64,000 nucleotides of DNA from the NCBI RefSeq assembly GCF_900099925.1, contig NZ_FNDE01000016.1, positions 1 through 64,000 of the forward strand, in the 5' to 3' direction. Positions 1 through 64,000 of this stretch are shown piece after piece. Within the stretch, counting starts at the first letter, position 1. The number at the start of each line of letters is the position of its first letter. The stretch comes from Aneurinibacillus thermoaerophilus (GTDB lineage Bacteria; Bacillota; Bacilli; Aneurinibacillales; Aneurinibacillaceae). The notes beneath the pieces were generated by a model. The model did no database searches. It saw nothing but the letters and a program-made list of their open reading frames with translations, and was not told the DNA's origin. The position numbers and the translations under genes were made by a program.

Positions 1-147
1 CGGTCGTACAGGCAGGTTGCCTACGTGTTACTCACCCGTCCGCCGCTAACCTCAGGAATGCAAGCACTCCATCGGTTCGCTCGACTTGCATGTATTAGGC
101 ACGCCGCCAGCGTTCGTCCTGAGCCAGGATCAAACTCTCCAAAAAAG
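1..147 (-). rRNA. rrs: 16S ribosomal RNA, 5' end only
   Basis: The reverse complement contains the universal 16S start motif AGAGTTTGATCCTGGCTCAG at about 118-137, followed by the conserved GACGAACGCTGGCGGCG stretch and the V1 region. The gene continues off the left edge, so only about 147 bases are present. The mature 5' end is estimated from Bacillus 16S. V1/V2 resembles Aneurinibacillus from memory. Confidence 0.97.
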
Positions 148-287
148 TTGAAGATTGATACGCAAGCTCGTAAGCTAGCTCATAAAGTAAAGAATGTTTT
201 TCGGGCCCCATAAAAGTGCCTGAAATCAACTTTGAAGCTGACCTTCACTTTCATGGGATATTTAACTCGCACACAAACGAGTGTCAC

Positions 288-307
288 TGTTCAGTTTTCA
301 AGGAACT
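288..307 (-). promoter_or_regulatory. rrn leader boxA-like antitermination element
   Basis: On the minus strand the 16S leader carries TTCCTTGAAAACTGAACAG, a form commonly found in Bacillus-type pre-16S leaders and related to boxA. It lies between promoter P2 and the mature 16S end, as expected for rRNA antitermination and processing. The assignment rests on position and motif only. Confidence 0.5.
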
Positions 308-346
308 TCTTTTTCATTTTCACCGCGTTCCAGCGGCGACTTTTTC

Positions 347-375
347 ATCTTATTATAACCTAAGATTTTTGTCAA
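347..375 (-). promoter_or_regulatory. rrn promoter P2
   Basis: The minus strand has TTGACA (375-370), a 17-base spacer, then TAAGAT (352-347). It sits about 200 bases upstream of the mature 16S end and is the nearer of two tandem promoters. Confidence 0.75.
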
Positions 376-429
376 CAACTTTTTTTGTTTTTTATTCTAA
401 TTCTTCACTGTGCTTGGCAACAACCTTTT

Positions 430-458
430 ATTATAACAAAAAGGATTAGTTGATGCAA
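430..458 (-). promoter_or_regulatory. rrn promoter P1
   Basis: The minus strand has TTGCAT (458-453), a 17-base spacer and a perfect TATAAT (435-430). With P2 it makes the tandem promoter arrangement typical of Firmicute rRNA operons. Confidence 0.75.
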
Positions 459-509
459 AGTTTTTAATTTGTTACAGCGATAGTTTTCATTTTATCACAC
501 CTTCGATAT

Positions 510-796
510 AAAATGCAAATCGAGTGGAGACAATCGGTCTTTTCATTTCATGTCGTTACATAGCATGTACTATGGCCTCTGTTGGCTACAGTATGGACTT
601 TGTTTTGTTTGGTAAACTCATCCAAAGAACGTTGGCCTCCTATGAGGTTCGTTTCGTATTCCTCAGGCCAAAGGTTTGCCGCCGACTTCCTTCAGATTCG
701 ACCTCGAAGTCGACATCCTTGTCTTAAGTTAATGGCTACTACTGCCTTCGCCATTCAGGACTTGAACCCTATAGATGACCCCCATGCCGAGCGCAC
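510..796 (-). mobile_element. Group II intron relic, 5' (domain I) part only
   Basis: On the minus strand this stretch starts with GTGCGC, the group II intron 5' consensus. It carries blocks I recognise from bacterial intron domain I: GGCATGGGGGTCATCTATAG, CAAGTCCTGAATGGCGAAGG, GAATCTGAAGGAAGTCGGCG and ACAAAACAAAGTCC. The 5' end lies immediately after the T-run of the terminator at 798-829, the insertion habit of class C introns. No reverse transcriptase gene, domain V or 3' end is present, so it is a truncated relic. The lower boundary is approximate. The open frames across it are spurious. Confidence 0.75.
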
Positions 797-797
797 C

Positions 798-829
798 AAA
801 AAATGGCCGCTTTTAAAAGGCCATTTTTT
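798..829 (-). terminator. Intrinsic terminator of the small coiled-coil gene
   Basis: An 11-base inverted repeat (AAAAAATGGCC / GGCCATTTTTT) with a short loop ends in a T-run on the minus strand, 29 bases after the stop of the gene at 858-1124. The intron relic begins directly after it. Confidence 0.85.
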
Positions 830-857
830 CCCTCAAAACTATATATACTGTACCTTC

Positions 858-1124
858 CTAATTCTGTGGCTGCTGCATCTGCGCTACACGTCTGCGTACT
901 TCCTCCAATTGCTCCACCATCTCAGCGACAGCGCGCTGATTTTCGCTTGTATTCGCTTGTGCGATTGCACGTTCTGCCTGTTCAATAGCATTTTGAGCGC
1001 CTTCAAGCGCTTGCTGGGTAGGGTGGGATTGCATCTGAGCCACAGCATTCTTTGCCTGCTCTACCGCGTTTTGCGCCTGAGAAATCGGGTTTTGCGTCTG
1101 TATGCTGGATTGTTGATTATCCAT
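858..1124 (-). CDS. Small Gln/Ala-rich coiled-coil protein
   Basis: This encodes an 88-residue, Cys-free protein rich in Gln, Ala and Glu, with heptad-like spacing (SQAQNAVEQAKNAVAQ, then GAQNAIEQAERAIAQ), so it is probably one or two long amphipathic helices. There is no signal peptide or membrane segment. A strong site, AGGAGG, lies 7 bases before the ATG, and a clean terminator follows, so it is a real single-gene unit. The helix repeats vaguely recall the small DUF3813-type proteins of bacilli, but I cannot assign a family. Function unknown. Confidence 0.75.
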   Translation of the reverse strand: MDNQQSSIQTQNPISQAQNAVEQAKNAVAQMQSHPTQQALEGAQNAIEQAERAIAQANTSENQRAVAEMVEQLEEVRRRVAQMQQPQN

Positions 1125-1252
1125 GTGATTGCCTCCTGCTCACATTTTTTCTGTATTTAATATAAGCACCTATCATTTTCTTTATCCGTCATTCTCCCAT
1201 TAAAACCTTTTACCAAAAATATTTTCAATCAATTTAAATTTCATTTAACCTC

Positions 1253-1280
1253 TTGATTTCTCATTTTTATTTCCTATAAT
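1253..1280 (+). promoter_or_regulatory. Promoter of the glycine riboswitch transcript
   Basis: TTGATT (1253-1258), a 16-base spacer and TATAAT (1275-1280) predict a start near 1287, about 25 bases before the first aptamer. Confidence 0.65.
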
Positions 1281-1310
1281 TTAACTTATTAATCAAATAT
1301 ATATTTCGGA

Positions 1311-1545
1311 TGAACCATGCAGGAGAAGATGAACCGTGATTCACTGGTTTGTCTACCGACGGGGCAAGAAGCAAAAGCTTCGAAACTCTCAGGTCTTGGG
1401 ATCAAGTAGAACTGTATGGGGACGAAACTCTGGAGAGACCCCCTCCGCTTCCACACTAATGAAACGGAGGAAAAAGGGCACCGAAGGAGCAAGTCTGCGC
1501 CACCGCGCAGATAATCTCTCAGGTAAAAGGACAGGGATTACAAAA
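1311..1545 (+). promoter_or_regulatory. Tandem glycine riboswitch
   Basis: Two glycine aptamers lie in series. The first (about 1319-1415) has GGAGAAGA, ACCGACGGGGCAAG and ACTCTCAGG. The second (about 1425-1545) has CTGGAGAGACC, GGCACCGAAGGAGCAAG and TCTCTCAGGTAAAAGGACAG, which closely match the conserved cores of the gcvT-type aptamer. A downstream terminator at 1630-1662 is the likely expression platform. The controlled gene is a Na+:amino acid symporter, so the signal (glycine) and the cargo (glycine/alanine) agree. Whether glycine turns the gene on or off cannot be read with confidence. Confidence 0.92.
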
Positions 1546-1629
1546 AAGAAAAAAAGGCCAATCTTTACTTTATTTTATGGAAAGGCGTTCTTTCACCATT
1601 TATTCTCTACCTTGCCATATCTCCAGAGA

Positions 1630-1662
1630 CCATTTTATCCACAGGATAAAATGGTTTTTTTA
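1630..1662 (+). terminator. Riboswitch expression-platform terminator
   Basis: An 11-base perfect stem (CCATTTTATCC / GGATAAAATGG, loop ACA) is followed by eight Ts and sits 27 bases before the symporter start. An upstream ACCATTT near 1608 could pair with AAATGGT of the right arm as an antiterminator (inference). Confidence 0.85.
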
Positions 1663-1688
1663 TTTCTAAAAAGGAAAGGGAACGGCAA

Positions 1689-3059
1689 ATGGATGCTCTA
1701 GCAAAACTACTTGACAAAATCAACGGATACGTATGGGGAATGCCTACGCTCATTCTCTTGGCCGGAACAGGCCTTCTGCTCACTGTGCGTCTGCGTGGCC
1801 TCCAATTCACGAAACTTGGATATGCACTAAGCCTAGCTTTTGGCAGAAAACAGGACAAAACATCAGAAGGGGATATTAACCATTTCCAAGCGCTTATGAC
1901 GGCTCTTGCCGCTACAATCGGAATAGGAAACATCGCGGGTGTAGCCACGGCAATTACCACCGGAGGGCCTGGTGCAATTTTTTGGATGTGGCTTACAGCC
2001 CTGTTCGGTATGGCGACCAAATACTCAGAAGCCATTCTAGCCGTCAAATACCGAGTAAAAGGAAAAAACGGGGGATACTCAGGCGGTCCCATGTACTATC
2101 TGGAACATGGACTAGGAAAAAAATGGCTGGCTGTGCTATTTTCTCTTTTCGGAATTTGCGCTTCCTTCGGCATCGGCAATATGGTGCAGGCTAATTCCGT
2201 CGCGGAAGCGGTAAAAATAAACTTCTCGGTTCCCCCAGTCATTACCGGTATTGCACTTGCCGTTCTCACTGCCTTTGTCATTCTCGGCGGCGTGCAGAAA
2301 ATCGGGCAGGTAACAGGCGTGCTGGTTCCTTTTATGGCTATCTTTTATATTACAGCAGGAGTTGTGATCATACTTGTTCATATTGAGCACGTCCCTGACG
2401 CGATCGCTGCCATTTTGTCCGGCGCTTTTAACGGTACAGCGGCTGCTGGAGGTTTCCTCGGTGCGACAGTAGCCCAAGCGATTCAAATGGGGGTTGCACG
2501 CGGCGTTTTCTCGAATGAAGCTGGTCTTGGCAGCGCTCCAATCGCCGCGGCCGCGGCAAAAACCGATTCGCCCGCAAAACAGGCGCTTGTTTCAATGACA
2601 GGAACGTTTATTGATACGATTATCGTCTGTTCAATTACCGGACTAGCGCTTGTTACAACCGGCGTCTGGGAAATGGGCAAAACAGGCGTAGAAGCGACAA
2701 CGCTTGCGTTCCGTAGCGTGTTCGGCAGTACCGGAAGCGTCATTTTAGCAGTTTCGATTATTCTATTCGCTTACTCCACGATTCTTGGTTGGGCGTATTA
2801 CGGCACCAAATGTATCGAATACCTTCTGGGCCGCAAAGCCGTATGTTATTACCAAGCTATTTTCATTATCGTTATCGCCTTTGGTTCGGCGCTTAAGCTT
2901 CATATTGTCTGGACGTTTTCCGATATTGCTAACGGCTTAATGGCTATTCCAAATCTTATCGGTCTGATTGGATTAAGCGCAGTAGTTGTAGCTGAGACCC
3001 GACGATTTCTTGCTTCCGAAGCAAAACCGAGAAAAGAAAACACGAACCAAGCTCTATGA
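1689..3059 (+). CDS. alsT: Na+:alanine/glycine symporter (AGCS family)
   Basis: This encodes a 456-residue membrane protein of the AGCS family (TC 2.A.25), which imports alanine or glycine with Na+. Family signatures include TIGIGNIAGVATAI near residue 75, GGPGAIFWMW, GGPMYYLEHGLG and SNEAGLGSAPIAAAAA. There are about 10-11 hydrophobic segments, and the length is normal. The start is chosen from the AAGGAAAGGG site 8 bases upstream. The glycine riboswitch before it makes glycine the likelier cargo. A second paralogue lies at 23805-25205. The symbol is used in the family sense. Confidence 0.93.
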   Translation: MDALAKLLDKINGYVWGMPTLILLAGTGLLLTVRLRGLQFTKLGYALSLAFGRKQDKTSEGDINHFQALMTALAATIGIGNIAGVATAITTGGPGAIFWMWLTALFGMATKYSEAILAVKYRVKGKNGGYSGGPMYYLEHGLGKKWLAVLFSLFGICASFGIGNMVQANSVAEAVKINFSVPPVITGIALAVLTAFVILGGVQKIGQVTGVLVPFMAIFYITAGVVIILVHIEHVPDAIAAILSGAFNGTAAAGGFLGATVAQAIQMGVARGVFSNEAGLGSAPIAAAAAKTDSPAKQALVSMTGTFIDTIIVCSITGLALVTTGVWEMGKTGVEATTLAFRSVFGSTGSVILAVSIILFAYSTILGWAYYGTKCIEYLLGRKAVCYYQAIFIIVIAFGSALKLHIVWTFSDIANGLMAIPNLIGLIGLSAVVVAETRRFLASEAKPRKENTNQAL

Positions 3060-3080
3060 TGATAGGAAAAGTAAAAACCT

Positions 3081-3109
3081 TTGAATTGTCTGCGCTTTTC
3101 CGTTATGAT
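3081..3109 (+). promoter_or_regulatory. speE promoter
   Basis: TTGAAT (3081-3086), a 17-base spacer and TATGAT (3104-3109) predict transcription starting near 3116, just before the structured leader. Confidence 0.65.
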
Positions 3110-3117
3110 ACCCTAAA

Positions 3118-3183
3118 AGAGGGACATTGCTGTTTTCTCCCGGGGACTTAAACCTTGAGGAAAGGAACTCTGTGTCTCTTTTT
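3118..3183 (+). promoter_or_regulatory. Structured leader with terminator before speE
   Basis: Immediately after the predicted start, AGAGGGACA (3118-3126) can pair with TGTGTCTCT (3171-3179), with one mismatch and one G-U pair, and a T-run follows. Smaller stems are possible inside (around TCTCCCGGGGA and CCTTGAGGAAAGG). A leader of about 66 bases that closes in a terminator suggests attenuation of speE. It matches no riboswitch class I can name. It could instead be simply the terminator of the upstream symporter gene. Confidence 0.45.
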
Positions 3184-3248
3184 GTTTATATTAATGACAT
3201 CATGTGAAATACATTACTTTTTTGCGAAGATCATACAAGGAGGTAGAA

Positions 3249-4106
3249 ATGAAGCAAACACCGAACTACATTGAGAAAAAAGATGATGTATTATGGCTTA
3301 CGGAAGATGAGCGCGAAAATTTGAAAATAAGCTACCGCATTAAAGAAATCGTCGCCTCGGAATCTTCTCCTTTCCAACATGTGATGATCCTTGACTCATA
3401 TGATTTCGGTAGAATGCTGGTGCTTGACGGCGTTGTACAGACGACTTCAATTGACGGGTTTATATACAATGAAATGATTACCCATGTGCCGTTGCATTTC
3501 CACCCGAACCCTAAACGCGTTCTTATTATCGGGGGCGGCGATTGTGGCGCAGCGCGCGAAGTGACAAAGTACAAAAATGTGGAACAAATCGACATGGTTG
3601 AGTTGGACGAACTGGTAGTCAAATTCTGCAAAGAACACTTGCAGGAAGTTTCCGGGAATCTCTCTGACCCGCGCGTTCGTTTTATTTACAATGATGGCGT
3701 CGCCTTTGTCAAAGACATTGAAAATCACTACGATGTTATTATTGTGGATTCGTCTGATCCGATCGGGCCGGCGAAACAATTGTTTGAGTTGGATTTCTAT
3801 AGAAATATCCACCGCGCTCTCAAAGAGGATGGCATTATGGTTTGCCAAAGTCAGTCGCCGATTTTCCACTTTGATGTTCTACAGCAATCATATAAGCATA
3901 TCAGCGATCTCTTCCCGTTAACCAAACTGTACACTGCCGTTGTCCCGACATATCCGGGAGGGATGTGGACGTTTACAATGGGATCAAAAGTATATGAAAA
4001 ACCGGTAGAACATGCTTTCCAGCAAGATACGAAATACTTTAATAAAAATATTCTCGACGCTTGTTTCCAGCTTCCACAGTTTCTAATCCAAAAATTACAG
4101 GCCTAG
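3249..4106 (+). CDS. speE: Polyamine aminopropyltransferase (spermidine synthase)
   Basis: This encodes a 285-residue cytosolic enzyme that transfers an aminopropyl group from decarboxylated SAM to putrescine to make spermidine. The sequence shows the family N-terminal beta domain, the nucleotide-binding loop IIGGGDCGAAREV near residue 95, the acidic VELDELV strand and the catalytic DSSDPIGPAKQLF region, then PTYPGGMWTF. The loop is GGGDCG where GGGDGG is usual. The start is the ATG after AAGGAGGTAGAA rather than an upstream in-frame GTG at 3204 without a site. No decarboxylase gene is adjacent. The gene stands alone between its own leader and a terminator. Confidence 0.93.
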   Translation: MKQTPNYIEKKDDVLWLTEDERENLKISYRIKEIVASESSPFQHVMILDSYDFGRMLVLDGVVQTTSIDGFIYNEMITHVPLHFHPNPKRVLIIGGGDCGAAREVTKYKNVEQIDMVELDELVVKFCKEHLQEVSGNLSDPRVRFIYNDGVAFVKDIENHYDVIIVDSSDPIGPAKQLFELDFYRNIHRALKEDGIMVCQSQSPIFHFDVLQQSYKHISDLFPLTKLYTAVVPTYPGGMWTFTMGSKVYEKPVEHAFQQDTKYFNKNILDACFQLPQFLIQKLQA

Positions 4107-4126
4107 CGCTGGGCCTGTAATTTTTT
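4091..4126. terminator. speE terminator (bidirectional)
   Basis: A 14-base inverted repeat, AAAAATTACAGGCC / GGCCTGTAATTTTT, overlaps the speE stop codon and ends in a T-run. Bases 4127-4251 hold no gene that I can see. Confidence 0.9.
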
Positions 4127-4251
4127 GTTCCAGAATCATTTGACAATACACAGACTTAAATAAGCCTCCTATTATTTCTCGCCCGCTGACGTCTATTTGC
4201 CGAAGTTGGGCTGTACGCCTGGGCAGGCATTGCAACGGATACATACACATA

Positions 4252-4317
4252 AGAAAACGAGGCGGCACAGATGCTACGGCACCCCTTCGGGCAAGTGCAT
4301 CCATCCCCTCGTTTTTT
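4252..4317 (-). terminator. Long stem-loop ending the gln transporter operon
   Basis: AAAACGAGG and CCTCGTTTT close a ~66-base hairpin that contains a second stem (GATGC / GCATC) around GGCACCCCTTCGGGCAAG. It lies 4 bases after the stop of the last permease gene, and on the minus strand it ends CCTCGTTTTCTT. It is larger and more branched than an ordinary terminator. Confidence 0.7.
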
Positions 4318-4320
4318 GCC

Positions 4321-4977
4321 TTAACGAGAATGTTCCAACCGCCGCGCAATAAGCGACAGGCTGAAGTTAACGACGAAATACAATAAAGCGATTAACAGCA
4401 GAATCGGGATAACATATGAATAATTAGTATTGTAAATAACCTGTCCATTGTGCATCAATTCCGGAAGAGCAATGATAATTGCCAGCGAAGTATCCTTCAA
4501 CAGCGAAATAAACTGACTAACGATCGGTGGAATCATACGACGCAATGCCTGTGGTAAGATAATGTAGCGAAGGGCTTGCCCGTACGTTAAACCAGACGCA
4601 CGCGCAGCCTCAATTTGTCCTTTATCCACCGACATCAGACCGCTTCGGACAACCTCGGAAATCATCGCCGATTCGAAAATTGTTAGCCCTACTACTGCCG
4701 CGCTGAATACCCCCAGTTTAATTCCGACATCACGCAAGGCAAAATATACAAAGAAAATAATTAAAAGCAATGGCAGATTCCTAATCATTTCCACCCATAC
4801 AAATAACAGTTGCGATAACACCGGGATTTTTGTATATCGAATAATCGCCACAATAATTGCAATCACAAATGAAAGCAAAATTGCCAGCGCTGCTACTTCA
4901 AGCGTTACCAGAAATCCTTCCAGCAAATAACGCAAATTCGGCCAACTGTACGCACCAGCAAAATCCATAAACTTCAC
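4321..4977 (-). CDS. glnP: Amino acid ABC transporter permease (GlnP-like)
   Basis: This encodes a 218-residue inner-membrane permease of the His/Glu/Gln family, with about five hydrophobic segments. It has the EAA loop (GQIEAARASGLTYGQALRYIILP, residues ~120-142) that contacts the ATPase. It is the last gene of a four-gene operon (ATPase, binding protein, two permeases), 21 bases after the preceding permease. The two permeases are similar and should form a heterodimer. Glutamine or glutamate is the expected substrate from family and gene order, but binding specificity is not proved. Confidence 0.88.
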   Translation of the reverse strand: MKFMDFAGAYSWPNLRYLLEGFLVTLEVAALAILLSFVIAIIVAIIRYTKIPVLSQLLFVWVEMIRNLPLLLIIFFVYFALRDVGIKLGVFSAAVVGLTIFESAMISEVVRSGLMSVDKGQIEAARASGLTYGQALRYIILPQALRRMIPPIVSQFISLLKDTSLAIIIALPELMHNGQVIYNTNYSYVIPILLLIALLYFVVNFSLSLIARRLEHSR

Positions 4978-4998
4978 TCCTTTTCCTCTCCACTACAT

Positions 4999-5655
4999 TC
5001 AGGCATGCTTCAGGCGACGCTCCAACCAATTCACCAGAATAGAAAGTGGTACCGTAATGGTTAGATAGAAAAAGCCGACAAGAATATACGTATCGAAAAC
5101 ATTAAGCGTATTGGAAGCGACAATATCCGCATGATACATCAAGTCCATTCCCGCAATAACACCTAGGATAGATGAGTTTTTAACAAGGTTAATAAACTGG
5201 TTACCAAGCGGAGGGATAACAATTCTAAAAGCCTGTGGCAAAATAACGTAACGCATCGCCTGAATATAGGTCAGACCGGAAGCACGAGCAGCTTCCATTT
5301 GGCCTTTCGAAATTGAATGAATTCCGGCTCGGATAGCTTCCGAAATAAAAGCGGCCGTGTAAACTGTAAGGCCAAGTGTGCCTGCGGTGAATGCGCCAAT
5401 TTGAATGCCGAGCGAAGGCAAACCAAAGAAAAAGAAGAATACTTGAATTAATAAAGGAGTATTACGAATGAATTCAACATAACACCGCCCGATAATAACC
5501 AGAATGCGAAAAGGCGAGATGCAAAAAATGGCGAGCATAGTGCCCAACGCTAAGCTCGCGATCAATGAGATGAAACTAACTTTCAACGTTGTGATCAGAC
5601 CGCTAATATACTCAGTTCGGTATTCAGACAAGATTTCAAATATTGTTTGCAGCAT
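4999..5655 (-). CDS. glnM: Amino acid ABC transporter permease (GlnM-like)
   Basis: This encodes a 218-residue permease paralogous to the one downstream, with the EAA motif GQMEAARASGLTYIQAMRYV. It has the polar amino acid permease features VEFIRNTPLLIQVFFFFFGLP and GVIAGMDLMYHADIV. It probably pairs with the GlnP-like subunit. It lies 71 bases after the binding-protein gene, and a strong hairpin fills that gap. Confidence 0.87.
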   Translation of the reverse strand: MLQTIFEILSEYRTEYISGLITTLKVSFISLIASLALGTMLAIFCISPFRILVIIGRCYVEFIRNTPLLIQVFFFFFGLPSLGIQIGAFTAGTLGLTVYTAAFISEAIRAGIHSISKGQMEAARASGLTYIQAMRYVILPQAFRIVIPPLGNQFINLVKNSSILGVIAGMDLMYHADIVASNTLNVFDTYILVGFFYLTITVPLSILVNWLERRLKHA

Positions 5656-5685
5656 ACGTTCTGTTCCTTTCCTCCGGAAAGATGA

Positions 5686-5721
5686 AAAGGGCCTGCGGCC
5701 ACCGCGCCGTCAGGCCCCTTC
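5686..5721 (-). terminator. Intercistronic hairpin after glnH
   Basis: GGGCCTG and CAGGCCC (5689-5695 / 5711-5717) form a GC-rich stem between the binding-protein and first permease genes. The T-run on the minus strand is short (TTTT). Such hairpins often protect or partly terminate the mRNA so that the binding protein is made in excess. Confidence 0.65.
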
Positions 5722-5726
5722 TTCCC

Positions 5727-6581
5727 CTATTTTTTCTGCGGCTTTTCGCCAAACCATTTTTCGTAAATCTTGTCATACTCACCGGAAGACTTCAGTTCCG
5801 CGAGCATTTCATTGATCGTTTTCAGCATCTCGGTGTCGCCTTTGCGAACTGCAATACCGTATGGTTCATCCGTAAATAGGCCTCCCACCAGTTTGAAATT
5901 CGGATCTTCTTTCTGCATACCAAGCAGAATGGAGTTATCCGTTGTAAGAGCGTCGCCTTTTTTCGATTTCAGCGCCGTAAACGCTTCTGCATAATTCTCA
6001 TACTCAGCTACTTTCGCCTGCGGAGCTTTTTGGCGAATATTTTTCGCAGAAGTGGAACCTTTCACCGCGATAACCGTCTTGCCATTCAAATCCTGTATGC
6101 CTGTAATCGGAGAATTTTTCGGAACGAGCAAGGACTGGCCTGCTTCAAAATACACATCGGAGAAGTCAACCGTTTTCTTACGTTCTTCCGTAATGGTCAT
6201 AGTCGCGATAATCGCATCAATATCACCATTTTTCAGCATTGGAATACGCGTCTTAGACGTTACTTCTTTCAGTTCAATCTTCGTCTCATCACCCGTGATT
6301 TTTTTTGCTAGCGCTTTCGCTATGTCAATATCAAATCCTTTTACTTGACCATCAACCGGATCTTTCTTGCCGAACAGGTTCGTGTCATACTTTACACCTA
6401 CGATCAGCTTGCCACGTTCTTTCGCCGCGGCTACTGCGCTTTTTTCTGCGCTCCCGTCGCTTGCCGCCGAACCCGCATCCGCTGGTTTGCCCGCTTCCTG
6501 CTTACCGCCGCAAGCCGCAAGCATAACAGACATGACCAGCATAAAAATAAGGCTTAAAATCGATATTTTTTGCTTCACCAT
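5727..6581 (-). CDS. glnH: Amino acid ABC transporter substrate-binding lipoprotein
   Basis: This encodes a 284-residue extracellular solute-binding protein of family 3. It has a lipoprotein signal peptide with lipobox LAAC (Cys24), a low-complexity Gly/Ala/Ser linker, then the domain with VGVKYDTNLFG, FDIDIAKALAKKI, the family motif near IDAIIATMTITEERKKTVDFS, and KGSTSAKNI. It captures a polar amino acid, probably glutamine or glutamate, for the two permeases downstream. The length is normal. Confidence 0.9.
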   Translation of the reverse strand: MVKQKISILSLIFMLVMSVMLAACGGKQEAGKPADAGSAASDGSAEKSAVAAAKERGKLIVGVKYDTNLFGKKDPVDGQVKGFDIDIAKALAKKITGDETKIELKEVTSKTRIPMLKNGDIDAIIATMTITEERKKTVDFSDVYFEAGQSLLVPKNSPITGIQDLNGKTVIAVKGSTSAKNIRQKAPQAKVAEYENYAEAFTALKSKKGDALTTDNSILLGMQKEDPNFKLVGGLFTDEPYGIAVRKGDTEMLKTINEMLAELKSSGEYDKIYEKWFGEKPQKK

Positions 6582-6609
6582 GTAAAACCCCCTTTATAAA
6601 TTGCATAAA

Positions 6610-7338
6610 TTAATGGTTCAACAGGCGACTCAAGAAGATGCGCGCTCGTTCTTCCTTCGGATTTGCGAAGAACTCTTTCGGCTCGCCAACTTCTACAATT
6701 TGCCCGTGATCCATAAACACCACACGATCGGCTACTTCCTTGGCGAATCCCATTTCGTGGGTCACGACTACCATAGTCATGCCCTCTCTTGCCAAGCTTT
6801 TCATCACTTCCAGCACTTCGCCGATCATTTCCGGGTCAAGCGCGGATGTCGGTTCATCAAACAGCATAATCTTCGGCTGCATTGCAAGTCCCCGCGCGAT
6901 TGCCACCCGCTGCTGCTGACCGCCAGAAAGGGCTGAAGGGTAAGCATCCGCTTTGTGTAAAAGCCCAACCTTCTCCAAGTAATAACGGGCCGTCTTTTCT
7001 GCTTCTTCACGCGAAATTTTGCGCACCTTCATCGGAGCAAGCGTAATATTCTCCAACACAGTCATGTGCGGATACAAATTAAAGTGCTGAAATACCATGC
7101 CAATTTCCTGCCGCAACGCATTTAGATTTGTTTTTTTGTCATGAACATTTACGTTATCAACAATGAGCTCCCCACTTGAGATTTTCTCCAAATGATTGAT
7201 GCAGCGAAGCAACGTCGACTTTCCTGATCCGGAAGGACCAATAATCACAACCACTTCCCCTTCGGAAATCTTCAAGTTAATATCCCGCAGCACATGAAAA
7301 TTGCCATAGTACTTATCTACATGGCGAAACTCGATCAC
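6610..7338 (-). CDS. glnQ: Amino acid ABC transporter ATP-binding protein
   Basis: This encodes a 242-residue ATPase with Walker [10 protein letters not shown] (~residues 34-42), the Q loop at [17 protein letters not shown], signature LSGGQQQR, Walker [15 protein letters not shown] and the switch VVTHEM. It closely matches the GlnQ/PAAT family. It starts with GTG after CGGAGG and is the first gene of the operon. The promoter lies at 7395-7423. Confidence 0.93.
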
Positions 7339-7394
7339 TATGTACCTCCGTAAACTCCTAGTTTATGTTGGATAATATTGGCTGTCCTAATTTG

Positions 7395-7423
7395 ATCATA
7401 CTATAATTAATTGATAATTGCAA
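7395..7423 (-). promoter_or_regulatory. glnQHMP promoter
   Basis: The minus strand has TTGCAA (7423-7418), a 17-base spacer and TATGAT (7400-7395). The rest of 7424-7541 is AT-rich and holds no gene that I can see. Confidence 0.65.
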
Positions 7424-7541
7424 ATATTTTATTAATTAATTAACATTCATCATTTAGACCCTTAATATTTAGGAAAATAGACTTCAATATCCTTAATTTT
7501 TTAATTTATAGATAAACAAAGAACATAAATACAAGAGAAAA

Positions 7542-7583
7542 AGCGATTCATCCCCCACCTATAGAGGAAGGAGACTTCTCGCT
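7542..7583 (-). terminator. hutH terminator
   Basis: AGCGA/TCGCT arms enclose a second stem with G-U pairs (TCTCC...GGGGGA), followed by TTTTCTC on the minus strand, just after the hutH stop. Confidence 0.75.
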
Positions 7584-7585
7584 AC

Positions 7586-9100
7586 TTATATAAAAAATGT
7601 CGTTCCCACCATAGTTTGTACGGGTGTCTGAAGCAAAAAATTAGTCACTGCTTCGATGTCTTGCGCAAATACGCGATCTTCACTAATTGGCGCCGTAACT
7701 GCGCGGGCCATGGCATGAAATTTTCTGGTTTTCGTTGCCATCTTCTCAACCCCATGATATTCGGCTGCCTGCAATGCGCAGATTAATTCAATCGCAAGCA
7801 CCCGGCGGCAGTTTTGTATAATCTGATAAGCATGGCATGCTGCAATTGTCCCCATACTAACATGATCTTCCTGGTTGGCCGAAGACGGAATAGAATCGAC
7901 GCTCGCCGGGTGTGCCAGCGTTTTGTTTTCCGAAACAAGTGAAGCAGCACAGTATTGCAAAATCATCGCACCTGATTGCAGTCCGGGTTGCGGACTTAAA
8001 AAAGCTGGCAAGCCGCTTAATTGTGGATTAACCATCCGCTCAATCCGGCGTTCGGAAATATTAGCCAGCTCCGCGACAGCCATTTTTAGAAAATCCATCG
8101 CCAGCGCAATCGGTTGCCCATGAAAGTTCCCTCCAGAAATCACCTGCTCCCCGTCTTGAAAGACGAGCGGATTGTCCGTGGCGGCGTTCATTTCAATTTC
8201 TAACTTTTCTTTCACATACCCAAGCACCTGCCAAGAAGCGCCGTGAACCTGTGGGATGCAGCGCAATGAATACGCATCCTGCACGCGCAATTGACCTTGT
8301 CTTGTCGTTAGTTTGCTATCCGCAAGATAGTCACGCATCCGCGCCGCAACCGCTACCTGTTCCGGATACCCACGCGCGACATGCACTTCTTCGGCAAACG
8401 CGTCCATGATACCACGCAGTCCTTCCATCGTTACGGCGGCAATAAGTTCCACCTGATAGGCAAGCTGTTCCGCTTCGAGATAAGCAACTATACCCATGGC
8501 CGTCATAGCTTGCGTTCCATTAATTAGCGCCAGCCCTTCTTTGGCTGTCAAAACAAGCGGCTGAATGTTTTCTGCCTTAAGGGCTACGGAAGCGGGAACG
8601 ATTTGCCCTTTGTAAAACACGTCACCTTCCCCAATGAGCGCAAGTGCCAAATGGGATAATGGAGCCAGGTCGCCGCTCGCGCCAAGCGAACCTTGTTGTG
8701 GAATAACCGGATGGATTCTACGGTTGAGAAAGGCAAGCAAGCTGTCAATCACTTCCCGACGCACGCCAGAGTACCCCTTTAAAAGTGCGTTCGCCCGCAG
8801 CAAGAGCATCGCCCGTGATACCACTTCCGGAAATGGTTCGCCAGTTCCACACGCATGGCTACGAATGAGATTTAGCTGCAATTTCTCCACATTTTTCGGA
8901 TCAATCAACACGTCGCTTAACTTGCCAAATCCCGTGTTAATACCATAGGCAATTTTATTTTCTGCCACGATTTTTTCCACCGCACGTCGACTCGCTTCCA
9001 CCCGCTGCAAGCTTTCCGGCGACACTTCTACCTGTTCAAACTCATACAGAATACGTTGCGCCTGGGCTAGTGTTAAAGAATAGCCGTTCAATTTGACCAT
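7586..9100 (-). CDS. hutH: Histidine ammonia-lyase
   Basis: This encodes a 504-residue cytosolic enzyme that deaminates L-histidine to urocanate. It contains [14 protein letters not shown] (~residues 139-152), where Ala-Ser-Gly forms the MIO cofactor, and the family blocks YGINTGFG and GNFHGQP. The start is the ATG after AAAAGGAG. An upstream in-frame start at 9142 is rejected because it would lie inside the leader terminator. Only hutP precedes it. No hutU, hutI or hutG is adjacent, so the rest of the pathway must lie elsewhere or be missing. Confidence 0.95.
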
Positions 9101-9125
9101 ACGCTTCACTCTCCTTTTCAAAATA

Positions 9126-9196
9126 AACAAAAAGGGAGCCACATATGCCTAAATAAAGCGATAAAACCGCTTCTTCTTAAGCAATATGCAGCCCCC
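9126..9196 (-). terminator. HutP-controlled terminator between hutP and hutH
   Basis: Arms at 9184-9196 and 9134-9146 pair over 13 bases (with three G-U pairs), followed by TTTTTGTTT on the minus strand. This is the position of the terminator in the B. subtilis hut operon, which is opened by HutP with histidine and Mg2+. Confidence 0.85.
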
Positions 9197-9225
9197 TATT
9201 ATCTGTTTGCTATGGGCTTTCTAAA
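9196..9225 (-). promoter_or_regulatory. Candidate HutP-binding UAG repeats
   Basis: Just upstream of the terminator the transcript has three UAG triplets (minus strand, at 9223-9221, 9212-9210 and 9198-9196), the last at the base of the stem. HutP hexamers bind spaced NAG triplets. Spacing here is 11 and 14, wider than in the classic B. subtilis site, so the exact footprint is uncertain. Confidence 0.5.
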
Positions 9226-9232
9226 TTCTTAT

Positions 9233-9706
9233 TCAAATGTGATTGATTCCAAGTCCCAGCGTCTCGTGCTCCAGTCCGCGAACCGGTGCACCGATCGTGC
9301 CGTACAGCGCCACGGCGATCCACTCACCTTCTCGCTCACTATCATACGGACATCCCCGTACAATCGCAAAATTTAATCCTACAGTCCGAAGTACAGTGCC
9401 AAGCTGGACCTGGCCACGGGTAACGCCCTGCATCGCTTCGATGATGGCATGGTATAGCGCATGTGCCTCACGGTAAAACGAGCCGTCGATAATCTGCTCC
9501 TTTTTGGCGGCAGTTTCAATAGCGGCCACCACTTTATGAGCGTCCATAGAACCAACTTTTCCCCTACAATACTGATAACCTAACTTCTCTAACCTGGCAA
9601 GGGAAAAATCTTCTGCTTCAAACTCGTCTTCTTCCAGCAACGCCAACTGCATTGCCATCTTGCCGATGCGATGCTCAATACGTAAAGACACGTCTTCACC
9701 ACTCAC
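9233..9706 (-). CDS. hutP: Hut operon antiterminator HutP
   Basis: This encodes a 157-residue RNA-binding regulator that, with histidine and Mg2+, opens the terminator before hutH. It aligns along its length with B. subtilis HutP, as recalled: [54 protein letters not shown] and the C-terminal [24 protein letters not shown]. The GTG start at 9706 lacks a good ribosome site. A GTG at 9691 fits the family N terminus ([11 protein letters not shown]) equally well. It is the first gene of the hutPH unit. Confidence 0.93.
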
Positions 9707-9732
9707 TAACTATAACGATCTGCTACTATACT

Positions 9733-9761
9733 AATATATAAATATGTCAGAAAATAGTCAA
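9733..9761 (-). promoter_or_regulatory. hutPH promoter
   Basis: The minus strand has TTGACT (9761-9756), a 17-base spacer and TATATT (9738-9733), about 30 bases before the hutP start. Confidence 0.65.
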
Positions 9762-9821
9762 TGTTTGCACACAAAACTTTTTACACCTACGCTTGCTAAT
9801 CTTTTCCCACACTGTCTCACA

Positions 9822-10778
9822 TTATTTTTTCGGTTCTTTTATATGCGTGAGCAACTCGATTAAGAGAATCGAAAATGTGTGCAGACGCTCCTCCATTCTA
9901 CCTGGGAACTGTGAACGGATAAAATTCAAGCTATCTTTCTCAGGATTATGCCATATAGCCCCATGCTTTTCCGTTTGAACATAACCATCCTGATCACCCA
10001 GCGCCCAGTTTGTCGCTTCAAAATAAGCGAACGGGATTCCTAGTTTCTTAAATGCCGCATGGTCGCTCCAATCACCCGTCGAACCTTTCGGATATTCAGG
10101 ATTAAGACCCGGATTGGTTTCCACGTTCAGTTTCTTTTTCTTTGCAAGGTCCAGCGCCTGATCGCGCACCCAACCGTCTTCGCCTTCATCCCCGTATACA
10201 TACATCTTATCCCCAGCGATCAAACTATCCAAATTCACCATGGCTACCGTATTTTGTATTTCTTTCGGCGTCATTTGAGAAGTGTAATACTCAGAACCTT
10301 TCGTGCCGATTTCTTCAGCCCCGAAGAAAACAAACGTTAGCGTGTAAGGCATTTTCTTATGTTGAAAACTCTCAATGGCTTCCAATATTACGCCCACGCC
10401 GGAACCATTATCATCGACTCCCTGTACGCCTTTTACCGTATCGTAGTGAGCTCCTACAATGATTTGCCTATCTGATTCCCCTATTTTTTTCGCAATAATA
10501 TTCTGCGAAACAATCGTTTCCCCCGCTCTGTTCGTTGTTGTAAATGTTTGAATTTCTGGATGCAAGCCTAACTTTCTCAACACTTCTACAATATACTGTG
10601 CCGCCCGCTTCTCATCTTCCGTGCCAGCTACCCTATCGCCAATTTGCGTCGCCAGGTTAAAGATATGATCGGCAGCGATAGTACCTGGTTCTGTCTTCGA
10701 TTTTGCCGTTGCCAGCGGAACAAACGAAATAAATACAAGTATCAAACAACATAGAAGAACAAATTGCTTTTTGATCAT
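9822..10778 (-). CDS. Secreted M28-family zinc aminopeptidase
   Basis: This encodes a 318-residue protein with an N-terminal signal peptide (hydrophobic residues ~5-24, then a probable cleavage after ATA). Metal-site residues fit family M28: H and D in GAHYDTV and GVDDNGSG, the Glu pair in FGAEEIG, D in NLDS, and a later His. It should trim amino acids from peptides outside the membrane. The start is the ATG after AGGAGGGGG, not the upstream in-frame ATG at 10802. It is a single gene with its own strong site. Confidence 0.88.
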   Translation of the reverse strand: MIKKQFVLLCCLILVFISFVPLATAKSKTEPGTIAADHIFNLATQIGDRVAGTEDEKRAAQYIVEVLRKLGLHPEIQTFTTTNRAGETIVSQNIIAKKIGESDRQIIVGAHYDTVKGVQGVDDNGSGVGVILEAIESFQHKKMPYTLTFVFFGAEEIGTKGSEYYTSQMTPKEIQNTVAMVNLDSLIAGDKMYVYGDEGEDGWVRDQALDLAKKKKLNVETNPGLNPEYPKGSTGDWSDHAAFKKLGIPFAYFEATNWALGDQDGYVQTEKHGAIWHNPEKDSLNFIRSQFPGRMEERLHTFSILLIELLTHIKEPKK

Positions 10779-10860
10779 CTTTCCCCCTCCTACCCCTCTC
10801 AAAATATGACTCTATTATATTTTTGTATAAAAATGTTGTAAATAGAATATTAATACAAAT

Positions 10861-10899
10861 AAAAAGACCCAATCCGCAAGGAAAAGATTGGGTCTTTTT
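10861..10899 (-). terminator. Terminator of the efflux operon
   Basis: A 14-base inverted repeat, AAAAAGACCCAATC / GATTGGGTCTTTTT, 7 bases after the stop of the adaptor gene, with T-runs on both sides. Confidence 0.9.
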
Positions 10900-10905
10900 A
10901 CATAT

Positions 10906-12378
10906 TTAATGCTGTATTTCAATTTTGGTTTGATCGGCCAAAAGCGCCACATTATTAACGATCACTGTGTCATTTTTCCGTAAACCGGACGTAATCAGCG
11001 CTTCCGCTCCCTTTTCAGCCCCTTCCTTCACTTCCACTCGTTTTGCCTTATCGCCTTCTGCTACGTACACATAGGTTTTTCCATTTTCTTTTACAATAGC
11101 AGAGGATGGGATAACAATGCCTTTTTGCGAGCCGGGAGCAATTAAGCGAACGTCAGCGAGCATGCCCGCTTTCAGCTTCACATCCGGATTCGGTACCGTA
11201 ATCTCTACAGGATATCCTTTTCCTTTTTCATCAAGTGGGCTAATATTCTTCACCGTGCCTATCGTTTGGAAATTAAACGCCTTTGCCTTTACCTGAACCT
11301 GGCTTCCCGGCTGTATACGGTTTATCTGATCAGCCGGGAAATATGTCAGAATCCGAACTTCGGACAGATTGGCCACGACAAGCACAGGCGCCTGCGGGGA
11401 GACCATCTCACCGATTTCTGCTTTTTTCGCACCGATAATTCCGTCGATCGGCGAAACGACAGTCGCGTCGTCAAGCATGTCGCGTGCTGAAGCAGCCGCG
11501 ACTTGCGCCTGCTTCAACGCCTGACGGCTTGCTTCAATTCCCGCTTCACTTTGCGCTACATCAACCTGTTTTTGGGCATTTTCATAGCCGCTGATTGCAT
11601 TTTGATAACTTGCTGTTGCATTGTCATATGCCTTCTGCGCAGTGGCCAGCGCTTTTTGGGCTGCTCCCAATTTCTCTCTAGCATTCGCGCGTGCAATTTC
11701 TGCGCTCCGATGCGCCGCTTCCGCATTGACAAGCGATGTTTCCGCTTGTTCCAGCTGCGCTTTGGATACAGCCCCTTGTTCGAACAATTGAGCAATGCGG
11801 TCACGGTTTGCCTTCGCATCATGCAGAGCTTGCTCTGCTTTAATGAACGAAGCGTCCGCATCTTTTACCGCGTTAGCGGTCTGCTCCAACGCACTTTTAG
11901 CCTGTGTAACAGCTCCCTGCGCCTGAATCATGCCGTTTTTCGCCTGTAACATTCCGTTTTTCGACTGTACAGCACCGCCTGTTGCCTGAACCACACCTGA
12001 TTTTTGCGCCATCTCCGCCGTTTGAATCCCTGCTTCCGCCGCTGATACAGCAGCTTCCGCTTTCCGTACAGCGTTTCGTAACTCTTTATCTTCCAATTTA
12101 AACAGTACCTGGCCCTTTTTGACCCGCATGCCAAGTTCTACCGGCATCTCAGCAATTTTCCCCGCGATTTTCGGTACGATATTAACTTGCTGCTCCGGAA
12201 GCACAGTACCTGTGAATATCTCTCCTGTACCAAGCACACCTTCCTGCGCTTGCGCCACTTTCACCGGGACTACGGTTTCCGGGCTTACAGCTTCTTTCGC
12301 GCTGGTTGTGCATCCCGCCAGCGCGAACGCTCCAAGCAACAGGCAGGCTACTGCCTTTGTTCGTCTCATTTTTTTCAT
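10906..12378 (-). CDS. Efflux adaptor lipoprotein (membrane fusion protein)
   Basis: This encodes a 490-residue adaptor with lipobox LAGC (Cys23), an N-terminal lipoyl half (TVLPEQQVNIVPKIAGKI), a very long alpha-helical hairpin (~residues 100-310, rich in Ala, Gln and Lys), a second lipoyl half (VVSPIDGIIGAKKAEIG) and beta-barrel and proximal domains. It resembles RND/MacA-type adaptors. The hairpin carries internal repeats (QSKNGMLQAKNGMIQAQ). It is last in the marR-emrA-emrB operon, and no RND pump gene is adjacent, so its transporter partner is unclear. Confidence 0.85.
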   Translation of the reverse strand: MKKMRRTKAVACLLLGAFALAGCTTSAKEAVSPETVVPVKVAQAQEGVLGTGEIFTGTVLPEQQVNIVPKIAGKIAEMPVELGMRVKKGQVLFKLEDKELRNAVRKAEAAVSAAEAGIQTAEMAQKSGVVQATGGAVQSKNGMLQAKNGMIQAQGAVTQAKSALEQTANAVKDADASFIKAEQALHDAKANRDRIAQLFEQGAVSKAQLEQAETSLVNAEAAHRSAEIARANAREKLGAAQKALATAQKAYDNATASYQNAISGYENAQKQVDVAQSEAGIEASRQALKQAQVAAASARDMLDDATVVSPIDGIIGAKKAEIGEMVSPQAPVLVVANLSEVRILTYFPADQINRIQPGSQVQVKAKAFNFQTIGTVKNISPLDEKGKGYPVEITVPNPDVKLKAGMLADVRLIAPGSQKGIVIPSSAIVKENGKTYVYVAEGDKAKRVEVKEGAEKGAEALITSGLRKNDTVIVNNVALLADQTKIEIQH

Positions 12379-12396
12379 CCCTTCTCCCTTTCTTTG

Positions 12397-13920
12397 TTAT
12401 CCTTGTTTTGTCATCTGCGCCTGTGGCAACTTCTTTTTTTGTTTAAACAAAAATACAAGCGGAATAGCAATAAACAGAGGTATAGAAGAAATCAAAAACG
12501 TATCAGCAATACTCCACGCTGTCGCTTCACGCTGTATAATCCCTACAAGTGTCGGAATACTATTTACACCGAGGCTTTCCTGTGCGGTTTGAAACGCTAC
12601 CGTATTGATAGATTCGGTAATATGCTCGGCATGCTCGGCTGCTTTATGTTGCATAATAGCTGTCAATACCGCAATTCCAAGTGAAGCCGCTACTTGCCTA
12701 ATAAGATTGGAAACTGCGGATGCATTCCCAACCTGATGCGGAGCTACGGCATTCATTCCGGCAGTGGAAAGCGGCATCATACAAAGCCCAATGCCAATGC
12801 CGCGAATGGTAAGCACAGTCTCAAGCCATTCTTGCGGCGTGTTGACAGTTAAACGATGAAGCTCGTACGTCATTACGCTCAAAATCGTAAGACCGACAAA
12901 TCCTAAGGGAATGACTCCGACTTTATCAAATAATTTTCCGGCTATAGGCATCATGACCGCCATCGCGATCGATTGTGGAATGAGCAAAATTCCTGTATCA
13001 ATAGCGGATATCCCCTGAATGTTTTGCAGGAAAATTGGGGTCAAAAACACGCCGCCAAATAATCCGATAGTTACAAGGCTAGCAGAAATTACACTCAGCG
13101 TATACGTAAAATTTTTAAATAAACTTAAATCGATGATCGGATCTTCTTTTCCGGTCTCAACCCACAGTAAGAAGACAAGCGCCCAAAAAGAAATAAACAT
13201 CAAAGCCACAATTTCAAATGAAGTCCAACCTTTCGTCTGACCGTTACTGAGCGCATATAGCAGTGTTCCTGCTGAAATCGCTGTAAGTACAAAACCGAGC
13301 GTATCAAAGGATTTGCCTTCGACTTTTTCTGTCTCCTGTAACAAAACAGATATGAGAAAAATCGCCAGAAGCGCCACTGGAATATTAACAATGAATAAAG
13401 AGCGCCAATTGAACCACTCGATTAAATATCCACTCAATGTCGGGCCGACCGCAGGAGCTACCATGGCGGAAATCCCCCACAGTCCAAGCGCCATGCCAAT
13501 TTGGTTACGCGGAATGATTTTATAAATGATCGACATGCTAAGCGGCATAATCACACCGCCGCCAAGTCCTGCAATCACACGTCCAGCAATTAATGACGTA
13601 TCGCTCCAGGCCAGTGCGCAAAACAATGTTCCGGCGGTAAACACGCTTAGCGAAATGATAAAAAACTTCTTGTAGCCAAGCCTGTCTCCCATATATCCGC
13701 TAATCGGAATGATCACACCGGACGCCAGCATATAGCCTGTTAATACCCATTGGATTCGTTCTGTCGTCGAACCGAGATCGTTCGTCAACTTAGGAATGGC
13801 CACATTAATGAGACTATTGTTCAAAATAGCAACGAACGCCGCAACAATAATGGCAATAAAAGCAACCCAATTCGTACCGGATGATTCGGCTGAAGGAGCG
13901 GCAGAACCCTGCGTACTCAC
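12397..13920 (-). CDS. DHA2-family multidrug MFS transporter (EmrB/QacA-like)
   Basis: This encodes a 507-residue, 14-segment drug:H+ antiporter. Typical blocks are NNSLINVAIPKLTNDL, QWVLTGYMLASGVIIPISGYMGDRLG and GWRSLF-like NWRSLFIVNIPV. It starts with GTG after GGAGGGGG. It lies 18 bases after the EmrA-like adaptor with which it should work, under the MarR-type regulator at the head of the operon. Substrates are unknown. Confidence 0.9.
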   Translation of the reverse strand: MSTQGSAAPSAESSGTNWVAFIAIIVAAFVAILNNSLINVAIPKLTNDLGSTTERIQWVLTGYMLASGVIIPISGYMGDRLGYKKFFIISLSVFTAGTLFCALAWSDTSLIAGRVIAGLGGGVIMPLSMSIIYKIIPRNQIGMALGLWGISAMVAPAVGPTLSGYLIEWFNWRSLFIVNIPVALLAIFLISVLLQETEKVEGKSFDTLGFVLTAISAGTLLYALSNGQTKGWTSFEIVALMFISFWALVFLLWVETGKEDPIIDLSLFKNFTYTLSVISASLVTIGLFGGVFLTPIFLQNIQGISAIDTGILLIPQSIAMAVMMPIAGKLFDKVGVIPLGFVGLTILSVMTYELHRLTVNTPQEWLETVLTIRGIGIGLCMMPLSTAGMNAVAPHQVGNASAVSNLIRQVAASLGIAVLTAIMQHKAAEHAEHITESINTVAFQTAQESLGVNSIPTLVGIIQREATAWSIADTFLISSIPLFIAIPLVFLFKQKKKLPQAQMTKQG

Positions 13921-13938
13921 ATTTATTCCCCCTCCCCG

Positions 13939-14592
13939 TTATGTAATATGAACTTTGATCTCCACGTTCGTTCCCGGTATGAGTTCTACGGCATCAGGCT
14001 TATCAATACTGATTTCAACCGGAATTCGCTGTGTTACTTTATTGAAATTACCGCTTGCGTTCGTCGCGGGAATTAAAGCAAATGTGGAGTTTGAAGCCTT
14101 CCCTATTTTTCTTACTTTTCCTGTAATCGTTTTGCCATTTGCCGCATCAAGCGTAATGTCCACCTTTTGTCCAGGATGTATTTTAGAGATATCTGTTTCC
14201 TCAATATTAGCTGATACATAAAGATGTTTGAAATCCATCATCACCGCTACTGGCTGGCCGGGAGCTCCCATCTCATGCTCTTTGGCGAAAACCTTAACAA
14301 CTACACCGCTAATCGGTGCGCGCAACACGGAGCGACTTACCATACTGGGGTCCATATTCGCAGGATCTTGCTCCGCAATGGCGTCATTTTCTTGTACAAC
14401 ATCTCCTTCTTCGACATGAATCCGCATTATTTCCCCGGCAATTTGCGGCATAATTCGATACTGGTCTCCCTGAATGCGCGCATCTTCTGTTTTAACATAG
14501 TGTGTTCCCTGGTACCAGTAGTAATAACCGATACCGCCCCCACTGATCAACATTGCTAAAAGAAGAATCCATAGTAACATCTTTCGCTTCAT
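13939..14592 (-). CDS. HlyD/EmrA-type membrane fusion protein
   Basis: This encodes a 217-residue protein with one N-terminal membrane segment (residues ~6-26), a biotinyl-lipoyl-like region (GEIMRIHVEEGDVVQENDAIAEQ, then LRAPISGVVVKVFAKEHEMG) and a beta-barrel. It is short for the family because the helical hairpin is nearly absent. It lies immediately before the MFS gene, as emrA does before emrB, and probably couples that pump to the cell wall side. Confidence 0.87.
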   Translation of the reverse strand: MKRKMLLWILLLAMLISGGGIGYYYWYQGTHYVKTEDARIQGDQYRIMPQIAGEIMRIHVEEGDVVQENDAIAEQDPANMDPSMVSRSVLRAPISGVVVKVFAKEHEMGAPGQPVAVMMDFKHLYVSANIEETDISKIHPGQKVDITLDAANGKTITGKVRKIGKASNSTFALIPATNASGNFNKVTQRIPVEISIDKPDAVELIPGTNVEIKVHIT

Positions 14593-14660
14593 TTTTTTCC
14601 CTCTTTCCTTTTGATTTCTCTTTCTAATATTTTGGATGCGAAATATCCTTGCAAAAATTT

Positions 14661-15101
14661 TTATTTTTTTTCTTTTATTTTCTCTTTTAGGCGATCAGCC
14701 AATAATTGTAGAGCGTTAACAATATTTTTTATCTCGTCTTCCGAAACCCCTGCAAATATTCCGTCAAAATAGTCGTCCCGAAGCGCAGGAACTTCTCTAC
14801 AAAGAGCTTTTACCTTTTCCGAAAAGAACACCCAGACAACGCGACGATCTTTCTCATCCCGTACCCTACGAACATATCCGTTCTCCTCCAAACGATCTAC
14901 GATACCAGAGACCGTGCTGTTCGACAGGCAAAGTTGCCGACTAATATCAGAAATACGCTGCGGCTCATCTTTCAGGCAACGCAAAACAAGAAACTGCGGT
15001 CCCGTTATATTAAAAGCCGCTATTTCGCGCGACAAAAGCTCAAAGGTCATCTGATTAATCTGACGAAGTAGTAGACGAATTTGCTTGGACGCGTTCTGCA
15101 T
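14661..15101 (-). CDS. MarR-family transcriptional regulator
   Basis: This encodes a 146-residue winged-helix repressor. The recognition region is RISDISRQLCLSNSTVSGIVDRLEENGYVRRVRDEKDRRVVWVFF, characteristic of MarR. The ATG follows AAAGGAG. As first gene of the efflux operon it most likely represses the operon and itself, releasing when it binds a drug-like ligand. Confidence 0.92.
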   Translation of the reverse strand: MQNASKQIRLLLRQINQMTFELLSREIAAFNITGPQFLVLRCLKDEPQRISDISRQLCLSNSTVSGIVDRLEENGYVRRVRDEKDRRVVWVFFSEKVKALCREVPALRDDYFDGIFAGVSEDEIKNIVNALQLLADRLKEKIKEKK

Positions 15102-15121
15102 GTCTGGCTCCTTTCACATAA

Positions 15122-15144
15122 AAATATTTCTTTCACAAATATTT
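15122..15144 (-). promoter_or_regulatory. Candidate MarR operator
   Basis: Two copies of the self-complementary octamer AAATATTT are separated by 7 bases between the promoter and the marR start. The region also reads as an inverted repeat. Position suits autorepression. No experimental support. Confidence 0.45.
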
Positions 15145-15167
15145 TCTATACGAAATACACATATAAG

Positions 15168-15195
15168 ATTATAGCAGTCACGCGAAGAATTACAA
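15168..15195 (-). promoter_or_regulatory. Promoter of the marR-efflux operon
   Basis: The minus strand has TTGTAA (15195-15190), a 16-base spacer and a perfect TATAAT (15173-15168). Confidence 0.7.
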
Positions 15196-15532
15196 GATAA
15201 AAGTTTATAAAAATGGGGGCAAACGATACAGAACTCCGAGAGGTTGGTTCTTATTTATGTATGTTTTATAGCTTTGATAAAGTATTGATAAACAACACGC
15301 CTCTTCTTCCTGTACACCCTTTTGATTTTCCTCCTAGCACCGCTGAAAGCAAACGCAAAACATCGACTGCAACTGTCTCCATCTCCAAACAGATTAGATG
15401 TTTTGCAGACGCCGCTTTTACCGAAGCAGTATGGACAAATAATACATCCTTGCGGAAAATCAATGAATCCCAGGAAGAAGAGGCATATTTGTCAACAATC
15501 TAAGACTCTGTCCAAACTACGCAGAGCTTCTT
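15196..15532. other. Intergenic region without a supported gene
   Basis: Short open frames occur on both strands but lack ribosome sites. One minus-strand frame contains a Cys-rich stretch (GCIICPYCFGKSGVC) but has no usable start codon, so it may be a gene remnant. A weak CTCTG/CAGAG hairpin near 15508-15530 could end the glycerol-phosphate operon. Confidence 0.4.
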
Positions 15533-16267
15533 TTAATTGGCCGTCGTTTTTTTCAAGGCAATCATACGTTCTGGATGATTGGTGCAAATCTGTAACTGCG
15601 GATGAAATCCTAACAAATGTTGAATGTCATCCGGTTCATCTACCGTCCAGGCAATGACGGTATATCCTGCTTCAATCATTTCTATTACGAAATCTTTCGT
15701 TACATACGGATACGGCATCGAAAGAATAGTCGCGCCGGTTTCCGCGAGCTGCTCGCGTATCAGCCTTGGTTTGCCCCCGAAAATCAATCCTTTTTTCAAA
15801 GCGGGAGCAAGCGCATGAACCCGCTTAATTGCGTCATGATCAAAAGAAGTAATATACACTTCCTGTTCCATTCCGTATTTATAGATAAGCTCTACCACTT
15901 TTTCTTCCAATCCTGGATATCTATCACCGGCAGCCTTCAACTCAATATTTATCTCTAATTTACCACGGACTTCCGTAAGCACCTCCTCGAGCGAAGGAAT
16001 ATGCTCGCCTTTAAAAGATTCGTCAAACCATAGACCAGCATCCATCTGCTTTAGTTCTTCCCATGTATAATCTTTAACCGAACCCCCAGCTTTTACTGTA
16101 CGTCCTAACACAAAGTCATGCATCAGCACAGGTACCCCGTCTTTTGAAAGCTGCACGTCAATTTCAATTGCTTGAATATCAGGATACTGCAGCGCGAGAC
16201 GGACAGCTGCCATCGTATTTTCCGGTGCTTTTCCTGACCAACCCCGATGAGCAATACAAACATTCAT
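15533..16267 (-). CDS. ugpQ: Glycerophosphodiester phosphodiesterase
   Basis: This encodes a 244-residue cytosolic enzyme that splits glycerophosphodiesters into glycerol-3-phosphate and an alcohol. It has the GDPD motif HRGWSGKAPENT (residues 7-18), EID metal ligands (~41-43), the HDF region, and ITSFDHDAI with the later conserved WTVDEPDD. There is no signal peptide, so it acts on substrates brought in by the ABC transporter encoded just upstream. It is the last gene of the glpP-ugp operon. Confidence 0.92.
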   Translation of the reverse strand: MNVCIAHRGWSGKAPENTMAAVRLALQYPDIQAIEIDVQLSKDGVPVLMHDFVLGRTVKAGGSVKDYTWEELKQMDAGLWFDESFKGEHIPSLEEVLTEVRGKLEINIELKAAGDRYPGLEEKVVELIYKYGMEQEVYITSFDHDAIKRVHALAPALKKGLIFGGKPRLIREQLAETGATILSMPYPYVTKDFVIEMIEAGYTVIAWTVDEPDDIQHLLGFHPQLQICTNHPERMIALKKTTAN

Positions 16268-16327
16268 TTGTTCTTCTCCTCTCTTCTTTTACTATGATAT
16301 AAACATCAAAATACCCAAAATGATAGA

Positions 16328-16367
16328 TACAGGATAGGGAGGGTTCGTTCGCTCTCCCCATCCTGTA
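16328..16367 (-). repeat. Intercistronic hairpin between ugpB and ugpQ
   Basis: TACAGGATAGGGAG and CTCCCCATCCTGTA pair with one mismatch around a 12-base loop. There is no T-run, so it is more likely an mRNA-stabilising or processing hairpin than a full terminator. Confidence 0.6.
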
Positions 16368-16388
16368 TTTACGCATCATTTAGTCATT

Positions 16389-17708
16389 TTATTTCTTCAG
16401 CGTTTTTTGTGCTTTCTTCACAGCCGTCTCTAGCGCTTCATCAACGGTTGCTTGTCCGAGCATGGCGCGCTGAAGTTCGCTCATAATAATCTCTTGCAAC
16501 TCTTTGTATCCCGGCACCATCGGACGCGGCTTCGCATATTCAAGCTGATCGACTGCTACTTTCAGATTCGGGTCTTTTTTGTATGCTTCTTGCATTTCCG
16601 GCGATTGCACCGCTTCCGTTGTTACCGGCATATAACCGGAAGCAAGCGACCATTTAATCGTCTGTGGTGTATCGCTCATCCACTTGATAAACTCCCAGGC
16701 GGCTTTCTTCTCTTCATCCGAAGATTTCGCCAGCATGACCAAGTTAGCGCCACCCGTGGGCACGCCGTAGCTCTTGGCCGCCGGCAGGAATGCCGCCCCT
16801 ACATCAAACGAAGCGCTGGATTTTAATGTTTGCAAATCGCCTGTAGAAGTAAAAATCATGCCTACTTGCTTGTTTAAGAAATCCTGTTTCGCTACATCCC
16901 ATGCATTGTACTTTTCTCCCGGAGGATTTTTCATAATTCCTTCTTTCACCATGTCGCTCCAAAGCTTTAGCGGCGCTTTCCCAGCTTCATTGTTAATGGT
17001 AAGCTTTTTGCCATCTTCGCTTAGAATATTGCCTCCGTTCTGGAATACCAACGCTTCATAGAACCAAATATCAATCGGAGTGGAAAAACCGTACGTCTTT
17101 GTTTTATCGCCTTCCTTCTTCGTGAGAGCACGCGCGTATTTCACCAGCTCATCCCATGTCTTCGGACCAGACGGATCAAGGTTCGCTGCTTTCAACATAT
17201 CACGGTTCACATACAAAAGAGGAGTCGAACGGTTAAACGGAATCGCATACAGCTTATCTTTCCAGTAAGAATTCCCCATCAGGCCCGGAATGTATTTCTT
17301 CTCCACCCCCTGTGTGTACGGCGTCAAGTCTTCCAGTACCTTCGCATCGGCAAACGCGCCCACGGACGCGATTTCTACCATCGTTACATCAGGCTGGTTA
17401 CCCGCGGCTACCGCGGAAAGCACTTTGGCATGGTTTTGATAGTAATCCCCTTGGTAAGCGGGTTTGACTACAATATTTTTGTGAGTAGCGTTAAATTCTT
17501 TTACCATCTCTTCAATGACTTTGCCGTTTTTGCCTCCCAGAGCATACCAGAAATCAATCTCCACCGGTTTGCCTTCACCGGAACCGGCAGCCTGTTCCCC
17601 TTCCGCCGAGCCATCCGTTTTTGAAGCAGTTTGTCCCGAACAGCCCGCAAGTATAAGCGACATACTTAACAGCAACATCAGAAAAATACTGGCCCACCTT
17701 TTTTTCAT
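16389..17708 (-). CDS. ugpB: Glycerol-3-phosphate ABC transporter binding lipoprotein
   Basis: This encodes a 439-residue family 1 solute-binding protein with lipobox LAGC (Cys23). Features include FWYALGGKNGKVIEEMVKEFN, YQGDYYQNHAKVLSAVAAGNQPDV, FNRSTPLLYVNRDML, and a C-terminal KPRPMVPGYKELQEI region as in UgpB. Substrate is inferred to be glycerol-3-phosphate or glycerophosphodiesters from the neighbouring glpP and phosphodiesterase. A strong GGAGG precedes the ATG. Confidence 0.9.
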   Translation of the reverse strand: MKKRWASIFLMLLLSMSLILAGCSGQTASKTDGSAEGEQAAGSGEGKPVEIDFWYALGGKNGKVIEEMVKEFNATHKNIVVKPAYQGDYYQNHAKVLSAVAAGNQPDVTMVEIASVGAFADAKVLEDLTPYTQGVEKKYIPGLMGNSYWKDKLYAIPFNRSTPLLYVNRDMLKAANLDPSGPKTWDELVKYARALTKKEGDKTKTYGFSTPIDIWFYEALVFQNGGNILSEDGKKLTINNEAGKAPLKLWSDMVKEGIMKNPPGEKYNAWDVAKQDFLNKQVGMIFTSTGDLQTLKSSASFDVGAAFLPAAKSYGVPTGGANLVMLAKSSDEEKKAAWEFIKWMSDTPQTIKWSLASGYMPVTTEAVQSPEMQEAYKKDPNLKVAVDQLEYAKPRPMVPGYKELQEIIMSELQRAMLGQATVDEALETAVKKAQKTLKK

Positions 17709-17735
17709 ACCTGACTTCCTCCCGGATTCGTAAAG

Positions 17736-18563
17736 TTATTTGGATTGATATACAAACGCGCTAATGATATGGCGTTGTGCAAAAAAGAAAATAACAAGAA
17801 TCGGAATCACTAGAATCATATTGCCAGCCATAATGATATGCCACAGGGTGTCTCCTTCGGTCGATTTCAACATGGAAATGCCGACGGGCAACGTGCGCGC
17901 CTGTTCGCTATTGGTCATAATGAGCGGCCAAAAATAATCGTTCCAGTGATAGATGAAGCTAAACAATCCGAATGTAACAAGCACCGGCTTAGCCATCGGC
18001 ACCATAATTGTCCACATGATTTTCCATTCACTGGCGTTATCCAAACGGGCTGCTTCAATAATTTCATCCGGCACCTGCATAAACGACTGGCGCAACAGAA
18101 AAATACCAAATGCGCTCGCCCCATATGGAAGAATGAGCGACCAAAGTGTATTTACAAGGTCCCATTCACTCATAAACACATAAATAGGTAAAAAAATTAC
18201 CTGCGGCGGAATCATGAGCGCAATAAGCGTCAGGCCAAACAACATGTTGCGCCCTTTAAACCGATACCTAGCAAACGCATAGGCGGCCGGTACAGCGGTT
18301 AATAGCTGAAAGATGAGAATCGTAAGCGTAACAATTAGGCTATTTACCAGATAAGTAAGAAACGGACCCGACTTCCAGGCAATGGAAAAGTTCACAAATT
18401 GCCATTTCTCCGGCAGAAATGACGGTGGAAACCGGAACACTTCCGGCAACGTTTTAAAAGCGGTCAGCGCCATCCAAAGAAAAGGAAAAACAAAAACAAG
18501 CGCGATTGCAAGCAAAAGTATCCATTCAATCATTTTCCGCATATAAAGACCAAGAGAATACAC
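17736..18563 (-). CDS. ugpE: Glycerol-3-phosphate ABC transporter permease
   Basis: This encodes a 275-residue permease of the MalG/UgpE type with six hydrophobic segments and the EAA loop PDEIIEAARLDNASEWKIMWTIMVPMAKP (~residues 165-193). It starts with GTG downstream of GGAGGAAAGGGGAG. It forms the transmembrane pair with the UgpA-like protein. Confidence 0.9.
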   Translation of the reverse strand: MYSLGLYMRKMIEWILLLAIALVFVFPFLWMALTAFKTLPEVFRFPPSFLPEKWQFVNFSIAWKSGPFLTYLVNSLIVTLTILIFQLLTAVPAAYAFARYRFKGRNMLFGLTLIALMIPPQVIFLPIYVFMSEWDLVNTLWSLILPYGASAFGIFLLRQSFMQVPDEIIEAARLDNASEWKIMWTIMVPMAKPVLVTFGLFSFIYHWNDYFWPLIMTNSEQARTLPVGISMLKSTEGDTLWHIIMAGNMILVIPILVIFFFAQRHIISAFVYQSK

Positions 18564-18587
18564 CCTATGCTCCCCTTTCCTCCGGGT

Positions 18588-19526
18588 TTACCGATAATGA
18601 ACCCGCCGGGACATAAAAGCAAAATGAAGCAATGTTAACAACCCGACAAGCAAGAGCAAGACGACAGAAGCAGCCGAAGCGAGACCACCATTGAAGAAAT
18701 CCATCCCCTGCTCATAAATATAAAACACAAGCATGTTCGTGCTGTTCACCGGTCCTCCCTGCGTCATAATAGCGATCGTATCAAACGCCTGAAATGAAGA
18801 AATCGTGTTAATGATGAACAAGAAGAAAATTGTTGGCGAAAGCATCGGAATCGTAATTCTCCGCAGCGTCTGCAAGCGCGAAGAACGGTCAAGGGCTGCC
18901 GCTTCATAAATATCTTTCGGAATGCTTTGCAGACCGGCGATAAACACGATCGTGTTATAGCCGACTATTTTCCATACGCTAACAAGGACAAGGGACAAAA
19001 GCGCGCTCTTCGTATCGCTCAACCATGTATAAGCAGGCAACCCTACCGCTTTCAGCATCGCATTTAACAGTCCATACTGCGGATCCATCATCCACATCCA
19101 CAGCATGGAAATTGACACAAGCGAAATAATATGCGGGCTAAAAATCGCACCCTGAATCACGCCGTATATTTTCGCTTTCCTGTTCAGCCATAATGCCAGC
19201 AAAAAGGCAAGCCCAAGCCCGAGTATCACCGTAAGCGCAGTGAACACCGCCGTGTTTACAATAACCTGATGAAAGTCTTTCTCCTGAAACAAGTCCTGAA
19301 AATTCGCCAATCCTACCCATTCTTTTTCTTCCAAATTCAATAGCGACCAGTCGTGAAAACTCAAATAGATCATGTAGCCAATCGGATAAAAGAAAAAAAT
19401 TACAAAAAACAGAAAGGCAGGTGTCAAATATACATAAGGCCACCATCTTTCCCATTGCCGCACCGGAGACAATACCCGAACCGTCGACTTCCAAACTTTC
19501 GGTTTTGCTACCGCTTCATTTTGCAT
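18588..19526 (-). CDS. ugpA: Glycerol-3-phosphate ABC transporter permease
   Basis: This encodes a 312-residue MalF/UgpA-type permease with about six membrane segments after a ~30-residue cytosolic N terminus. The EAA-type loop is IPKDIYEAAALDRSSRLQTLRRITIPML. The ATG directly follows the ugpC stop (no gap), and its GGAGG lies inside ugpC, which suggests translational coupling. Confidence 0.9.
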   Translation of the reverse strand: MQNEAVAKPKVWKSTVRVLSPVRQWERWWPYVYLTPAFLFFVIFFFYPIGYMIYLSFHDWSLLNLEEKEWVGLANFQDLFQEKDFHQVIVNTAVFTALTVILGLGLAFLLALWLNRKAKIYGVIQGAIFSPHIISLVSISMLWMWMMDPQYGLLNAMLKAVGLPAYTWLSDTKSALLSLVLVSVWKIVGYNTIVFIAGLQSIPKDIYEAAALDRSSRLQTLRRITIPMLSPTIFFLFIINTISSFQAFDTIAIMTQGGPVNSTNMLVFYIYEQGMDFFNGGLASAASVVLLLLVGLLTLLHFAFMSRRVHYR

Positions 19527-20600
19527 CTATGCAATCCCTCCAACAAGGGCATTTCTAATTCCCCGCACTTGTTCTCCAGTCATCCGTATACCGGTTTCTT
19601 TATGGAAGAAGTATAAATGCTTGGCTTCAACCGATACTCTCACACTTGTACCGAGCTCGATAATGCTCTCCGCGCTCCCTTTCACTACAATACGCTCCTG
19701 ATTAACCTGAACATAATACAGCATTTCCGAACCGAGAATCTCACGCGAAACGAGCGTTCCTTCAAACGTTAAGCCTATATCTAGCACGGTCGCCTGCCCG
19801 TTCCTGTTCTGAACATCGATTTTTGCTTTTTCCGGACGAAAACCAACCACGCAGAAAGGATGGTTGCGAATTTTCACAATATTCATAGGTGGCGAACCGA
19901 TAAACTGGGCTACAAACAAATTTTCCGGCATCGAATATAAATCGATAGGTGAAGCCACCTGCTGGATCTTCCCTTGATTCATAACGACAATCTGATCGCC
20001 CATCGTCATGGCTTCCACCTGATCGTGCGTGACATAAACAAACGTGGTGCCCATTTGCTTATGCAACGCTGTTAATTCTACGCGCATCTGGTGGCGCAGC
20101 TTAGCATCCAGATTGGATAAAGGTTCATCCATCAAAAACACTTTCGGCTTTTTCACCATCGCCCGCGCCAACGCAACTCGCTGCCGCTGTCCACCGGATA
20201 GCTGGGACGGTTTGCGCTTTAAATACTCAGTCAAACCAACTACTTCAGCGATTTCTTCAACCAGCTTTTTTGTTTCTGTACGAGACACGCCGCGATTGCG
20301 AAGACCAAAGCCGATATTGTCAAACACGCTCATGGTCGGATATAACGCATAATTTTGAAAAACCATGGCGATATCCCGCTTGCCGGGCGACACATCGTTT
20401 ACCATTTGATCGCCGATCCAAATTTCTCCCGACGTTACGCTCTCCAAACCGGCAATCATACGCAACGTCGTCGACTTTCCACACCCGGAAGGACCAACCA
20501 GCACTGTAAATGAACCATCGGGAATTGTGAGATTGAGCCTTTCAATAACTGTCTGGCTTTCATACTGCTTGGTAACCTGTTTTAACATGACCTGTGTCAT
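19527..20600 (-). CDS. ugpC: ABC transporter ATP-binding protein (UgpC/MsmK type)
   Basis: This encodes a 357-residue sugar-type ATPase with Walker [10 protein letters not shown], signature LSGGQRQR, Walker [17 protein letters not shown] and switch VTHDQVEAM, followed by a C-terminal TOBE regulatory domain (~residues 230-357). The ATG at 20600 is chosen because it leaves the upstream HAD gene intact. The site, AAAGGACG, is rather far (about 12 bases). Confidence 0.92.
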
Positions 20601-20616
20601 AGCGGCGCACGTCCTT

Positions 20617-21279
20617 TCATTTCGCTTTTTCCAGCACAAGCTCGCTTACAAGATCGCCAAAATTTAAAAAATAATAATCTGGACAAACGGTTACTCCGTG
20701 TTCCATACCATACCAATTCATAAAAATAGCAGCGACACCCGCTGCTCTAGCGGCCAATAGGTCATACTTGCTATCACCAATAAAAGCCGTCTCATGTAAA
20801 TCGGCGCTCAATTCCGCTACCGCCCGTAGAACCGGTTCGGCAGAAGGCTTACCAGCGGCTACATCGTCCAAAGTCACAATCGAATCAAATAGTGGAAAAA
20901 TACCCGCTATGTTTAATCCGCGCATCGTGAAATCGCGCTGTTTATTGGTTACAATGCCAAGTTTGCAGCCGAATGCCTTCAACTGTTGAAGCCCTTCAGC
21001 AACTCCGGGAAATAAGCGAACTGTCCGATCATGATGAGCGTCCATACGCTTGAAATAATACTGAAGTATCTGCTCCCTGGAATAAAAGCTTCCCAGCGCC
21101 TTATCGATCACATCCAAAAAATCGTCGAACGATTCCCCAAATCTGGCCAATATTTCTTCTCTCGTAAATAGTCCCGGAACATACGCTTCAGCCGTAGCAT
21201 ATACGGCGTCAATAATCGGATCGCGACTGTCTAGCAACGTCCCATCCAGGTCAAACAACAGGTACCGGAAGTGGCTCAT
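20617..21279 (-). CDS. HAD-superfamily phosphatase (PpaX/Gph-like)
   Basis: This encodes a 220-residue HAD hydrolase with motif I DLDGTLLDS, motif II VTNK, a Lys in AAGKPSAEP and motif IV FIGDSKYD, plus an alpha-helical cap. It is closest to pyrophosphatase PpaX and phosphoglycolate phosphatase. It overlaps glpP by 29 bases, with its own GGAGGAG site, and precedes ugpC. Inside a glycerol-phosphate operon a role as glycerol-phosphate phosphatase is plausible but inferred only from context. Confidence 0.87.
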   Translation of the reverse strand: MSHFRYLLFDLDGTLLDSRDPIIDAVYATAEAYVPGLFTREEILARFGESFDDFLDVIDKALGSFYSREQILQYYFKRMDAHHDRTVRLFPGVAEGLQQLKAFGCKLGIVTNKQRDFTMRGLNIAGIFPLFDSIVTLDDVAAGKPSAEPVLRAVAELSADLHETAFIGDSKYDLLAARAAGVAAIFMNWYGMEHGVTVCPDYYFLNFGDLVSELVLEKAK

Positions 21280-21856
21280 TAGCTATCTCCTCCTTCCATA
21301 AATGATGATTTCCCATAGAAACGGCAATCGCTCCGCAGCGCAATGCCTGTACCATCTGTCCCCTATTCTTCAACAATCCTCCGGCGATAATGGGAACTTC
21401 AATATTCCTACGGAATTCAGCAATAAATTCCGGCAATAACGCAGGCATAATTTCTACCACATCCGGTTCCGCCTCTTTTACGGATAAAAAACCGGACTTA
21501 ATCGCATCGCTATCAACGAAGAACAGGCGCTGAATGGTTAACAGCCCGTGCTTTTTTGCTTGCTTTACAAGATTATTGCGCGTTGTAATAATCCCGTCAG
21601 GTTTTACGCACCGGGCCAGAAATGCGATCCCTTCCTTATCCTGACTCATTCCGCCGATGCGCTCCGGATGGACAAAGACAGGAATACTATGCGCTTTGTA
21701 AATTCGTACATAATGAGCAATATTACCGACATCGCCGATAGACAAAACGACAGCACCCACATCGGCATGCAACGCCTTTTCCAGCGATTTTGGTTCTTTG
21801 ACTGAAGCAATCTTTTTCACTTTGGAAAGCCTCATGTAAAGTTCGGTTCGGTTCAC
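21251..21856 (-). CDS. glpP: Glycerol-3-phosphate-responsive antiterminator GlpP
   Basis: This encodes a 201-residue TIM-barrel-like RNA-binding antiterminator. Family features include LHADVGAVVLSIGDVGNIA, FVHPERIGGMSQDKEGIAFL, KPDGIITTRNNLVKQAKKHG and VEIMPALLPEF, then VPIIAGGLLKNRGQM. With glycerol-3-phosphate it prevents termination in glp leaders of bacilli. It starts with GTG after AAAGGAGG and is the first gene of a seven-gene operon behind a leader terminator, which it probably controls. Confidence 0.93.
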   Translation of the reverse strand: MNRTELYMRLSKVKKIASVKEPKSLEKALHADVGAVVLSIGDVGNIAHYVRIYKAHSIPVFVHPERIGGMSQDKEGIAFLARCVKPDGIITTRNNLVKQAKKHGLLTIQRLFFVDSDAIKSGFLSVKEAEPDVVEIMPALLPEFIAEFRRNIEVPIIAGGLLKNRGQMVQALRCGAIAVSMGNHHLWKEEIANEPLPVPVV

Positions 21857-21871
21857 GCTATGCCTCCTTTC

Positions 21872-21962
21872 AAAACAAAAAAACCTTAAATAGAATTACA
21901 GAACAGGGGAAATGCCGATGTCGCAAATCTGCCGACCTTTCTCGTAAGTTCTATTTGAGGTT
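21872..21962 (-). terminator. Leader terminator before glpP (likely GlpP target)
   Basis: Arms 21949-21962 and 21882-21895 pair over 14 bases with one mismatch (AACCTCAAATAGAA / TTCTATTTAAGGTT), followed by TTTTTTTGTTTT on the minus strand, immediately before the glpP ribosome site. An intrinsic terminator in front of a coding operon headed by glpP fits the known GlpP antitermination mechanism. I could not identify the promoter with confidence. Confidence 0.8.
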
Positions 21963-22061
21963 TCTCCAAGACTCCAACCTTTCTTTATTTACTTGTTACT
22001 TTAGAAGATACAACAGCATTGTTATCCTAAAATAAATAAACCATTAAAAAATTGTAAAAAA

Positions 22062-22090
22062 CACTCACCTATTTTTGAAATAGGCGGGTG
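22062..22090 (-). terminator. rocB terminator
   Basis: CACCCGCCTATTT and AAATAGGTGAGTG (minus strand) form a 13-base stem with G-U/mismatch tolerance, followed by TTTTTT. It lies 16 bases after the rocB stop. Confidence 0.85.
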
Positions 22091-22106
22091 CTCTATCGCA
22101 ATGATT

Positions 22107-23786
22107 TTATTCACTGCCTACAGGTTCCGCTTTGCGGCTTAGCAGCCTGCATGTAACGGCACGAATAAGACCAGGCAAAACGCCAAATGTATAAGGTTTG
22201 TATACACGTTCCGTCCATTTGTGACCATCTTTTCCGTATACACCAATATTGACGGATGAAATGTTAAGGCTGCGAATTTCATTTACCGGTACCGGATAAA
22301 TATTCTCCCATTCCGGAAAATTCTTAATCAACGAAAGAATCTCTTCATCCGTCTCATGTAACGACAGAAAACTTCCATCTGCAAGATATGGAAAGAACTT
22401 CTTGAGTGCGAATTTTTCGCCTGTTTCTTTCTCCACCACTTTCAACACCTCACGGACTGCCTCAAGCAACTCGCGATCCCGCTCTTTGTCCGTGTTCAAA
22501 TAATTGTGCGGCAAATACGGAGGGGCGTAGAAAATAATCACGCGCGCTTTTTTCTCCGAGTCCATGTTTTGCAGAGCCTCTACAATCTTAAAGCATAGCA
22601 TGCGCGGCTCCATATCCTTATTCTGCTCCCACACTTCTCTTGCCTTCTGTTCCGGGTTCATTCCTTTTTCGGCTAGCTCTTCCATATATTCTGCAAGGCT
22701 GGTCACTTCAATATTCCATGATAGTGATTTAGCAGGAAGACCGGTACGGATCAGAAATTCTTTATAATTTCTGGATAATTTCTCCTCCACTTCACGAGTA
22801 GCTTCCACGGCAATATCTTTTAGCTTGTCCATAACTTCTTTCGCCGTTAACTCATAAATAAAGTAGTTAAAATAAAGATAACTGCTAGTCGCCGTCTGTA
22901 CGTTATATACCTCCTTATTATCGCGTTGATAGAGGCATGAAGGCGGCAATACGAGTTCTCCCTCAATATTCTCGGTTAACTCTACATTATTGTGAATACG
23001 CCGTGTAATCTCCGCCGCGATTACATTCGGATCGATACCGGAAAGGGTATCCCCTACGTGCGCCTCCCGCCCGTAAATATAAAAGCTTGGCAACAGTTTG
23101 CCTGCCGCTCCCGTATAAATGTAGCGATGATGATCACCGTCATATAATGGCGTAATAAAGTCATTGTTAATGGCCATCACGAAATCCAGACCCTGGTGCC
23201 GCTTAAGGCGCTCCAGTTCCGAAATCGCCGTTATAACACCTTTATGTTGGCTTTCCTCGTCCGGATTTAGCATCAATAACACATTGCCCGAAAGTTCTTC
23301 GCGGTGCTCCGTAAAATACAGTACGTTTGCCAGATGGACAGCGATTCCGCTCTGCATGTCCACCGATCCTCTGCCGAACAGCCAATCGCCAGATTGCGCA
23401 TCTTTCTGCACATCCTTATCCCGTTCATATCCAGAAAAAAACTCGGCCAATTCATCCGGCTTCAACGCATATTGTTTCATCACCCCGAAATCTTCAATTC
23501 CTACAGTATCAATATGCGAATGATAAATAATGGTTTGTTTTTCATCAGAAAGCCCTCTGACAAGAGCGAAAATATTTTTGCGTCCCAACGAGTCATTCGG
23601 GATTTTCTGCTCCCAAACATTTTCAGGATGCTCCTGGAAGTATGGAAAGCTTAACAACACATCTTTGATAAAATCCGCAATCTCTACTTCTCCAATGGTT
23701 CCGTTAATGCTTTTGATACCGACGAGCATCCGGGTTAATGTTTCAACTCTATCAAACATGTTCATGGAACGAAGCTGTGTATACAT
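22107..23786 (-). CDS. rocB: Arginine utilisation protein RocB (M20 peptidase-like)
   Basis: This encodes a 559-residue cytosolic protein of the M20 metallopeptidase superfamily. It has HSHIDTVG (His and Asp ligands), GRGSVDMQSG, NPDEESQHKG (Glu pair) and a dimerisation domain (~residues 220-340). Length and C-terminal VPVNEIRSLNISSVNIGVYGKDGHKWTERV match RocB of B. subtilis as recalled, a member of the arginine/ornithine catabolic regulon of uncertain biochemical role. AAAGGAG precedes the ATG. It is co-transcribed with the transporter gene 18 bases upstream. Confidence 0.9.
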   Translation of the reverse strand: MYTQLRSMNMFDRVETLTRMLVGIKSINGTIGEVEIADFIKDVLLSFPYFQEHPENVWEQKIPNDSLGRKNIFALVRGLSDEKQTIIYHSHIDTVGIEDFGVMKQYALKPDELAEFFSGYERDKDVQKDAQSGDWLFGRGSVDMQSGIAVHLANVLYFTEHREELSGNVLLMLNPDEESQHKGVITAISELERLKRHQGLDFVMAINNDFITPLYDGDHHRYIYTGAAGKLLPSFYIYGREAHVGDTLSGIDPNVIAAEITRRIHNNVELTENIEGELVLPPSCLYQRDNKEVYNVQTATSSYLYFNYFIYELTAKEVMDKLKDIAVEATREVEEKLSRNYKEFLIRTGLPAKSLSWNIEVTSLAEYMEELAEKGMNPEQKAREVWEQNKDMEPRMLCFKIVEALQNMDSEKKARVIIFYAPPYLPHNYLNTDKERDRELLEAVREVLKVVEKETGEKFALKKFFPYLADGSFLSLHETDEEILSLIKNFPEWENIYPVPVNEIRSLNISSVNIGVYGKDGHKWTERVYKPYTFGVLPGLIRAVTCRLLSRKAEPVGSE

Positions 23787-23804
23787 TTGATGTCTCTCCT
23801 TTGT

Positions 23805-25205
23805 TTATTGCGCTTCCTTTATCATTTGTCTCTCTTCTTCCGCTTTCTTATTTCTTGGCCTATTCAACTTTGTAAAATAATCTCTAGTAATTGCTCGCAC
23901 TTCTCCGCTTAAGAACAAGACGGCGATAAGGTTCGGTACAACAATGAGCGCCAGTAGCAAATCAAGAAATTGCCAGATAAATTGCAGGCCGCCGACAGCG
24001 CCTACCATAATCGCACCGATATATACAAGGCGCATAATCTTAGAAAATGCGGTACCAAACAAATATTCCGCTTGCTTCTCACCATAATATACAATGACGA
24101 TAACCGTTGAGATAACGAATAGGAACAGGACAATGGAAAGAAGCATATTGGCCAGCGAGGGACCAAAGATTTGTCCAAACGCTTCCGCCACCATAGAAGA
24201 AGCCTGCTCCGCTTTCAACGTTTTCCACGTTCCGGAGGTCAATACGATAAGCGCGGTCATCGTGCATATAATCATCGTATCTACGATAACTTCAAAAATG
24301 CCCCACATTCCCTGTTTGGCAGGGTGATCCGTCTTAGCGCTTGCGTGAGCGATAGGCGCTGTTCCCATTCCCGCTTCATTAGAATAAATGCCGCGTGCCA
24401 GGCCCCATCGGATAGCGGCAGCGATACCCGCACCCGCAAAACCACCCACGGCGGAAATCGGGATAAAAGCGTGCGTAAAAATTAGTGCAAACGCTTCCGG
24501 AATATGTTTTGCATTATAAATAAGCACAAGCAAAGCTCCAATTAAATAAATGGAAACCATAAGCGGCACAAGCTTTTCTGTAACTTGTCCAATTCTCCTA
24601 ATCCCTCCGTATGTGGCTAACGTGACAACCGCCATCACCCCAATTCCCGTCGCCCATAACGGAACATCAAATGAGTTTTTTACCAGCGTAGAAATCGAAT
24701 TGGTCTGCACCATCGTACTTGCGGCAATTTCCAGCATCAATCCGAAGGCGAACAACCAAGCGACAAATCGCCAGCGAAGCCCTTTTTCAATGTAATACAT
24801 CGGACCGCCAACCCAATCGCCTTCTGCATTTTTTTGCCGGTACTTAACACCAAGCACGACTTCCGAATATTTCGTAGCCATACCGATAAACGATACAATC
24901 CACATCCAAAATACGGCACCCGGACCGCCAAGGACGATAGCAACCGGCACGCCGACAATATTCGCAGCTCCCACTGTAGAAGCCAAAGCGGACGTTGCGG
25001 CTTGAAATGGTGTCACTGAGCCTGGTTCATCGCTCTTCTTAAACATCTTTCCAAATGTTTGTCGCAGAATATGCGGCAAATAACGAATTTGAAAAAATCC
25101 TAAGCGAAACGTGAGAAAAAGCCCGCCGCACAGCAGCAACAAAATCATGGGTAGACCCCATATCCATTCCGTTACTGCCCCGATAATTTCCGTTACACTT
25201 TTCAA
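23805..25205 (-). CDS. Na+:amino acid symporter (AGCS family), roc-linked
   Basis: This encodes a 466-residue AGCS symporter, a paralogue of 1689-3059 but clearly divergent (STVGAANIVGVPVAIVLGGPG, GGPMYYIEKGLRWR, SNEAGMGTAPIAHASAKTDHPAKQG). It starts with TTG after a GAGGGG site. It is the first gene of a two-gene operon with rocB, behind a sigma-54 promoter. That context suggests an arginine-pathway amino acid (such as alanine, or another roc substrate) rather than glycine. The exact substrate is unknown. Confidence 0.88.
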   Translation of the reverse strand: MKSVTEIIGAVTEWIWGLPMILLLLCGGLFLTFRLGFFQIRYLPHILRQTFGKMFKKSDEPGSVTPFQAATSALASTVGAANIVGVPVAIVLGGPGAVFWMWIVSFIGMATKYSEVVLGVKYRQKNAEGDWVGGPMYYIEKGLRWRFVAWLFAFGLMLEIAASTMVQTNSISTLVKNSFDVPLWATGIGVMAVVTLATYGGIRRIGQVTEKLVPLMVSIYLIGALLVLIYNAKHIPEAFALIFTHAFIPISAVGGFAGAGIAAAIRWGLARGIYSNEAGMGTAPIAHASAKTDHPAKQGMWGIFEVIVDTMIICTMTALIVLTSGTWKTLKAEQASSMVAEAFGQIFGPSLANMLLSIVLFLFVISTVIVIVYYGEKQAEYLFGTAFSKIMRLVYIGAIMVGAVGGLQFIWQFLDLLLALIVVPNLIAVLFLSGEVRAITRDYFTKLNRPRNKKAEEERQMIKEAQ

Positions 25206-25292
25206 ACAGTATCGCCCCTCTTTCCGTCTCTCTTGGTAAATAATAATATAATTACCAATTTAATATAATTTTTTATTGTCAATATAAAATTC

Positions 25293-25310
25293 AAGCAATA
25301 ATAATGCCAA
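25293..25310 (-). promoter_or_regulatory. Sigma-54 (SigL) -24/-12 promoter
   Basis: The minus strand reads TTGGCATTATTATTGCTT. GG and GC are separated by exactly 10 bases, as in the consensus TGGCAC-N5-TTGCW. It lies about 90 bases before the symporter start. SigL drives the roc genes of B. subtilis, so gene content and promoter type agree. Confidence 0.75.
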
Positions 25311-25409
25311 ATTATGAATAAATATACTATGCAATAACAGGAAAACAGGAAAAATTTTTCAAAAAATATTTTACATTCATTTTTTTAATTTACTTACTTA
25401 CTGTGATTA

Positions 25410-25426
25410 TGCAAAATTATTTTTCT
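25410..25426 (-). promoter_or_regulatory. Candidate RocR upstream activating site
   Basis: TGCAAAATTATTTTTCT is close to the palindrome TGCAAAATAATTTTGCA recalled for RocR sites. It is ~100 bases upstream of the -24/-12 promoter, a usual enhancer distance. A further half site, ATTTTGCA, lies at 25457-25464. Confidence 0.55.
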
Positions 25427-25464
25427 TATGAAAAAACTATTTACATTCGTTATATTATTTTGCA

Positions 25465-25492
25465 CAAGAAAAATGCGCCTTCAAAAGGCGCA
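25465..25492 (-). terminator. msrAB terminator
   Basis: TGCGCCTT / AAGGCGCA (25474-25481 / 25485-25492) with a 3-base loop, followed by TTTTTCTT on the minus strand. Confidence 0.8.
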
Positions 25493-25526
25493 ATGCAATT
25501 ATACTGTATCGTGCTGCGGGGGGCGG

Positions 25527-26507
25527 CTATTCTTTTTTCTCAAACAGGCTTACATACTGGCCGTATCCTTCTTTCACCAACTCTTCTTTGGGGATAAACC
25601 GAAGCGCGGCAGAATTAATGCAATAACGTAATCCCGTAGGCGCAGGGCCGTCATCAAATACATGGCCCAAGTGCGAATCAGCGCCTTTACTCCGCACTTC
25701 GGTGCGAATCATAAAGTGACTGTAATCCGGCTTTTCGACGATATTTTCTTCATGTAGCGGTTTTGTAAAACTCGGCCAGCCGCAACCGGAATCGAATTTA
25801 TCAAGCGAACTGAACAGCGGCTCTCCAGATACGATATCCACATAGATGCCCTCCCGCTTGTTGTCCCAGTATTCATTGCGGAATGGCGGCTCTGTGCCGT
25901 TGTTCTGGGTAACTTCATACTGCATCGGAGTTAACCGCTTCTTTAACAGGTCTTTATCCCGCTCTTTGCTCCAGTGCTTCTCGATAAACGCTTCACGTCC
26001 AGAACCGCGGCGATACATTTTGTAGTGCAACGGATTTTTCTTATGGTAATTTTGATGGTATTCCTCCGCCGGATAGAATGTCGAAGCCGGAAGAATTTTC
26101 GTTACGATCGGCTTATCAAAGCGGCCGCTTTCTTCCAACGCTTTTCTAGATGCTTCCGCTTTCCTTCTTTGTTCTTCGTTATGATAAAAGATGGCGGTCT
26201 GGTACGACTGTCCCCGGTCGTAGAACTGGCCGCCCGGATCGGTCGGATCAATCTGGCGCCAGTAAATATCCAACAGTTTCTCATACGGAAATACATCTGG
26301 TTCAAACGTAATTTGCACCGCTTCATAGTGTCCGGTTGTATCGGAACATACCTCTTCATATGTCGGATTTTCCTTATGCCCGCCTGTATAGCCAGATACA
26401 ACTTTGATAATGCCAGGCATTTCTTCAAATGGCGATACCATGCACCAAAAACAACCACCTGCGAACGTCGCAAGTTCGTAACGTTTCTCGTCCGTATTGC
26501 TACTCAT
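25527..26507 (-). CDS. msrAB: Bifunctional methionine sulfoxide reductase MsrA-MsrB
   Basis: This encodes a 326-residue fusion that repairs both S- and R-methionine sulfoxide. MsrA comes first, with the catalytic motif GCFWC (~residues 17-21) and EEYHQNYH. MsrB follows from ~residue 185, with DSGCGWPSF and catalytic [11 protein letters not shown]. There is no signal peptide, so it is cytosolic. The start at 26507 is preferred over GTG at 26519 because GAGGTG sits 9 bases before it. Confidence 0.93.
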
Positions 26508-26589
26508 ACGATTTATCACCTCATTCGCTGATATCCATGTTTGAAAAACGGAGGTTCTTCTGCGCCATGTTCAATTCTTTTTTTCTCTT

Positions 26590-26619
26590 TTTATAATAAG
26601 CCAAGGGTGCTGCTTTCAA
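26590..26619 (-). promoter_or_regulatory. msrAB promoter
   Basis: The minus strand has TTGAAA (26619-26614), an 18-base spacer and TATAAA (26595-26590). Confidence 0.5.
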
Positions 26620-26649
26620 AAGCGAGGCAGACTCTGAAATGCGCTACCG

Positions 26650-27051
26650 TCAGTCTTTTTGAACTTTCACATAACAAGTACGACGGCGTGGGCCGTCAAA
26701 TTCGCAGAAATAAATACCTTGCCATGTGCCGAGTATTAGATTTCCGTCCGCCACCAGCACAGTCTGCGACGCCCCCATCGTGCTCGCTTTCAAATGAGAA
26801 GCAGAATTGCCTTCCGCATGCCGATACTTTGAATGTTCCCACGGATATACTTCATCAAGGCGCATCAGCATGTCATGCACCACATCCGGGTCTGCATTTT
26901 CATTAATTGTAATTCCCGCTGTCGTATGTGGACAATATACGATCACCATTCCGTCACGTACATTTTCTTGTTCGATAATCTTACGTACCCGATCCGTAAT
27001 TTCAATAAATTGATCACGCTGTGACGTTCTCAATTCAAGTTTATGTACCAT
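26650..27051 (-). CDS. YjbQ-family protein (UPF0047)
   Basis: This encodes a 133-residue protein of the YjbQ/UPF0047 family, small trimeric proteins with a putative metal or thiamine-phosphate-synthase-like activity. Conserved features are VIVYCPHTTAGITINENADPDV, the HAEGNSASHLKAS block and LGTWQGIYFCEFDGPRRR. The start is the ATG 7 bases after AAGGGGTG, not the earlier in-frame GTG. It lies 27 bases after the DUF72 gene on the same strand. Confidence 0.88.
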   Translation of the reverse strand: MVHKLELRTSQRDQFIEITDRVRKIIEQENVRDGMVIVYCPHTTAGITINENADPDVVHDMLMRLDEVYPWEHSKYRHAEGNSASHLKASTMGASQTVLVADGNLILGTWQGIYFCEFDGPRRRTCYVKVQKD

Positions 27052-27078
27052 ATTTTTCACCCCTTCAAATTAACATCT

Positions 27079-27924
27079 TTAAAAAAACTTTAACTGGCGT
27101 GGGCCTAACCAATCGTATTCTACCCCAAGAAGCTCCATCAGTTCTTTCGCATTATCGGCAGCATCGCCGCCGGAATTATTATTGAATATGACACAAATTT
27201 CCTTCGTTTGCTTTTGCAGCAATTCCAGTTTTTCTTTCCATTCCTTTAGCTCTTCCGTGCTATAACGGTACAAATATCGCACCTCCCGCCAATTCGGTTG
27301 TCCGCTACTATGCCAACCCGCCGCATTGCGGCCATGAAATCGCACAATTGTTACATTCCTGTCTGTAGCATGCAACACAGTCGGAACCGAACCAACGCCT
27401 GCCTGCGGCTCGTCACAGATACTATGAATCCAGCCGTCCTTCTCCATAAATGCGAGCGTTCGCTCCCGCATTTTCGGCGCAAACCAACTTTGGTGCCTGA
27501 ACTCAAGCGCTACCGGAATATCTTCCATCTTATCTTTGGTATACCGGAGAATATCCACATTTTTGCGGGTACAATCAAACCATGGAGGGTATTGGAACAG
27601 TACCGCTTTTAATTTACCTGCTTCCCTTAACGGCACAATCGAATTTTTAAACGCGTCAAACATTTCACCGATGCTTTCAAACGGATTCTCACCCCTTAAA
27701 TGTCCAGTCATCCCCTGGTACGCCTTTACGATAAAAGAGAACCCCTGAGGCGTATCTTCCGCCCATTTTACATAGTTCTTAACTGGTTGCACAGCATAAA
27801 ATGAACTGTCCACTTCTACAATCGGAAAATGAGTACTGTATACCTTCAGCTTATCCCGACTCAATATTTTCTGAACGTATAAATGATCATGATCCCCCCA
27901 ACCGGTTAAGCCAATCAAAATCAT
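27079..27924 (-). CDS. DUF72 domain-containing protein (YunF-like)
   Basis: This encodes a 281-residue TIM-barrel-like DUF72 protein. It begins ILIGLTGWGDHDHLY and has VEVDSSFYAVQ, FKAYQ-type FIVKAYQGMTGH, VALEFRHQSWF, and ICVIFNNNSGGDAADNAKEL near the C terminus. Function is unknown. It starts 3 bases after the epimerase-like gene and is probably translated from the same mRNA. Confidence 0.88.
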   Translation of the reverse strand: MILIGLTGWGDHDHLYVQKILSRDKLKVYSTHFPIVEVDSSFYAVQPVKNYVKWAEDTPQGFSFIVKAYQGMTGHLRGENPFESIGEMFDAFKNSIVPLREAGKLKAVLFQYPPWFDCTRKNVDILRYTKDKMEDIPVALEFRHQSWFAPKMRERTLAFMEKDGWIHSICDEPQAGVGSVPTVLHATDRNVTIVRFHGRNAAGWHSSGQPNWREVRYLYRYSTEELKEWKEKLELLQKQTKEICVIFNNNSGGDAADNAKELMELLGVEYDWLGPRQLKFF

Positions 27925-27927
27925 CGC

Positions 27928-28875
27928 TTATGTTCGTACTCCCTTCATAAAACTCAATGTTTGCCTTATTCCTTCTTCATAGGAAGTTTTCGGCAATGGC
28001 CCGATATGTTTCTCATATTTTGCACCCGATAAAACAACCGGCTCTTCCGTTAAATACATCATTTCTCTTACTTCCCACATCATCCTGCTAAATAAACCGG
28101 CCAATGTTATCATTCCTCTGCCAATCGTGCCGACCTTCCGGCTATAGCCAGTTATCTCTTTCACAATAGAAATAATTTCGCGTCCAGAAATCACACCGTA
28201 CCCTGGAATATTCCAGTTTTGCCCGTAAGCATCTTCCCTGAGCGCCAGTTCTACCGTTGCTTTCGCTCCATCCGGAGTGAAAATATATTCTCTCTTTACG
28301 TTCTGATTTCCTACAAATGCAGCCTTTTTTCCAGCAACCATTGACTCCAGCGTATAGGAAAGGAGAGTGTTGGTAGCATTCGGACCATAAAAATCAGGAA
28401 AATGAACGATTAACGCCGGAATTCCCTGACGATGCGCGTCCTTCGCCATGTGATCGATTTGCAGGCGAATGTTGCCTTTTTTCGTATGCGGTCGCTTCGG
28501 ATATTCTTCAGTAATCGGTTGACCGTTTCCTCGGCCATATGCATAAATATTGTCAATCAGTACGATTTTTGAGCAGTTAGCAGCAGCTGCTTCCACGACA
28601 TTTCGCATAATGGTAGGGTGTCCTTTTTCCCACTCATGATACGGAACACTCACTGTGTGAAAGATTACTTCAACTCCTCTCCCCGCTTCTTTAACATCTT
28701 CCACCTGATACACATCTCCTGACATAATCGTAACTTGTTCCATATGTCCGAACAGCTTTTCTAACTTTTCCCTTGTTCTTGCAAAAGCTACCGTTTCAAT
28801 TCCCCGAGCCACCAATTCATGGACGAGCGCGTACCCCATTCCGCCTGAAGCTCCTAATACAAGCGCTTTTTTCAT
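27928..28875 (-). CDS. NAD-dependent epimerase/SDR-family protein
   Basis: This encodes a 315-residue extended short-chain dehydrogenase with the N-terminal dinucleotide motif GASGGMGYALV (residues 8-18), later IDNIYAYGRG (Tyr of a YxxxN-like site) and substrate-side PDFYGPNATNTLL. It has a good AAAAGGAGG site. A TetR-type operator lies just upstream, so it is the likely target of the adjacent regulator. Substrate unknown. Confidence 0.87.
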   Translation of the reverse strand: MKKALVLGASGGMGYALVHELVARGIETVAFARTREKLEKLFGHMEQVTIMSGDVYQVEDVKEAGRGVEVIFHTVSVPYHEWEKGHPTIMRNVVEAAAANCSKIVLIDNIYAYGRGNGQPITEEYPKRPHTKKGNIRLQIDHMAKDAHRQGIPALIVHFPDFYGPNATNTLLSYTLESMVAGKKAAFVGNQNVKREYIFTPDGAKATVELALREDAYGQNWNIPGYGVISGREIISIVKEITGYSRKVGTIGRGMITLAGLFSRMMWEVREMMYLTEEPVVLSGAKYEKHIGPLPKTSYEEGIRQTLSFMKGVRT

Positions 28876-28891
28876 AAATTAGCCTCCTTTT

Positions 28892-28908
28892 ATTGACCAC
28901 TGTTCAAT
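28892..28908. promoter_or_regulatory. TetR operator copy 2 (before the SDR gene)
   Basis: ATTGACCACTGTTCAAT is a 17-base near-perfect palindrome centred on C. It recurs at 29510-29526 with one base changed. It overlaps the tetR stop codon and precedes the SDR ribosome site. Confidence 0.7.
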
Positions 28909-29491
28909 TATTGTTAAAAAACAATCCCAAGCCTTTGAGCAAAAAACCGACATGCGCTTTCGCCATCGTTTCTACATCAGCAAACGTCTGACCTGACCTG
29001 CAATAATGGGAAACAAAACCGTGCAATGACAAAAACAACGACCAAATCTTGGTGCTATCCGCACGGCCATCACTCAGCTTATGCACTAAATCCGCAAATT
29101 TATTGTAGCTTATCGTCGGTTCCTGACACAGATAATGATTCACTTCATCATCTTTTATCAAAAACATAATTTCATAATGGCTCTGATGGGTAAATCCGAA
29201 CTCGATAAAACCAAGCAATACTTCCTCTAGCTTCTCCAGAGAATGGCCTGGCTTTCTCATGATCGTCTCTAGCTTCTTATCAAGCAAAGAAAAATACTCT
29301 CTTACAAGCGCATAAAAAAGTTCAGCCTTATTCTGAAAATGATAATAAATCGAACCGTGGCTATAGCCTAGTTCTCTTGCAATTTGCCGCATGGAAACGT
29401 TCCGGTACCCATGCGTAACGAACAATTCCCTTGCCACGTCTAAAATTCGTTCTCTTGTCAATTCCTGTTCGACCGCTTTTCTGGCTGCCAA
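28904..29491 (-). CDS. TetR/AcrR-family regulator
   Basis: This encodes a 195-residue repressor with an N-terminal helix-turn-helix (ILDVARELFVTHGYRNVSMRQIARELGYSHGSIYYHFQNKAELF, residues ~15-58) and an all-helical ligand domain. It starts with TTG after GGGGTG. Twin palindromes flank the gene, consistent with autorepression and control of the SDR-DUF72-yjbQ genes downstream. Ligand unknown. Confidence 0.92.
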   Translation of the reverse strand: MAARKAVEQELTRERILDVARELFVTHGYRNVSMRQIARELGYSHGSIYYHFQNKAELFYALVREYFSLLDKKLETIMRKPGHSLEKLEEVLLGFIEFGFTHQSHYEIMFLIKDDEVNHYLCQEPTISYNKFADLVHKLSDGRADSTKIWSLFLSLHGFVSHYCRSGQTFADVETMAKAHVGFLLKGLGLFFNNN

Positions 29492-29509
29492 ATGATCACC
29501 CCACCATTA

Positions 29510-29526
29510 ATTGACCACTGTTTAAT
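29510..29526. promoter_or_regulatory. TetR operator copy 1 (before tetR)
   Basis: ATTGACCACTGTTTAAT, next to a TATAAT-like -10 (minus strand, TATAATTAAAC), 19 bases before the tetR start. It is the same palindrome as at 28892-28908. Confidence 0.7.
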
Positions 29527-29682
29527 TATATAAAAAACATACCATCTTTCCCCTCAATCCTCAAGATTTTAATAGAGATTCAGGGCAAAAAGCGCGAATT
29601 TTGTGCGCTAAGCCACCTTCAGACTAAAACATTGCCGAAAACGTCTATTTTCCACAGATAAACCTGCAAAACAGTCGTGGAA

Positions 29683-29709
29683 CAAGACAACTGTTATATT
29701 GTTATCTTG
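29683..29709. repeat. Inverted repeat upstream of pdxK
   Basis: CAAGACAAC and GTTATCTTG form 9-base arms with one mismatch around a 9-base centre. It may be an operator for pdxK. Bases 29527-29682 otherwise hold no gene that I can see. Confidence 0.45.
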
Positions 29710-29775
29710 TATTGTTATACTTTTATTATGTAATATAAATTCAAAATACACATAACACTTTTACAAGTTATGCCT

Positions 29776-29804
29776 TTTCCCGCAGATTTTGAACAAGCGG
29801 GAAA
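29776..29804 (+). repeat. Hairpin in the pdxK leader
   Basis: TTTCCCGC and GCGGGAAA form a perfect 8-base stem with a 13-base loop, 51 bases before the pdxK start. There is no T-run, so it is a structured 5' UTR element or operator rather than a terminator. Confidence 0.5.
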
Positions 29805-29855
29805 CATTATAGAACATCCTTTTATTTATACAGATTTAAGGGGGATATCCATAAC

Positions 29856-30710
29856 ATGAATATGTACAAAGCTTTAACCATAGCCGGTTCCGACACAAGC
29901 GGCGGCGCTGGCATGCAAGCCGATCTAAAAACATTCCAGGAGCGCGGCGTATACGGAATGACGGCTCTTACTGTTATCGTGGCGCAAGATCCGCATAACA
30001 ATTGGTTTCATAATGTGTTTCCTATTGCTATTGAAACGCTGGAAGCACAGCTCGAGACCGTACTTGCTGGTATCGGCGTAGACGCGTTGAAAACAGGCAT
30101 GCTCGGTTCTATCGATATTATCGAAATGGCAGCCAGCAAAATCGAAAAATACGCCATTAAAAATGTGGTCGTCGACCCAGTTATGGTATGTAAAGGCGCG
30201 GATGAAGCTTTGCATCCAGAAACAAATGAATGTCTGCGCGACGTGCTCGTGCCGAAGGCACTCGTTGTTACACCGAACTTGTTTGAAGCATGGCAACTAA
30301 GCGGCGTTGGTCCGATTAAAACCGTCGAGCAAATGAAAGAAGCAGCTGCTAAAATCCATGAGAAAGGCGCAAAATACGTAATTGTAAAAGGCGGTGGAAA
30401 ACTCGAACACGAATCTGCCGTAGATGTACTGTACGACGGTAAAACATTCGAAATTCTAGAATCGGATCGTATTGGCACAACTTACACGCACGGTGCGGGA
30501 TGCACATACTCCGCGGCCATTACCGCTGAGCTAGCAAAAGGCAAATCTCCGCGCGAAGCGATTGAAGTGGCTAAAGCATTCATTACGGAAGCGATCCGCC
30601 ACTCATTCCCGCTGAATAAATACGTTGGGCCAACCAACCATGCTGGTTACCGCCTGTTCGGTCCTGGAAAGAACGAAAATCTACAAGAGCAGGTAGTTGC
30701 AACCAAATAG
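29856..30710 (+). CDS. pdxK: Pyridoxal/pyridoxine kinase (ThiD-like PdxK)
   Basis: This encodes a 284-residue ribokinase-fold enzyme that phosphorylates B6 vitamers, related to ThiD. Motifs: [53 protein letters not shown], and the anion hole/catalytic [19 protein letters not shown] (~residues 209-227). It matches B. subtilis PdxK closely from memory. The ATG follows AAGGGGGA at a longish distance. Single gene ending in a strong terminator. Confidence 0.92.
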
Positions 30711-30755
30711 CACAAAAAAAGCCTTCGCTTGAAAAGACGAAGGCTTTTTTTGTGC
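30710..30755. terminator. pdxK terminator (bidirectional)
   Basis: GCACAAAAAAAGCCTTCG and CGAAGGCTTTTTTTGTGC form an 18-base stem with T-runs in both directions, overlapping the pdxK stop. Confidence 0.92.
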
Positions 30756-30761
30756 TTGCAA

Positions 30762-30800
30762 AAATAAAAAATCTCTGTGCAACCAAAGCTGCACAGAGAT
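30762..30800 (-). terminator. qox operon terminator
   Basis: ATCTCTGTGCA and TGCACAGAGAT form an 11-base stem followed by TTTTTTATTTTT on the minus strand, about 50 bases after qoxD. Confidence 0.9.
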
Positions 30801-30848
30801 ATAAACACTAATAGAAATTATATTTCCCAAGTCCTGTGAAGCTTATGA

Positions 30849-31160
30849 TTAAGCAAATTGAACTTGAGAGTTAAATGTCATAATCCAAATAGAGCCAGCT
30901 ACAATTGTAACAACGAAAACAATGCCAAGCACTAACGCCATCACATTATATCTTGGCTTCTCTCCTTCTCTGATATGCATGAAGAAGAACAGCTGCACTG
31001 CAAATTGCAGAACCGCCATTACCATAATGGTCACGAAGAGTGCAGTCCGGCTCATCATATGATTGAGTACCAATACCAAAGGAATGATGGTTAATACAAT
31101 CGATAAGATAAACCCGATAATATACGCTTTTGTTGAACCATGAGCCTCTTGCTGCGACAT
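30849..31160 (-). CDS. qoxD: Quinol oxidase subunit IV
   Basis: This encodes a 103-residue three-helix membrane protein of the CyoD/QoxD family (AYIIGFILSIVLTIIPL, then LQFAVQLFFFMHIREGEKPRYN). It is the last gene of qoxABCD, one base after qoxC, with its own GGGGGTG site. Confidence 0.92.
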   Translation of the reverse strand: MSQQEAHGSTKAYIIGFILSIVLTIIPLVLVLNHMMSRTALFVTIMVMAVLQFAVQLFFFMHIREGEKPRYNVMALVLGIVFVVTIVAGSIWIMTFNSQVQFA

Positions 31161-31161
31161 C

Positions 31162-31761
31162 TTACATCACCCCCAGCAGATAAACAACCGTAAAGAGGAA
31201 AATCCAAACAACATCAAGGAAGTGCCAATACAATCCAATAATCGTTACTTTTCGTTTGGTCACTTCATTAATTCCATAGCGGCCTAATTGGATCATAATC
31301 GCTACCATCCATATCAAACCGATGGAAACGTGAAGACCGTGCGTACCAACCAACGTAAAGAATGCTGAGAGAAAAGCGCTGGCTGAAATCGTCGCTCCCT
31401 CATGAGCCAGCTTAATAAACTCATCTATTTCTAAGCCTACAAACGCTAAACCCAATAATGCTGTAACGATCAACCAACCAATTAGACTCTTAAGCTTCCC
31501 TTTATGCATGGCTAATGTTGCCAAGCCACTCGTAAAGCTACTTGTTAACAGAATAAACGTTTCAGCAACAAACACTGGAACTTCAAACAATTCTTTGCCT
31601 GTCTGCCCAGGGTTTGCATGCGTGTACAATACGGCGTAAGTCGCAAACAAAGTACCGAACAAGAGGCAGTCCGTCACAAGGAAAATCCAGAATCCCAAAA
31701 CTTTTAAGGACTCGTGATCCTCATGATGATGATGTTCATGATGGGATACTGCTTGTGCCAT
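31162..31761 (-). CDS. qoxC: Quinol oxidase subunit III
   Basis: This encodes a 199-residue five-helix protein of the heme-copper oxidase subunit III family. The N terminus is His-rich (SHHEHHHHEDHESL), followed by GFWIFLVTDCLLFGTLFATYAVL and THGLHVSIGLIWM. Its ATG overlaps the qoxB stop (TAATG), a sign of coupled translation. Confidence 0.93.
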   Translation of the reverse strand: MAQAVSHHEHHHHEDHESLKVLGFWIFLVTDCLLFGTLFATYAVLYTHANPGQTGKELFEVPVFVAETFILLTSSFTSGLATLAMHKGKLKSLIGWLIVTALLGLAFVGLEIDEFIKLAHEGATISASAFLSAFFTLVGTHGLHVSIGLIWMVAIMIQLGRYGINEVTKRKVTIIGLYWHFLDVVWIFLFTVVYLLGVM

Positions 31762-33776
31762 TATACAACCCTCCCTAACGATGCTTCGGTACGTTTCACT
31801 TCGTCAACCGGGATGTAGTAATCTGTGTCGTATTGGAAAGAACGGGCTAGCATGCAAAGACCTACGCCAAGCAAGCCGATAACAGCCATCGAAATCCAGA
31901 CAAACGTAAGTTTCGTTTCACCGAACGTAATGTCAGTCGGAGCAAACGTAAAACCAAATCCAGCGATAAACCAGAAAACTGCCATCACAAATGGAATTCC
32001 GGAGTTTTTCGGCATATGAATTGGCTCAAGTTTCGGCTTTTCTTGTTTCGCCTTTCCTTGCTTCATTTCTTCCTTCATCCGCCACCATACATCTTTACCT
32101 GCTGCATGAGGAATTACGGCAAAATTGTAATGCGGTGCCGGAGACGGAATTGACCATTCCAGCGTACGTCCATCCCATGGGTCTCCTGTTACATCACGCT
32201 CACCATGTTTGATGCTGTAAATAATTTGCCATGCTTGGAAAATAAATCCGATACCCATTAAGAACGCGCCGATAGTAGACAACAGGTTAAGCGGTGCCCA
32301 ACCTAAATCCCAGTTACCGTACGTATAAAGGCGTCGAGTCATACCCATAAAGCCTAATGCGTACTGCGGCATGAAACATACATAGAAACCAATATTCCAG
32401 AACCAGAACGCCCATTTTCCTAAGCGATCATTCAATTTGAAACCGAACATTTTCGGCCACCAGTAAATCAATCCAGCCACATAAGCGAAAACTACGCCAC
32501 CAATCAATACTTGGTGGAAGTGGGCGATTAGGAAATAGCTGTTATGATATTGATAGTCCGCCGGAGCAACTGCCAGCATAACGCCTGTTGCACCACCAAT
32601 AAGGAAGCACGGGATAAAAGCGATGGTCCACAGCATCGGCTGCTCCATCCGAATCCTTCCTCGGAACATTGTAAACAGCCAGTTAAATACTTTAACCCCT
32701 GTAGGAATAGCAATCGCCATTGTCGTGACCGCAAAGAAAGCATTAACGTTAGCACCGGCACCCATGGTAAAGAAGTGGTGAACCCATGTAAAGTAACCGA
32801 GAACACTAATAATCATCATGGCGAATACCATGGACGTATAACCAAAGATCGGCTTTCTTGAGAACGTACTTACAATTTCAGAGAAAATACCGAACGCCGG
32901 TAAGACAACGATATATACCTCAGGGTGTCCCCATATCCAGATGAGATTAATATACATCATCGGGTTACCGCCACCATCAATGGTGAAGAAGTGGGCACCC
33001 GCAAAACGGTCAATAAACAACAAGGCAAGAGTTACTGTCAGCACCGGGAACGCGAAAATGATCATGATACAACTAGCCATTACTGACCAAGTAAACAACG
33101 GCATATCCATCAATTTCATGCCCGGAGCACGCATTTTTAAAATGGTGACGATAAAGTTGATACCCGTCGCCAAACTACCGATACCGGAAATCTGAATACC
33201 CCAGATATAGAAGTTCTGACCCGGTCCCGGACTAAATTGATTTTCAGATAATGGCGGATAGCTAAGCCAGCCTGCATCCGCAGAACCGCCAATTACGAAC
33301 GATATGTTAAAGAGCATTGCTCCCAAGAAGAACAGCCAGAAACTTACAGCGTTCAAGAACGGATACGCAACGTCACGCGCTCCGATTTGTAGCGGAACGA
33401 CAATATTGAACAAACCGAACATAAACGGCATCGCCATGAATAAAATCATGATCGTTCCGTGTGTTGTAAAAATTTCATTGTAATGTTCGGAGTGTAGAAA
33501 AGGCATATTAGGGAACGCTAATTGTATGCGCATTAACAGGGCATCCACCCCGCCACGGAACAGCATCAATAACGACGCGATGATATACATAATACCGATT
33601 TTTTTATGGTCAACGGTTGTTAACCATTCGCGCCACAACCAGCCCCACTTCTTGAAATACGTAAGAACAAAGACAATAGCAAGAGTGGTGAGTACAATCG
33701 AAACGTCCGCACCATAAATTAATGGATCTCCCGTCACAAAGAACTGGGAGGCGAAGTTTTTGATATTCTCTAACAT
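31761..33776 (-). CDS. qoxB: Quinol oxidase subunit I
   Basis: This encodes the 671-residue catalytic subunit of the aa3/bo3-type quinol oxidase, which reduces O2 to water and pumps protons. Visible ligands: low-spin heme His in FTTHGTIM, Cu-B site His and Tyr in IWGHPEVYIVVLPAFG, the His pair in TWVHHFFT, and the heme pair in IAHFHQVLIGG. It has about 15 membrane segments. Residues GFWNI and the C-terminal extension are as in QoxB. Preceded by GGAAGGGGG. Confidence 0.96.
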   Translation of the reverse strand: MLENIKNFASQFFVTGDPLIYGADVSIVLTTLAIVFVLTYFKKWGWLWREWLTTVDHKKIGIMYIIASLLMLFRGGVDALLMRIQLAFPNMPFLHSEHYNEIFTTHGTIMILFMAMPFMFGLFNIVVPLQIGARDVAYPFLNAVSFWLFFLGAMLFNISFVIGGSADAGWLSYPPLSENQFSPGPGQNFYIWGIQISGIGSLATGINFIVTILKMRAPGMKLMDMPLFTWSVMASCIMIIFAFPVLTVTLALLFIDRFAGAHFFTIDGGGNPMMYINLIWIWGHPEVYIVVLPAFGIFSEIVSTFSRKPIFGYTSMVFAMMIISVLGYFTWVHHFFTMGAGANVNAFFAVTTMAIAIPTGVKVFNWLFTMFRGRIRMEQPMLWTIAFIPCFLIGGATGVMLAVAPADYQYHNSYFLIAHFHQVLIGGVVFAYVAGLIYWWPKMFGFKLNDRLGKWAFWFWNIGFYVCFMPQYALGFMGMTRRLYTYGNWDLGWAPLNLLSTIGAFLMGIGFIFQAWQIIYSIKHGERDVTGDPWDGRTLEWSIPSPAPHYNFAVIPHAAGKDVWWRMKEEMKQGKAKQEKPKLEPIHMPKNSGIPFVMAVFWFIAGFGFTFAPTDITFGETKLTFVWISMAVIGLLGVGLCMLARSFQYDTDYYIPVDEVKRTEASLGRVV

Positions 33777-33800
33777 ACGGTTTTCCCCCTTCCTTTGACT

Positions 33801-34781
33801 TTATTTGTCCGCCTTCATACCGGACATCTCATGTTGATTTGCTCCATGCTCCATATGCTGGTTTGCATCATGATTCATGTCACCATGATTCGTGTTCTGA
33901 TTCATCTTCATATGGTGCTCATGTTGTTTATAATATTGGCCACCGTTTTTATCTACGATTTCTTTAAACAATTCCGGCGGGAAGGATGAGTAGAATTGCT
34001 TATCAGAAATACCTGGTTTTGCCAGCTCTTTATAACCATCTTTGGTTAAAGCAGGCGCTGTCTGTTTTACACTTTGTACCCATTTATCAAACTCTGCTTG
34101 CGATTTTGCAACGACTTTGAATTGCATATGAGCAAATCCTTCTCCTGTGAAGTTCGCACCCGATCCAAAATACTCGCCCGGTTCATTAGCCTTCAACGAA
34201 AGACCCATTGCCATTCCAGGCATCGTATATGTCTGTCCGCCTAACTGCGGAATCCAGAATGAGTTCATCGGGGCATCCGAAGTCACTACGAACTGAACAG
34301 GAACTCCTGTCGGAATCTCAATATAGTTGACTGTTGCAATCCCTTGTTCAGGATACTGGAACAACCATTTCCAATCCAGTGAAGTCACCTGAATCGTCAG
34401 CGGTTTAGTCTCAGGATCTTGAGGTTTGGCAAGTGCAAATGTGTCCCTTACCGTGAAAAAGCCCAAAATAGCGATGATAACAATAGGAATTCCCCACCAA
34501 ACAATTTCAAGCGTCTTACTATCTACCCATTCCGGAGTATAAGGCGCTTTATTACCTGGCTTATCTCGATAACGCCAAACAACATACACGAGCATAGCCA
34601 GAACAGGAATGACGACAACAAGACACAAGATGATTGAGATAATAATTAATCGATATTGTGTTTCAGCAACCGGTCCTTTCGGATTCAGAACAATATAGTT
34701 CTCACACCCGGCTAACAACATTGTCGCCAAAGCTGCCATAATGAAGAATACAACCCGACGTAGCAGCTTTTGTTTCTTCAC
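33801..34781 (-). CDS. qoxA: Quinol oxidase subunit II (with His/Met-rich tail)
   Basis: This encodes a 326-residue lipoprotein (lipobox LAGC, Cys26) with two membrane helices and an extracellular cupredoxin domain (~residues 110-245). The CuA ligand set of cytochrome c oxidases is not seen, which fits a quinol-using enzyme. The last ~40 residues are packed with His and Met (QHEHHMKMNQ, HGDMNHDANQHMEHG), an unusual tail that looks suited to binding Cu(I)/Cu(II). It is first gene of the operon and starts with GTG after GGAGATG. Confidence 0.94.
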   Translation of the reverse strand: MKKQKLLRRVVFFIMAALATMLLAGCENYIVLNPKGPVAETQYRLIIISIILCLVVVIPVLAMLVYVVWRYRDKPGNKAPYTPEWVDSKTLEIVWWGIPIVIIAILGFFTVRDTFALAKPQDPETKPLTIQVTSLDWKWLFQYPEQGIATVNYIEIPTGVPVQFVVTSDAPMNSFWIPQLGGQTYTMPGMAMGLSLKANEPGEYFGSGANFTGEGFAHMQFKVVAKSQAEFDKWVQSVKQTAPALTKDGYKELAKPGISDKQFYSSFPPELFKEIVDKNGGQYYKQHEHHMKMNQNTNHGDMNHDANQHMEHGANQHEMSGMKADK

Positions 34782-35254
34782 TTTGCTTCATCTCCTCTCT
34801 TACCCATCCGCCTGTTCTAACAGCAGAAATCCTTTCTGCTTCGTGAATTGAATCAAAAAAGAATAAGACCTATCAGTATCGTTTTTATAATATCAGAGGT
34901 ACAAAAGATACGCGCAACGGTTCACTTAAAGTTCATCAATTCGTCACAATTTTATTCATAAAGTTTCCACATACTATGAATAAATTTACTATCCATCCAC
35001 AAAATAGGAGTTAATATCCAAGAATCATCATAAATTGGCAACAATTTCATGATCTATTCTATAGAATTGTTGTATATTTTTCTCTCTATAAACATCGGCT
35101 CACGTTCACAAAACGATATAGAAAATTTAATGATTCATGTTTTTTTCACAATCTGTTGCAGACTTTTACTGTATCAATAGTAAAAAATAAGCTACAATAA
35201 AGCATAGACAAACAATAGTACTATAAAATGTAAAGTGACAAAGGGGTGATTTCG
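34782..35254. other. Divergent qoxA/ctaM regulatory region
   Basis: This gap of about 470 bases holds no gene that I can see. It is AT-rich and must hold the qox and ctaM promoters. On the plus strand, TACAAT at about 35203 is a plausible -10 for ctaM. An inverted repeat lies at 35039-35072. I could not settle the qox promoter. Confidence 0.5.
35039..35072. repeat. Inverted repeat in the qoxA/ctaM gap
   Basis: CAACAATT and AATTGTTG are perfect 8-base arms around an 18-base centre. It may be a regulator site shared by the divergent oxidase genes. Confidence 0.45.
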
Positions 35255-35791
35255 GTGAATTCTCATCAAGTAAAACAGCGTAATTATACGCCGGTCATTG
35301 TCACACTTACGATTGTAATTAATGCAATCGTTGCGATTTTGTATTTTATGCCGGAATATAAAGGATTAAGCGACGTTGATTTAACGTTTTTGCCGTTTTT
35401 AAACGCCGTATTAAACAGTTTTACGTTCGTTTTCCTCATTGCAGCCCTTGTATCGATTAAACAAAAAAATATTCAACGTCACCGCCGTTACATTTTTGCA
35501 GCGTTCACGACGACCACGCTCTTTTTGCTTTCATACGTAACGTATCATGCACTTACAGAGTCGACACCGTATGGCGGGGAAGGCATCTTACGTTTCATTT
35601 ATTATTTCATTTTAATTACGCACATCGTATTATCTGCGGTCATCGTTCCGCTTGCGCTCATATCGACGGCGCGCGGATTAAATATGCAAGTCGAGAAACA
35701 CCGTAAAATCGCACGCATAACAATGCCGATTTGGCTTTATGTTAGCTTTACCGGTGTACTTGTTTACATTATGATTTCACCATATTATTAA
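35255..35791 (+). CDS. ctaM: Oxidase assembly protein CtaM (DUF420, YozB)
   Basis: This encodes a 178-residue protein with about five membrane helices, matching the DUF420/CtaM family (NYTPVIVTLTIVINAIV, HRRYIFAAFTTTTLFLLSYVTYHALTEST, HIVLSAVIVPLALIST). CtaM is needed for active heme-copper oxidases in staphylococci and bacilli. The GTG at 35255 is chosen because AAAGGGGTG sits before it. Divergent from qoxABCD, so gene position supports a role in quinol oxidase maturation. Confidence 0.9.
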   Translation: MNSHQVKQRNYTPVIVTLTIVINAIVAILYFMPEYKGLSDVDLTFLPFLNAVLNSFTFVFLIAALVSIKQKNIQRHRRYIFAAFTTTTLFLLSYVTYHALTESTPYGGEGILRFIYYFILITHIVLSAVIVPLALISTARGLNMQVEKHRKIARITMPIWLYVSFTGVLVYIMISPYY

Positions 35792-35808
35792 GAAAAATGC
35801 GGAAAGAA

Positions 35809-35847
35809 AGAAGCGGCATTACCTCTGTGGGGATGCCGCTTCTTTTT
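35809..35847. terminator. Convergent ctaM/glnS terminator
   Basis: AGAAGCGGCAT and ATGCCGCTTCT form an 11-base stem with TTTTT on the plus side and TTTCTTTC on the minus side, between the convergent genes. Confidence 0.9.
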
Positions 35848-35862
35848 GATTTCTTTATTATT

Positions 35863-37527
35863 TCATTTCGGCATTTTGAACGAACTTTTCAACGAAACGA
35901 TGCGGTTAAACACTAGCTTATCTGACGTAGTGTGCTTCGGATCAACATTGAAATACCCGTGACGAAAGAATTGGAACTTATCATGCGGTTTTACGTCTTT
36001 CATATTCGGCTCGACAAAACCCTGTACGATTTCGAGCGAGTTCGGATTTACATAATCCAGGAATGTCTTACCTTCCTCCTCTTCTCCCGCTTCCTCATCC
36101 AGAATAAGAGGCTCGTACAACCGAAATTCGGCTGGTACCGCATTCTTCGCTTCTACCCAGTGGATCGTTCCTTTCACTTTGCGTCCCGTAAAACCGGTAC
36201 CGCTCTTCGTTTCCGGATCATACGTACAACGTAGCTCCACTACGTTACCGTTCTCGTCCTTAACCACTTCATTGCACTTGATAAAATACGCGTGCTTCAA
36301 GCGTACCTCATTGCCCGGATACAGGCGATGATACTTGCTTGGCGGATTCTCCATGAAATCGTCTTGCTCAATGTAAATCTCTCTGGAAAATGGAATTTGG
36401 CGCACGCCCATTTCCGGATTTTCCGGGTTAATTTCCGCGTCCAGCATTTCCACCTGACCTTCCGGATAGTTCGTAATAACAACTTTCAGCGGACGCAACA
36501 CACCCATCGTTCGCGGTGCTTTTAGCTTTAGATCTTCACGAATAAAGTGCTCCAGCATCTTCGCGTCAACCAGACTGTTGCTCCGGGCAACGCCAATTTC
36601 ACGGCAAAACGCACGAATCGCTTCCGGCGTATATCCCCTTCGACGCAGACCAGAGATAGTTGGCATACGCGGGTCATCCCAGCCATCCACATATTGCTCG
36701 TCCACAAGCTGCTTCAGCTTACGCTTACTCATCACGGTATTTGTCAAGTTCAAACGGGCAAATTCGTACTGGCGCGGGGTATGCTCCATCTCGCATTCCC
36801 GGATAATCCAGTCATACAATGGACGATGATCTTCGAATTCCAGCGTACAAAGCGAATGGGTTACACCTTCAATCGCATCTTCCAGAGGATGTGCGAAGTC
36901 ATACATTGGATAGATGCACCATTTATCCCCAGTATTGTGATGTGTAGCATGGGAAATACGGTACAATACTGGATCGCGCATATTAATATTCGGAGAAGCC
37001 ATATCAATTTTGGCACGCAATACTTTTTCCCCGTCCTTAAATTCGCCCTTACGCATACGCTCAAACAGATCGAGATTCTCTTCCACAGAGCGATTGCGAT
37101 ACGGACTCTCCTCACCCGGTTCAGTCAACGTACCGCGCGTTGCGCGAATTTCTTCCGGCGAAAGATCACAAACGTATGCTTTTCCCTTTTTGATGAGGAG
37201 TACAGCCCGGTTATACATTTCCTCAAAATAATCGGAAGCGAAGTACAACCCATCCCATTCGAAACCGAGCCATTTCACGTCTTCTTTGATGGCTTTGACG
37301 TATTCCCTGTCTTCTTTTAATGGGTTGGTATCATCAAAACGCAGGTTTGTTTTACCGTTGAATTCGTCCGCTAACTCAAAGTTCAAACAAATGGATTTAG
37401 CGTGTCCAATATGTAAATAGCCATTCGGTTCCGGCGGAAAACGCGTGACGATCGTATCTACCTTCCCGGATTTTAAGTCTTCTATAACGATATTTCTAAT
37501 AAAGTTGGAGGAACTCGGTTTTTCCAA
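35863..37527 (-). CDS. glnS: Glutaminyl-tRNA synthetase
   Basis: This encodes a 554-residue class I synthetase that charges tRNA-Gln directly. It has the HIGH motif in [15 protein letters not shown] (~residues 33-47) and the KMSKS-like VMSKRKL (~residue 270), followed by the beta-barrel anticodon-binding domains. The TTG at 37527 is chosen, because upstream in-frame starts would read through the hairpin at 37549-37575, and this gives the length of E. coli GlnRS. Many bacilli lack GlnRS and rely on GatCAB, so the gene is informative about lineage. Confidence 0.94.
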
Positions 37528-37548
37528 AACGATCAACCTTTCTATATT

Positions 37549-37575
37549 GAAATAAAAACGCCCCGAAGCGTTTTT
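37549..37575 (-). terminator. Terminator-like hairpin in the glnS leader
   Basis: AAAAACGC / GCGTTTTT with loop TTCGGG (minus strand), followed by TTTTTATTT, ends only 22 bases before the glnS start. Either it ends the upstream methyltransferase transcript, or it attenuates glnS. I see no T-box core. Bases 37576-37765 hold no gene that I can see. Confidence 0.75.
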
Positions 37576-37765
37576 GCCTTTGTTATACATAATATCGTCT
37601 GCATATAGAGAGTTCAACATGCCTAGTTCCGGCATCCCTTATTCTCTACAAACAGCTATAGTTTTATTTTTTCCAAGGATGTGGCTTTTTAGGGAAACAA
37701 CATAATGAGCCTTCTACTCAAACGTAAAGCCAAGATCCTCGGCGTTTGTTAAAGAGCGAATATCA

Positions 37766-39784
37766 CTATCCTATATAGTGATCTTTTATGTAACCCATCA
37801 TATGATTCTGTCTTTCCAGTTCCTTTTTTAAACTTTCATAGTTCTCAATCATAGCGCTATAGTATTGCATAAACTTATCTTGTTCAGCTTTATCAGGAAG
37901 GCTAATTTCAAATTGGAGAAATTTCCTTTCATCTAAATATTTTCTATTTGTCGTACCGGAGCTGGACTCTTTAACGATCGCCATAAACTCTGATGTCGAA
38001 GTAAATAAGTTGAACCAATCAATATTGAGCAACTCATGTTTTGCTTCATATGTCCAAAAGTTCCCCGTTATAATCGCACCTTCCAACTCCTCCGGAACAA
38101 TTCCAAACGCCCCGTTCCTTGCATCTATTCTCGACAATAAAAATTGTCCTCTTGATATTTTAAACTGTCTTTTTGTACCAATTTCCTTTCCATAGACAAT
38201 ATCCCTTAGATAAATTCCACCATGATTCAACTTTATCGTAACCCTTTTATACTGGGTTTCATCATCTAAAATTAAAGTATCTTTTATTCTTGTTAACAAT
38301 TGACCTATTTTATACTTTCTTCTTTTTCTATTAATAGAACGCACGTAATCCAAAAATGCAATTGTATTTTTCTTCCGTTCTTCCATCAGGTTTATTGCCT
38401 TTGTGCTTGTATTTATCATGACATCTCTAAGCTTATCTGCTGAAAAACAATCATCGTTTTTATTTTTATTAGGGTTCTTGATATCCAAGTTATAGTTTCT
38501 CTCAGTAATTTCATGAATAGATACCAACCAGGCATGTTCGTTGGCGCTCCTATTGTTCCACCATTTGCGTTCTATTTCAAACTCCTCATATCGAATCGGC
38601 CGTGTTTTGGAATATTTCTTATACTCGTCTGGAAGCGGATGTTCAAAATACCAAATATGTTCAGTAGATTTTCCGCCTTCAATAAAAAGCAAGTTCGTCT
38701 CAATATCAGTATAAGGTTCAAAGACTCCTTTCGGCAGCCGAACAATGGTATGAACATTCCATTCTCTTAACAATTTCTTCTTTATATTGATTTTTACTGT
38801 ATCCTTTTCAAACAAAAAATTATCTGGCAAAATTACACACGCCCTACCGTTTTCCTTCAGCAAATACATAAGCAGTACCATGAATAAGTCCGCGGTTTCT
38901 TTCGTTCTAAATTGAAGGGGAAAGTTGCTAGCAATTCCATCTTCCTCTTTTCCGCCAAAAGGGGGATTGATCATAATGACATCCACTTTATCCACTGGTT
39001 TGTACTCTTCAACATTTCTAGTCAAAAAGTTATCACGGCATATTTTGGGAATATCGATGTCGTGCAAAATCATGTTTGTTACCGCAAGCATATATGGCAG
39101 CGGTTTCTTTTCAATCCCGATAATGGTTTCCTGCAAAATCCTGTTGTCATCAACGCTTTTTATCTGTTGTCTAAGATGCTCCAGCGCACTTAGTAAATAA
39201 CCACCGGTACCACAGGCAAAGTCTAACACTTTTTCTCCCAGCCGGGGATTAACCATGTTCACTACAAATTGCGTTACCGGGCGGGGCGTGTAATATTCCC
39301 CCGCGTTACCGGCGCTCTGTAAATCCTTTAAAATCGTTTCGTAAATATCGTTAAATATATGCCTATCTTTTTGGGTAGTAAAATCAATCTCGTTTAATTT
39401 ACGAATGACTTGCCGCAGTAAAGCTCCCGATTTCATATAGTTATAGGAATCCTCAAATACTGATCTGACAATACATGCTTTGGAATGGCTATTTCCATCG
39501 AAATGCAGCTCTTTTAACCCTTTAAATAGCTTGTTGTTAACGAACCCCAGCAATTCTTCGTCGGTCATGCCTTTGTCGTCTGCCGTCCAGTCTCTCCATC
39601 TTAAGCCTTCCGGAATGATCGGTTCATAATTATCATACAATCGTTCCCATTCTTCTTCTTTTGCGTCAAAAACTTTCAAAAATACCATCCATACCAGTTG
39701 AGAAATACGCTGGGCGTCGCCGTCTATCCCGGCGTCTTTTCTCATAATATCCTGTACAGATTTAATCACTGACAAAACGGACAT
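37766..39784 (-). CDS. Type I-like DNA methyltransferase fused to a half specificity domain
   Basis: This encodes a 672-residue protein: HsdM N-terminal helical domain (~residues 1-150), N6-adenine methyltransferase domain with SAM motif LDFACGTGGYLL (~186) and catalytic NPPFGG (~273), then a C-terminal HsdS-like part (~470-672) with one target-recognition domain (ISRGQFLLSRIDARNGAFGIVPEELEGA) and one long helix. Normal HsdS has two such domains, so this is an M-half-S fusion that may dimerise to read a symmetric split site. No hsdR or other nuclease gene is adjacent, so it looks like an orphan methylase. AAGGGGGAG precedes the ATG. Confidence 0.88.
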   Translation of the reverse strand: MSVLSVIKSVQDIMRKDAGIDGDAQRISQLVWMVFLKVFDAKEEEWERLYDNYEPIIPEGLRWRDWTADDKGMTDEELLGFVNNKLFKGLKELHFDGNSHSKACIVRSVFEDSYNYMKSGALLRQVIRKLNEIDFTTQKDRHIFNDIYETILKDLQSAGNAGEYYTPRPVTQFVVNMVNPRLGEKVLDFACGTGGYLLSALEHLRQQIKSVDDNRILQETIIGIEKKPLPYMLAVTNMILHDIDIPKICRDNFLTRNVEEYKPVDKVDVIMINPPFGGKEEDGIASNFPLQFRTKETADLFMVLLMYLLKENGRACVILPDNFLFEKDTVKINIKKKLLREWNVHTIVRLPKGVFEPYTDIETNLLFIEGGKSTEHIWYFEHPLPDEYKKYSKTRPIRYEEFEIERKWWNNRSANEHAWLVSIHEITERNYNLDIKNPNKNKNDDCFSADKLRDVMINTSTKAINLMEERKKNTIAFLDYVRSINRKRRKYKIGQLLTRIKDTLILDDETQYKRVTIKLNHGGIYLRDIVYGKEIGTKRQFKISRGQFLLSRIDARNGAFGIVPEELEGAIITGNFWTYEAKHELLNIDWFNLFTSTSEFMAIVKESSSGTTNRKYLDERKFLQFEISLPDKAEQDKFMQYYSAMIENYESLKKELERQNHMMGYIKDHYIG

Positions 39785-39828
39785 TCAGCACTCCCCCTTC
39801 TTATCGTCCGAGCTATGTTATACTACTA

Positions 39829-40734
39829 TTATTTCTCAAATCCGCTCAATACCGTGAAAAACTGCTTGAGAAACTCATAGAACCGCTTTTCTGTAGGCAA
39901 CAGCTCACGGTCACTCGGAATAATCACGCCCACGGTACGGGTAACAGTCGGCTCACTGATAGGAAGCTTCACTGTTGCGCGCGGTATGCTATCAACTAAT
40001 GTAATTTCAGGAATCAGCGTGACGCCAAGACCAGCTGCCACCAGCCCCTTAATTGCGTCAATGTCTTCCCCCTCAAATGAAACTTTAGGCTGAAAACCAA
40101 ACTGCCGGCAAGCATTGACGACAAGCTCGCGCAGGATAAATCCTTCAGGAAACAACACAAACGAATCATCCCGCAGTTGACTCAATTGCAGAGAAGATTG
40201 ACCCGCGAGGGGATGATGGGCTGGCAGAAGTGCAACAATATTCTCCAGGAACAAGATATGGCCCTGAATCTGTTTCTCATGTTTGGGTACCGGGCCAAGC
40301 AGCGCCAGGTCGATTTCCCCTTTGGCCACCGCATCAATCAAAGAGCGGTAGGAGCCTTGACGCAACTGAAATTTAACCTGAGGGTGACTTTCGCGAAATG
40401 CGGAGATAACGGTAGGTAGTGTATAGGCAGCCAAACTGCTCGGAAATCCAATACGAATCGTACCCAGTTCCGGGTCGAGAAATTCTTCGATTTCCCGCTT
40501 CGCTTTTTCGATCACCTGCATCGCCTGCTGCATGTATGCCAAAAAACTTCTTCCGATCGGGGTTAATCTAACGTTCCGCCCCTCCCGAATAAACAAATCA
40601 ACTCCCAACTCTGATTCTAAGTTAAAAATCTGACGGCTTACAGCCGATTGTGCCACATGCAAAGCAAGTGCCGCCTCAGTTACATGTTCTCGTTTGGCCA
40701 CTTCGATAAAATACTGTATTTGCCTCAATTCCAT
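39829..40734 (-). CDS. gltC: LysR-family regulator, GltC-like
   Basis: This encodes a 301-residue LysR regulator. The N-terminal helix-turn-helix is REHVTEAALALHVAQSAVSRQIFNLESELGVDLF. The effector domain matches GltC of B. subtilis as recalled (IRIGFPSSLAAYTLPTVISAF, RQGSYRSLIDAV, DLALLGPVP, FVLFPEGFILRE, GEDIDAIKGLVAAGLGVTL). The ATG at 40734 has GGAG 8 bases upstream. It is divergent from glutamate dehydrogenase rather than gltAB, so it probably governs that gene. Confidence 0.85.
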   Translation of the reverse strand: MELRQIQYFIEVAKREHVTEAALALHVAQSAVSRQIFNLESELGVDLFIREGRNVRLTPIGRSFLAYMQQAMQVIEKAKREIEEFLDPELGTIRIGFPSSLAAYTLPTVISAFRESHPQVKFQLRQGSYRSLIDAVAKGEIDLALLGPVPKHEKQIQGHILFLENIVALLPAHHPLAGQSSLQLSQLRDDSFVLFPEGFILRELVVNACRQFGFQPKVSFEGEDIDAIKGLVAAGLGVTLIPEITLVDSIPRATVKLPISEPTVTRTVGVIIPSDRELLPTEKRFYEFLKQFFTVLSGFEK

Positions 40735-40951
40735 TCTCATCACTCCACTGTTTAATCATCTCATATCGGCATTAATATTATCTAAATTTTATATTGTTTC
40801 GATTAATTTTCAATTATAAAATACACCTGTAATTAAATAACTCGGCTATCCTCCAAAAACAATGGGTACTAAAGTAAAGCCTAATTGGATAAACCGAACG
40901 ATAAAATTACAAAATATTCAGTATATTACTTTAAAGGTGGGGGGGAGAACG

Positions 40952-42229
40952 ATGGCTACCGTACAACAAGTGCAACAAACAGAAAGGGAAGTTCTTAATC
41001 CATATCAAATCGTACAAACACAGATTGAAAACGCAGCGGCCATTCTCGGACTTGAGCGCGACATTGTAGAAATTCTAAAAAAGCCCAAGCGTGTTCTTTG
41101 CGTTACTTTCCCGGTGAAAATGGACGATGGCAGCATCCGCGTGTTTGAGGGATACCGCTCGCAACATAATGACGCAATCGGGCCAACAAAAGGCGGCATC
41201 CGCTTCCATCCTGAAGTGACGATGGATGAAGTTAAAGCGCTATCGATGTGGATGACCTTCAAGTGCGGCGTAGTAAGCCTGCCATACGGCGGCGGAAAGG
41301 GTGGCGTGATCTGCGATCCGCGAACCTTGAGCCAAGGAGAAATCGAACGGATCAGCCGGGGATTCATGGAGGCAATTGCGGATATCGTCGGCCCGGACAA
41401 AGATATTCCTGCACCGGACGTATACACCAACCCGCAAATTATGAGCTGGATGATGGACACTTTCAGCCGCATGAAAAGATCGTTCAATCCAGGTGTAATT
41501 ACCGGCAAACCGCTGATCGTTGGTGGCTCCAAAGGACGCAATGAAGCGACAGCTCGCGGCTGCGTGTACACCATTGAGGAAGCGTTAAAAGACGCGGGCA
41601 GGCAGATGCGAGGCGCTACGGTAGCTATTCAGGGATTCGGCAACGCGGGACGAATCGCCGCTAATCTTCTGGCCGCACAAGGCTGCAAAATCGTGGCGGT
41701 GAGCGATTCCAAAGGTGCGCTGTACAATCCACAGGGACTTGACCTTGACATAGTAAAACAATTAAAAGATTCGTCGACGATTATGAATTATGACCAGTGT
41801 TACCACCTGCAACGACCGGAAGAAATTCTGGAGCTCGACGTAGACATTCTGATTCCAGCTGCGCTTGAAAACGTAATTACCTTGAAAAACGTAGACAAAG
41901 TGAAGGCACGTATCGTGGCGGAAGCAGCCAATGGCCCTACTACACCGCAAGCGGACAAAGTACTGTTCCAAAAAGGCATCCTCGTCATTCCTGACATTCT
42001 GGCTAATGCTGGCGGCGTAACAGTATCTTACTTCGAATGGGTTCAAAATCTGATGAATTTCTATTGGAGCGAGGAAGAAGTCAATCAGAAGCTGCGCGAC
42101 GTGATGGTTCAGTCTTATCGAGAAGTGCGTTCGCTCGCACACGAATACCGAACCGATTTCCGTACAGCCGCCTATATGATTTCCCTGAAACGTATCGCCG
42201 AAGCGATGAAAGCACGCGGTTGGATATAA
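40952..42229 (+). CDS. gdhA: NAD-type glutamate dehydrogenase
   Basis: This encodes a 425-residue Glu/Leu/Phe/Val dehydrogenase that interconverts glutamate and 2-oxoglutarate plus ammonia. Substrate-site lysines lie in GPTKGGIRFHP and LPYGGGKGGVICDP. The dinucleotide motif is AIQGFGNAGRIAA. It is most like RocG/GudB. The ATG after GGTGGGGGGGAG is chosen, and the in-frame extension to 40862 has no site. With hutH, rocB and the Gln transporter in this window it closes the route from amino acids to 2-oxoglutarate. Confidence 0.94.
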   Translation: MATVQQVQQTEREVLNPYQIVQTQIENAAAILGLERDIVEILKKPKRVLCVTFPVKMDDGSIRVFEGYRSQHNDAIGPTKGGIRFHPEVTMDEVKALSMWMTFKCGVVSLPYGGGKGGVICDPRTLSQGEIERISRGFMEAIADIVGPDKDIPAPDVYTNPQIMSWMMDTFSRMKRSFNPGVITGKPLIVGGSKGRNEATARGCVYTIEEALKDAGRQMRGATVAIQGFGNAGRIAANLLAAQGCKIVAVSDSKGALYNPQGLDLDIVKQLKDSSTIMNYDQCYHLQRPEEILELDVDILIPAALENVITLKNVDKVKARIVAEAANGPTTPQADKVLFQKGILVIPDILANAGGVTVSYFEWVQNLMNFYWSEEEVNQKLRDVMVQSYREVRSLAHEYRTDFRTAAYMISLKRIAEAMKARGWI

Positions 42230-42265
42230 AATAGCGTTTAAAAAATATTTATTATATACTCCCTT

Positions 42266-42349
42266 TTTTAGACAAAGTGTGGCGGCAAAGCATTCTATAC
42301 CACCTCAAAAAAGAAAACTTTGCCGCCGCCTCCCACTTTGTCTGAAAAA
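42266..42349. repeat. Long imperfect inverted repeat after gdh
   Basis: TTTTTAGACAAAGTGTGGCG on the left pairs with the reverse complement of a right arm that reads CCGCCTCCCACTTTGTCTG. Arms are about 21-26 bases with a short bulge. No T-run follows on the plus strand. It could still end gdh transcription, or be a small MITE-like element. No gene is supported in 42230-42516. Confidence 0.6.
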
Positions 42350-42516
42350 TCTATCAGCTTTCACTATGATAGTTTTAAAAAAAGCATTCAAGTTATATTT
42401 GCTTTTAACTCCTTTCCCCTTAGACTCTGAATAGTTTCCAATTCCCACGACAAATGTGAACCTCGATTCTTGATTCTTGTGCCTTTGGCATTTTTCTGTG
42501 TAAAAAGAGAGCATTT

Positions 42517-43431
42517 CTAATCATACTGATTAAAGAGTGGGATGACAGATTTTTTCATTAGATCAATAAACGCATGTACAGTTGGCGATAGATTGTCACT
42601 TTTCCAAGCAAGGGCCGTCGTAGTGGTAAATGGATGATTCCGAATGTCACGATAGACAACTTTAGTTTTTAATACATATTGTATAAAAGATGGTACGAGA
42701 GCTACTCCCATTCCTGATGAAACAAGAGATATGACAGTAGGTAATTCCTGTGCTTCTTGTACTACCTTTGGATGGAATCCTGCCTGATAACAACAGTTCA
42801 TCACTGTATCATAATGACTTTGATTTGCCTTTCTTCCCGTTAAAATGAATGGATCGTTAGATAAATCAACAAGATTTATTGGGGATGTTTTAGAAGCTAA
42901 AGGATGATCCTTTGGTAAAGCAATCACCATTGGTTCTTGTCGAATCACTTCAACATGAATGGTGTCATTTTTTATTTTTATAGGATGACAAAGTATTCCT
43001 ATATCAATATAGCCTTCGTGTAAAGCTTTTACTTGTTCTGCTGTTGTTAACTGTTGCAAATCTATATGAATATTAGGGTATTCCTTTCGATAGAGCTCTA
43101 TAATGGTTGGAAGAATATCATAGACTGCTGAAGCTATGAAACCAATCGTTATTTCTCCAGCCTCTCCGCGGTTCACCATTCTTATCGTTTCGATTGCTCC
43201 CTCTAAATCCTTAAAAATCTGATAAACTTTTTCTAAAAACAATTGGCCTTCTTTTGTTAATTCTACCTTTCTTTTCGTTCGATGGAAAAGAGGCACCCCT
43301 ATTTCTTCTTCTAATTGACGGATTTGAAGACTTAATGGTGGCTGTGCCATATTTAAACGAGCTGCAGCTTTACCAAAATGTAATTCTTCAGCTACTGTTA
43401 TGAAATATTTCAAATGACGCAGTTCCAACAT
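42517..43431 (-). CDS. LysR-family regulator
   Basis: This encodes a 304-residue LysR protein with the recognition helix region FGKAAARLNMAQPPLSLQIRQLEEEIGVPLFHRTKRKVELT and a periplasmic-binding-type effector domain (ITIGFIASAVYDILPTIIELY). It resembles the BenM/CatM-AlsR group. It is divergent from the MFS gene across a ~130-base gap full of AT-rich dyads, so that transporter is its probable target. Confidence 0.9.
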   Translation of the reverse strand: MLELRHLKYFITVAEELHFGKAAARLNMAQPPLSLQIRQLEEEIGVPLFHRTKRKVELTKEGQLFLEKVYQIFKDLEGAIETIRMVNRGEAGEITIGFIASAVYDILPTIIELYRKEYPNIHIDLQQLTTAEQVKALHEGYIDIGILCHPIKIKNDTIHVEVIRQEPMVIALPKDHPLASKTSPINLVDLSNDPFILTGRKANQSHYDTVMNCCYQAGFHPKVVQEAQELPTVISLVSSGMGVALVPSFIQYVLKTKVVYRDIRNHPFTTTTALAWKSDNLSPTVHAFIDLMKKSVIPLFNQYD

Positions 43432-43565
43432 ATGACCCCCTTTTTAATACTTATTATATATTAATATCTCTATAAATATATATTAGACATATTACAATGA
43501 GTTTTGTAAGGTGGAAATAGAATATCTCTTCCATAACGAATGATTCTATGAAAATGGAGGTTATC

Positions 43566-44744
43566 ATGCGAAAAGTTTTTCTCCTCACGATAGGTATGTT
43601 CGCTCTTGGGTTTGATGCCTATGTGATAGCTGGTTTGTTGCCGAATATAGAGGTAACGTTCAAAATAAGCGCCTCACAAACAGGACAAGCAGTGAGTGTC
43701 TTCACCCTTTTTTATGCACTAGCAGCCCCAATTTTTGCGACATTGTTGGCTGGAAAACCAATGCGCAGGATTTTAGTAGTGGCACTTGCAGTATTCTCAT
43801 TAGGCAATGGGGCTAGTGCACTAGCCTCGAGTTTCTCCATGCTGCTTATGGCTCGTGCAATTGCAGGTATCGGAGCTGGGCTTTATTCCCCGCTGGCCGC
43901 TACAGCTGCTGCATCCCTTGTTTCCGAACAGAAACGCGGCCGTGCTCTTGGCATAACACTAGGCGGCATGAGCACAGGAACGGTCGTAGGGGTTCCACTT
44001 GGATTGATTATTGCTGAACATCTAAATTGGCACGCAACTCTCTGGTTCATCACTGCACTAGGTCTTATCGCCATGATAGGAATTGTAATATGGTTTCCAA
44101 ATTTTCCAGCTTCAGCGCCACCCTCACTACGTCAACGTGTGGCCATGATGACCAATGGACGGGTTGCAGCAATTGTTGGCATCACTTTTATGACCAGTAT
44201 TGCCAGCTTGGGTCTCTATACATATATCGCAACCATTTTAGATAACCTGGCAGACATTCCTATGATCACACCCTATCTTTGGGCATGGGGCATTGGTGGC
44301 GTAGTCGGGAGTTTTTCCATCGGTACTTTGATTGACCGAGCGAGTAGACCAGGTTTACTCATGTCCGGCATTTTAGTCATAATGGCTTTAGCCATGTTCA
44401 GCTTACCATTCGTGCTTCAATTTCCGATACTATCATTCCTGCCTTTCATTCTATGGGGGGCGATGGGTTGGGCCTCGCAAGCCCCGCAACAACATGAATT
44501 ACTTTGCTTACAACCTAATCACGGCGCAGCTGTCGTTGCTTTAAATAGTTCCGCTAATTATTTAGGTAGTGCGATAGGGTCCGCTCTTGGAGGGGGAGTA
44601 ATGCTAGCTGGATTAGCACCTTCCCAACTTCCATTTGCTGCCGGTTGTCTAGTATTAGTGACTTTACTGGGACAATGGGGGATTGTGTCAAGCAAAAGAA
44701 AGCATGGAAGAGTGAGAGAAAACATAGAAAATCAAATGCAATAA
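43566..44744 (+). CDS. MFS transporter (DHA1 family)
   Basis: This encodes a 392-residue, 12-segment drug or metabolite exporter. It has the DHA1 pattern (GFDAYVIAGLLPNI, then motif C-like AGIGAGLYSPLAATAAASL, and RGRALGITLGGMSTGTVVGVPLG), like AraJ/YdhP-type proteins. The ATG at 43566 follows TGGAGGTTATC and is preferred to one 18 bases upstream. The divergent LysR gene probably controls it. Substrate unknown. Confidence 0.88.
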   Translation: MRKVFLLTIGMFALGFDAYVIAGLLPNIEVTFKISASQTGQAVSVFTLFYALAAPIFATLLAGKPMRRILVVALAVFSLGNGASALASSFSMLLMARAIAGIGAGLYSPLAATAAASLVSEQKRGRALGITLGGMSTGTVVGVPLGLIIAEHLNWHATLWFITALGLIAMIGIVIWFPNFPASAPPSLRQRVAMMTNGRVAAIVGITFMTSIASLGLYTYIATILDNLADIPMITPYLWAWGIGGVVGSFSIGTLIDRASRPGLLMSGILVIMALAMFSLPFVLQFPILSFLPFILWGAMGWASQAPQQHELLCLQPNHGAAVVALNSSANYLGSAIGSALGGGVMLAGLAPSQLPFAAGCLVLVTLLGQWGIVSSKRKHGRVRENIENQMQ

Positions 44745-44844
44745 AGACTATCTCGAAATTTGATAAAAACATAATATGTATCGCCTTTATACTCAATTGG
44801 TGTCAAAAATAAACAATAAAATTCAACAGAGGCTTGAATATAAA

Positions 44845-44892
44845 AAAGAAACCCCCGAGTGTTCTTCTCAGAACCGCTCGGAGTTTCTTTTC
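44845..44892. terminator. Terminator after the MFS gene
   Basis: AAGAAACCCCCGAG and CTCGGAGTTTCTT pair with a small internal mismatch around GTGTTCTTCTCAGAACCG, followed by TTTCTT. Bases 44893-45124 hold no gene that I can see; the chemoreceptor promoter was not resolved. Confidence 0.75.
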
Positions 44893-45124
44893 TTAATCTT
44901 TCAGATCCTTGTCGGATAGAATCCCTTTGCTCAGATATCCACAGAATTATTTGAATTTTTAATCGTTGGTTAAGGAGGAATGATATCAATAATCTGATGA
45001 ATCCCCTACTACTTTATATAAAATTCTTAACGGAACCTAAAATTATTCCGATTAAAATAAAAGATACTATATAAAATCGTAATTAATATATCGGCATTCT
45101 TTCGTGGTTAGAAAGGAGGAAGAA

Positions 45125-45175
45125 TGATAAGAAGAAAAAGAAAGACTCCAGAAGATAAACAGGATATCACTTAGG
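45125..45175 (+). CDS. Short basic leader ORF before the chemoreceptor
   Basis: A 16-codon frame, MIRRKRKTPEDKQDIT, has a perfect AAAGGAGG site 5 bases before its ATG. Its TAG stop overlaps the TAGGAGG site of the next gene, so translation of the two is probably coupled. The peptide is very basic. It may act only as a translational leader. Not a known family. Confidence 0.5.
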
Positions 45176-45185
45176 AGGAACAATC

Positions 45186-47240
45186 ATGTTACGTAGTATA
45201 AAGGGCAAGTTAGCCATTACTTTTTTATTGATCATTACGATACCAATCACCGTAATTAGCAGCATTGTTTATATCAACATGAAGCAACAAATTCTTGATG
45301 ATTTTATTCAAGCAAATACGAAAGAAGTTATCCAGGTCGATAATGGAGTTTCTCTTTACTTTGAAGCTATTCGAGAAAATCTTGCCATGATGGCAAATAA
45401 TGCGACTGTGAAAAAAGCAGATCAAACGATTAAGTCATATATTAATCAGCCCAATACAACAAAGCTTACGCCATTGGAAAACGGAGGCATTGAGGCTGAA
45501 ATTTATAAAGAATTTATGCATTACGTGGAATCGCATCCCAATACATCTGCCGCTTTTTTAGCAACAGTAAACGGCGGTTACACCCAATACCCTGTAAAAG
45601 AAATGAAGCCTCATTACGATCCCCGCAACCGTCCTTGGTACAAAGCCGCTATGGCTAAACCAGGGGAAGTAGTTATTACTGATCCATATATTTTGTCTGC
45701 AACGAATACGATTGCGGTAAGTGAAGTTACCATGCTGAAGGATGCTAATGGAAAACCTGCGGGTGTTGTAGGAGTAGATGTTAACTTAGAGAATTTGACC
45801 GAAGTATTAAAAAATATGAAAATTGGAGATTCTGGCTATGTCATGATGCTTTCCCAGGATGGAACGATTCTTGCTCATTCCAAACGTCCTGACATGATTT
45901 CAAAAAACATTAAAGATTTAAAAAATGATGAGTTAGCATCCATTCACAATGTGTCACAAAAACATTTTGAAGTAAATATAGATGGGTTGGATTATGTTGC
46001 CAACGTTTATACTTCCAAGAAAACCGGCTGGAAATATATTTCCTTTATTGAGCAGCAAGAATTAAGTAAGAGCGCAAACCATATTGGCTATGTCATTCTA
46101 TTTGTAAGCTTAGGCTTTGGAGTTATCGCATTGGGCGTAGCAATGATTATTTCCTCTAGATTTTCCAAGCCAATTACTATGATTATTGACCATATGAAGC
46201 AAATTGGCATCGGTAACTTAACGCAAGAAGTTCCATCAGCATTGCTGAATAGGAAAGATGAAGTCGGAATTTTAGCCCACTCTCTTGAATCTATGCAATC
46301 ATCGATCCAACATTTGGTGGCACAACTAATAAATGCGGCAAAGAAACTAGTCGATTCATCGGAACAATTGTCTTCTCATGTTGAACAAAATATGAAGACA
46401 ATTAATCAAATTGTATCGTCTGTTCAAGAAGTAGCGACGGGTGCCGATAACCAATTACAACGCACGGAAGAAAGTGCCAGAGCAATGGAAGAAATGGCTA
46501 TCGGTATACAACGAATTGCCGAATCCACTTCAAATATTGCAGAATCGTCATTGGAAACATCGAAAGAAGCTGAAAAAGGAAACGGTACGATTCAACAAGC
46601 TGTTCAGCAAATGAATGAAATTGAAGATGCCGTGACCCATTCACTGAAAGTAGTCAAAGTATTGCAAGAGCGTGCAACCGAAATTGTAAGTATAGTACAT
46701 ATGATTACAGATATTTCTTCACAGACCAATCTTCTCGCATTGAATGCCAGCATTGAAGCGGCACGTGCCGGTGAACATGGCCGAGGTTTTGCGGTTGTAG
46801 CCGACGAGGTAAGAAAACTTGCGGAACAATCATCTGAATCGGCCGATAAAATCATTACTCTTATCCAGGAAATTCAACGTGAGACAAACCGAGCGATGGA
46901 TTCAATGGATTTTGTTAGTGAAAGTGTGACGAATGGTATCAAAATGGTTCAGGAATCGGGAAAAGCATTTCAACGTATACTTGGCGAAATTAAAAATATT
47001 ACCGAGCAAATTCATGATAACTCCGCTGTTTCTGAACAAATGTCTGCGTCTAGTGAAGAAGTAACCGCATCTGTTGATGAAACAGCTCAAATTGCAAAAA
47101 TGTCAACTGCACATATGCAAAATGTTTCCACTGCATCTGAACGTCAACTAGCAGCAATGAAAGCTTTGCAAACCTCTTCCGAGGAATTGCATCAACTATC
47201 CAAAGAACTAAACCAACTGATCGACAATTTTCAAGTGTGA
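45186..47240 (+). CDS. Methyl-accepting chemotaxis protein
   Basis: This encodes a 684-residue transmembrane chemoreceptor: TM1 at ~9-29, an extracellular double-Cache domain (~33-290, with YDPRNRPWYKAAMAKPGEVVITDPY, which binds small molecules such as amino acids in relatives), TM2 (~297-320), HAMP (~321-375) and a cytoplasmic signalling hairpin with the tip NASIEAARAGEHGRGFAVVADEVRKLAEQ (~519-548). Likely methylation Glu/Gln sites occur in the coiled coil. Ligand unknown. Confidence 0.93.
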   Translation: MLRSIKGKLAITFLLIITIPITVISSIVYINMKQQILDDFIQANTKEVIQVDNGVSLYFEAIRENLAMMANNATVKKADQTIKSYINQPNTTKLTPLENGGIEAEIYKEFMHYVESHPNTSAAFLATVNGGYTQYPVKEMKPHYDPRNRPWYKAAMAKPGEVVITDPYILSATNTIAVSEVTMLKDANGKPAGVVGVDVNLENLTEVLKNMKIGDSGYVMMLSQDGTILAHSKRPDMISKNIKDLKNDELASIHNVSQKHFEVNIDGLDYVANVYTSKKTGWKYISFIEQQELSKSANHIGYVILFVSLGFGVIALGVAMIISSRFSKPITMIIDHMKQIGIGNLTQEVPSALLNRKDEVGILAHSLESMQSSIQHLVAQLINAAKKLVDSSEQLSSHVEQNMKTINQIVSSVQEVATGADNQLQRTEESARAMEEMAIGIQRIAESTSNIAESSLETSKEAEKGNGTIQQAVQQMNEIEDAVTHSLKVVKVLQERATEIVSIVHMITDISSQTNLLALNASIEAARAGEHGRGFAVVADEVRKLAEQSSESADKIITLIQEIQRETNRAMDSMDFVSESVTNGIKMVQESGKAFQRILGEIKNITEQIHDNSAVSEQMSASSEEVTASVDETAQIAKMSTAHMQNVSTASERQLAAMKALQTSSEELHQLSKELNQLIDNFQV

Positions 47241-47263
47241 AAAATTCACACTCTGTAATTTTT
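47234..47263 (+). terminator. Chemoreceptor gene terminator
   Basis: AGTGTGAA and TTCACACT form an 8-base stem overlapping the stop codon, followed after 5 bases by TTTTTT. Confidence 0.6.
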
Positions 47264-47340
47264 TATAATATGTCTCCATCTAAATGATTGATCATGTTTT
47301 ATAATTATTCATTTTATAAATATACAGGGGGAATTTATTC

Positions 47341-48645
47341 ATGAAAAAGAAAAACTTTTTACTCGGATTGGGACTGACCTTCTCTCTTTTACTAACGTCA
47401 CAAGGCCCTGTCTTGGCAGCGCAGCCAGTACAGGAAACTACATCACGTATCGTGCAAAATATTCAAGCGCTTGATCAAGGAAAATGGGCACCGAAAAACT
47501 ACGAAGCTATTCAAGCTCTTATTGACCAATATGGAATAAAAAATCCTTCATACAATCCCGAAAAAAAGCCTTATGTCATCTTTGACTGGGACAATACTAG
47601 CATTATGCACGATACGGAAGAAGCGTTATTTGTTTACCAAATAAACAATCTGGCCTTTAAAATGACTCCTGAAGAATTTGCCAAAGTACTTCGTGCCAAT
47701 GTCCCGGCCGGCGCATTCTCCGCTCAGTATAAAAATGCAGACGGCAAAACGATAACACTTGAAGCGATTGCTTCGGATATCGAATCAGATTACAAATACT
47801 TATATGATCATTACAAAGGTTTTAAAGGCGAAAACTCTCTTGAAGACATTGTCAAAACTGATGAGTTTCAAGATTTCCGTAGCAAAATGCTCTTCCTTTA
47901 CGAAGCGATAATCGGTACTCATGGCAGTAAAGTAGGTTATCCCTGGGTTCTGCAATTCTTTACAAATATGACAACCCAGGAAGTACAAAAGCTTGCGGAA
48001 GCTTCTAACGATTACTCTCTTGGAGATGCCATTAGAAAGGTTACATGGACAAGTCCAACATCACTTGCCGGTAATGCCGGGGTAGTAACGGCTACACACA
48101 TCACAGGAATCCGTCTTACTCCGGAAATTGCAAACCTTATGAACACTTTCCGCTCCAACGGAATCGATGTTTACGTTGTTTCAGCTTCTATGGAAGAAGT
48201 AGTGGAGGTATTTGCCACGAATCCGAAATATGGTTACAACCTACCGAAGGAAAATGTGATTGGCATGCGGTTAGAGACAAATTCTGACGGTAAAATTATA
48301 CCTAAGTACAAACAAAATTGGTTTATTACAGTAAATCACGGCAAAACGGAAGTTATCCAGTCAGAAATCGCCAAGAAACGCGGCTATGGGCCTCTCTTTA
48401 TCGCCGGAGATAGTGACGGGGATTACGAAATGATGACCGAATTTCCTGATACTAAATTAGTTTTGATCATCAACCGTGTAAAAGACGGAAATATTGGTAA
48501 AGCAGCAGCCCGTGCTACAGAAACTGCGAATAATAAACAACCAAAATTCATCCTGCAAGGACGCGATGAAAATACTGGCATGTGGATCCCGTCTGAATCC
48601 ACGATTAGACTTGGCAAGTCGGAACCGGAACTTTTGAAAAAATAG
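47341..48645 (+). CDS. Secreted HAD-superfamily phosphatase
   Basis: This encodes a 434-residue exported protein with a signal peptide (hydrophobic ~8-24, probable cleavage after VLA-AQ). HAD motif I is FDWDNTS (~residues 80-86), motif II VSAS (~281), and motif IV AGDSDGDYEM (~358). Motif I has W between the two Asp residues. Length and layout recall phosphorylcholine phosphatase-like or acid HAD phosphatases. Substrate is not known. GGGGG precedes the ATG. Confidence 0.82.
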   Translation: MKKKNFLLGLGLTFSLLLTSQGPVLAAQPVQETTSRIVQNIQALDQGKWAPKNYEAIQALIDQYGIKNPSYNPEKKPYVIFDWDNTSIMHDTEEALFVYQINNLAFKMTPEEFAKVLRANVPAGAFSAQYKNADGKTITLEAIASDIESDYKYLYDHYKGFKGENSLEDIVKTDEFQDFRSKMLFLYEAIIGTHGSKVGYPWVLQFFTNMTTQEVQKLAEASNDYSLGDAIRKVTWTSPTSLAGNAGVVTATHITGIRLTPEIANLMNTFRSNGIDVYVVSASMEEVVEVFATNPKYGYNLPKENVIGMRLETNSDGKIIPKYKQNWFITVNHGKTEVIQSEIAKKRGYGPLFIAGDSDGDYEMMTEFPDTKLVLIINRVKDGNIGKAAARATETANNKQPKFILQGRDENTGMWIPSESTIRLGKSEPELLKK

Positions 48646-48658
48646 TAAGTACTGTTGT

Positions 48659-48695
48659 ACAAGAACCGTTCGGAAAAATGACGAACGGTTCTTGT
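48659..48695. terminator. Terminator after the HAD gene
   Basis: ACAAGAACCGTTCG and CGAACGGTTCTTGT form a perfect 14-base stem, 13 bases after the stop. The T-run is weak on both sides. Confidence 0.75.
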
Positions 48696-48747
48696 ATATT
48701 CAATATGGGTTAAGCTGCATTCAGGAAAACATAGAATTTAAGATTGT

Positions 48748-49623
48748 TTATCTATCTCTTATGTTCTGTTCATTCCGTACAATGCGAATTGTCTCTATAA
48801 ATTTCGCCAATGCATTTGTCATGTGCGATCCCGACCTGTACACAAAAACGGTAGAAACGATACTGTATTCTTTTGGGATAGCGTAGCATCTTACTTCCCC
48901 TTCCGCTTCCAAATGTTTTACTGTCATCTTGGGAATTAGCGTAATTCCCAAACCGGAGACAACACTACCTAAAATCGTTTCAAGTGTACCAAACTCCATC
49001 TCTTTCCCCGGTACGATTCCTTCCGATTCCAGCCATCGTCTCAATCGGGCCCGGTAACCACATCCTGGGCCAAATACAAGAAGCGGTTTTGTTTTTATAT
49101 CATCCAAAGAAGAGGAACGAGCATTTGCCACGAGAACCAATTCTTCTTCAAATACTTGCTCCTGGATAATGTGAGGATGTTCAACAGGCCCTGTGACAAA
49201 TGCGCCGTCAAGCTTACCGTTTATTACTTCGCGAATAAGATGGCTCGTAACTCCCGTGATAAGGGATAAATCCACCTGTGAGTATTTGTGATGATAGGCA
49301 GATAAAATGACAGGAAGTTTTACGACGGTTTCGACGGAACCGATTTCCAATGTGCCGCGCGGGTTATCTTTGTCTTGAAATGATTCTACCATTTCATCCA
49401 TCATTGCTAAGATTTTTTCTACGTAAGATAATAACCGTTTTCCTTCCGAATTTAGTGTCATACCACGGCTATGACGATAAAAAAGCGGCGTTTGCAGCTT
49501 GATTTCCAACTGTTGAATTCTTGCTGTTACATTAGACTGAACATAATTCAGTTCTTTAGCTGCCTTGCTAATGCTTCCATGCTGCGCAACAGCTTGAAAA
49601 ATTCGCAAATCTCGAATCTCCAT
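48748..49623 (-). CDS. LysR-family regulator (CzcR/YtlI-like)
   Basis: This encodes a 291-residue LysR regulator with helix-turn-helix GSISKAAKELNYVQSNVTARIQQLEIKLQTPLFYRHSRG and effector features GPGCGYRARLRRWLESEG and GTLETILGSVVSGLGITLIPK. The ATG at 49623 follows GGAGG. An earlier in-frame ATG lacks a site. Divergent from the EamA transporter gene, with a perfect palindrome between them. Confidence 0.9.
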   Translation of the reverse strand: MEIRDLRIFQAVAQHGSISKAAKELNYVQSNVTARIQQLEIKLQTPLFYRHSRGMTLNSEGKRLLSYVEKILAMMDEMVESFQDKDNPRGTLEIGSVETVVKLPVILSAYHHKYSQVDLSLITGVTSHLIREVINGKLDGAFVTGPVEHPHIIQEQVFEEELVLVANARSSSLDDIKTKPLLVFGPGCGYRARLRRWLESEGIVPGKEMEFGTLETILGSVVSGLGITLIPKMTVKHLEAEGEVRCYAIPKEYSIVSTVFVYRSGSHMTNALAKFIETIRIVRNEQNIRDR

Positions 49624-49650
49624 GTGCATCCTCCATACTATTTGCCAGTT

Positions 49651-49673
49651 AGCTATCATTTATAATGATAGCT
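49651..49673. promoter_or_regulatory. Palindromic operator between lysR and eamA
   Basis: AGCTATCAT and ATGATAGCT are perfect 9-base arms with a 5-base centre, midway between the divergent genes and next to TATAATGATA-like -10 sequence. Probably the LysR binding site. Confidence 0.65.
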
Positions 49674-49757
49674 TATATCTATTTTAAGCATTTTACATGA
49701 TATGTGAAACAGGCCTATGATTGGTTATGTATGAAACAGAGATGGAGGAAAGAAAAA

Positions 49758-50702
49758 ATGCGAAGCGTTCAAGTCATCAAGGGTGCTATTCTCTGCCTCA
49801 TTGCAAGTATAGCGTGGGGAGCTATGTTTCCGGTGGCAGAGCAAGCATTGAAGCATATTGATCCGTTTTATTTTTCATTTTTGCGGTATGCATCCGTGTC
49901 GGTGCTCCTTCTCATTTGGTTAGTAATAAAAGAGGGGACAAAAGCGCTGCGTCTTGAAGGAAGGGCGATGTTACTGTGGTTTTACGGTACGATGGCATTT
50001 ACCGTGTATAATTTCTTCATATTTTTAGGACAAAATTTACTGGGAAAATCGGGTGTTATTCTTGCTTCCATTATGGAAGCCATGATGCCCCTTATTTCCA
50101 TTCTAATTTTATGGATTCATAAGCGTGCTCGTCCGGCAGGTTTTACGATGGGATGCATGATCGTTGCCTTTTCAGGAGTCTTCATGGTCGTTACTAAAGG
50201 AGACATAGGCTTTTTTTCTGAAGCAAAAAACAGCCTGCTTCCAGTTTTGATCATTTTTTTGGGCGTATTCGGCTGGGTCGTTTATACAATCGGCGGCAAC
50301 TCGTTTAGTAATTGGTCGCCACTGCGGTATTCAACGCTAAGCTGCGTGCTTGGCACAATCACGGCGGGTATAATCGTCGCGGTTATGACATGGCTTGGTT
50401 ATTTGGAGATTCCTAAATTCAAAACACTCGTTCTGATTCGATGGGAAATGACTTTTATGATTTTGATAGCCGGGCTAGCGGCACTCATAAGCTGGAATAT
50501 CGGGGTTAAATACATGAAACCAGTAAATGGAATCTTATTTATTAATTTTGTTCCGGTAACAACATTTGCTATTTCTATTATACAAGGATATACGACGACT
50601 ATGTTTGATGTAGCAGGCACCCTTTTGATTATTACAGCCCTTATTTGCAATAATTTATATCAGCGTAAGACACTACAGAAACGGCTGCCGCAAACTACAT
50701 AA
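49758..50702 (+). CDS. EamA-family (DMT) transporter
   Basis: This encodes a 314-residue, 10-segment exporter with two EamA repeats (AILCLIASIAWGAMFPVAEQALK..., and the second from LLPVLIIFLGVFGWVVYTIGG). Such proteins export amino acids or other small metabolites. The ATG at 49758 is chosen from the GGAGG site. Its divergent LysR neighbour is the probable regulator. Confidence 0.9.
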   Translation: MRSVQVIKGAILCLIASIAWGAMFPVAEQALKHIDPFYFSFLRYASVSVLLLIWLVIKEGTKALRLEGRAMLLWFYGTMAFTVYNFFIFLGQNLLGKSGVILASIMEAMMPLISILILWIHKRARPAGFTMGCMIVAFSGVFMVVTKGDIGFFSEAKNSLLPVLIIFLGVFGWVVYTIGGNSFSNWSPLRYSTLSCVLGTITAGIIVAVMTWLGYLEIPKFKTLVLIRWEMTFMILIAGLAALISWNIGVKYMKPVNGILFINFVPVTTFAISIIQGYTTTMFDVAGTLLIITALICNNLYQRKTLQKRLPQTT

Positions 50703-50797
50703 TAATAAATCGAATAGCAAAATGGACGTTGATCGAGCATCACTCCCTTTGATCTCGAATATGTTATTACATGACGCAAAAGCAGGAGGGAGTTAAC

Positions 50798-51508
50798 TTG
50801 CGGGAGCAGCTACATTCATACGAAAAAAAAATCATGTCTCAGAATGGAGAAGACGGAATCATTGAGGAACTATTTTCGCGTATCGGCACAACGAACCAAT
50901 TCTTTGTAGAATTTGGAGTACAGGATGGATTGGAATGCAACAGCGCCTACCTCGCTTTATTTAAAAATTGGTCCGGGCTTATGATTGAAGGGAATTTGAA
51001 TCATTACAAAAATTTATATTCAAACTTTGCCAATCGTGCGACTGTAAAAATCTTACACCAATTTATTACTAAGGAAAATATTGTATCTATATTTAAAAGG
51101 ATGCATGTTCCCATTGAATTTGATTTATTATCGATCGATATAGATGGCAATGATTACTGGGTATGGAGAGCCTTATCGGAATATAATCCGCGAATTGTCG
51201 TTATTGAATATAATGCGTCTTTTCCCCCACCCCAAAAAATGGTGATCAAATACAATCCGAATTTCATGTGGGATGGTACATCTTATTACGGAGCCAGTTT
51301 AACATCATTATCAGAGCTTGGAAAGGAATTGGGATATTCATTAATTGGAACCGACTCAAGAGGAGTGAATGCATTTTTTATCCGTAATGATTTAGTGAAT
51401 GCTTCAAGATTTAAAGAATTGACCCCTGAACAAGCCTATCATCTCCCAGCTTACGGCCCATATAATGGCGGTCATCCATGGCGGGATGGACCTTACCTGG
51501 AGACTTAA
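50798..51508 (+). CDS. FkbM/SAM-methyltransferase-like protein
   Basis: This encodes a 236-residue cytosolic protein. Near the N terminus it has SQNGEDGIIEELFSRIG, then FFVEFGVQDGLECNSAYLALFKNWSGLMIEGN, which looks like a class I SAM-binding strand-loop, and LLSIDIDGNDYWVWRAL, as in FkbM-type proteins. The TTG at 50798 with AGGAGGG upstream is preferred to an ATG at 50771 without a site. Substrate unknown; relatives often modify glycans. Confidence 0.65.
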   Translation: MREQLHSYEKKIMSQNGEDGIIEELFSRIGTTNQFFVEFGVQDGLECNSAYLALFKNWSGLMIEGNLNHYKNLYSNFANRATVKILHQFITKENIVSIFKRMHVPIEFDLLSIDIDGNDYWVWRALSEYNPRIVVIEYNASFPPPQKMVIKYNPNFMWDGTSYYGASLTSLSELGKELGYSLIGTDSRGVNAFFIRNDLVNASRFKELTPEQAYHLPAYGPYNGGHPWRDGPYLET

Positions 51509-51535
51509 TAAAAAAACCCCTGTCCTTTCAGGGGT
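51509..51535 (-). terminator. Terminator of the fumC transcript
   Basis: ACCCCTG / CAGGGGT with loop TCCTTT. On the minus strand the stem is followed by TTTTTTTATT. Confidence 0.8.
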
Positions 51536-51542
51536 GTTCATT

Positions 51543-51899
51543 TCAAATATTACCCAACTCTTCCGAGAATTCCACATCGACAAACATGCGTCCATTTTTG
51601 TAGCGAGTAACGGGTAAGGGAAGTTCAATGGCTTCCGTTAAGATTCCCTTGCATTGAAAGTAAATCACACAATTCTTCTTCCCTGCTTCTCTCTTTTTCA
51701 TATTAGCGAAGTATCGTATAGCTTCCAGAAGCTGTTCGTACTCCTCTCTGCTCTTCACATAAAAAATATGGATATCGACGCGAATCTCCAATTTGTCATG
51801 CATTTCTTTTACCAAAGCGACAGCTGTCCAAGCTTCGTCCCAGTTTTGTTCCAGCTGAAAGCCAAATATATTATGAGAAATAGAGAGAGCCTGCCACAC
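51543..51899 (-). CDS. Hypothetical protein downstream of fumC
   Basis: This encodes about 118 residues, with GTG at 51899 after AAAGGGGGG. I do not recognise the family. It starts WQALSISHNIFGFQLEQNWDE, has a Lys/Glu-rich middle, and ends in alternating beta-like segments. No signal peptide or membrane segment. It lies 37 bases after fumC on the same strand before a shared terminator, so it is probably co-expressed. Confidence 0.7.
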   Translation of the reverse strand: MWQALSISHNIFGFQLEQNWDEAWTAVALVKEMHDKLEIRVDIHIFYVKSREEYEQLLEAIRYFANMKKREAGKKNCVIYFQCKGILTEAIELPLPVTRYKNGRMFVDVEFSEELGNI

Positions 51900-51936
51900 A
51901 ATGAACCCCCCTTTCGTTCTTTTCAAATGTTCGTTT

Positions 51937-53325
51937 CTATTCTTTAGGGTGAATCATATGTTCAGGCCGAACGATTTGATCAAATTGTTCCTCGGTCAAC
52001 AGATTGCTTTTAATAGCAGCTTCTTTCAGCGTTAATCCCTCTTTATGGGCTAATTTAGCGACTGATGCGGCATTTTCATAACCGATATGGGGATTCAATG
52101 CCGTAACGAGCATCAATGATTTTTCCAGATTGTTTTTAATCACACTCAGATTGGGCTCAATACCGACGGCGCAATTGTCATTGAAAGAGAGCATAGCGTC
52201 AGTCAGCAGTCGGGACGATTGCAGGAAATTGTAAATGATCACTGGCTTAAAGACATTCAACTCAAAATTTCCTTGACTGGCAGCAAATCCAATTGCTGCA
52301 TCATTGCCCATCACCTGGCAAATGACCATCGTTAATGCTTCGCTTTGTGTTGGATTGACTTTTCCAGGCATGATAGAGCTGCCCGGTTCATTAGCCGGAA
52401 TCGTAATTTCGCCGATTCCGCAGCGTGGCCCGCTGGCCAGCCATCTCACATCATTAGCAATTTTCATCAGATCGGCGGCAAGCGCTTTTAATGCACCGTG
52501 AACATAAACAATTTCATCATGGCTGGTCAAAGCATGAAACTTATTGGCCGCAGACTCGAATTTCTTGCCTGTTAACTTGCTGATCTCTTCCGCTACCATC
52601 TCTCCGAATCTCGGGTGGGCATTAATGCCGGTTCCCACGGCCGTTCCGCCAATGGCAAGCTCCCTTAGAGATTCTGCGCTTTCTCTAATCATTTTTTCAC
52701 TTTTTTCAAGCATACGGTACCAGCCGCTAATTTCTTGTCCCAATGTTAGAGGGGTTGCATCCTGCAAATGTGTTCTTCCGATCTTAATGATGTCCTTATA
52801 CTCCTCACTCTTTTGGTGGAGAGTATTTTTTAATTTGACCAATGCAGGCAACACATTGTCTTCAATGGCGATGAGAGCGGCCATATGCATAGCTGTGGGA
52901 AAGGTATCATTTGAGCTTTGCGATTTATTGACATCATCATTGGGATGAACCCGAAGTTGGCTTCCGTTTTGTTCCAACAATTGATTGGCACGTTTGGCAA
53001 TCACTTCATTCACGTTCATATTTGACTGGGTGCCGCTTCCGGTTTGCCATACGACGAGCGGGAAATGTTCATCCAGTTTTCCTTGTAAAATTTCATCCGC
53101 TGCCGCTACGATTGCGTCTGCCTTTTCGTTTTCTAATTTACCTAGTTTTTGATTTACCAATGCCGCGCTTTTCTTAAGAACAGCAAACATCCGAATAATT
53201 TCTTGCGGCATTTTTTCCGTACCAATTTTAAAATTCTGGAAGCTGCGCTGGGTTTGTGCACCCCACAATTTATCTGCAGCCACTCTCATTTCTCCTAAGG
53301 TATCCTTTTCGATTCTGTACTCCAT
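51937..53325 (-). CDS. fumC: Fumarate hydratase, class II (iron-independent)
   Basis: This encodes a 462-residue TCA-cycle enzyme that hydrates fumarate to malate. It has [57 protein letters not shown], and the superfamily signature [11 protein letters not shown] (~residues 317-327). Class II enzymes need no Fe-S cluster. A Fur box overlaps the promoter region, so the gene is probably turned on when iron is short. Confidence 0.96.
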
Positions 53326-53411
53326 TTCACTTCCTCCTTTTTATATCCACATGTATATGATATCCAGTTTCCCTCCTCTTTGCTCAATTCATAGTGTATC
53401 TTCACTGATAT

Positions 53412-53430
53412 GATAATGATTTTCATTATT
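53412..53430. promoter_or_regulatory. Fur box before fumC
   Basis: GATAATGATTTTCATTATT matches the 19-base Fur consensus GATAATGATAATCATTATC at about 17 positions. It lies just downstream of the predicted -10, where Fur-Fe would block transcription. Confidence 0.8.
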
Positions 53431-53436
53431 AATTAT

Positions 53437-53466
53437 ATTATCGTAAATAATGGTCATCTTTGTCAA
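53437..53466 (-). promoter_or_regulatory. fumC promoter
   Basis: The minus strand has a perfect TTGACA (53466-53461), an 18-base spacer and GATAAT (53442-53437), followed by the Fur box. Confidence 0.7.
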
Positions 53467-53521
53467 TGTCTTTCTGTCAGACGATCTCTAATGTATTTGT
53501 GTCCCTTTAATGTTAATCACA

Positions 53522-54298
53522 TCAACTGACCGATACATAAATATCGGGGGAAACGTCATAGATAAATGGACTCATCTCGCCAATGAAATAAACGTGCAAT
53601 TCATGCATCGCCCTGGTACAAACGGTATAAAAAAGCTTGCGCTCAGAATCTCTCCCATACTGTGCTTGCGAGCCGTTGTAGACGATGACTGCATCGAATT
53701 CAATTCCTTTAGCGAGATAAGAAGGAATGACAAGTATACCTGCCTCAAAATATGTTGGTCTCTTTTTCGATAAGACGAAGCGGTAAGTCGTTTTGCAACA
53801 TCTCGTACGCCTCCCGGATTTCCTGCGCCGTTTTGCAAATAACAGCGATCGTCCTTGTATCCAGCAACCTGAAGCATCTGTAGGCGTTCAGCAATCTGCG
53901 CGACAAGTTCCCTTTCATTGGCCGCTTGCGTCAACGTCGGCTTACTTCCTTCACAGTTGAACGGTTCGATTTCTTCTCCACCGTCAATTAATCCACGCGT
54001 AAACTCAACAATTTGCCGCATCGAACGATAACTGCTCCTCAATATGAACGTTTCGATCTGTTTGGTTTCATATACGCAAGACAACGCCGCAAATCCTGCA
54101 CTGGCAGCCGCATGGGTATATATTGCACGGTTTAAGGTTACCAAGCACCGTCATTTTGCTGCGTAGAAACAATCGCCTGATAAACGCGAACTGAAATGGT
54201 GAGTAGTCCTGTGCCTCATCAATGAACACATACTGGACAGAAGTGTTCGTCTGAAAGCCTTCAATTTGCTCTTTTACCGTACAAATAAGGCACTGCAT
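53522..54298 (-). pseudogene. helD: Truncated, frameshifted helD (UvrD-type RNA polymerase helicase)
   Basis: This is the C-terminal third of a HelD-like protein. Walker B YVFIDEAQDYSPFQFAFIRR, then RSYRSMRQIVEFTRGLIDGG and, in other frames, KTAQEIREAYEML, IPSYLAKGIEFDAVIVYN and ERKLFYTVCTRAMHELHVYFIGE are readable. At least three frame breaks separate these blocks. The N-terminal two thirds, with Walker A, are missing and the remnant abuts a transposase fragment. HelD normally recycles stalled RNA polymerase. It is not functional here. Confidence 0.85.
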
Positions 54299-54299
54299 C

Positions 54300-54444
54300 T
54301 TCGTAATCTAGCTGTAAGTTGACTCAATAAATCGGATACAGCATCACTATCGTACACATTTGCTGTTGTCAGTTCTTGTGCAAGAATAATCCCTGTCGGT
54401 GTTGTTGCCAGATGTAACTTGTAACCCTTGTATAAGCAAAGATG
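54300..54444 (-). mobile_element. Transposase fragment (IS4/DDE type)
   Basis: About 45 codons read YKGYKLHLATTPTGIILAQE, then LTTANVYDSDAVSDLLSQL, a pattern typical of the middle of DDE transposases of IS4-like families (KGYKLH, then ANVxDS). Both ends are missing. It joins directly to the helD remnant, so an insertion followed by deletion is likely. Confidence 0.6.
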
Positions 54445-54505
54445 AAACAAAGCAAGGATGTTTCAGGTAAAGTAGCATGCTTTTATGTAATGTTGGGTAT
54501 CATGG

Positions 54506-54574
54506 TAAGTATCCACCTCGCTAGAATGGGGTTTGTCGGTACTCACCATTCTTGCTTACGAGGTGGATTTTTTT
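54506..54574 (+). terminator. Nested stem-loop ending in a T-run
   Basis: ATCCACCTCG and CGAGGTGGAT form a 10-base outer stem followed by seven Ts. Inside, AGAATGG and CCATTCT form a second stem. No gene precedes it on the plus strand, so it may be the leftover end of a lost transcript. Confidence 0.6.
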
Positions 54575-54689
54575 ACGCTTTATTCAGAGAATATACGTTT
54601 TGCGACACCCTTATGCTTCATTATAAAATAACAGTATCGTTTTAACATGCCTTACAAACATCCCCATAAATAGTAATTTCGAATTTCTG

Positions 54690-54854
54690 CTTTACGATCA
54701 CTTGTGATATGGTTCACCGTAACGGTTATATCCGAGAATTTTTTATTTTTAGTTCGCTTCCCCAGGGACACACCCTTGTCTTGAACACTCCCCTACTACT
54801 TCCTTCGAGGCTCATGACTTGCATCCGATAGATTACATACATACTAGACTCATA
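54690..54854 (-). mobile_element. Second group II intron-like relic
   Basis: On the minus strand this shares spaced blocks with the intron relic at 510-796: GT-ATCTAT-GG, CAAGTC-TGA, CGAAGG-AGTAGTAG and AAGACAAGG-TGT, at matching spacing from the 5' end. Like that copy it begins right after a terminator ending TTTTTG (54855). The first bases are TATGAG, not GTGCG. No reverse transcriptase follows. Lower boundary approximate. Confidence 0.5.
54702..54719 (+). repeat. 18-base direct repeat, left copy
   Basis: TTGTGATATGGTTCACCG recurs identically at 59217-59234 in the same orientation. The pair brackets the siderophore import genes. Confidence 0.85.
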
Positions 54855-54887
54855 CAAAAATAGGACTGACATTCACGTCAGTCCTAT
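54855..54887 (-). terminator. Terminator of the siderophore-binding protein gene
   Basis: ATAGGACTGAC and GTCAGTCCTAT form a perfect 11-base stem with a 6-base loop, followed by TTTTG on the minus strand. Confidence 0.9.
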
Positions 54888-54909
54888 ACACTATAATAGA
54901 TATTTCACT

Positions 54910-55860
54910 TTATTTTTTCGTTAACGAATCAACAATTTGATCAATGGTTAGTTTATTAGCTATCAAACCGCTAATTGTCCAATGGCTTGGATCTTCCATA
55001 TTATATACATTACCTTTTTTAACAGCTGGAATACCCTTCCAAACAGAACTATTTTTTAGTGTTTCTAATCCAGATTCACCAGGTTTGCTAACAAGGAAAA
55101 GGTGATCAGCATCAAGTTTAGATAATGCTTCAAGTGAAACCGGCTTCCATGTCGCTTCAGCTACAGGTAATTTTTGAATCATTTCAGGTTGAGCAACACC
55201 CAAATCATCATAGAGAACATTTGCTGCAAAGCGCGTGTTTTCAAACAAGTAGAATTGATCACCAGCTACCCATAAAATGGCTGCTGTTTCATCACCAATT
55301 GCTGCTTTAATTTTCTTAGATGCTTGTTTAGCTTTTTCGTCATAATCAGCCAATGCATTTTTTGCTTGTTTATCTTTACCTAACAATTTACCCATTACTA
55401 GCAATTGTTTACGCCAGTCGGAGCCCTCTTCATCTTTAAAAACATATGTTGGTGCCACTTTTTTGTAAACTTCATAATTCCCTTTTTGAATAGCCGCTGG
55501 TGAACTAAAAATGATTAAGTCAGGTTTTGCTTTAATCGTTTGTTCTAATGGTAAATCCCAACCAATTTTTTGCACATTTTTTAAATAAGATTGTAAGTAA
55601 TCAAGTACCGTTGTTCCAATTGACCACTGAGCTACTGGAGTCACTCCAAGTGCTACGAGTGAATCTTCCATGTATGGAGCAAGAATGCGTTTCGCATTTG
55701 CAGGGATCGTTACTTGTTGCCCCATTGCATCAGTTACTGTCACATCTTTTGATTTTTCTTTCGCTTCCTTAGCGTGGTTGTTAGTACCACAACCTACTAA
55801 TAACAATATAGTACAAATAAAAACAGTGATTATTCCTAAATACGTATTTCGAAATCTCAT
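54910..55860 (-). CDS. Iron-siderophore ABC transporter binding lipoprotein
   Basis: This encodes a 316-residue family-8 binding protein (FecB/FhuD/YfiY type) with lipobox LVGC (Cys24). Domain features: VTVTDAMGQQVTIPANAKRILAPYMEDSLVALGVTPV, KPDLIIFSSPAAIQKGNYEVYKKVAPTYVF and a C-terminal SHWTISGLIANKLTIDQIVDSL. It delivers a ferric siderophore to the divergent permease/ATPase genes. A Fur box sits 34 bases upstream of the ATG. Confidence 0.9.
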   Translation of the reverse strand: MRFRNTYLGIITVFICTILLLVGCGTNNHAKEAKEKSKDVTVTDAMGQQVTIPANAKRILAPYMEDSLVALGVTPVAQWSIGTTVLDYLQSYLKNVQKIGWDLPLEQTIKAKPDLIIFSSPAAIQKGNYEVYKKVAPTYVFKDEEGSDWRKQLLVMGKLLGKDKQAKNALADYDEKAKQASKKIKAAIGDETAAILWVAGDQFYLFENTRFAANVLYDDLGVAQPEMIQKLPVAEATWKPVSLEALSKLDADHLFLVSKPGESGLETLKNSSVWKGIPAVKKGNVYNMEDPSHWTISGLIANKLTIDQIVDSLTKK

Positions 55861-55893
55861 TTATGTCCTCCCTTGTTTATATTACGATAAAGA

Positions 55894-55908
55894 TGATAAT
55901 CATTATCA
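55894..55908. promoter_or_regulatory. Fur box before the binding-protein gene
   Basis: TGATAATCATTATCA is a perfect 7-1-7 Fur core, within GATGATAATCATTATCAAAT. Confidence 0.88.
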
Positions 55909-56018
55909 AATAAAACGTCAACAATTAAAAATTTAGTTTTTTTGATAATATTTCTCAATTAATTTGATAAAATATTTTGTTGAAAGGTATAGAGAATAAT
56001 TTTATACTTAATTAATGT

Positions 56019-56033
56019 TGATAATGATTATCA
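56019..56033. promoter_or_regulatory. Fur box before the permease operon
   Basis: TGATAATGATTATCA is a perfect 7-1-7 Fur core, 38 bases before the first permease start. Together with 55894-55908 it places both divergent units under iron control. Confidence 0.88.
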
Positions 56034-56070
56034 CTATTTTGAAATAACAAAGAAGGGTTGTTTTCAGCTA

Positions 56071-57105
56071 GTGACAAATTTAGTACAGCGAACTTGGATA
56101 GCAGAAGGACGTAAATTAAGAACAGGCTTAATTTTGTTTGTTGGAATTAGTGCTGTCTTGTTGGCCATTTGTATTTCTCTCGTTTATGGAACGACAACTA
56201 TAAAACTGACGACAGTTTGGCAAGCAATATTCCATTATAATTCTGATAACAAAGCACATCAAATTCTTCTAGAAATTCGTCTACCACGAACATTAGTAGC
56301 TGCATTTATCGGTTCTTATTTAGCATTATCCGGAGCCATTATGCAGGCAATAACAAGAAATTCACTCGCTGAACCCTCTCTTTTAGGGGTATCTTATGGA
56401 GCAGCATTTTCCCTTGTTATTACAATAGCCCTGTTTCCGAGCGTATCGACTATTGGAGCAACTGTTGCTTCTATGATTGGTGCTGGATTATCAGTGCTTT
56501 TCGTATTTACGTTAGCTGCTACTTCAAAAGGTAGAACGACACCTGTTAAATTAGCACTTGCTGGTATAGCGGTAGGAATGTTTTTGAGCTCATTGACCTC
56601 AACTGTGGCGCTGCATTTTGATGTGTCAAAAGAGATGAGCTTTTGGTATGCTGGTGGGTTAGCTAACACAAACTGGAATGATCTTAAAATACTTAGTTTT
56701 GTTGGATTAATGGGGATTCCAATCGTCTTTGTAATTGCTCATACTTTAACGTTACTCAATCTTAGTGAGGAAGTAACGCAAGGACTAGGAATTAATGTAA
56801 GTCTAGTCAAAGCCCTTAGTGTTACCGCAGTTTTGCTATTAACTGGAAGTTCAGTTTCTGTAGCTGGATCAATTGGTTTCGTTGGACTAGTTGTACCTCA
56901 TATTAGCCGAATGTTAGTTGGACCAGATTATCGCTTTTTGCTCCCAGTTTCAGCAGTATTGGGTAGCTTACTGCTTGTTTTAGCGGATGTCGGAGCAAGA
57001 ATGATTAATCCTCCTTTTGAAACACCTATTGGAGTAGTCACAGCAGCAATTGGAGTGCCCTTTTTCTTATATTTAGTTCGAAATGAAGGGAGTAGATTAG
57101 TATGA
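56071..57105 (+). CDS. Siderophore ABC transporter permease (FecCD family)
   Basis: This encodes a 344-residue, ~10-segment permease of the BtuC/FecCD family (HQILLEIRLPRTLVAAFIGSYLALSGAIMQAITRNSLAEPSLLG, GSIGFVGLVVPHISRMLVGPDYR). It starts with GTG. It overlaps the next permease by 4 bases (ATGA type), so the pair is made together. Confidence 0.92.
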   Translation: MTNLVQRTWIAEGRKLRTGLILFVGISAVLLAICISLVYGTTTIKLTTVWQAIFHYNSDNKAHQILLEIRLPRTLVAAFIGSYLALSGAIMQAITRNSLAEPSLLGVSYGAAFSLVITIALFPSVSTIGATVASMIGAGLSVLFVFTLAATSKGRTTPVKLALAGIAVGMFLSSLTSTVALHFDVSKEMSFWYAGGLANTNWNDLKILSFVGLMGIPIVFVIAHTLTLLNLSEEVTQGLGINVSLVKALSVTAVLLLTGSSVSVAGSIGFVGLVVPHISRMLVGPDYRFLLPVSAVLGSLLLVLADVGARMINPPFETPIGVVTAAIGVPFFLYLVRNEGSRLV

Positions 57106-58109
57106 ACAGCATCTCTATTAAGTTTAAATGGACGATGTTGGTATTACTAGTACTCCTTTTCTTAGCTTGTTTAATAAGTTTGAATCTTGGTGTCGTACCC
57201 ATTTCACCAGATGAAGTGCTCAAAACATTTATTGGTAATGGGACGAAACAACAACAGTTGATCTTGTTTGAGATTCGTCTACCCGCAATTGTATTAGCTC
57301 TCCTCGTTGGTGCAGGTATGGCTGTTTCCGGTACAATTTTACAAAGCATAACACGCAATGAATTGGCTGACCCTGGTATTTTGGGCATTAATGCGGGTGC
57401 GGGGGTAGCTGTCGTCATTTATATTACTTTTTTCAAAACAGTAACAGGAAGCCTTGGTACGTTCAGTACTTTTGCTTTACCTCTCTTTTCTTTTTTGGGA
57501 GCTTTATTGACAGCAGGTTTGATTATTAGTCTTGCTTGGAAACGCGGATTTCATTCTATTCGCCTAATCTTAGTTGGAATCGGAATCAATGCAGGTTTTA
57601 GTGCTATATTGATTGCACTTCAATTAAGAATGACACCAAACGATTTTATGCAAGCAATGGTTTGGTTATCTGGAGATTTATGGGCAACGCAGTGGAAGTT
57701 TGTATGGGCTTTATTGCCTTGGTTTATCGTACTAATTCCATACTCATTGTATAAAACACATATACTTAATATCTTGAATTTAGGGAGTCGAGTGGCAACG
57801 GGTCTTGGAATACATACAGATCGTGAACGTCTGCTTCTCCTTATATTAGCGGTGGGTTTAGCTGGTCTTGGAGTAGCTGCGGGCGGTGGAATTGCTTTTT
57901 TAGGTTTGATTGCACCACATATTGCTCGACGTCTTATTGGACCAAATCATCATTTGTTACTTCCAATAGCTGCAATTCTAGGATCGCTCATTTTAATGTT
58001 AGCTGATACGATCGGAACAAATTTAATGCCACCTACAGAGATTCCGGCTGGGCTTGTCGTGTCAATTGTTAGTGCTCCATATTTTATTTATTTATTAATG
58101 AAAAAGTAA
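57102..58109 (+). CDS. Siderophore ABC transporter permease (FecCD family)
   Basis: This encodes a 335-residue FecCD permease (LFEIRLPAIVLALLVGAGMAVSGTILQSITRNELADPGILGINAG, GGIAFLGLIAPHIARRLIGPNHH), the partner of the preceding one. It lies 15 bases before the ATPase gene. Confidence 0.92.
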   Translation: MNSISIKFKWTMLVLLVLLFLACLISLNLGVVPISPDEVLKTFIGNGTKQQQLILFEIRLPAIVLALLVGAGMAVSGTILQSITRNELADPGILGINAGAGVAVVIYITFFKTVTGSLGTFSTFALPLFSFLGALLTAGLIISLAWKRGFHSIRLILVGIGINAGFSAILIALQLRMTPNDFMQAMVWLSGDLWATQWKFVWALLPWFIVLIPYSLYKTHILNILNLGSRVATGLGIHTDRERLLLLILAVGLAGLGVAAGGGIAFLGLIAPHIARRLIGPNHHLLLPIAAILGSLILMLADTIGTNLMPPTEIPAGLVVSIVSAPYFIYLLMKK

Positions 58110-58124
58110 TAAGAAGGGATAGCT

Positions 58125-58922
58125 ATGACAACTCTATCAGCGGAAAAATTAACCATTGGTTACGAGGAACGAATAATTGTTCAAGACCTAAACTTAGAAA
58201 TTCAACCGAATCAAATCACTGCAATTATTGGTCCAAACGGTTGTGGCAAATCGACTATTTTAAAGACAATGGCACGACTGCATCCATCATTATCTGGTGT
58301 TATTTATTTAGATGGAAAAATCATTCATAAGACACCGACAAAAGAAGTTGCTAAAAAGCTGGCAATTCTACCTCAGTCACCAGAAGCACCAAGTGGATTG
58401 ACAGTGTATGAATTAATTTCATATGGACGGACACCTTATCAAACAGGATTTTCACGACTAAGTAAACATGATCGCCAAATGATTGATTGGGCGCTTGACG
58501 TTACTGGATTAACCAATCTCCGAGACCAGTCCGTTGATACTTTATCAGGTGGACAAAGACAACGAGCTTGGATTGCGATGGCTATTGCTCAAGAAACCGA
58601 TTTATTACTTTTAGACGAACCAACAACGTATCTAGATTTGGCTCATCAATTAGAAGTTTTACAACTCCTAGAGAAATTAAATCAAGAAGATGGACGGACA
58701 ATTGTTATGGTGATTCATGATTTGAACCATGCTGCTCGTTTTGCTCATCACATGATTGCGCTCAAGAATGGAAAGATTGTTAAACAGGGAACTCCAGAAA
58801 AAGTAATGACTACAGATGTACTTAAGCAAGTGTTTAATATCGATACAGTGATTGTTACTGATCCTAGAACAGCTAAACCAGCAATGATTTCTTATGATTT
58901 AGTGACATCCTCTCTCCACTAA
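58125..58922 (+). CDS. Siderophore ABC transporter ATP-binding protein
   Basis: This encodes a 265-residue FecE/FhuC-type ATPase with Walker A GPNGCGKST, signature [17 protein letters not shown], Walker B LLLLDEPTTYLDLAHQ and switch VIHDLNHA. Third gene of the permease operon. AGAAGGGATAGCT precedes the ATG. Confidence 0.93.
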   Translation: MTTLSAEKLTIGYEERIIVQDLNLEIQPNQITAIIGPNGCGKSTILKTMARLHPSLSGVIYLDGKIIHKTPTKEVAKKLAILPQSPEAPSGLTVYELISYGRTPYQTGFSRLSKHDRQMIDWALDVTGLTNLRDQSVDTLSGGQRQRAWIAMAIAQETDLLLLDEPTTYLDLAHQLEVLQLLEKLNQEDGRTIVMVIHDLNHAARFAHHMIALKNGKIVKQGTPEKVMTTDVLKQVFNIDTVIVTDPRTAKPAMISYDLVTSSLH

Positions 58923-59107
58923 AGTGAAGAGCTTCCCTGTAGAAGTTCGGGGGCGAGTTGCTCCAGCAGAGATAGTGTCTCTCGACAAGGCCCGTTGTTT
59001 TATTTCCGACCTACTTTTTACGCAGATGTGCCACGGCGATCCTCCTGCCACGATTCTACCTGACAGGTACAAAGTGACAGATAGAGCACTAAAAATAGAA
59101 ACAACTA
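58923..59107. other. Intergenic, no supported gene
   Basis: A 65-codon frame beginning right at the ATPase stop has no ribosome site and resembles nothing I know. The first ~100 bases look richer in GC than the iron genes, so this may be debris of an older insertion. Confidence 0.4.
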
Positions 59108-59138
59108 AGAGAAAGTCCTAATTACTAGGGCTTTCTCT
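59108..59138 (+). terminator. Terminator of the siderophore permease operon
   Basis: AGAGAAAGTCCTA and TAGGGCTTTCTCT pair with one G-U or mismatch, and TT follows. Confidence 0.75.
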
Positions 59139-59159
59139 TTCACTGAAAAGACCATTCTA

Positions 59160-59249
59160 TATACGTATATAAATCTTACTTAAGAAATCAACATCTGCTC
59201 GTGGAATTTGCGTCATTTGTGATATGGTTCACCGCGGTAATTTAAGAGG
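59160..59249 (-). mobile_element. Third, shortened intron-like relic
   Basis: It shares GGTGAACCATATCACAA-TGA with the relic at 54690-54854 and, like the other two, begins immediately after a terminator ending TTTTTTG (59250). The block lies only ~16 bases from the 5' edge here against ~130 in the other copy, so most of the 5' part would have been deleted. Assignment as intron is inferred from these parallels. Confidence 0.35.
59217..59234 (+). repeat. 18-base direct repeat, right copy
   Basis: TTGTGATATGGTTCACCG, identical to 54702-54719. The preceding TCA is also shared. Confidence 0.85.
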
Positions 59250-59286
59250 CAAAAAATTAGCACTGGGAATCAAATTTCTCAGTGCT
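59250..59286 (-). terminator. qat operon terminator
   Basis: AGCACTGAGAA / TTCCCAGTGCT form an 11-base stem (one G-U pair), followed by AATTTTTTG on the minus strand. It lies 79 bases after qatD. Confidence 0.8.
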
Positions 59287-59364
59287 TTTTAGCAAATCCA
59301 TACATAATGGATTATTTATGTATGCGTTTCAAATTAATTATATCCAAGAAAACATTTACAGTAT

Positions 59365-60099
59365 TCATTTTAATAACCTTATAAAATTTCTTTTCAGAAT
59401 ATGAAACATTTCATTTTTCTCTAATTTTTTTATATAAGATAGTTCACTAACTATATTTTCAATATACATTATACTATAAGTATTTCTAGTGTCCTTTGTG
59501 AATGGAGCATCACTTTCAATTAATATTCTGTCTAATGGAATTTTATTTACTATGTCCCTTCCTTTTTTAGTTGTTAACATATCCCCGTTTATAGAAAAAT
59601 AATAATTGTTCTTTATTGCTCGATTCAACTCAGACATATTACCACTATACCAATGTAAAATAATCTTACCATTAAATTCAGCACCAATAATATCTATTAC
59701 TTCTTTTTCTGCTTTCCTAGAATGAATACTTAGAATTTTATTACCGTACTTATTACAAGCTCTAATAATCTTTTCAAAAGTATCAGTTTGTAACAATTTC
59801 GATCTAGATGTGGTTTTACTGAAGTCAAGACCAATCTCACCTATATATCTGCAATTCTCCAACCTGTCAAAAAATAGAGGAATTTGTTCTGGATATTGTT
59901 CTATTAATTCAGGATGTAAACCAAGTGCAAACCTAATATATTTATGTTCACCATACTTTTTCATTGCACGGTCATACAAATATGGTAAATTTGTTACAGC
60001 AATAGTGTATGATTTGTATTGTAAAATATGATTAATAATATTTTTTGTATCCTTATATAAATCCAAATGCATGTGTACATCAAAATAAAATTTTTTCAC
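59365..60099 (-). CDS. qatD: QatD, TatD-family nuclease of the Qat defence system
   Basis: This encodes a 244-residue TatD-type metal-dependent hydrolase. It has FDVHMHLD (His9 and His11), YIGEIGLDFSK (Glu ligand), LSIHSRKAEKEV, ILHWYSGN (His) and IESDAPF (Asp), so all metal ligands of the family are present. It begins 1 base after qatC. In Qat systems QatD is one of four required parts and is presumed to act on DNA. Confidence 0.9.
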   Translation of the reverse strand: MKKFYFDVHMHLDLYKDTKNIINHILQYKSYTIAVTNLPYLYDRAMKKYGEHKYIRFALGLHPELIEQYPEQIPLFFDRLENCRYIGEIGLDFSKTTSRSKLLQTDTFEKIIRACNKYGNKILSIHSRKAEKEVIDIIGAEFNGKIILHWYSGNMSELNRAIKNNYYFSINGDMLTTKKGRDIVNKIPLDRILIESDAPFTKDTRNTYSIMYIENIVSELSYIKKLEKNEMFHILKRNFIRLLK

Positions 60100-60100
60100 A

Positions 60101-61381
60101 CTAATCCTCCAAGAAGGTTTTTAATTCATTCATTCCCCTAATATATAAGTCAGTAAACTTCTCCAAATCCGTTTTTATTGGACCAGCTTTTTGTATATTC
60201 AAAAAAGCGCGTTTCTTATCGAACTTTTTTAACCCTAACATATACGATGAATAATTAACTTTGGCTATGCCTTTACTTGTAAAGTCTACTTCTCTATATC
60301 TTGTATCATCTTTAATTCCAGCTTTTAATATAGCAGCTCTCCTTATCACACACGGTAAACAGTAGCCACAATGGCAAGTATCTGTTTCACCATACAAAAA
60401 TGGGTGAGAACAAGACATTGTATTTATAATATTCTTTCGTAAAAATTCAATATTACTACACCCTTTTATCATTTCACCTTTTGTTTTAAACTGATATGGA
60501 TTCGTTATATTTACATCGAGCTTTAGATTATTTAAAAGTTCTTGAAACATTGATAGGTAATAAGGATGTGTAGTTCTTGTACTACTACTTCCCAATCTTG
60601 AACTAGTAAGTGGAATATTTAACGATATTAAACCATTTTCTGGAACTATCAATTTCACTGTTTTTTTTGAAGAACTAGCAAGAACGACCGCATGACTAAA
60701 AAACATAAACGATCTAGTTCTAGTAGTTTCTTCAACTCCCTTTTTAGCACTAGCATAAAAAGAATAAAAGTTATTTTCCATTAAATTATATTTTTTAATT
60801 AACTTATTTCTAAGTATATCTTGAAATTCTTTTACTCCTTTCCCACCACCATAATGACTTACAAATAAAATATCTCGTTCTAAATTGTCCTCTAATAAGT
60901 CAATTGCTCCTATAAATGAATCTAATCCACCCGAAAACATACAAACTTCATTAAAATCAATTTTATTTTTATTTACTTCTATACTATTCTTGTATTCTTT
61001 TTCTCTCTTAGTTAATTCTCTTTGTCTAAACTCTATTTCCCATGAATCACCACTTAAAAAACATAGCATTTCTTCTAATAAATTTTTATTCTTTACCCAA
61101 GCATTCTTATCTAAGACTGGAATATATAATTTAAAGTTTCTTGTCCAGCAATCATCTGTTGAATCTCTCGGAATAATTCTGTCTGCTCCATAAACAAATA
61201 ACGAAATATATAACATATCCAAAGCTGTTTTAGTAAAAAAATTGGGGAGGTGTAGTAATTTCTTATTCCAAAATGTATATGTGAATATATTATTTTGATT
61301 TATATTGTAATCTATGTAATTATCATTTATTTTAAAACTATCTGCTTCATTGACTCTGCAAAGAATTTTTACTTGGCTCAT
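60101..61381 (-). CDS. qatC: QatC, QueC-like protein of the Qat defence system
   Basis: This encodes a 426-residue protein with an N-terminal extension (~1-140), then a PP-loop ATP-pyrophosphatase domain with MFSGGLDSF (~147-155) as in QueC, and a Cys cluster (C-S-H-P near 322, then TCHCGYCLPCVIRRA) like the QueC zinc site. QueC makes a nitrile on 7-deazaguanine. Here the homologue belongs to a defence operon, and what it modifies is unknown. It overlaps qatB by 4 bases. Confidence 0.9.
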   Translation of the reverse strand: MSQVKILCRVNEADSFKINDNYIDYNINQNNIFTYTFWNKKLLHLPNFFTKTALDMLYISLFVYGADRIIPRDSTDDCWTRNFKLYIPVLDKNAWVKNKNLLEEMLCFLSGDSWEIEFRQRELTKREKEYKNSIEVNKNKIDFNEVCMFSGGLDSFIGAIDLLEDNLERDILFVSHYGGGKGVKEFQDILRNKLIKKYNLMENNFYSFYASAKKGVEETTRTRSFMFFSHAVVLASSSKKTVKLIVPENGLISLNIPLTSSRLGSSSTRTTHPYYLSMFQELLNNLKLDVNITNPYQFKTKGEMIKGCSNIEFLRKNIINTMSCSHPFLYGETDTCHCGYCLPCVIRRAAILKAGIKDDTRYREVDFTSKGIAKVNYSSYMLGLKKFDKKRAFLNIQKAGPIKTDLEKFTDLYIRGMNELKTFLED

Positions 61382-62160
61382 ATATAGACCTCCAATACTT
61401 CATAGCATTCTATATAAATTTGTTTAATTATTGAATCAATACTAGGATCATTATAGTTTAACTTATTAAAAGCAACTTTTTTTAATTTAATGTTTACAGA
61501 TTCCTTTATATATTCTTCTAGTTCTTTCTCTTTATCTAAAGCAACCTGGGAATTCTCTGCGTATTTTTCAAATCTGCTCTGTAAGTCATTTAGCATTCTC
61601 TCAAAAATATAATTACTTACAAATGAAGACATTACTTCGTTGAATATATCATCGTTCATTTTATCTAAAGCATTTATGTCCATATTATTTTCTTCAATAT
61701 ACTCATATAATTGAGATAAAGCTTGAATTGTAGCGTTTTTAGCAACAATATCTTCTTTAGTATTAGAATTAGGAGAAATCACATTTACCAATTCAGATAA
61801 TAAAGCTTCTACACTTTTTCCTTTATATTCGATTTTTAAGCTTTCTAGTGTTTTAATTATGCCTTCGGAGATAATACTAGAAAGAAATCGCCCCAGTTGA
61901 ATATTAGAATTTCTTCCAGAAATAGCTCTATTGGCTGAATTTCTTGCTCCACCAGAGGCCTTAACATAGTTCCTTAATATCCTACTTCTATTATTTATTG
62001 ATCCATTTATATACTGTGACACTACTTTCTTAGTTTCCTGCCATGAGCCAAGAGTTTCCTTAGCACTTTTGTCCAATGATTCCTCATATTCCTCCTCAAA
62101 CCCTTCAGGTAATAAGGGATTTCTATCTTTAGGTCCATTATAAATACTTGAAGTACCCAT
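61378..62160 (-). CDS. qatB: QatB, Qat defence system component
   Basis: This encodes a 260-residue protein of no known fold family. Its N terminus, MGTSSIYNGPKDRNPLLPEGF, fits my recollection of QatB proteins, followed by a basic/serine patch (NRSRILRNYVKASGGARNSANR) and an all-helical acidic C-terminal half. It lies 5 bases after qatA and overlaps qatC by 4. No catalytic motif is visible. Confidence 0.85.
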   Translation of the reverse strand: MGTSSIYNGPKDRNPLLPEGFEEEYEESLDKSAKETLGSWQETKKVVSQYINGSINNRSRILRNYVKASGGARNSANRAISGRNSNIQLGRFLSSIISEGIIKTLESLKIEYKGKSVEALLSELVNVISPNSNTKEDIVAKNATIQALSQLYEYIEENNMDINALDKMNDDIFNEVMSSFVSNYIFERMLNDLQSRFEKYAENSQVALDKEKELEEYIKESVNIKLKKVAFNKLNYNDPSIDSIIKQIYIECYEVLEVYI

Positions 62161-62165
62161 CTATC

Positions 62166-63989
62166 TTACTCCCTTTTCTTAAATTCCTTTTGAATTGCAG
62201 CTGCGAGACTATTATTTTCCTTACTCCATTTATCAACTATTTCTTGGACTTCGCTATGTTTATTTGTATTTTCCATAAAATCCTTAATCAAAGGTAACAT
62301 AGATAAACTAATTTTCTCCCCATGTAAAGAACTTAAATCACTTATAACATTTGTGTATAAAATCTCTTTTGTTTTCCCCCATTCTAGATATGACTTTAAA
62401 ACTTCTTTATCTATTTTAGTTTCACTGATAATTTTTGAAAAAATAGATTGAAGTATTTCGACAGCTTCATAATCATTTACTTCAACAGCCCTTTGAATTG
62501 CTTCATTTCTTGCAGCTTTTGATTTACTTAATAATTTTTCAATTATTTGAATTGCATCCGGACTTAACTGTTCTACACCAAAATTGAGTTTTTCTGATAA
62601 AGATTCTCTTGCAAAATAAAAATACGGTCTAAGATCAACATTAGCCAGTTTAGGTTCGAGATTACACCAATCTTGAACCCATTTATCATCCTTCCAAACC
62701 TTTAATTCATTTTTTTCTTCCATTTCATTATTTTCTAATTGTTCTAAATCAGGGGAGCTGCCTTTCCCTTTAATTTGTAACTCAGCAATTTTCCTAAATA
62801 ACGGGGATTTAAAATATTCAAGCAACATAACTTTAGCAAGAATTTTTCTATCCAATATAATACTTTTATAACTTGCCATTTTTTCTCTCATTACTAATGA
62901 ATTTAAAAAACGTTTACAATGTCTTGGGTTGCCATTTAGTCCATTTGCCAAAACTGAAGATAATTGTTTAGCAATATTTATGCTTTCTTTAACTTTATCA
63001 GCGATATCAGGAAACTTTTCACTAATTAATTGGTATGTAATTGTGAAATCTAGGAAGTTTTCTAGCTTTTTTTGCTTTAAATATTCAATTATCTCTTCAA
63101 ACTCACTATTATTTAAATCCTTTTGAAATAATAAGCATGTAATATAAAACTCTACTTCTCTCGAGTTTAATCTAGGAATTCTAATAGGATACTGAATTAT
63201 CTTTTCTAGATATTCTTTTCCTATATTTATTTGTTGTCCTTCTATTTCATTAAATTTTCTCTTTACTGCATATGCAATATGTCTTTCATCAGCACCTATA
63301 ATAAAAACGGAATTACCAGTAAATAAAAATAATCTAATTGCCTCTAAAGTATCCAAGATGGTATCTGGACTACAACGATCTAATTCATCAATAAATACAA
63401 CCAATCTTTTTATTTTAGTTTCACTTAATAACTTTGAAAAATTACTTTGAAACTCCTTGATATTCTCTCTGATTTCTTTATTATCTAGCTCATCCTTTAT
63501 GGATTGCATAACATCTTCCTTATTGATATCCTTAGTACTCTCACCTAATTTACCAATAACATCTGATATAGCGAAGTCAGCCAAAGTTCCTATACCACCA
63601 GTTAATAATATATCCCCGCCGTATTTCGCAGTCTTTTTTAATAATTTAAATTTGTCCACACTCTTATAAAGGCCAGTTATAAACTTTTTCGCAGTATCGT
63701 TTAGAGATCTTTTTGATTGAATTGTATCTAAAATTGTTCCTATTAATGCCGTTTTCGCATCTTCATATCCTTCAAATAGCCAGCCATTAAATACTAAACA
63801 AACTGTATCATCTTTCGCTTCAAATTCTTTCATACTCATCCTAATTAAACTTGACTTTCCACTTCCCCAGTCACCGTAAACTCCGATACTCGAGGGTAAA
63901 AGCGATTCATCTTCAATGATATCTTTAAGTATTTCTATTAAATAATCAAAGTCTAAAAAGTCTAACTCCGTTTCACTATCCTTCCACAT
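62166..63989 (-). CDS. qatA: QatA, KAP-family P-loop ATPase of the Qat defence system
   Basis: This encodes a 607-residue KAP P-loop NTPase with Walker A YGDWGSGKSSLIR (~38-50), Walker B VVFIDELDRCSPDTI (~196-210), and a helical insert between them containing two hydrophobic stretches (~120-145), where KAP proteins often have membrane helices. It is the first gene of qatABCD. The ATG lies 12 bases from the right edge with AGGG before it, so the coding region is complete but the promoter is outside. The sequence is much more AT-rich than the core genes. Confidence 0.9.
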   Translation of the reverse strand: MWKDSETELDFLDFDYLIEILKDIIEDESLLPSSIGVYGDWGSGKSSLIRMSMKEFEAKDDTVCLVFNGWLFEGYEDAKTALIGTILDTIQSKRSLNDTAKKFITGLYKSVDKFKLLKKTAKYGGDILLTGGIGTLADFAISDVIGKLGESTKDINKEDVMQSIKDELDNKEIRENIKEFQSNFSKLLSETKIKRLVVFIDELDRCSPDTILDTLEAIRLFLFTGNSVFIIGADERHIAYAVKRKFNEIEGQQINIGKEYLEKIIQYPIRIPRLNSREVEFYITCLLFQKDLNNSEFEEIIEYLKQKKLENFLDFTITYQLISEKFPDIADKVKESINIAKQLSSVLANGLNGNPRHCKRFLNSLVMREKMASYKSIILDRKILAKVMLLEYFKSPLFRKIAELQIKGKGSSPDLEQLENNEMEEKNELKVWKDDKWVQDWCNLEPKLANVDLRPYFYFARESLSEKLNFGVEQLSPDAIQIIEKLLSKSKAARNEAIQRAVEVNDYEAVEILQSIFSKIISETKIDKEVLKSYLEWGKTKEILYTNVISDLSSLHGEKISLSMLPLIKDFMENTNKHSEVQEIVDKWSKENNSLAAAIQKEFKKRE

Positions 63990-64000
63990 TTTTATTCCCT

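Follow-up and report, generated by a model that had tools for sequence, protein, structure and literature searches.

A QatABCD operon at the edge of the window

The window analysed here is the whole stretch of 64,000 nucleotides that opens contig NZ_FNDE01000016.1 of Aneurinibacillus thermoaerophilus. At positions 59365-63989, it carries four intact, tightly packed genes, all on the minus strand. The first, qatA (62166..63989), encodes a KAP-family P-loop NTPase of 607 aa and is followed by qatB (61378..62160), which encodes the 260-aa partner of QatC with its N-terminal MGTS, by qatC (60101..61381), which encodes a QueC-like ATP pyrophosphatase of 426 aa, and by qatD (59365..60099), which starts with GTG and encodes a TatD-family metal-dependent nuclease of 244 aa. 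The four genes are adjacent in the QatABCD order, with gaps of 5, -4 and 1 bases (qatA-qatB, qatB-qatC and qatC-qatD, respectively). An alternative in-frame ATG for qatA lies 24 nt upstream, at contig position 64013 and outside the window, but the start at 63989 is favoured because it is immediately preceded by a GGAGG Shine-Dalgarno sequence. Coordinates, order, strand and gaps agree with the initial annotation, which had also recognised the QatABCD gene set of Gao et al. 2020 and described its catalytic motifs as intact; both readings hold, as all four families are matched by PADLOC, NCBIfam and Pfam profiles and the Walker A/B, SGGLDS, cysteine cluster and TatD metal-ligand motifs can all be located.

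PADLOC E-values are 7.1e-126 for QatA, 1.6e-29 for QatB, 1.8e-117 for QatC and 2.5e-71 for QatD, and the qatA and qatD products match Pfam KAP_NTPase (2.2e-42) and TatD_DNase (9.5e-47), respectively. NCBIfam scores exceed the curated cut-offs for QatB (119 bits, cut-off 100), QatC (460, cut-off 280) and QatD (257, cut-off 230). QatA, at 480 bits, falls below the NCBIfam equivalog cut-off of 600, which is an annotation threshold and not a biological definition; its membership is nevertheless accepted because the match spans nearly the full length and the PADLOC QatA profile gives 7e-126. QatA carries a Walker A motif (GDWGSGKS) from residue 39 and a Walker B motif (VVFIDELDR) from residue 197, and the QatD metal ligands H9, H11, E88, H126, H149 and D197 are all present. 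The best solved match to this QatD is PDB 3gg7 chain A (2.7e-42), deposited as an "uncharacterised metalloprotein". We take its source to be Deinococcus radiodurans, and since that species carries qatC on a plasmid, 3gg7 may be an unrecognised QatD structure.

QatC combines SGGLDS (residues 150-155, the SGGxDS motif), the Thr pair T268/T270 ahead of His-Pro and four zinc cysteines (324, 338, 341 and 344). The Thr pair belongs to the QatC-specific Thr-x-Thr-x-His-Pro motif, here STRTTHP, and aligns with P. aeruginosa T278/T280, as do the zinc cysteines with their counterparts. The protein matches the crystal chains 9vlk (2.6e-70) and 9zee_B (3.3e-65), and a profile built from seven QatC proteins retrieved, among PDB sequences, only the solved QatC chains (9vlk and 9zee) at E 0.001. 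The QatB profile likewise matches the crystal QatB chains 9vll_A (3e-54) and 9zee_A (2e-51), which a single-sequence phmmer search with the window QatB reaches at 1e-7 and 0.008. This QatB shares no more than 21-33% identity with the other aligned QatB proteins, and its tail reads LLPEGF and does not keep the conserved Trp; the conserved tail positions are P16 and W18 (PMC13279940). Its N-terminal MGTS is invariant in the QatB alignment, and a scripted count finds an MGTS start in 74 of 80 related loci, most of the others being truncated or not assessable. P. aeruginosa Qat defence requires QatB Gly2/MGTS as well as QatC SGGxDS and T278/T280 (PMC13279940), and the residues whose mutation abolishes it (SGGxDS, the T278/T280 equivalents and QatB G2) are all kept here.

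Altogether, the locus is very probably a complete QatABCD anti-phage operon, predicted from its genes and motifs to be functional. A decayed or non-expressed remnant could be imagined from the AT-richness of the operon and its position less than 9 kb from a contig end bearing an IS110-type transposase, but the four reading frames are full-length and retain their catalytic motifs, the genes are closely spaced and a Shine-Dalgarno sequence is present, all of which makes this highly improbable. The complete operon is an ordinary additional member of a known and widespread family.

QatC is distinct from housekeeping QueC

The initial annotation had made its assignment depend on a QatB profile match, which is obtained with both PADLOC and NCBIfam, and on QatC standing apart from housekeeping QueC in a tree. 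A tree built from 91 QatC and four QueC proteins splits them into two groups with full branch support, the window QatC falling with the 90 other QatC proteins. It shares with housekeeping QueC the PP-loop ATP pyrophosphatase core and the Zn-Cys cluster (Pfam QueC 25 bits, cut-off 22) but differs in its separate clade and in its score against the canonical QueC profile TIGR00364 (16 bits, cut-off 150). The CDG pathway is present in the host, with QueD-QueE-QueC genes on contig C46, and because these are separate from qatC, QatC is not the queuosine enzyme of the host. A second host cluster, on C52 (L004, 24216-27848), has the order QueC-QueE-QueD-FolE-QueF, so that the host has two real QueC proteins. 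A housekeeping or DNA-modifying QueC was considered for the PP-loop gene and is ruled out by the scores, the host's own QueC genes and the tree.

The window QatC belongs to a 19-member Bacillota/Bacteroidota clade (support 100), in which its nearest tree relative is a Clostridium MAG protein of 60% identity. The score of QatA below the equivalog cut-off and the 21-33% identity of QatB likewise place the window copy in a divergent Bacillota/Bacteroidota subgroup, as judged from sequence comparison. In each of the 80 related loci retrieved, QatC adjoins other qat genes, and almost every locus has the complete set. The E. coli and P. aeruginosa systems (Gao 2020; 9vlk/9vll, 9zee/9zef) agree with the window copy in gene content and gene order, in having genes that overlap or touch, in the QatB MGTS start and in the QatC SGGxDS, STRTTHP and Zn-Cys motifs; in contrast, the window copy lies on a divergent branch, its single-sequence QatC match starts only at residue 51-53, its QatB tail is without Trp and a restriction-modification (R-M)/Mrr island is attached to it. 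Qat systems on conjugative plasmids of Enterococcus lactis and Vagococcus fluvialis show the same gene order and a QatC 46% identical to that of the window, but they are flanked by HTH, RelE/ParE and IS1216 genes, whereas the window operon is flanked by R-M genes.

Variants occur among the relatives. In Sporofaciens musculi (L026, 3421-5034), qatA is split into several frames, and qatB, qatC and qatD look intact. In three cyanobacterial loci (L041, L042 and L044), qatABC and the qatD-like gene converge rather than being co-directional. The unverified, unannotated record of Listeria phage LM 4-14-1 (L020) contains at 6001-6846 a distant QatC-like stretch, with 28% identity across 70% of the query.

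A defence island and its surroundings

The operon does lie at the right edge of the window, as initially described, but it is not isolated. The contig extends to 72754, and beyond the window, leading away from qatA on the same strand, are a gene for an Mrr-type nuclease (PADLOC PDC-S02, Pfam Mrr_cat), hsdR, hsdS, hsdM and an HTH gene. The Mrr gene is separated from the qatA start by 33 nt, or 9 nt with the upstream ATG. With hsdM-hsdS-hsdR and the Mrr gene running ahead of qatA in the same direction, the operon forms the end of an hsdM-hsdS-hsdR-mrr-qatABCD defence island; the search for further defence genes to the right, which had been suggested at the outset, is thereby answered. An HsdR relative also lies directly upstream of qatA in G293, another genome of the Bacillota (56% identity), and in Pandoraea (L100, 49%), so the pairing is recurrent but not general. 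The Mrr gene was considered as a fifth Qat gene and rejected, as no match to Mrr was found in any related locus scanned. The window copy is one more Bacillota case of a defence family already known, attached here to a type I R-M/Mrr island.

The operon is AT-rich against its neighbours, as had been proposed, with 26-30% GC compared to 34-45% to its left and 33-38% in the R-M genes. The earlier description of adjacent mobile debris stands in part. Some 8.4 kb past the window, the opposite strand carries an IS110-type transposase at the contig end, and a dispersed repeat of about 170 bp (58898-59070), with several 81-90% identical copies in a congeneric genome (G005), lies between qatD and an iron-siderophore-type ABC transporter operon, identified by sequence reading, on the plus strand left of qat; no recognisable transposase was seen in the left flank that was read. 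A search of the genus for an empty site identified none, the flanks not being syntenic. At the far end of the window, the contig opens within a 16S rRNA gene, and a match to group II intron D1-D4-3 comes next (1-145 and 533-713 (-), respectively).

Predicted mechanism

The initial annotation had called the cooperation of a QueC-like enzyme and a TatD nuclease little explained. The 2026 structures and mutants clarify more than that: QatB-QatC is the minimal active unit and is sufficient against some phages, and QatA and QatD affect which phages are blocked (PMC13279940). For the window copy, a mechanism can be proposed by homology with the P. aeruginosa and E. coli systems. QatB and QatC would form a 1:1 complex, in which removal of Met1 would expose QatB Gly2 and the QatB tail would enter the QatC active site. 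QatC, with ATP, would then attach a group to the QatB N-terminus in a reaction of the QueC/Cap9 type, and the modified QatB would block phage growth, the range of phages blocked being changed by QatA, as a DNA-binding ATPase, and QatD, as a nuclease. CDG, the substrate of QueC, is a possible candidate for the attached group.

CDG-pathway genes in QatC-bearing genomes

A total of 54 QatC-bearing genomes were tested for CDG genes. QueD (PF01242) is absent from 16 of a first set of 50 (46 reached via named loci and 4 from the genome set), and in these 16 the QueE profile gives only partial radical-SAM matches below 42 bits, compared to at least 65 bits in nearly all QueD-positive QatC genomes. 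The QueD-less isolates include Sporofaciens musculi, Peptoniphilus catoniae, P. ovalis, Mediannikoviicoccus vaginalis and Faecalitalea cylindroides; three QueD-less isolates are not independent, because they share nearly the same QatC. Even sampling of the phylum (398 members) yielded five genomes with intact QatC, of which two, G293 (98% complete) and G367 (99% complete), are without QueD and QueE. Overall, 18 of the 54 genomes are without QueD, QueE and canonical QueC, the QueC cut-off being exceeded in none of the 18. Of the pathway-negative genomes tested, all but G151, G190 and G191 have TGT; G191 is a Streptomyces without QueE, QueC and TGT and with only a weak QueD-like match. In the even sample, QueD occurs in 146 of 398 genomes (37%), compared to 6 of 19 QatC-bearing Bacillota, which were not evenly sampled (Fisher p = 0.81).

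Pathway absence in the searched QatC genomes looks real. Where assessable, the pathway-negative loci have intact QatB MGTS and QatC motifs, and pathway absence is scattered over the QatC tree, with at least eight forced changes. G283 (L161, C1, 8756-19501) and G367 (L160, C37, 6122-16866), genomes of different families, have in common a stretch of 10,746 bp that contains qatABCD and large serine recombinases; the two copies are 99.98% identical, with one mismatch and one gap, which indicates recent transfer. The pathway is present in G283, where qatB is frameshifted, and absent in G367, where qatB is intact. No precedent for a survey of CDG genes in Qat hosts was found in the literature consulted.

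Which group does QatC attach?

Type IV CBASS provides a control, since enzymes of the Cap9 family reportedly use CDG (PMC13279940, citing Wassarman 2025). Both systems pair a QueC-fold enzyme with a protein starting MG(G/T)S, Cap9 acting on the N-terminal Gly of a CD-NTase; however, Cap9 keeps a Y-x-D-C CDG motif, and its partners are a CD-NTase and a TGT-like Cap10, where Qat has QatA, QatB and QatD. The window operon has no CD-NTase beside it, and its QatC has STRTTHP, not Y-x-D-C. Four genomes of the 398 carry type IV CBASS-like loci (L169, L170, L171 and L172), with Cap9-like scores of 225-276 bits, the Y-x-D-C motif kept, a following putative TGT-like Cap10 gene identified by reading, and then a gene that, like the CD-NTase, has MGGS at or near its start in three of the four. 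QueD is missing from three of these genomes, only G309 being positive. Given that report of CDG use by Cap9, a genome may lack QueD and its enzyme still use CDG, and because the control shows the same absence, gene co-occurrence fails to set Qat apart from CBASS. Missing pathway genes are therefore no proof of another substrate, the question of deazaguanine supply arising for Qat and CBASS alike, and CDG-independence of Qat is not claimed here.

One plausible reading, short of being probable, is that QatC attaches a group other than CDG to QatB Gly2 and that Qat needs no queuosine-pathway metabolite. In the QatC proteins compared, that of the window included, Thr/Thr stands where QueC and Cap9 have the Tyr/Asp pair with which they read CDG (PMC13279940). 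The 18 pathway-less genomes and the similar Streptomyces, their scatter over the tree and the element shared by G283 and G367 point the same way, but the type IV CBASS control fails to discriminate, several pathway-negative genomes are MAGs of unknown completeness, and most keep TGT, so deazaguanine salvage may occur. It is plausible to the same degree that QatC uses CDG like Cap9 and that pathway-less hosts salvage it or carry a conditionally silent system. QatC and Cap9 have their fold, ATP site and N-terminal Gly substrate in common (PMC13279940), which is consistent with CDG use, and deazaguanylation is taken as the proposed QatC reaction (PMC13329287), in which study QatC could not replace QueC in queuosine synthesis. 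The occurrence of Cap9 operons in QueD-less genomes and the retention of TGT fit CDG use as well, but three points count against it: the nucleobase-recognition residues are changed, CDG did not appear in the QatBC crystal although it had been supplied, and introducing the Cap9 residues into QatC (T278Y/T280D) abolished defence (PMC13279940). We know of no CDG salvage route.

QatC could install a CDG-unrelated N-terminal modification on QatB in bacteria without known 7-deazaguanine synthesis, though we would not rate this as probable; if so, it would be a new protein modification used in immunity. The survey of relatives sharpens the question of which chemical group QatC attaches to QatB: intact qat and type IV CBASS operons occur in genomes without a known CDG pathway, and G283 and G367 form a natural pair in which the same qat element resides in a pathway-positive and a pathway-negative host.
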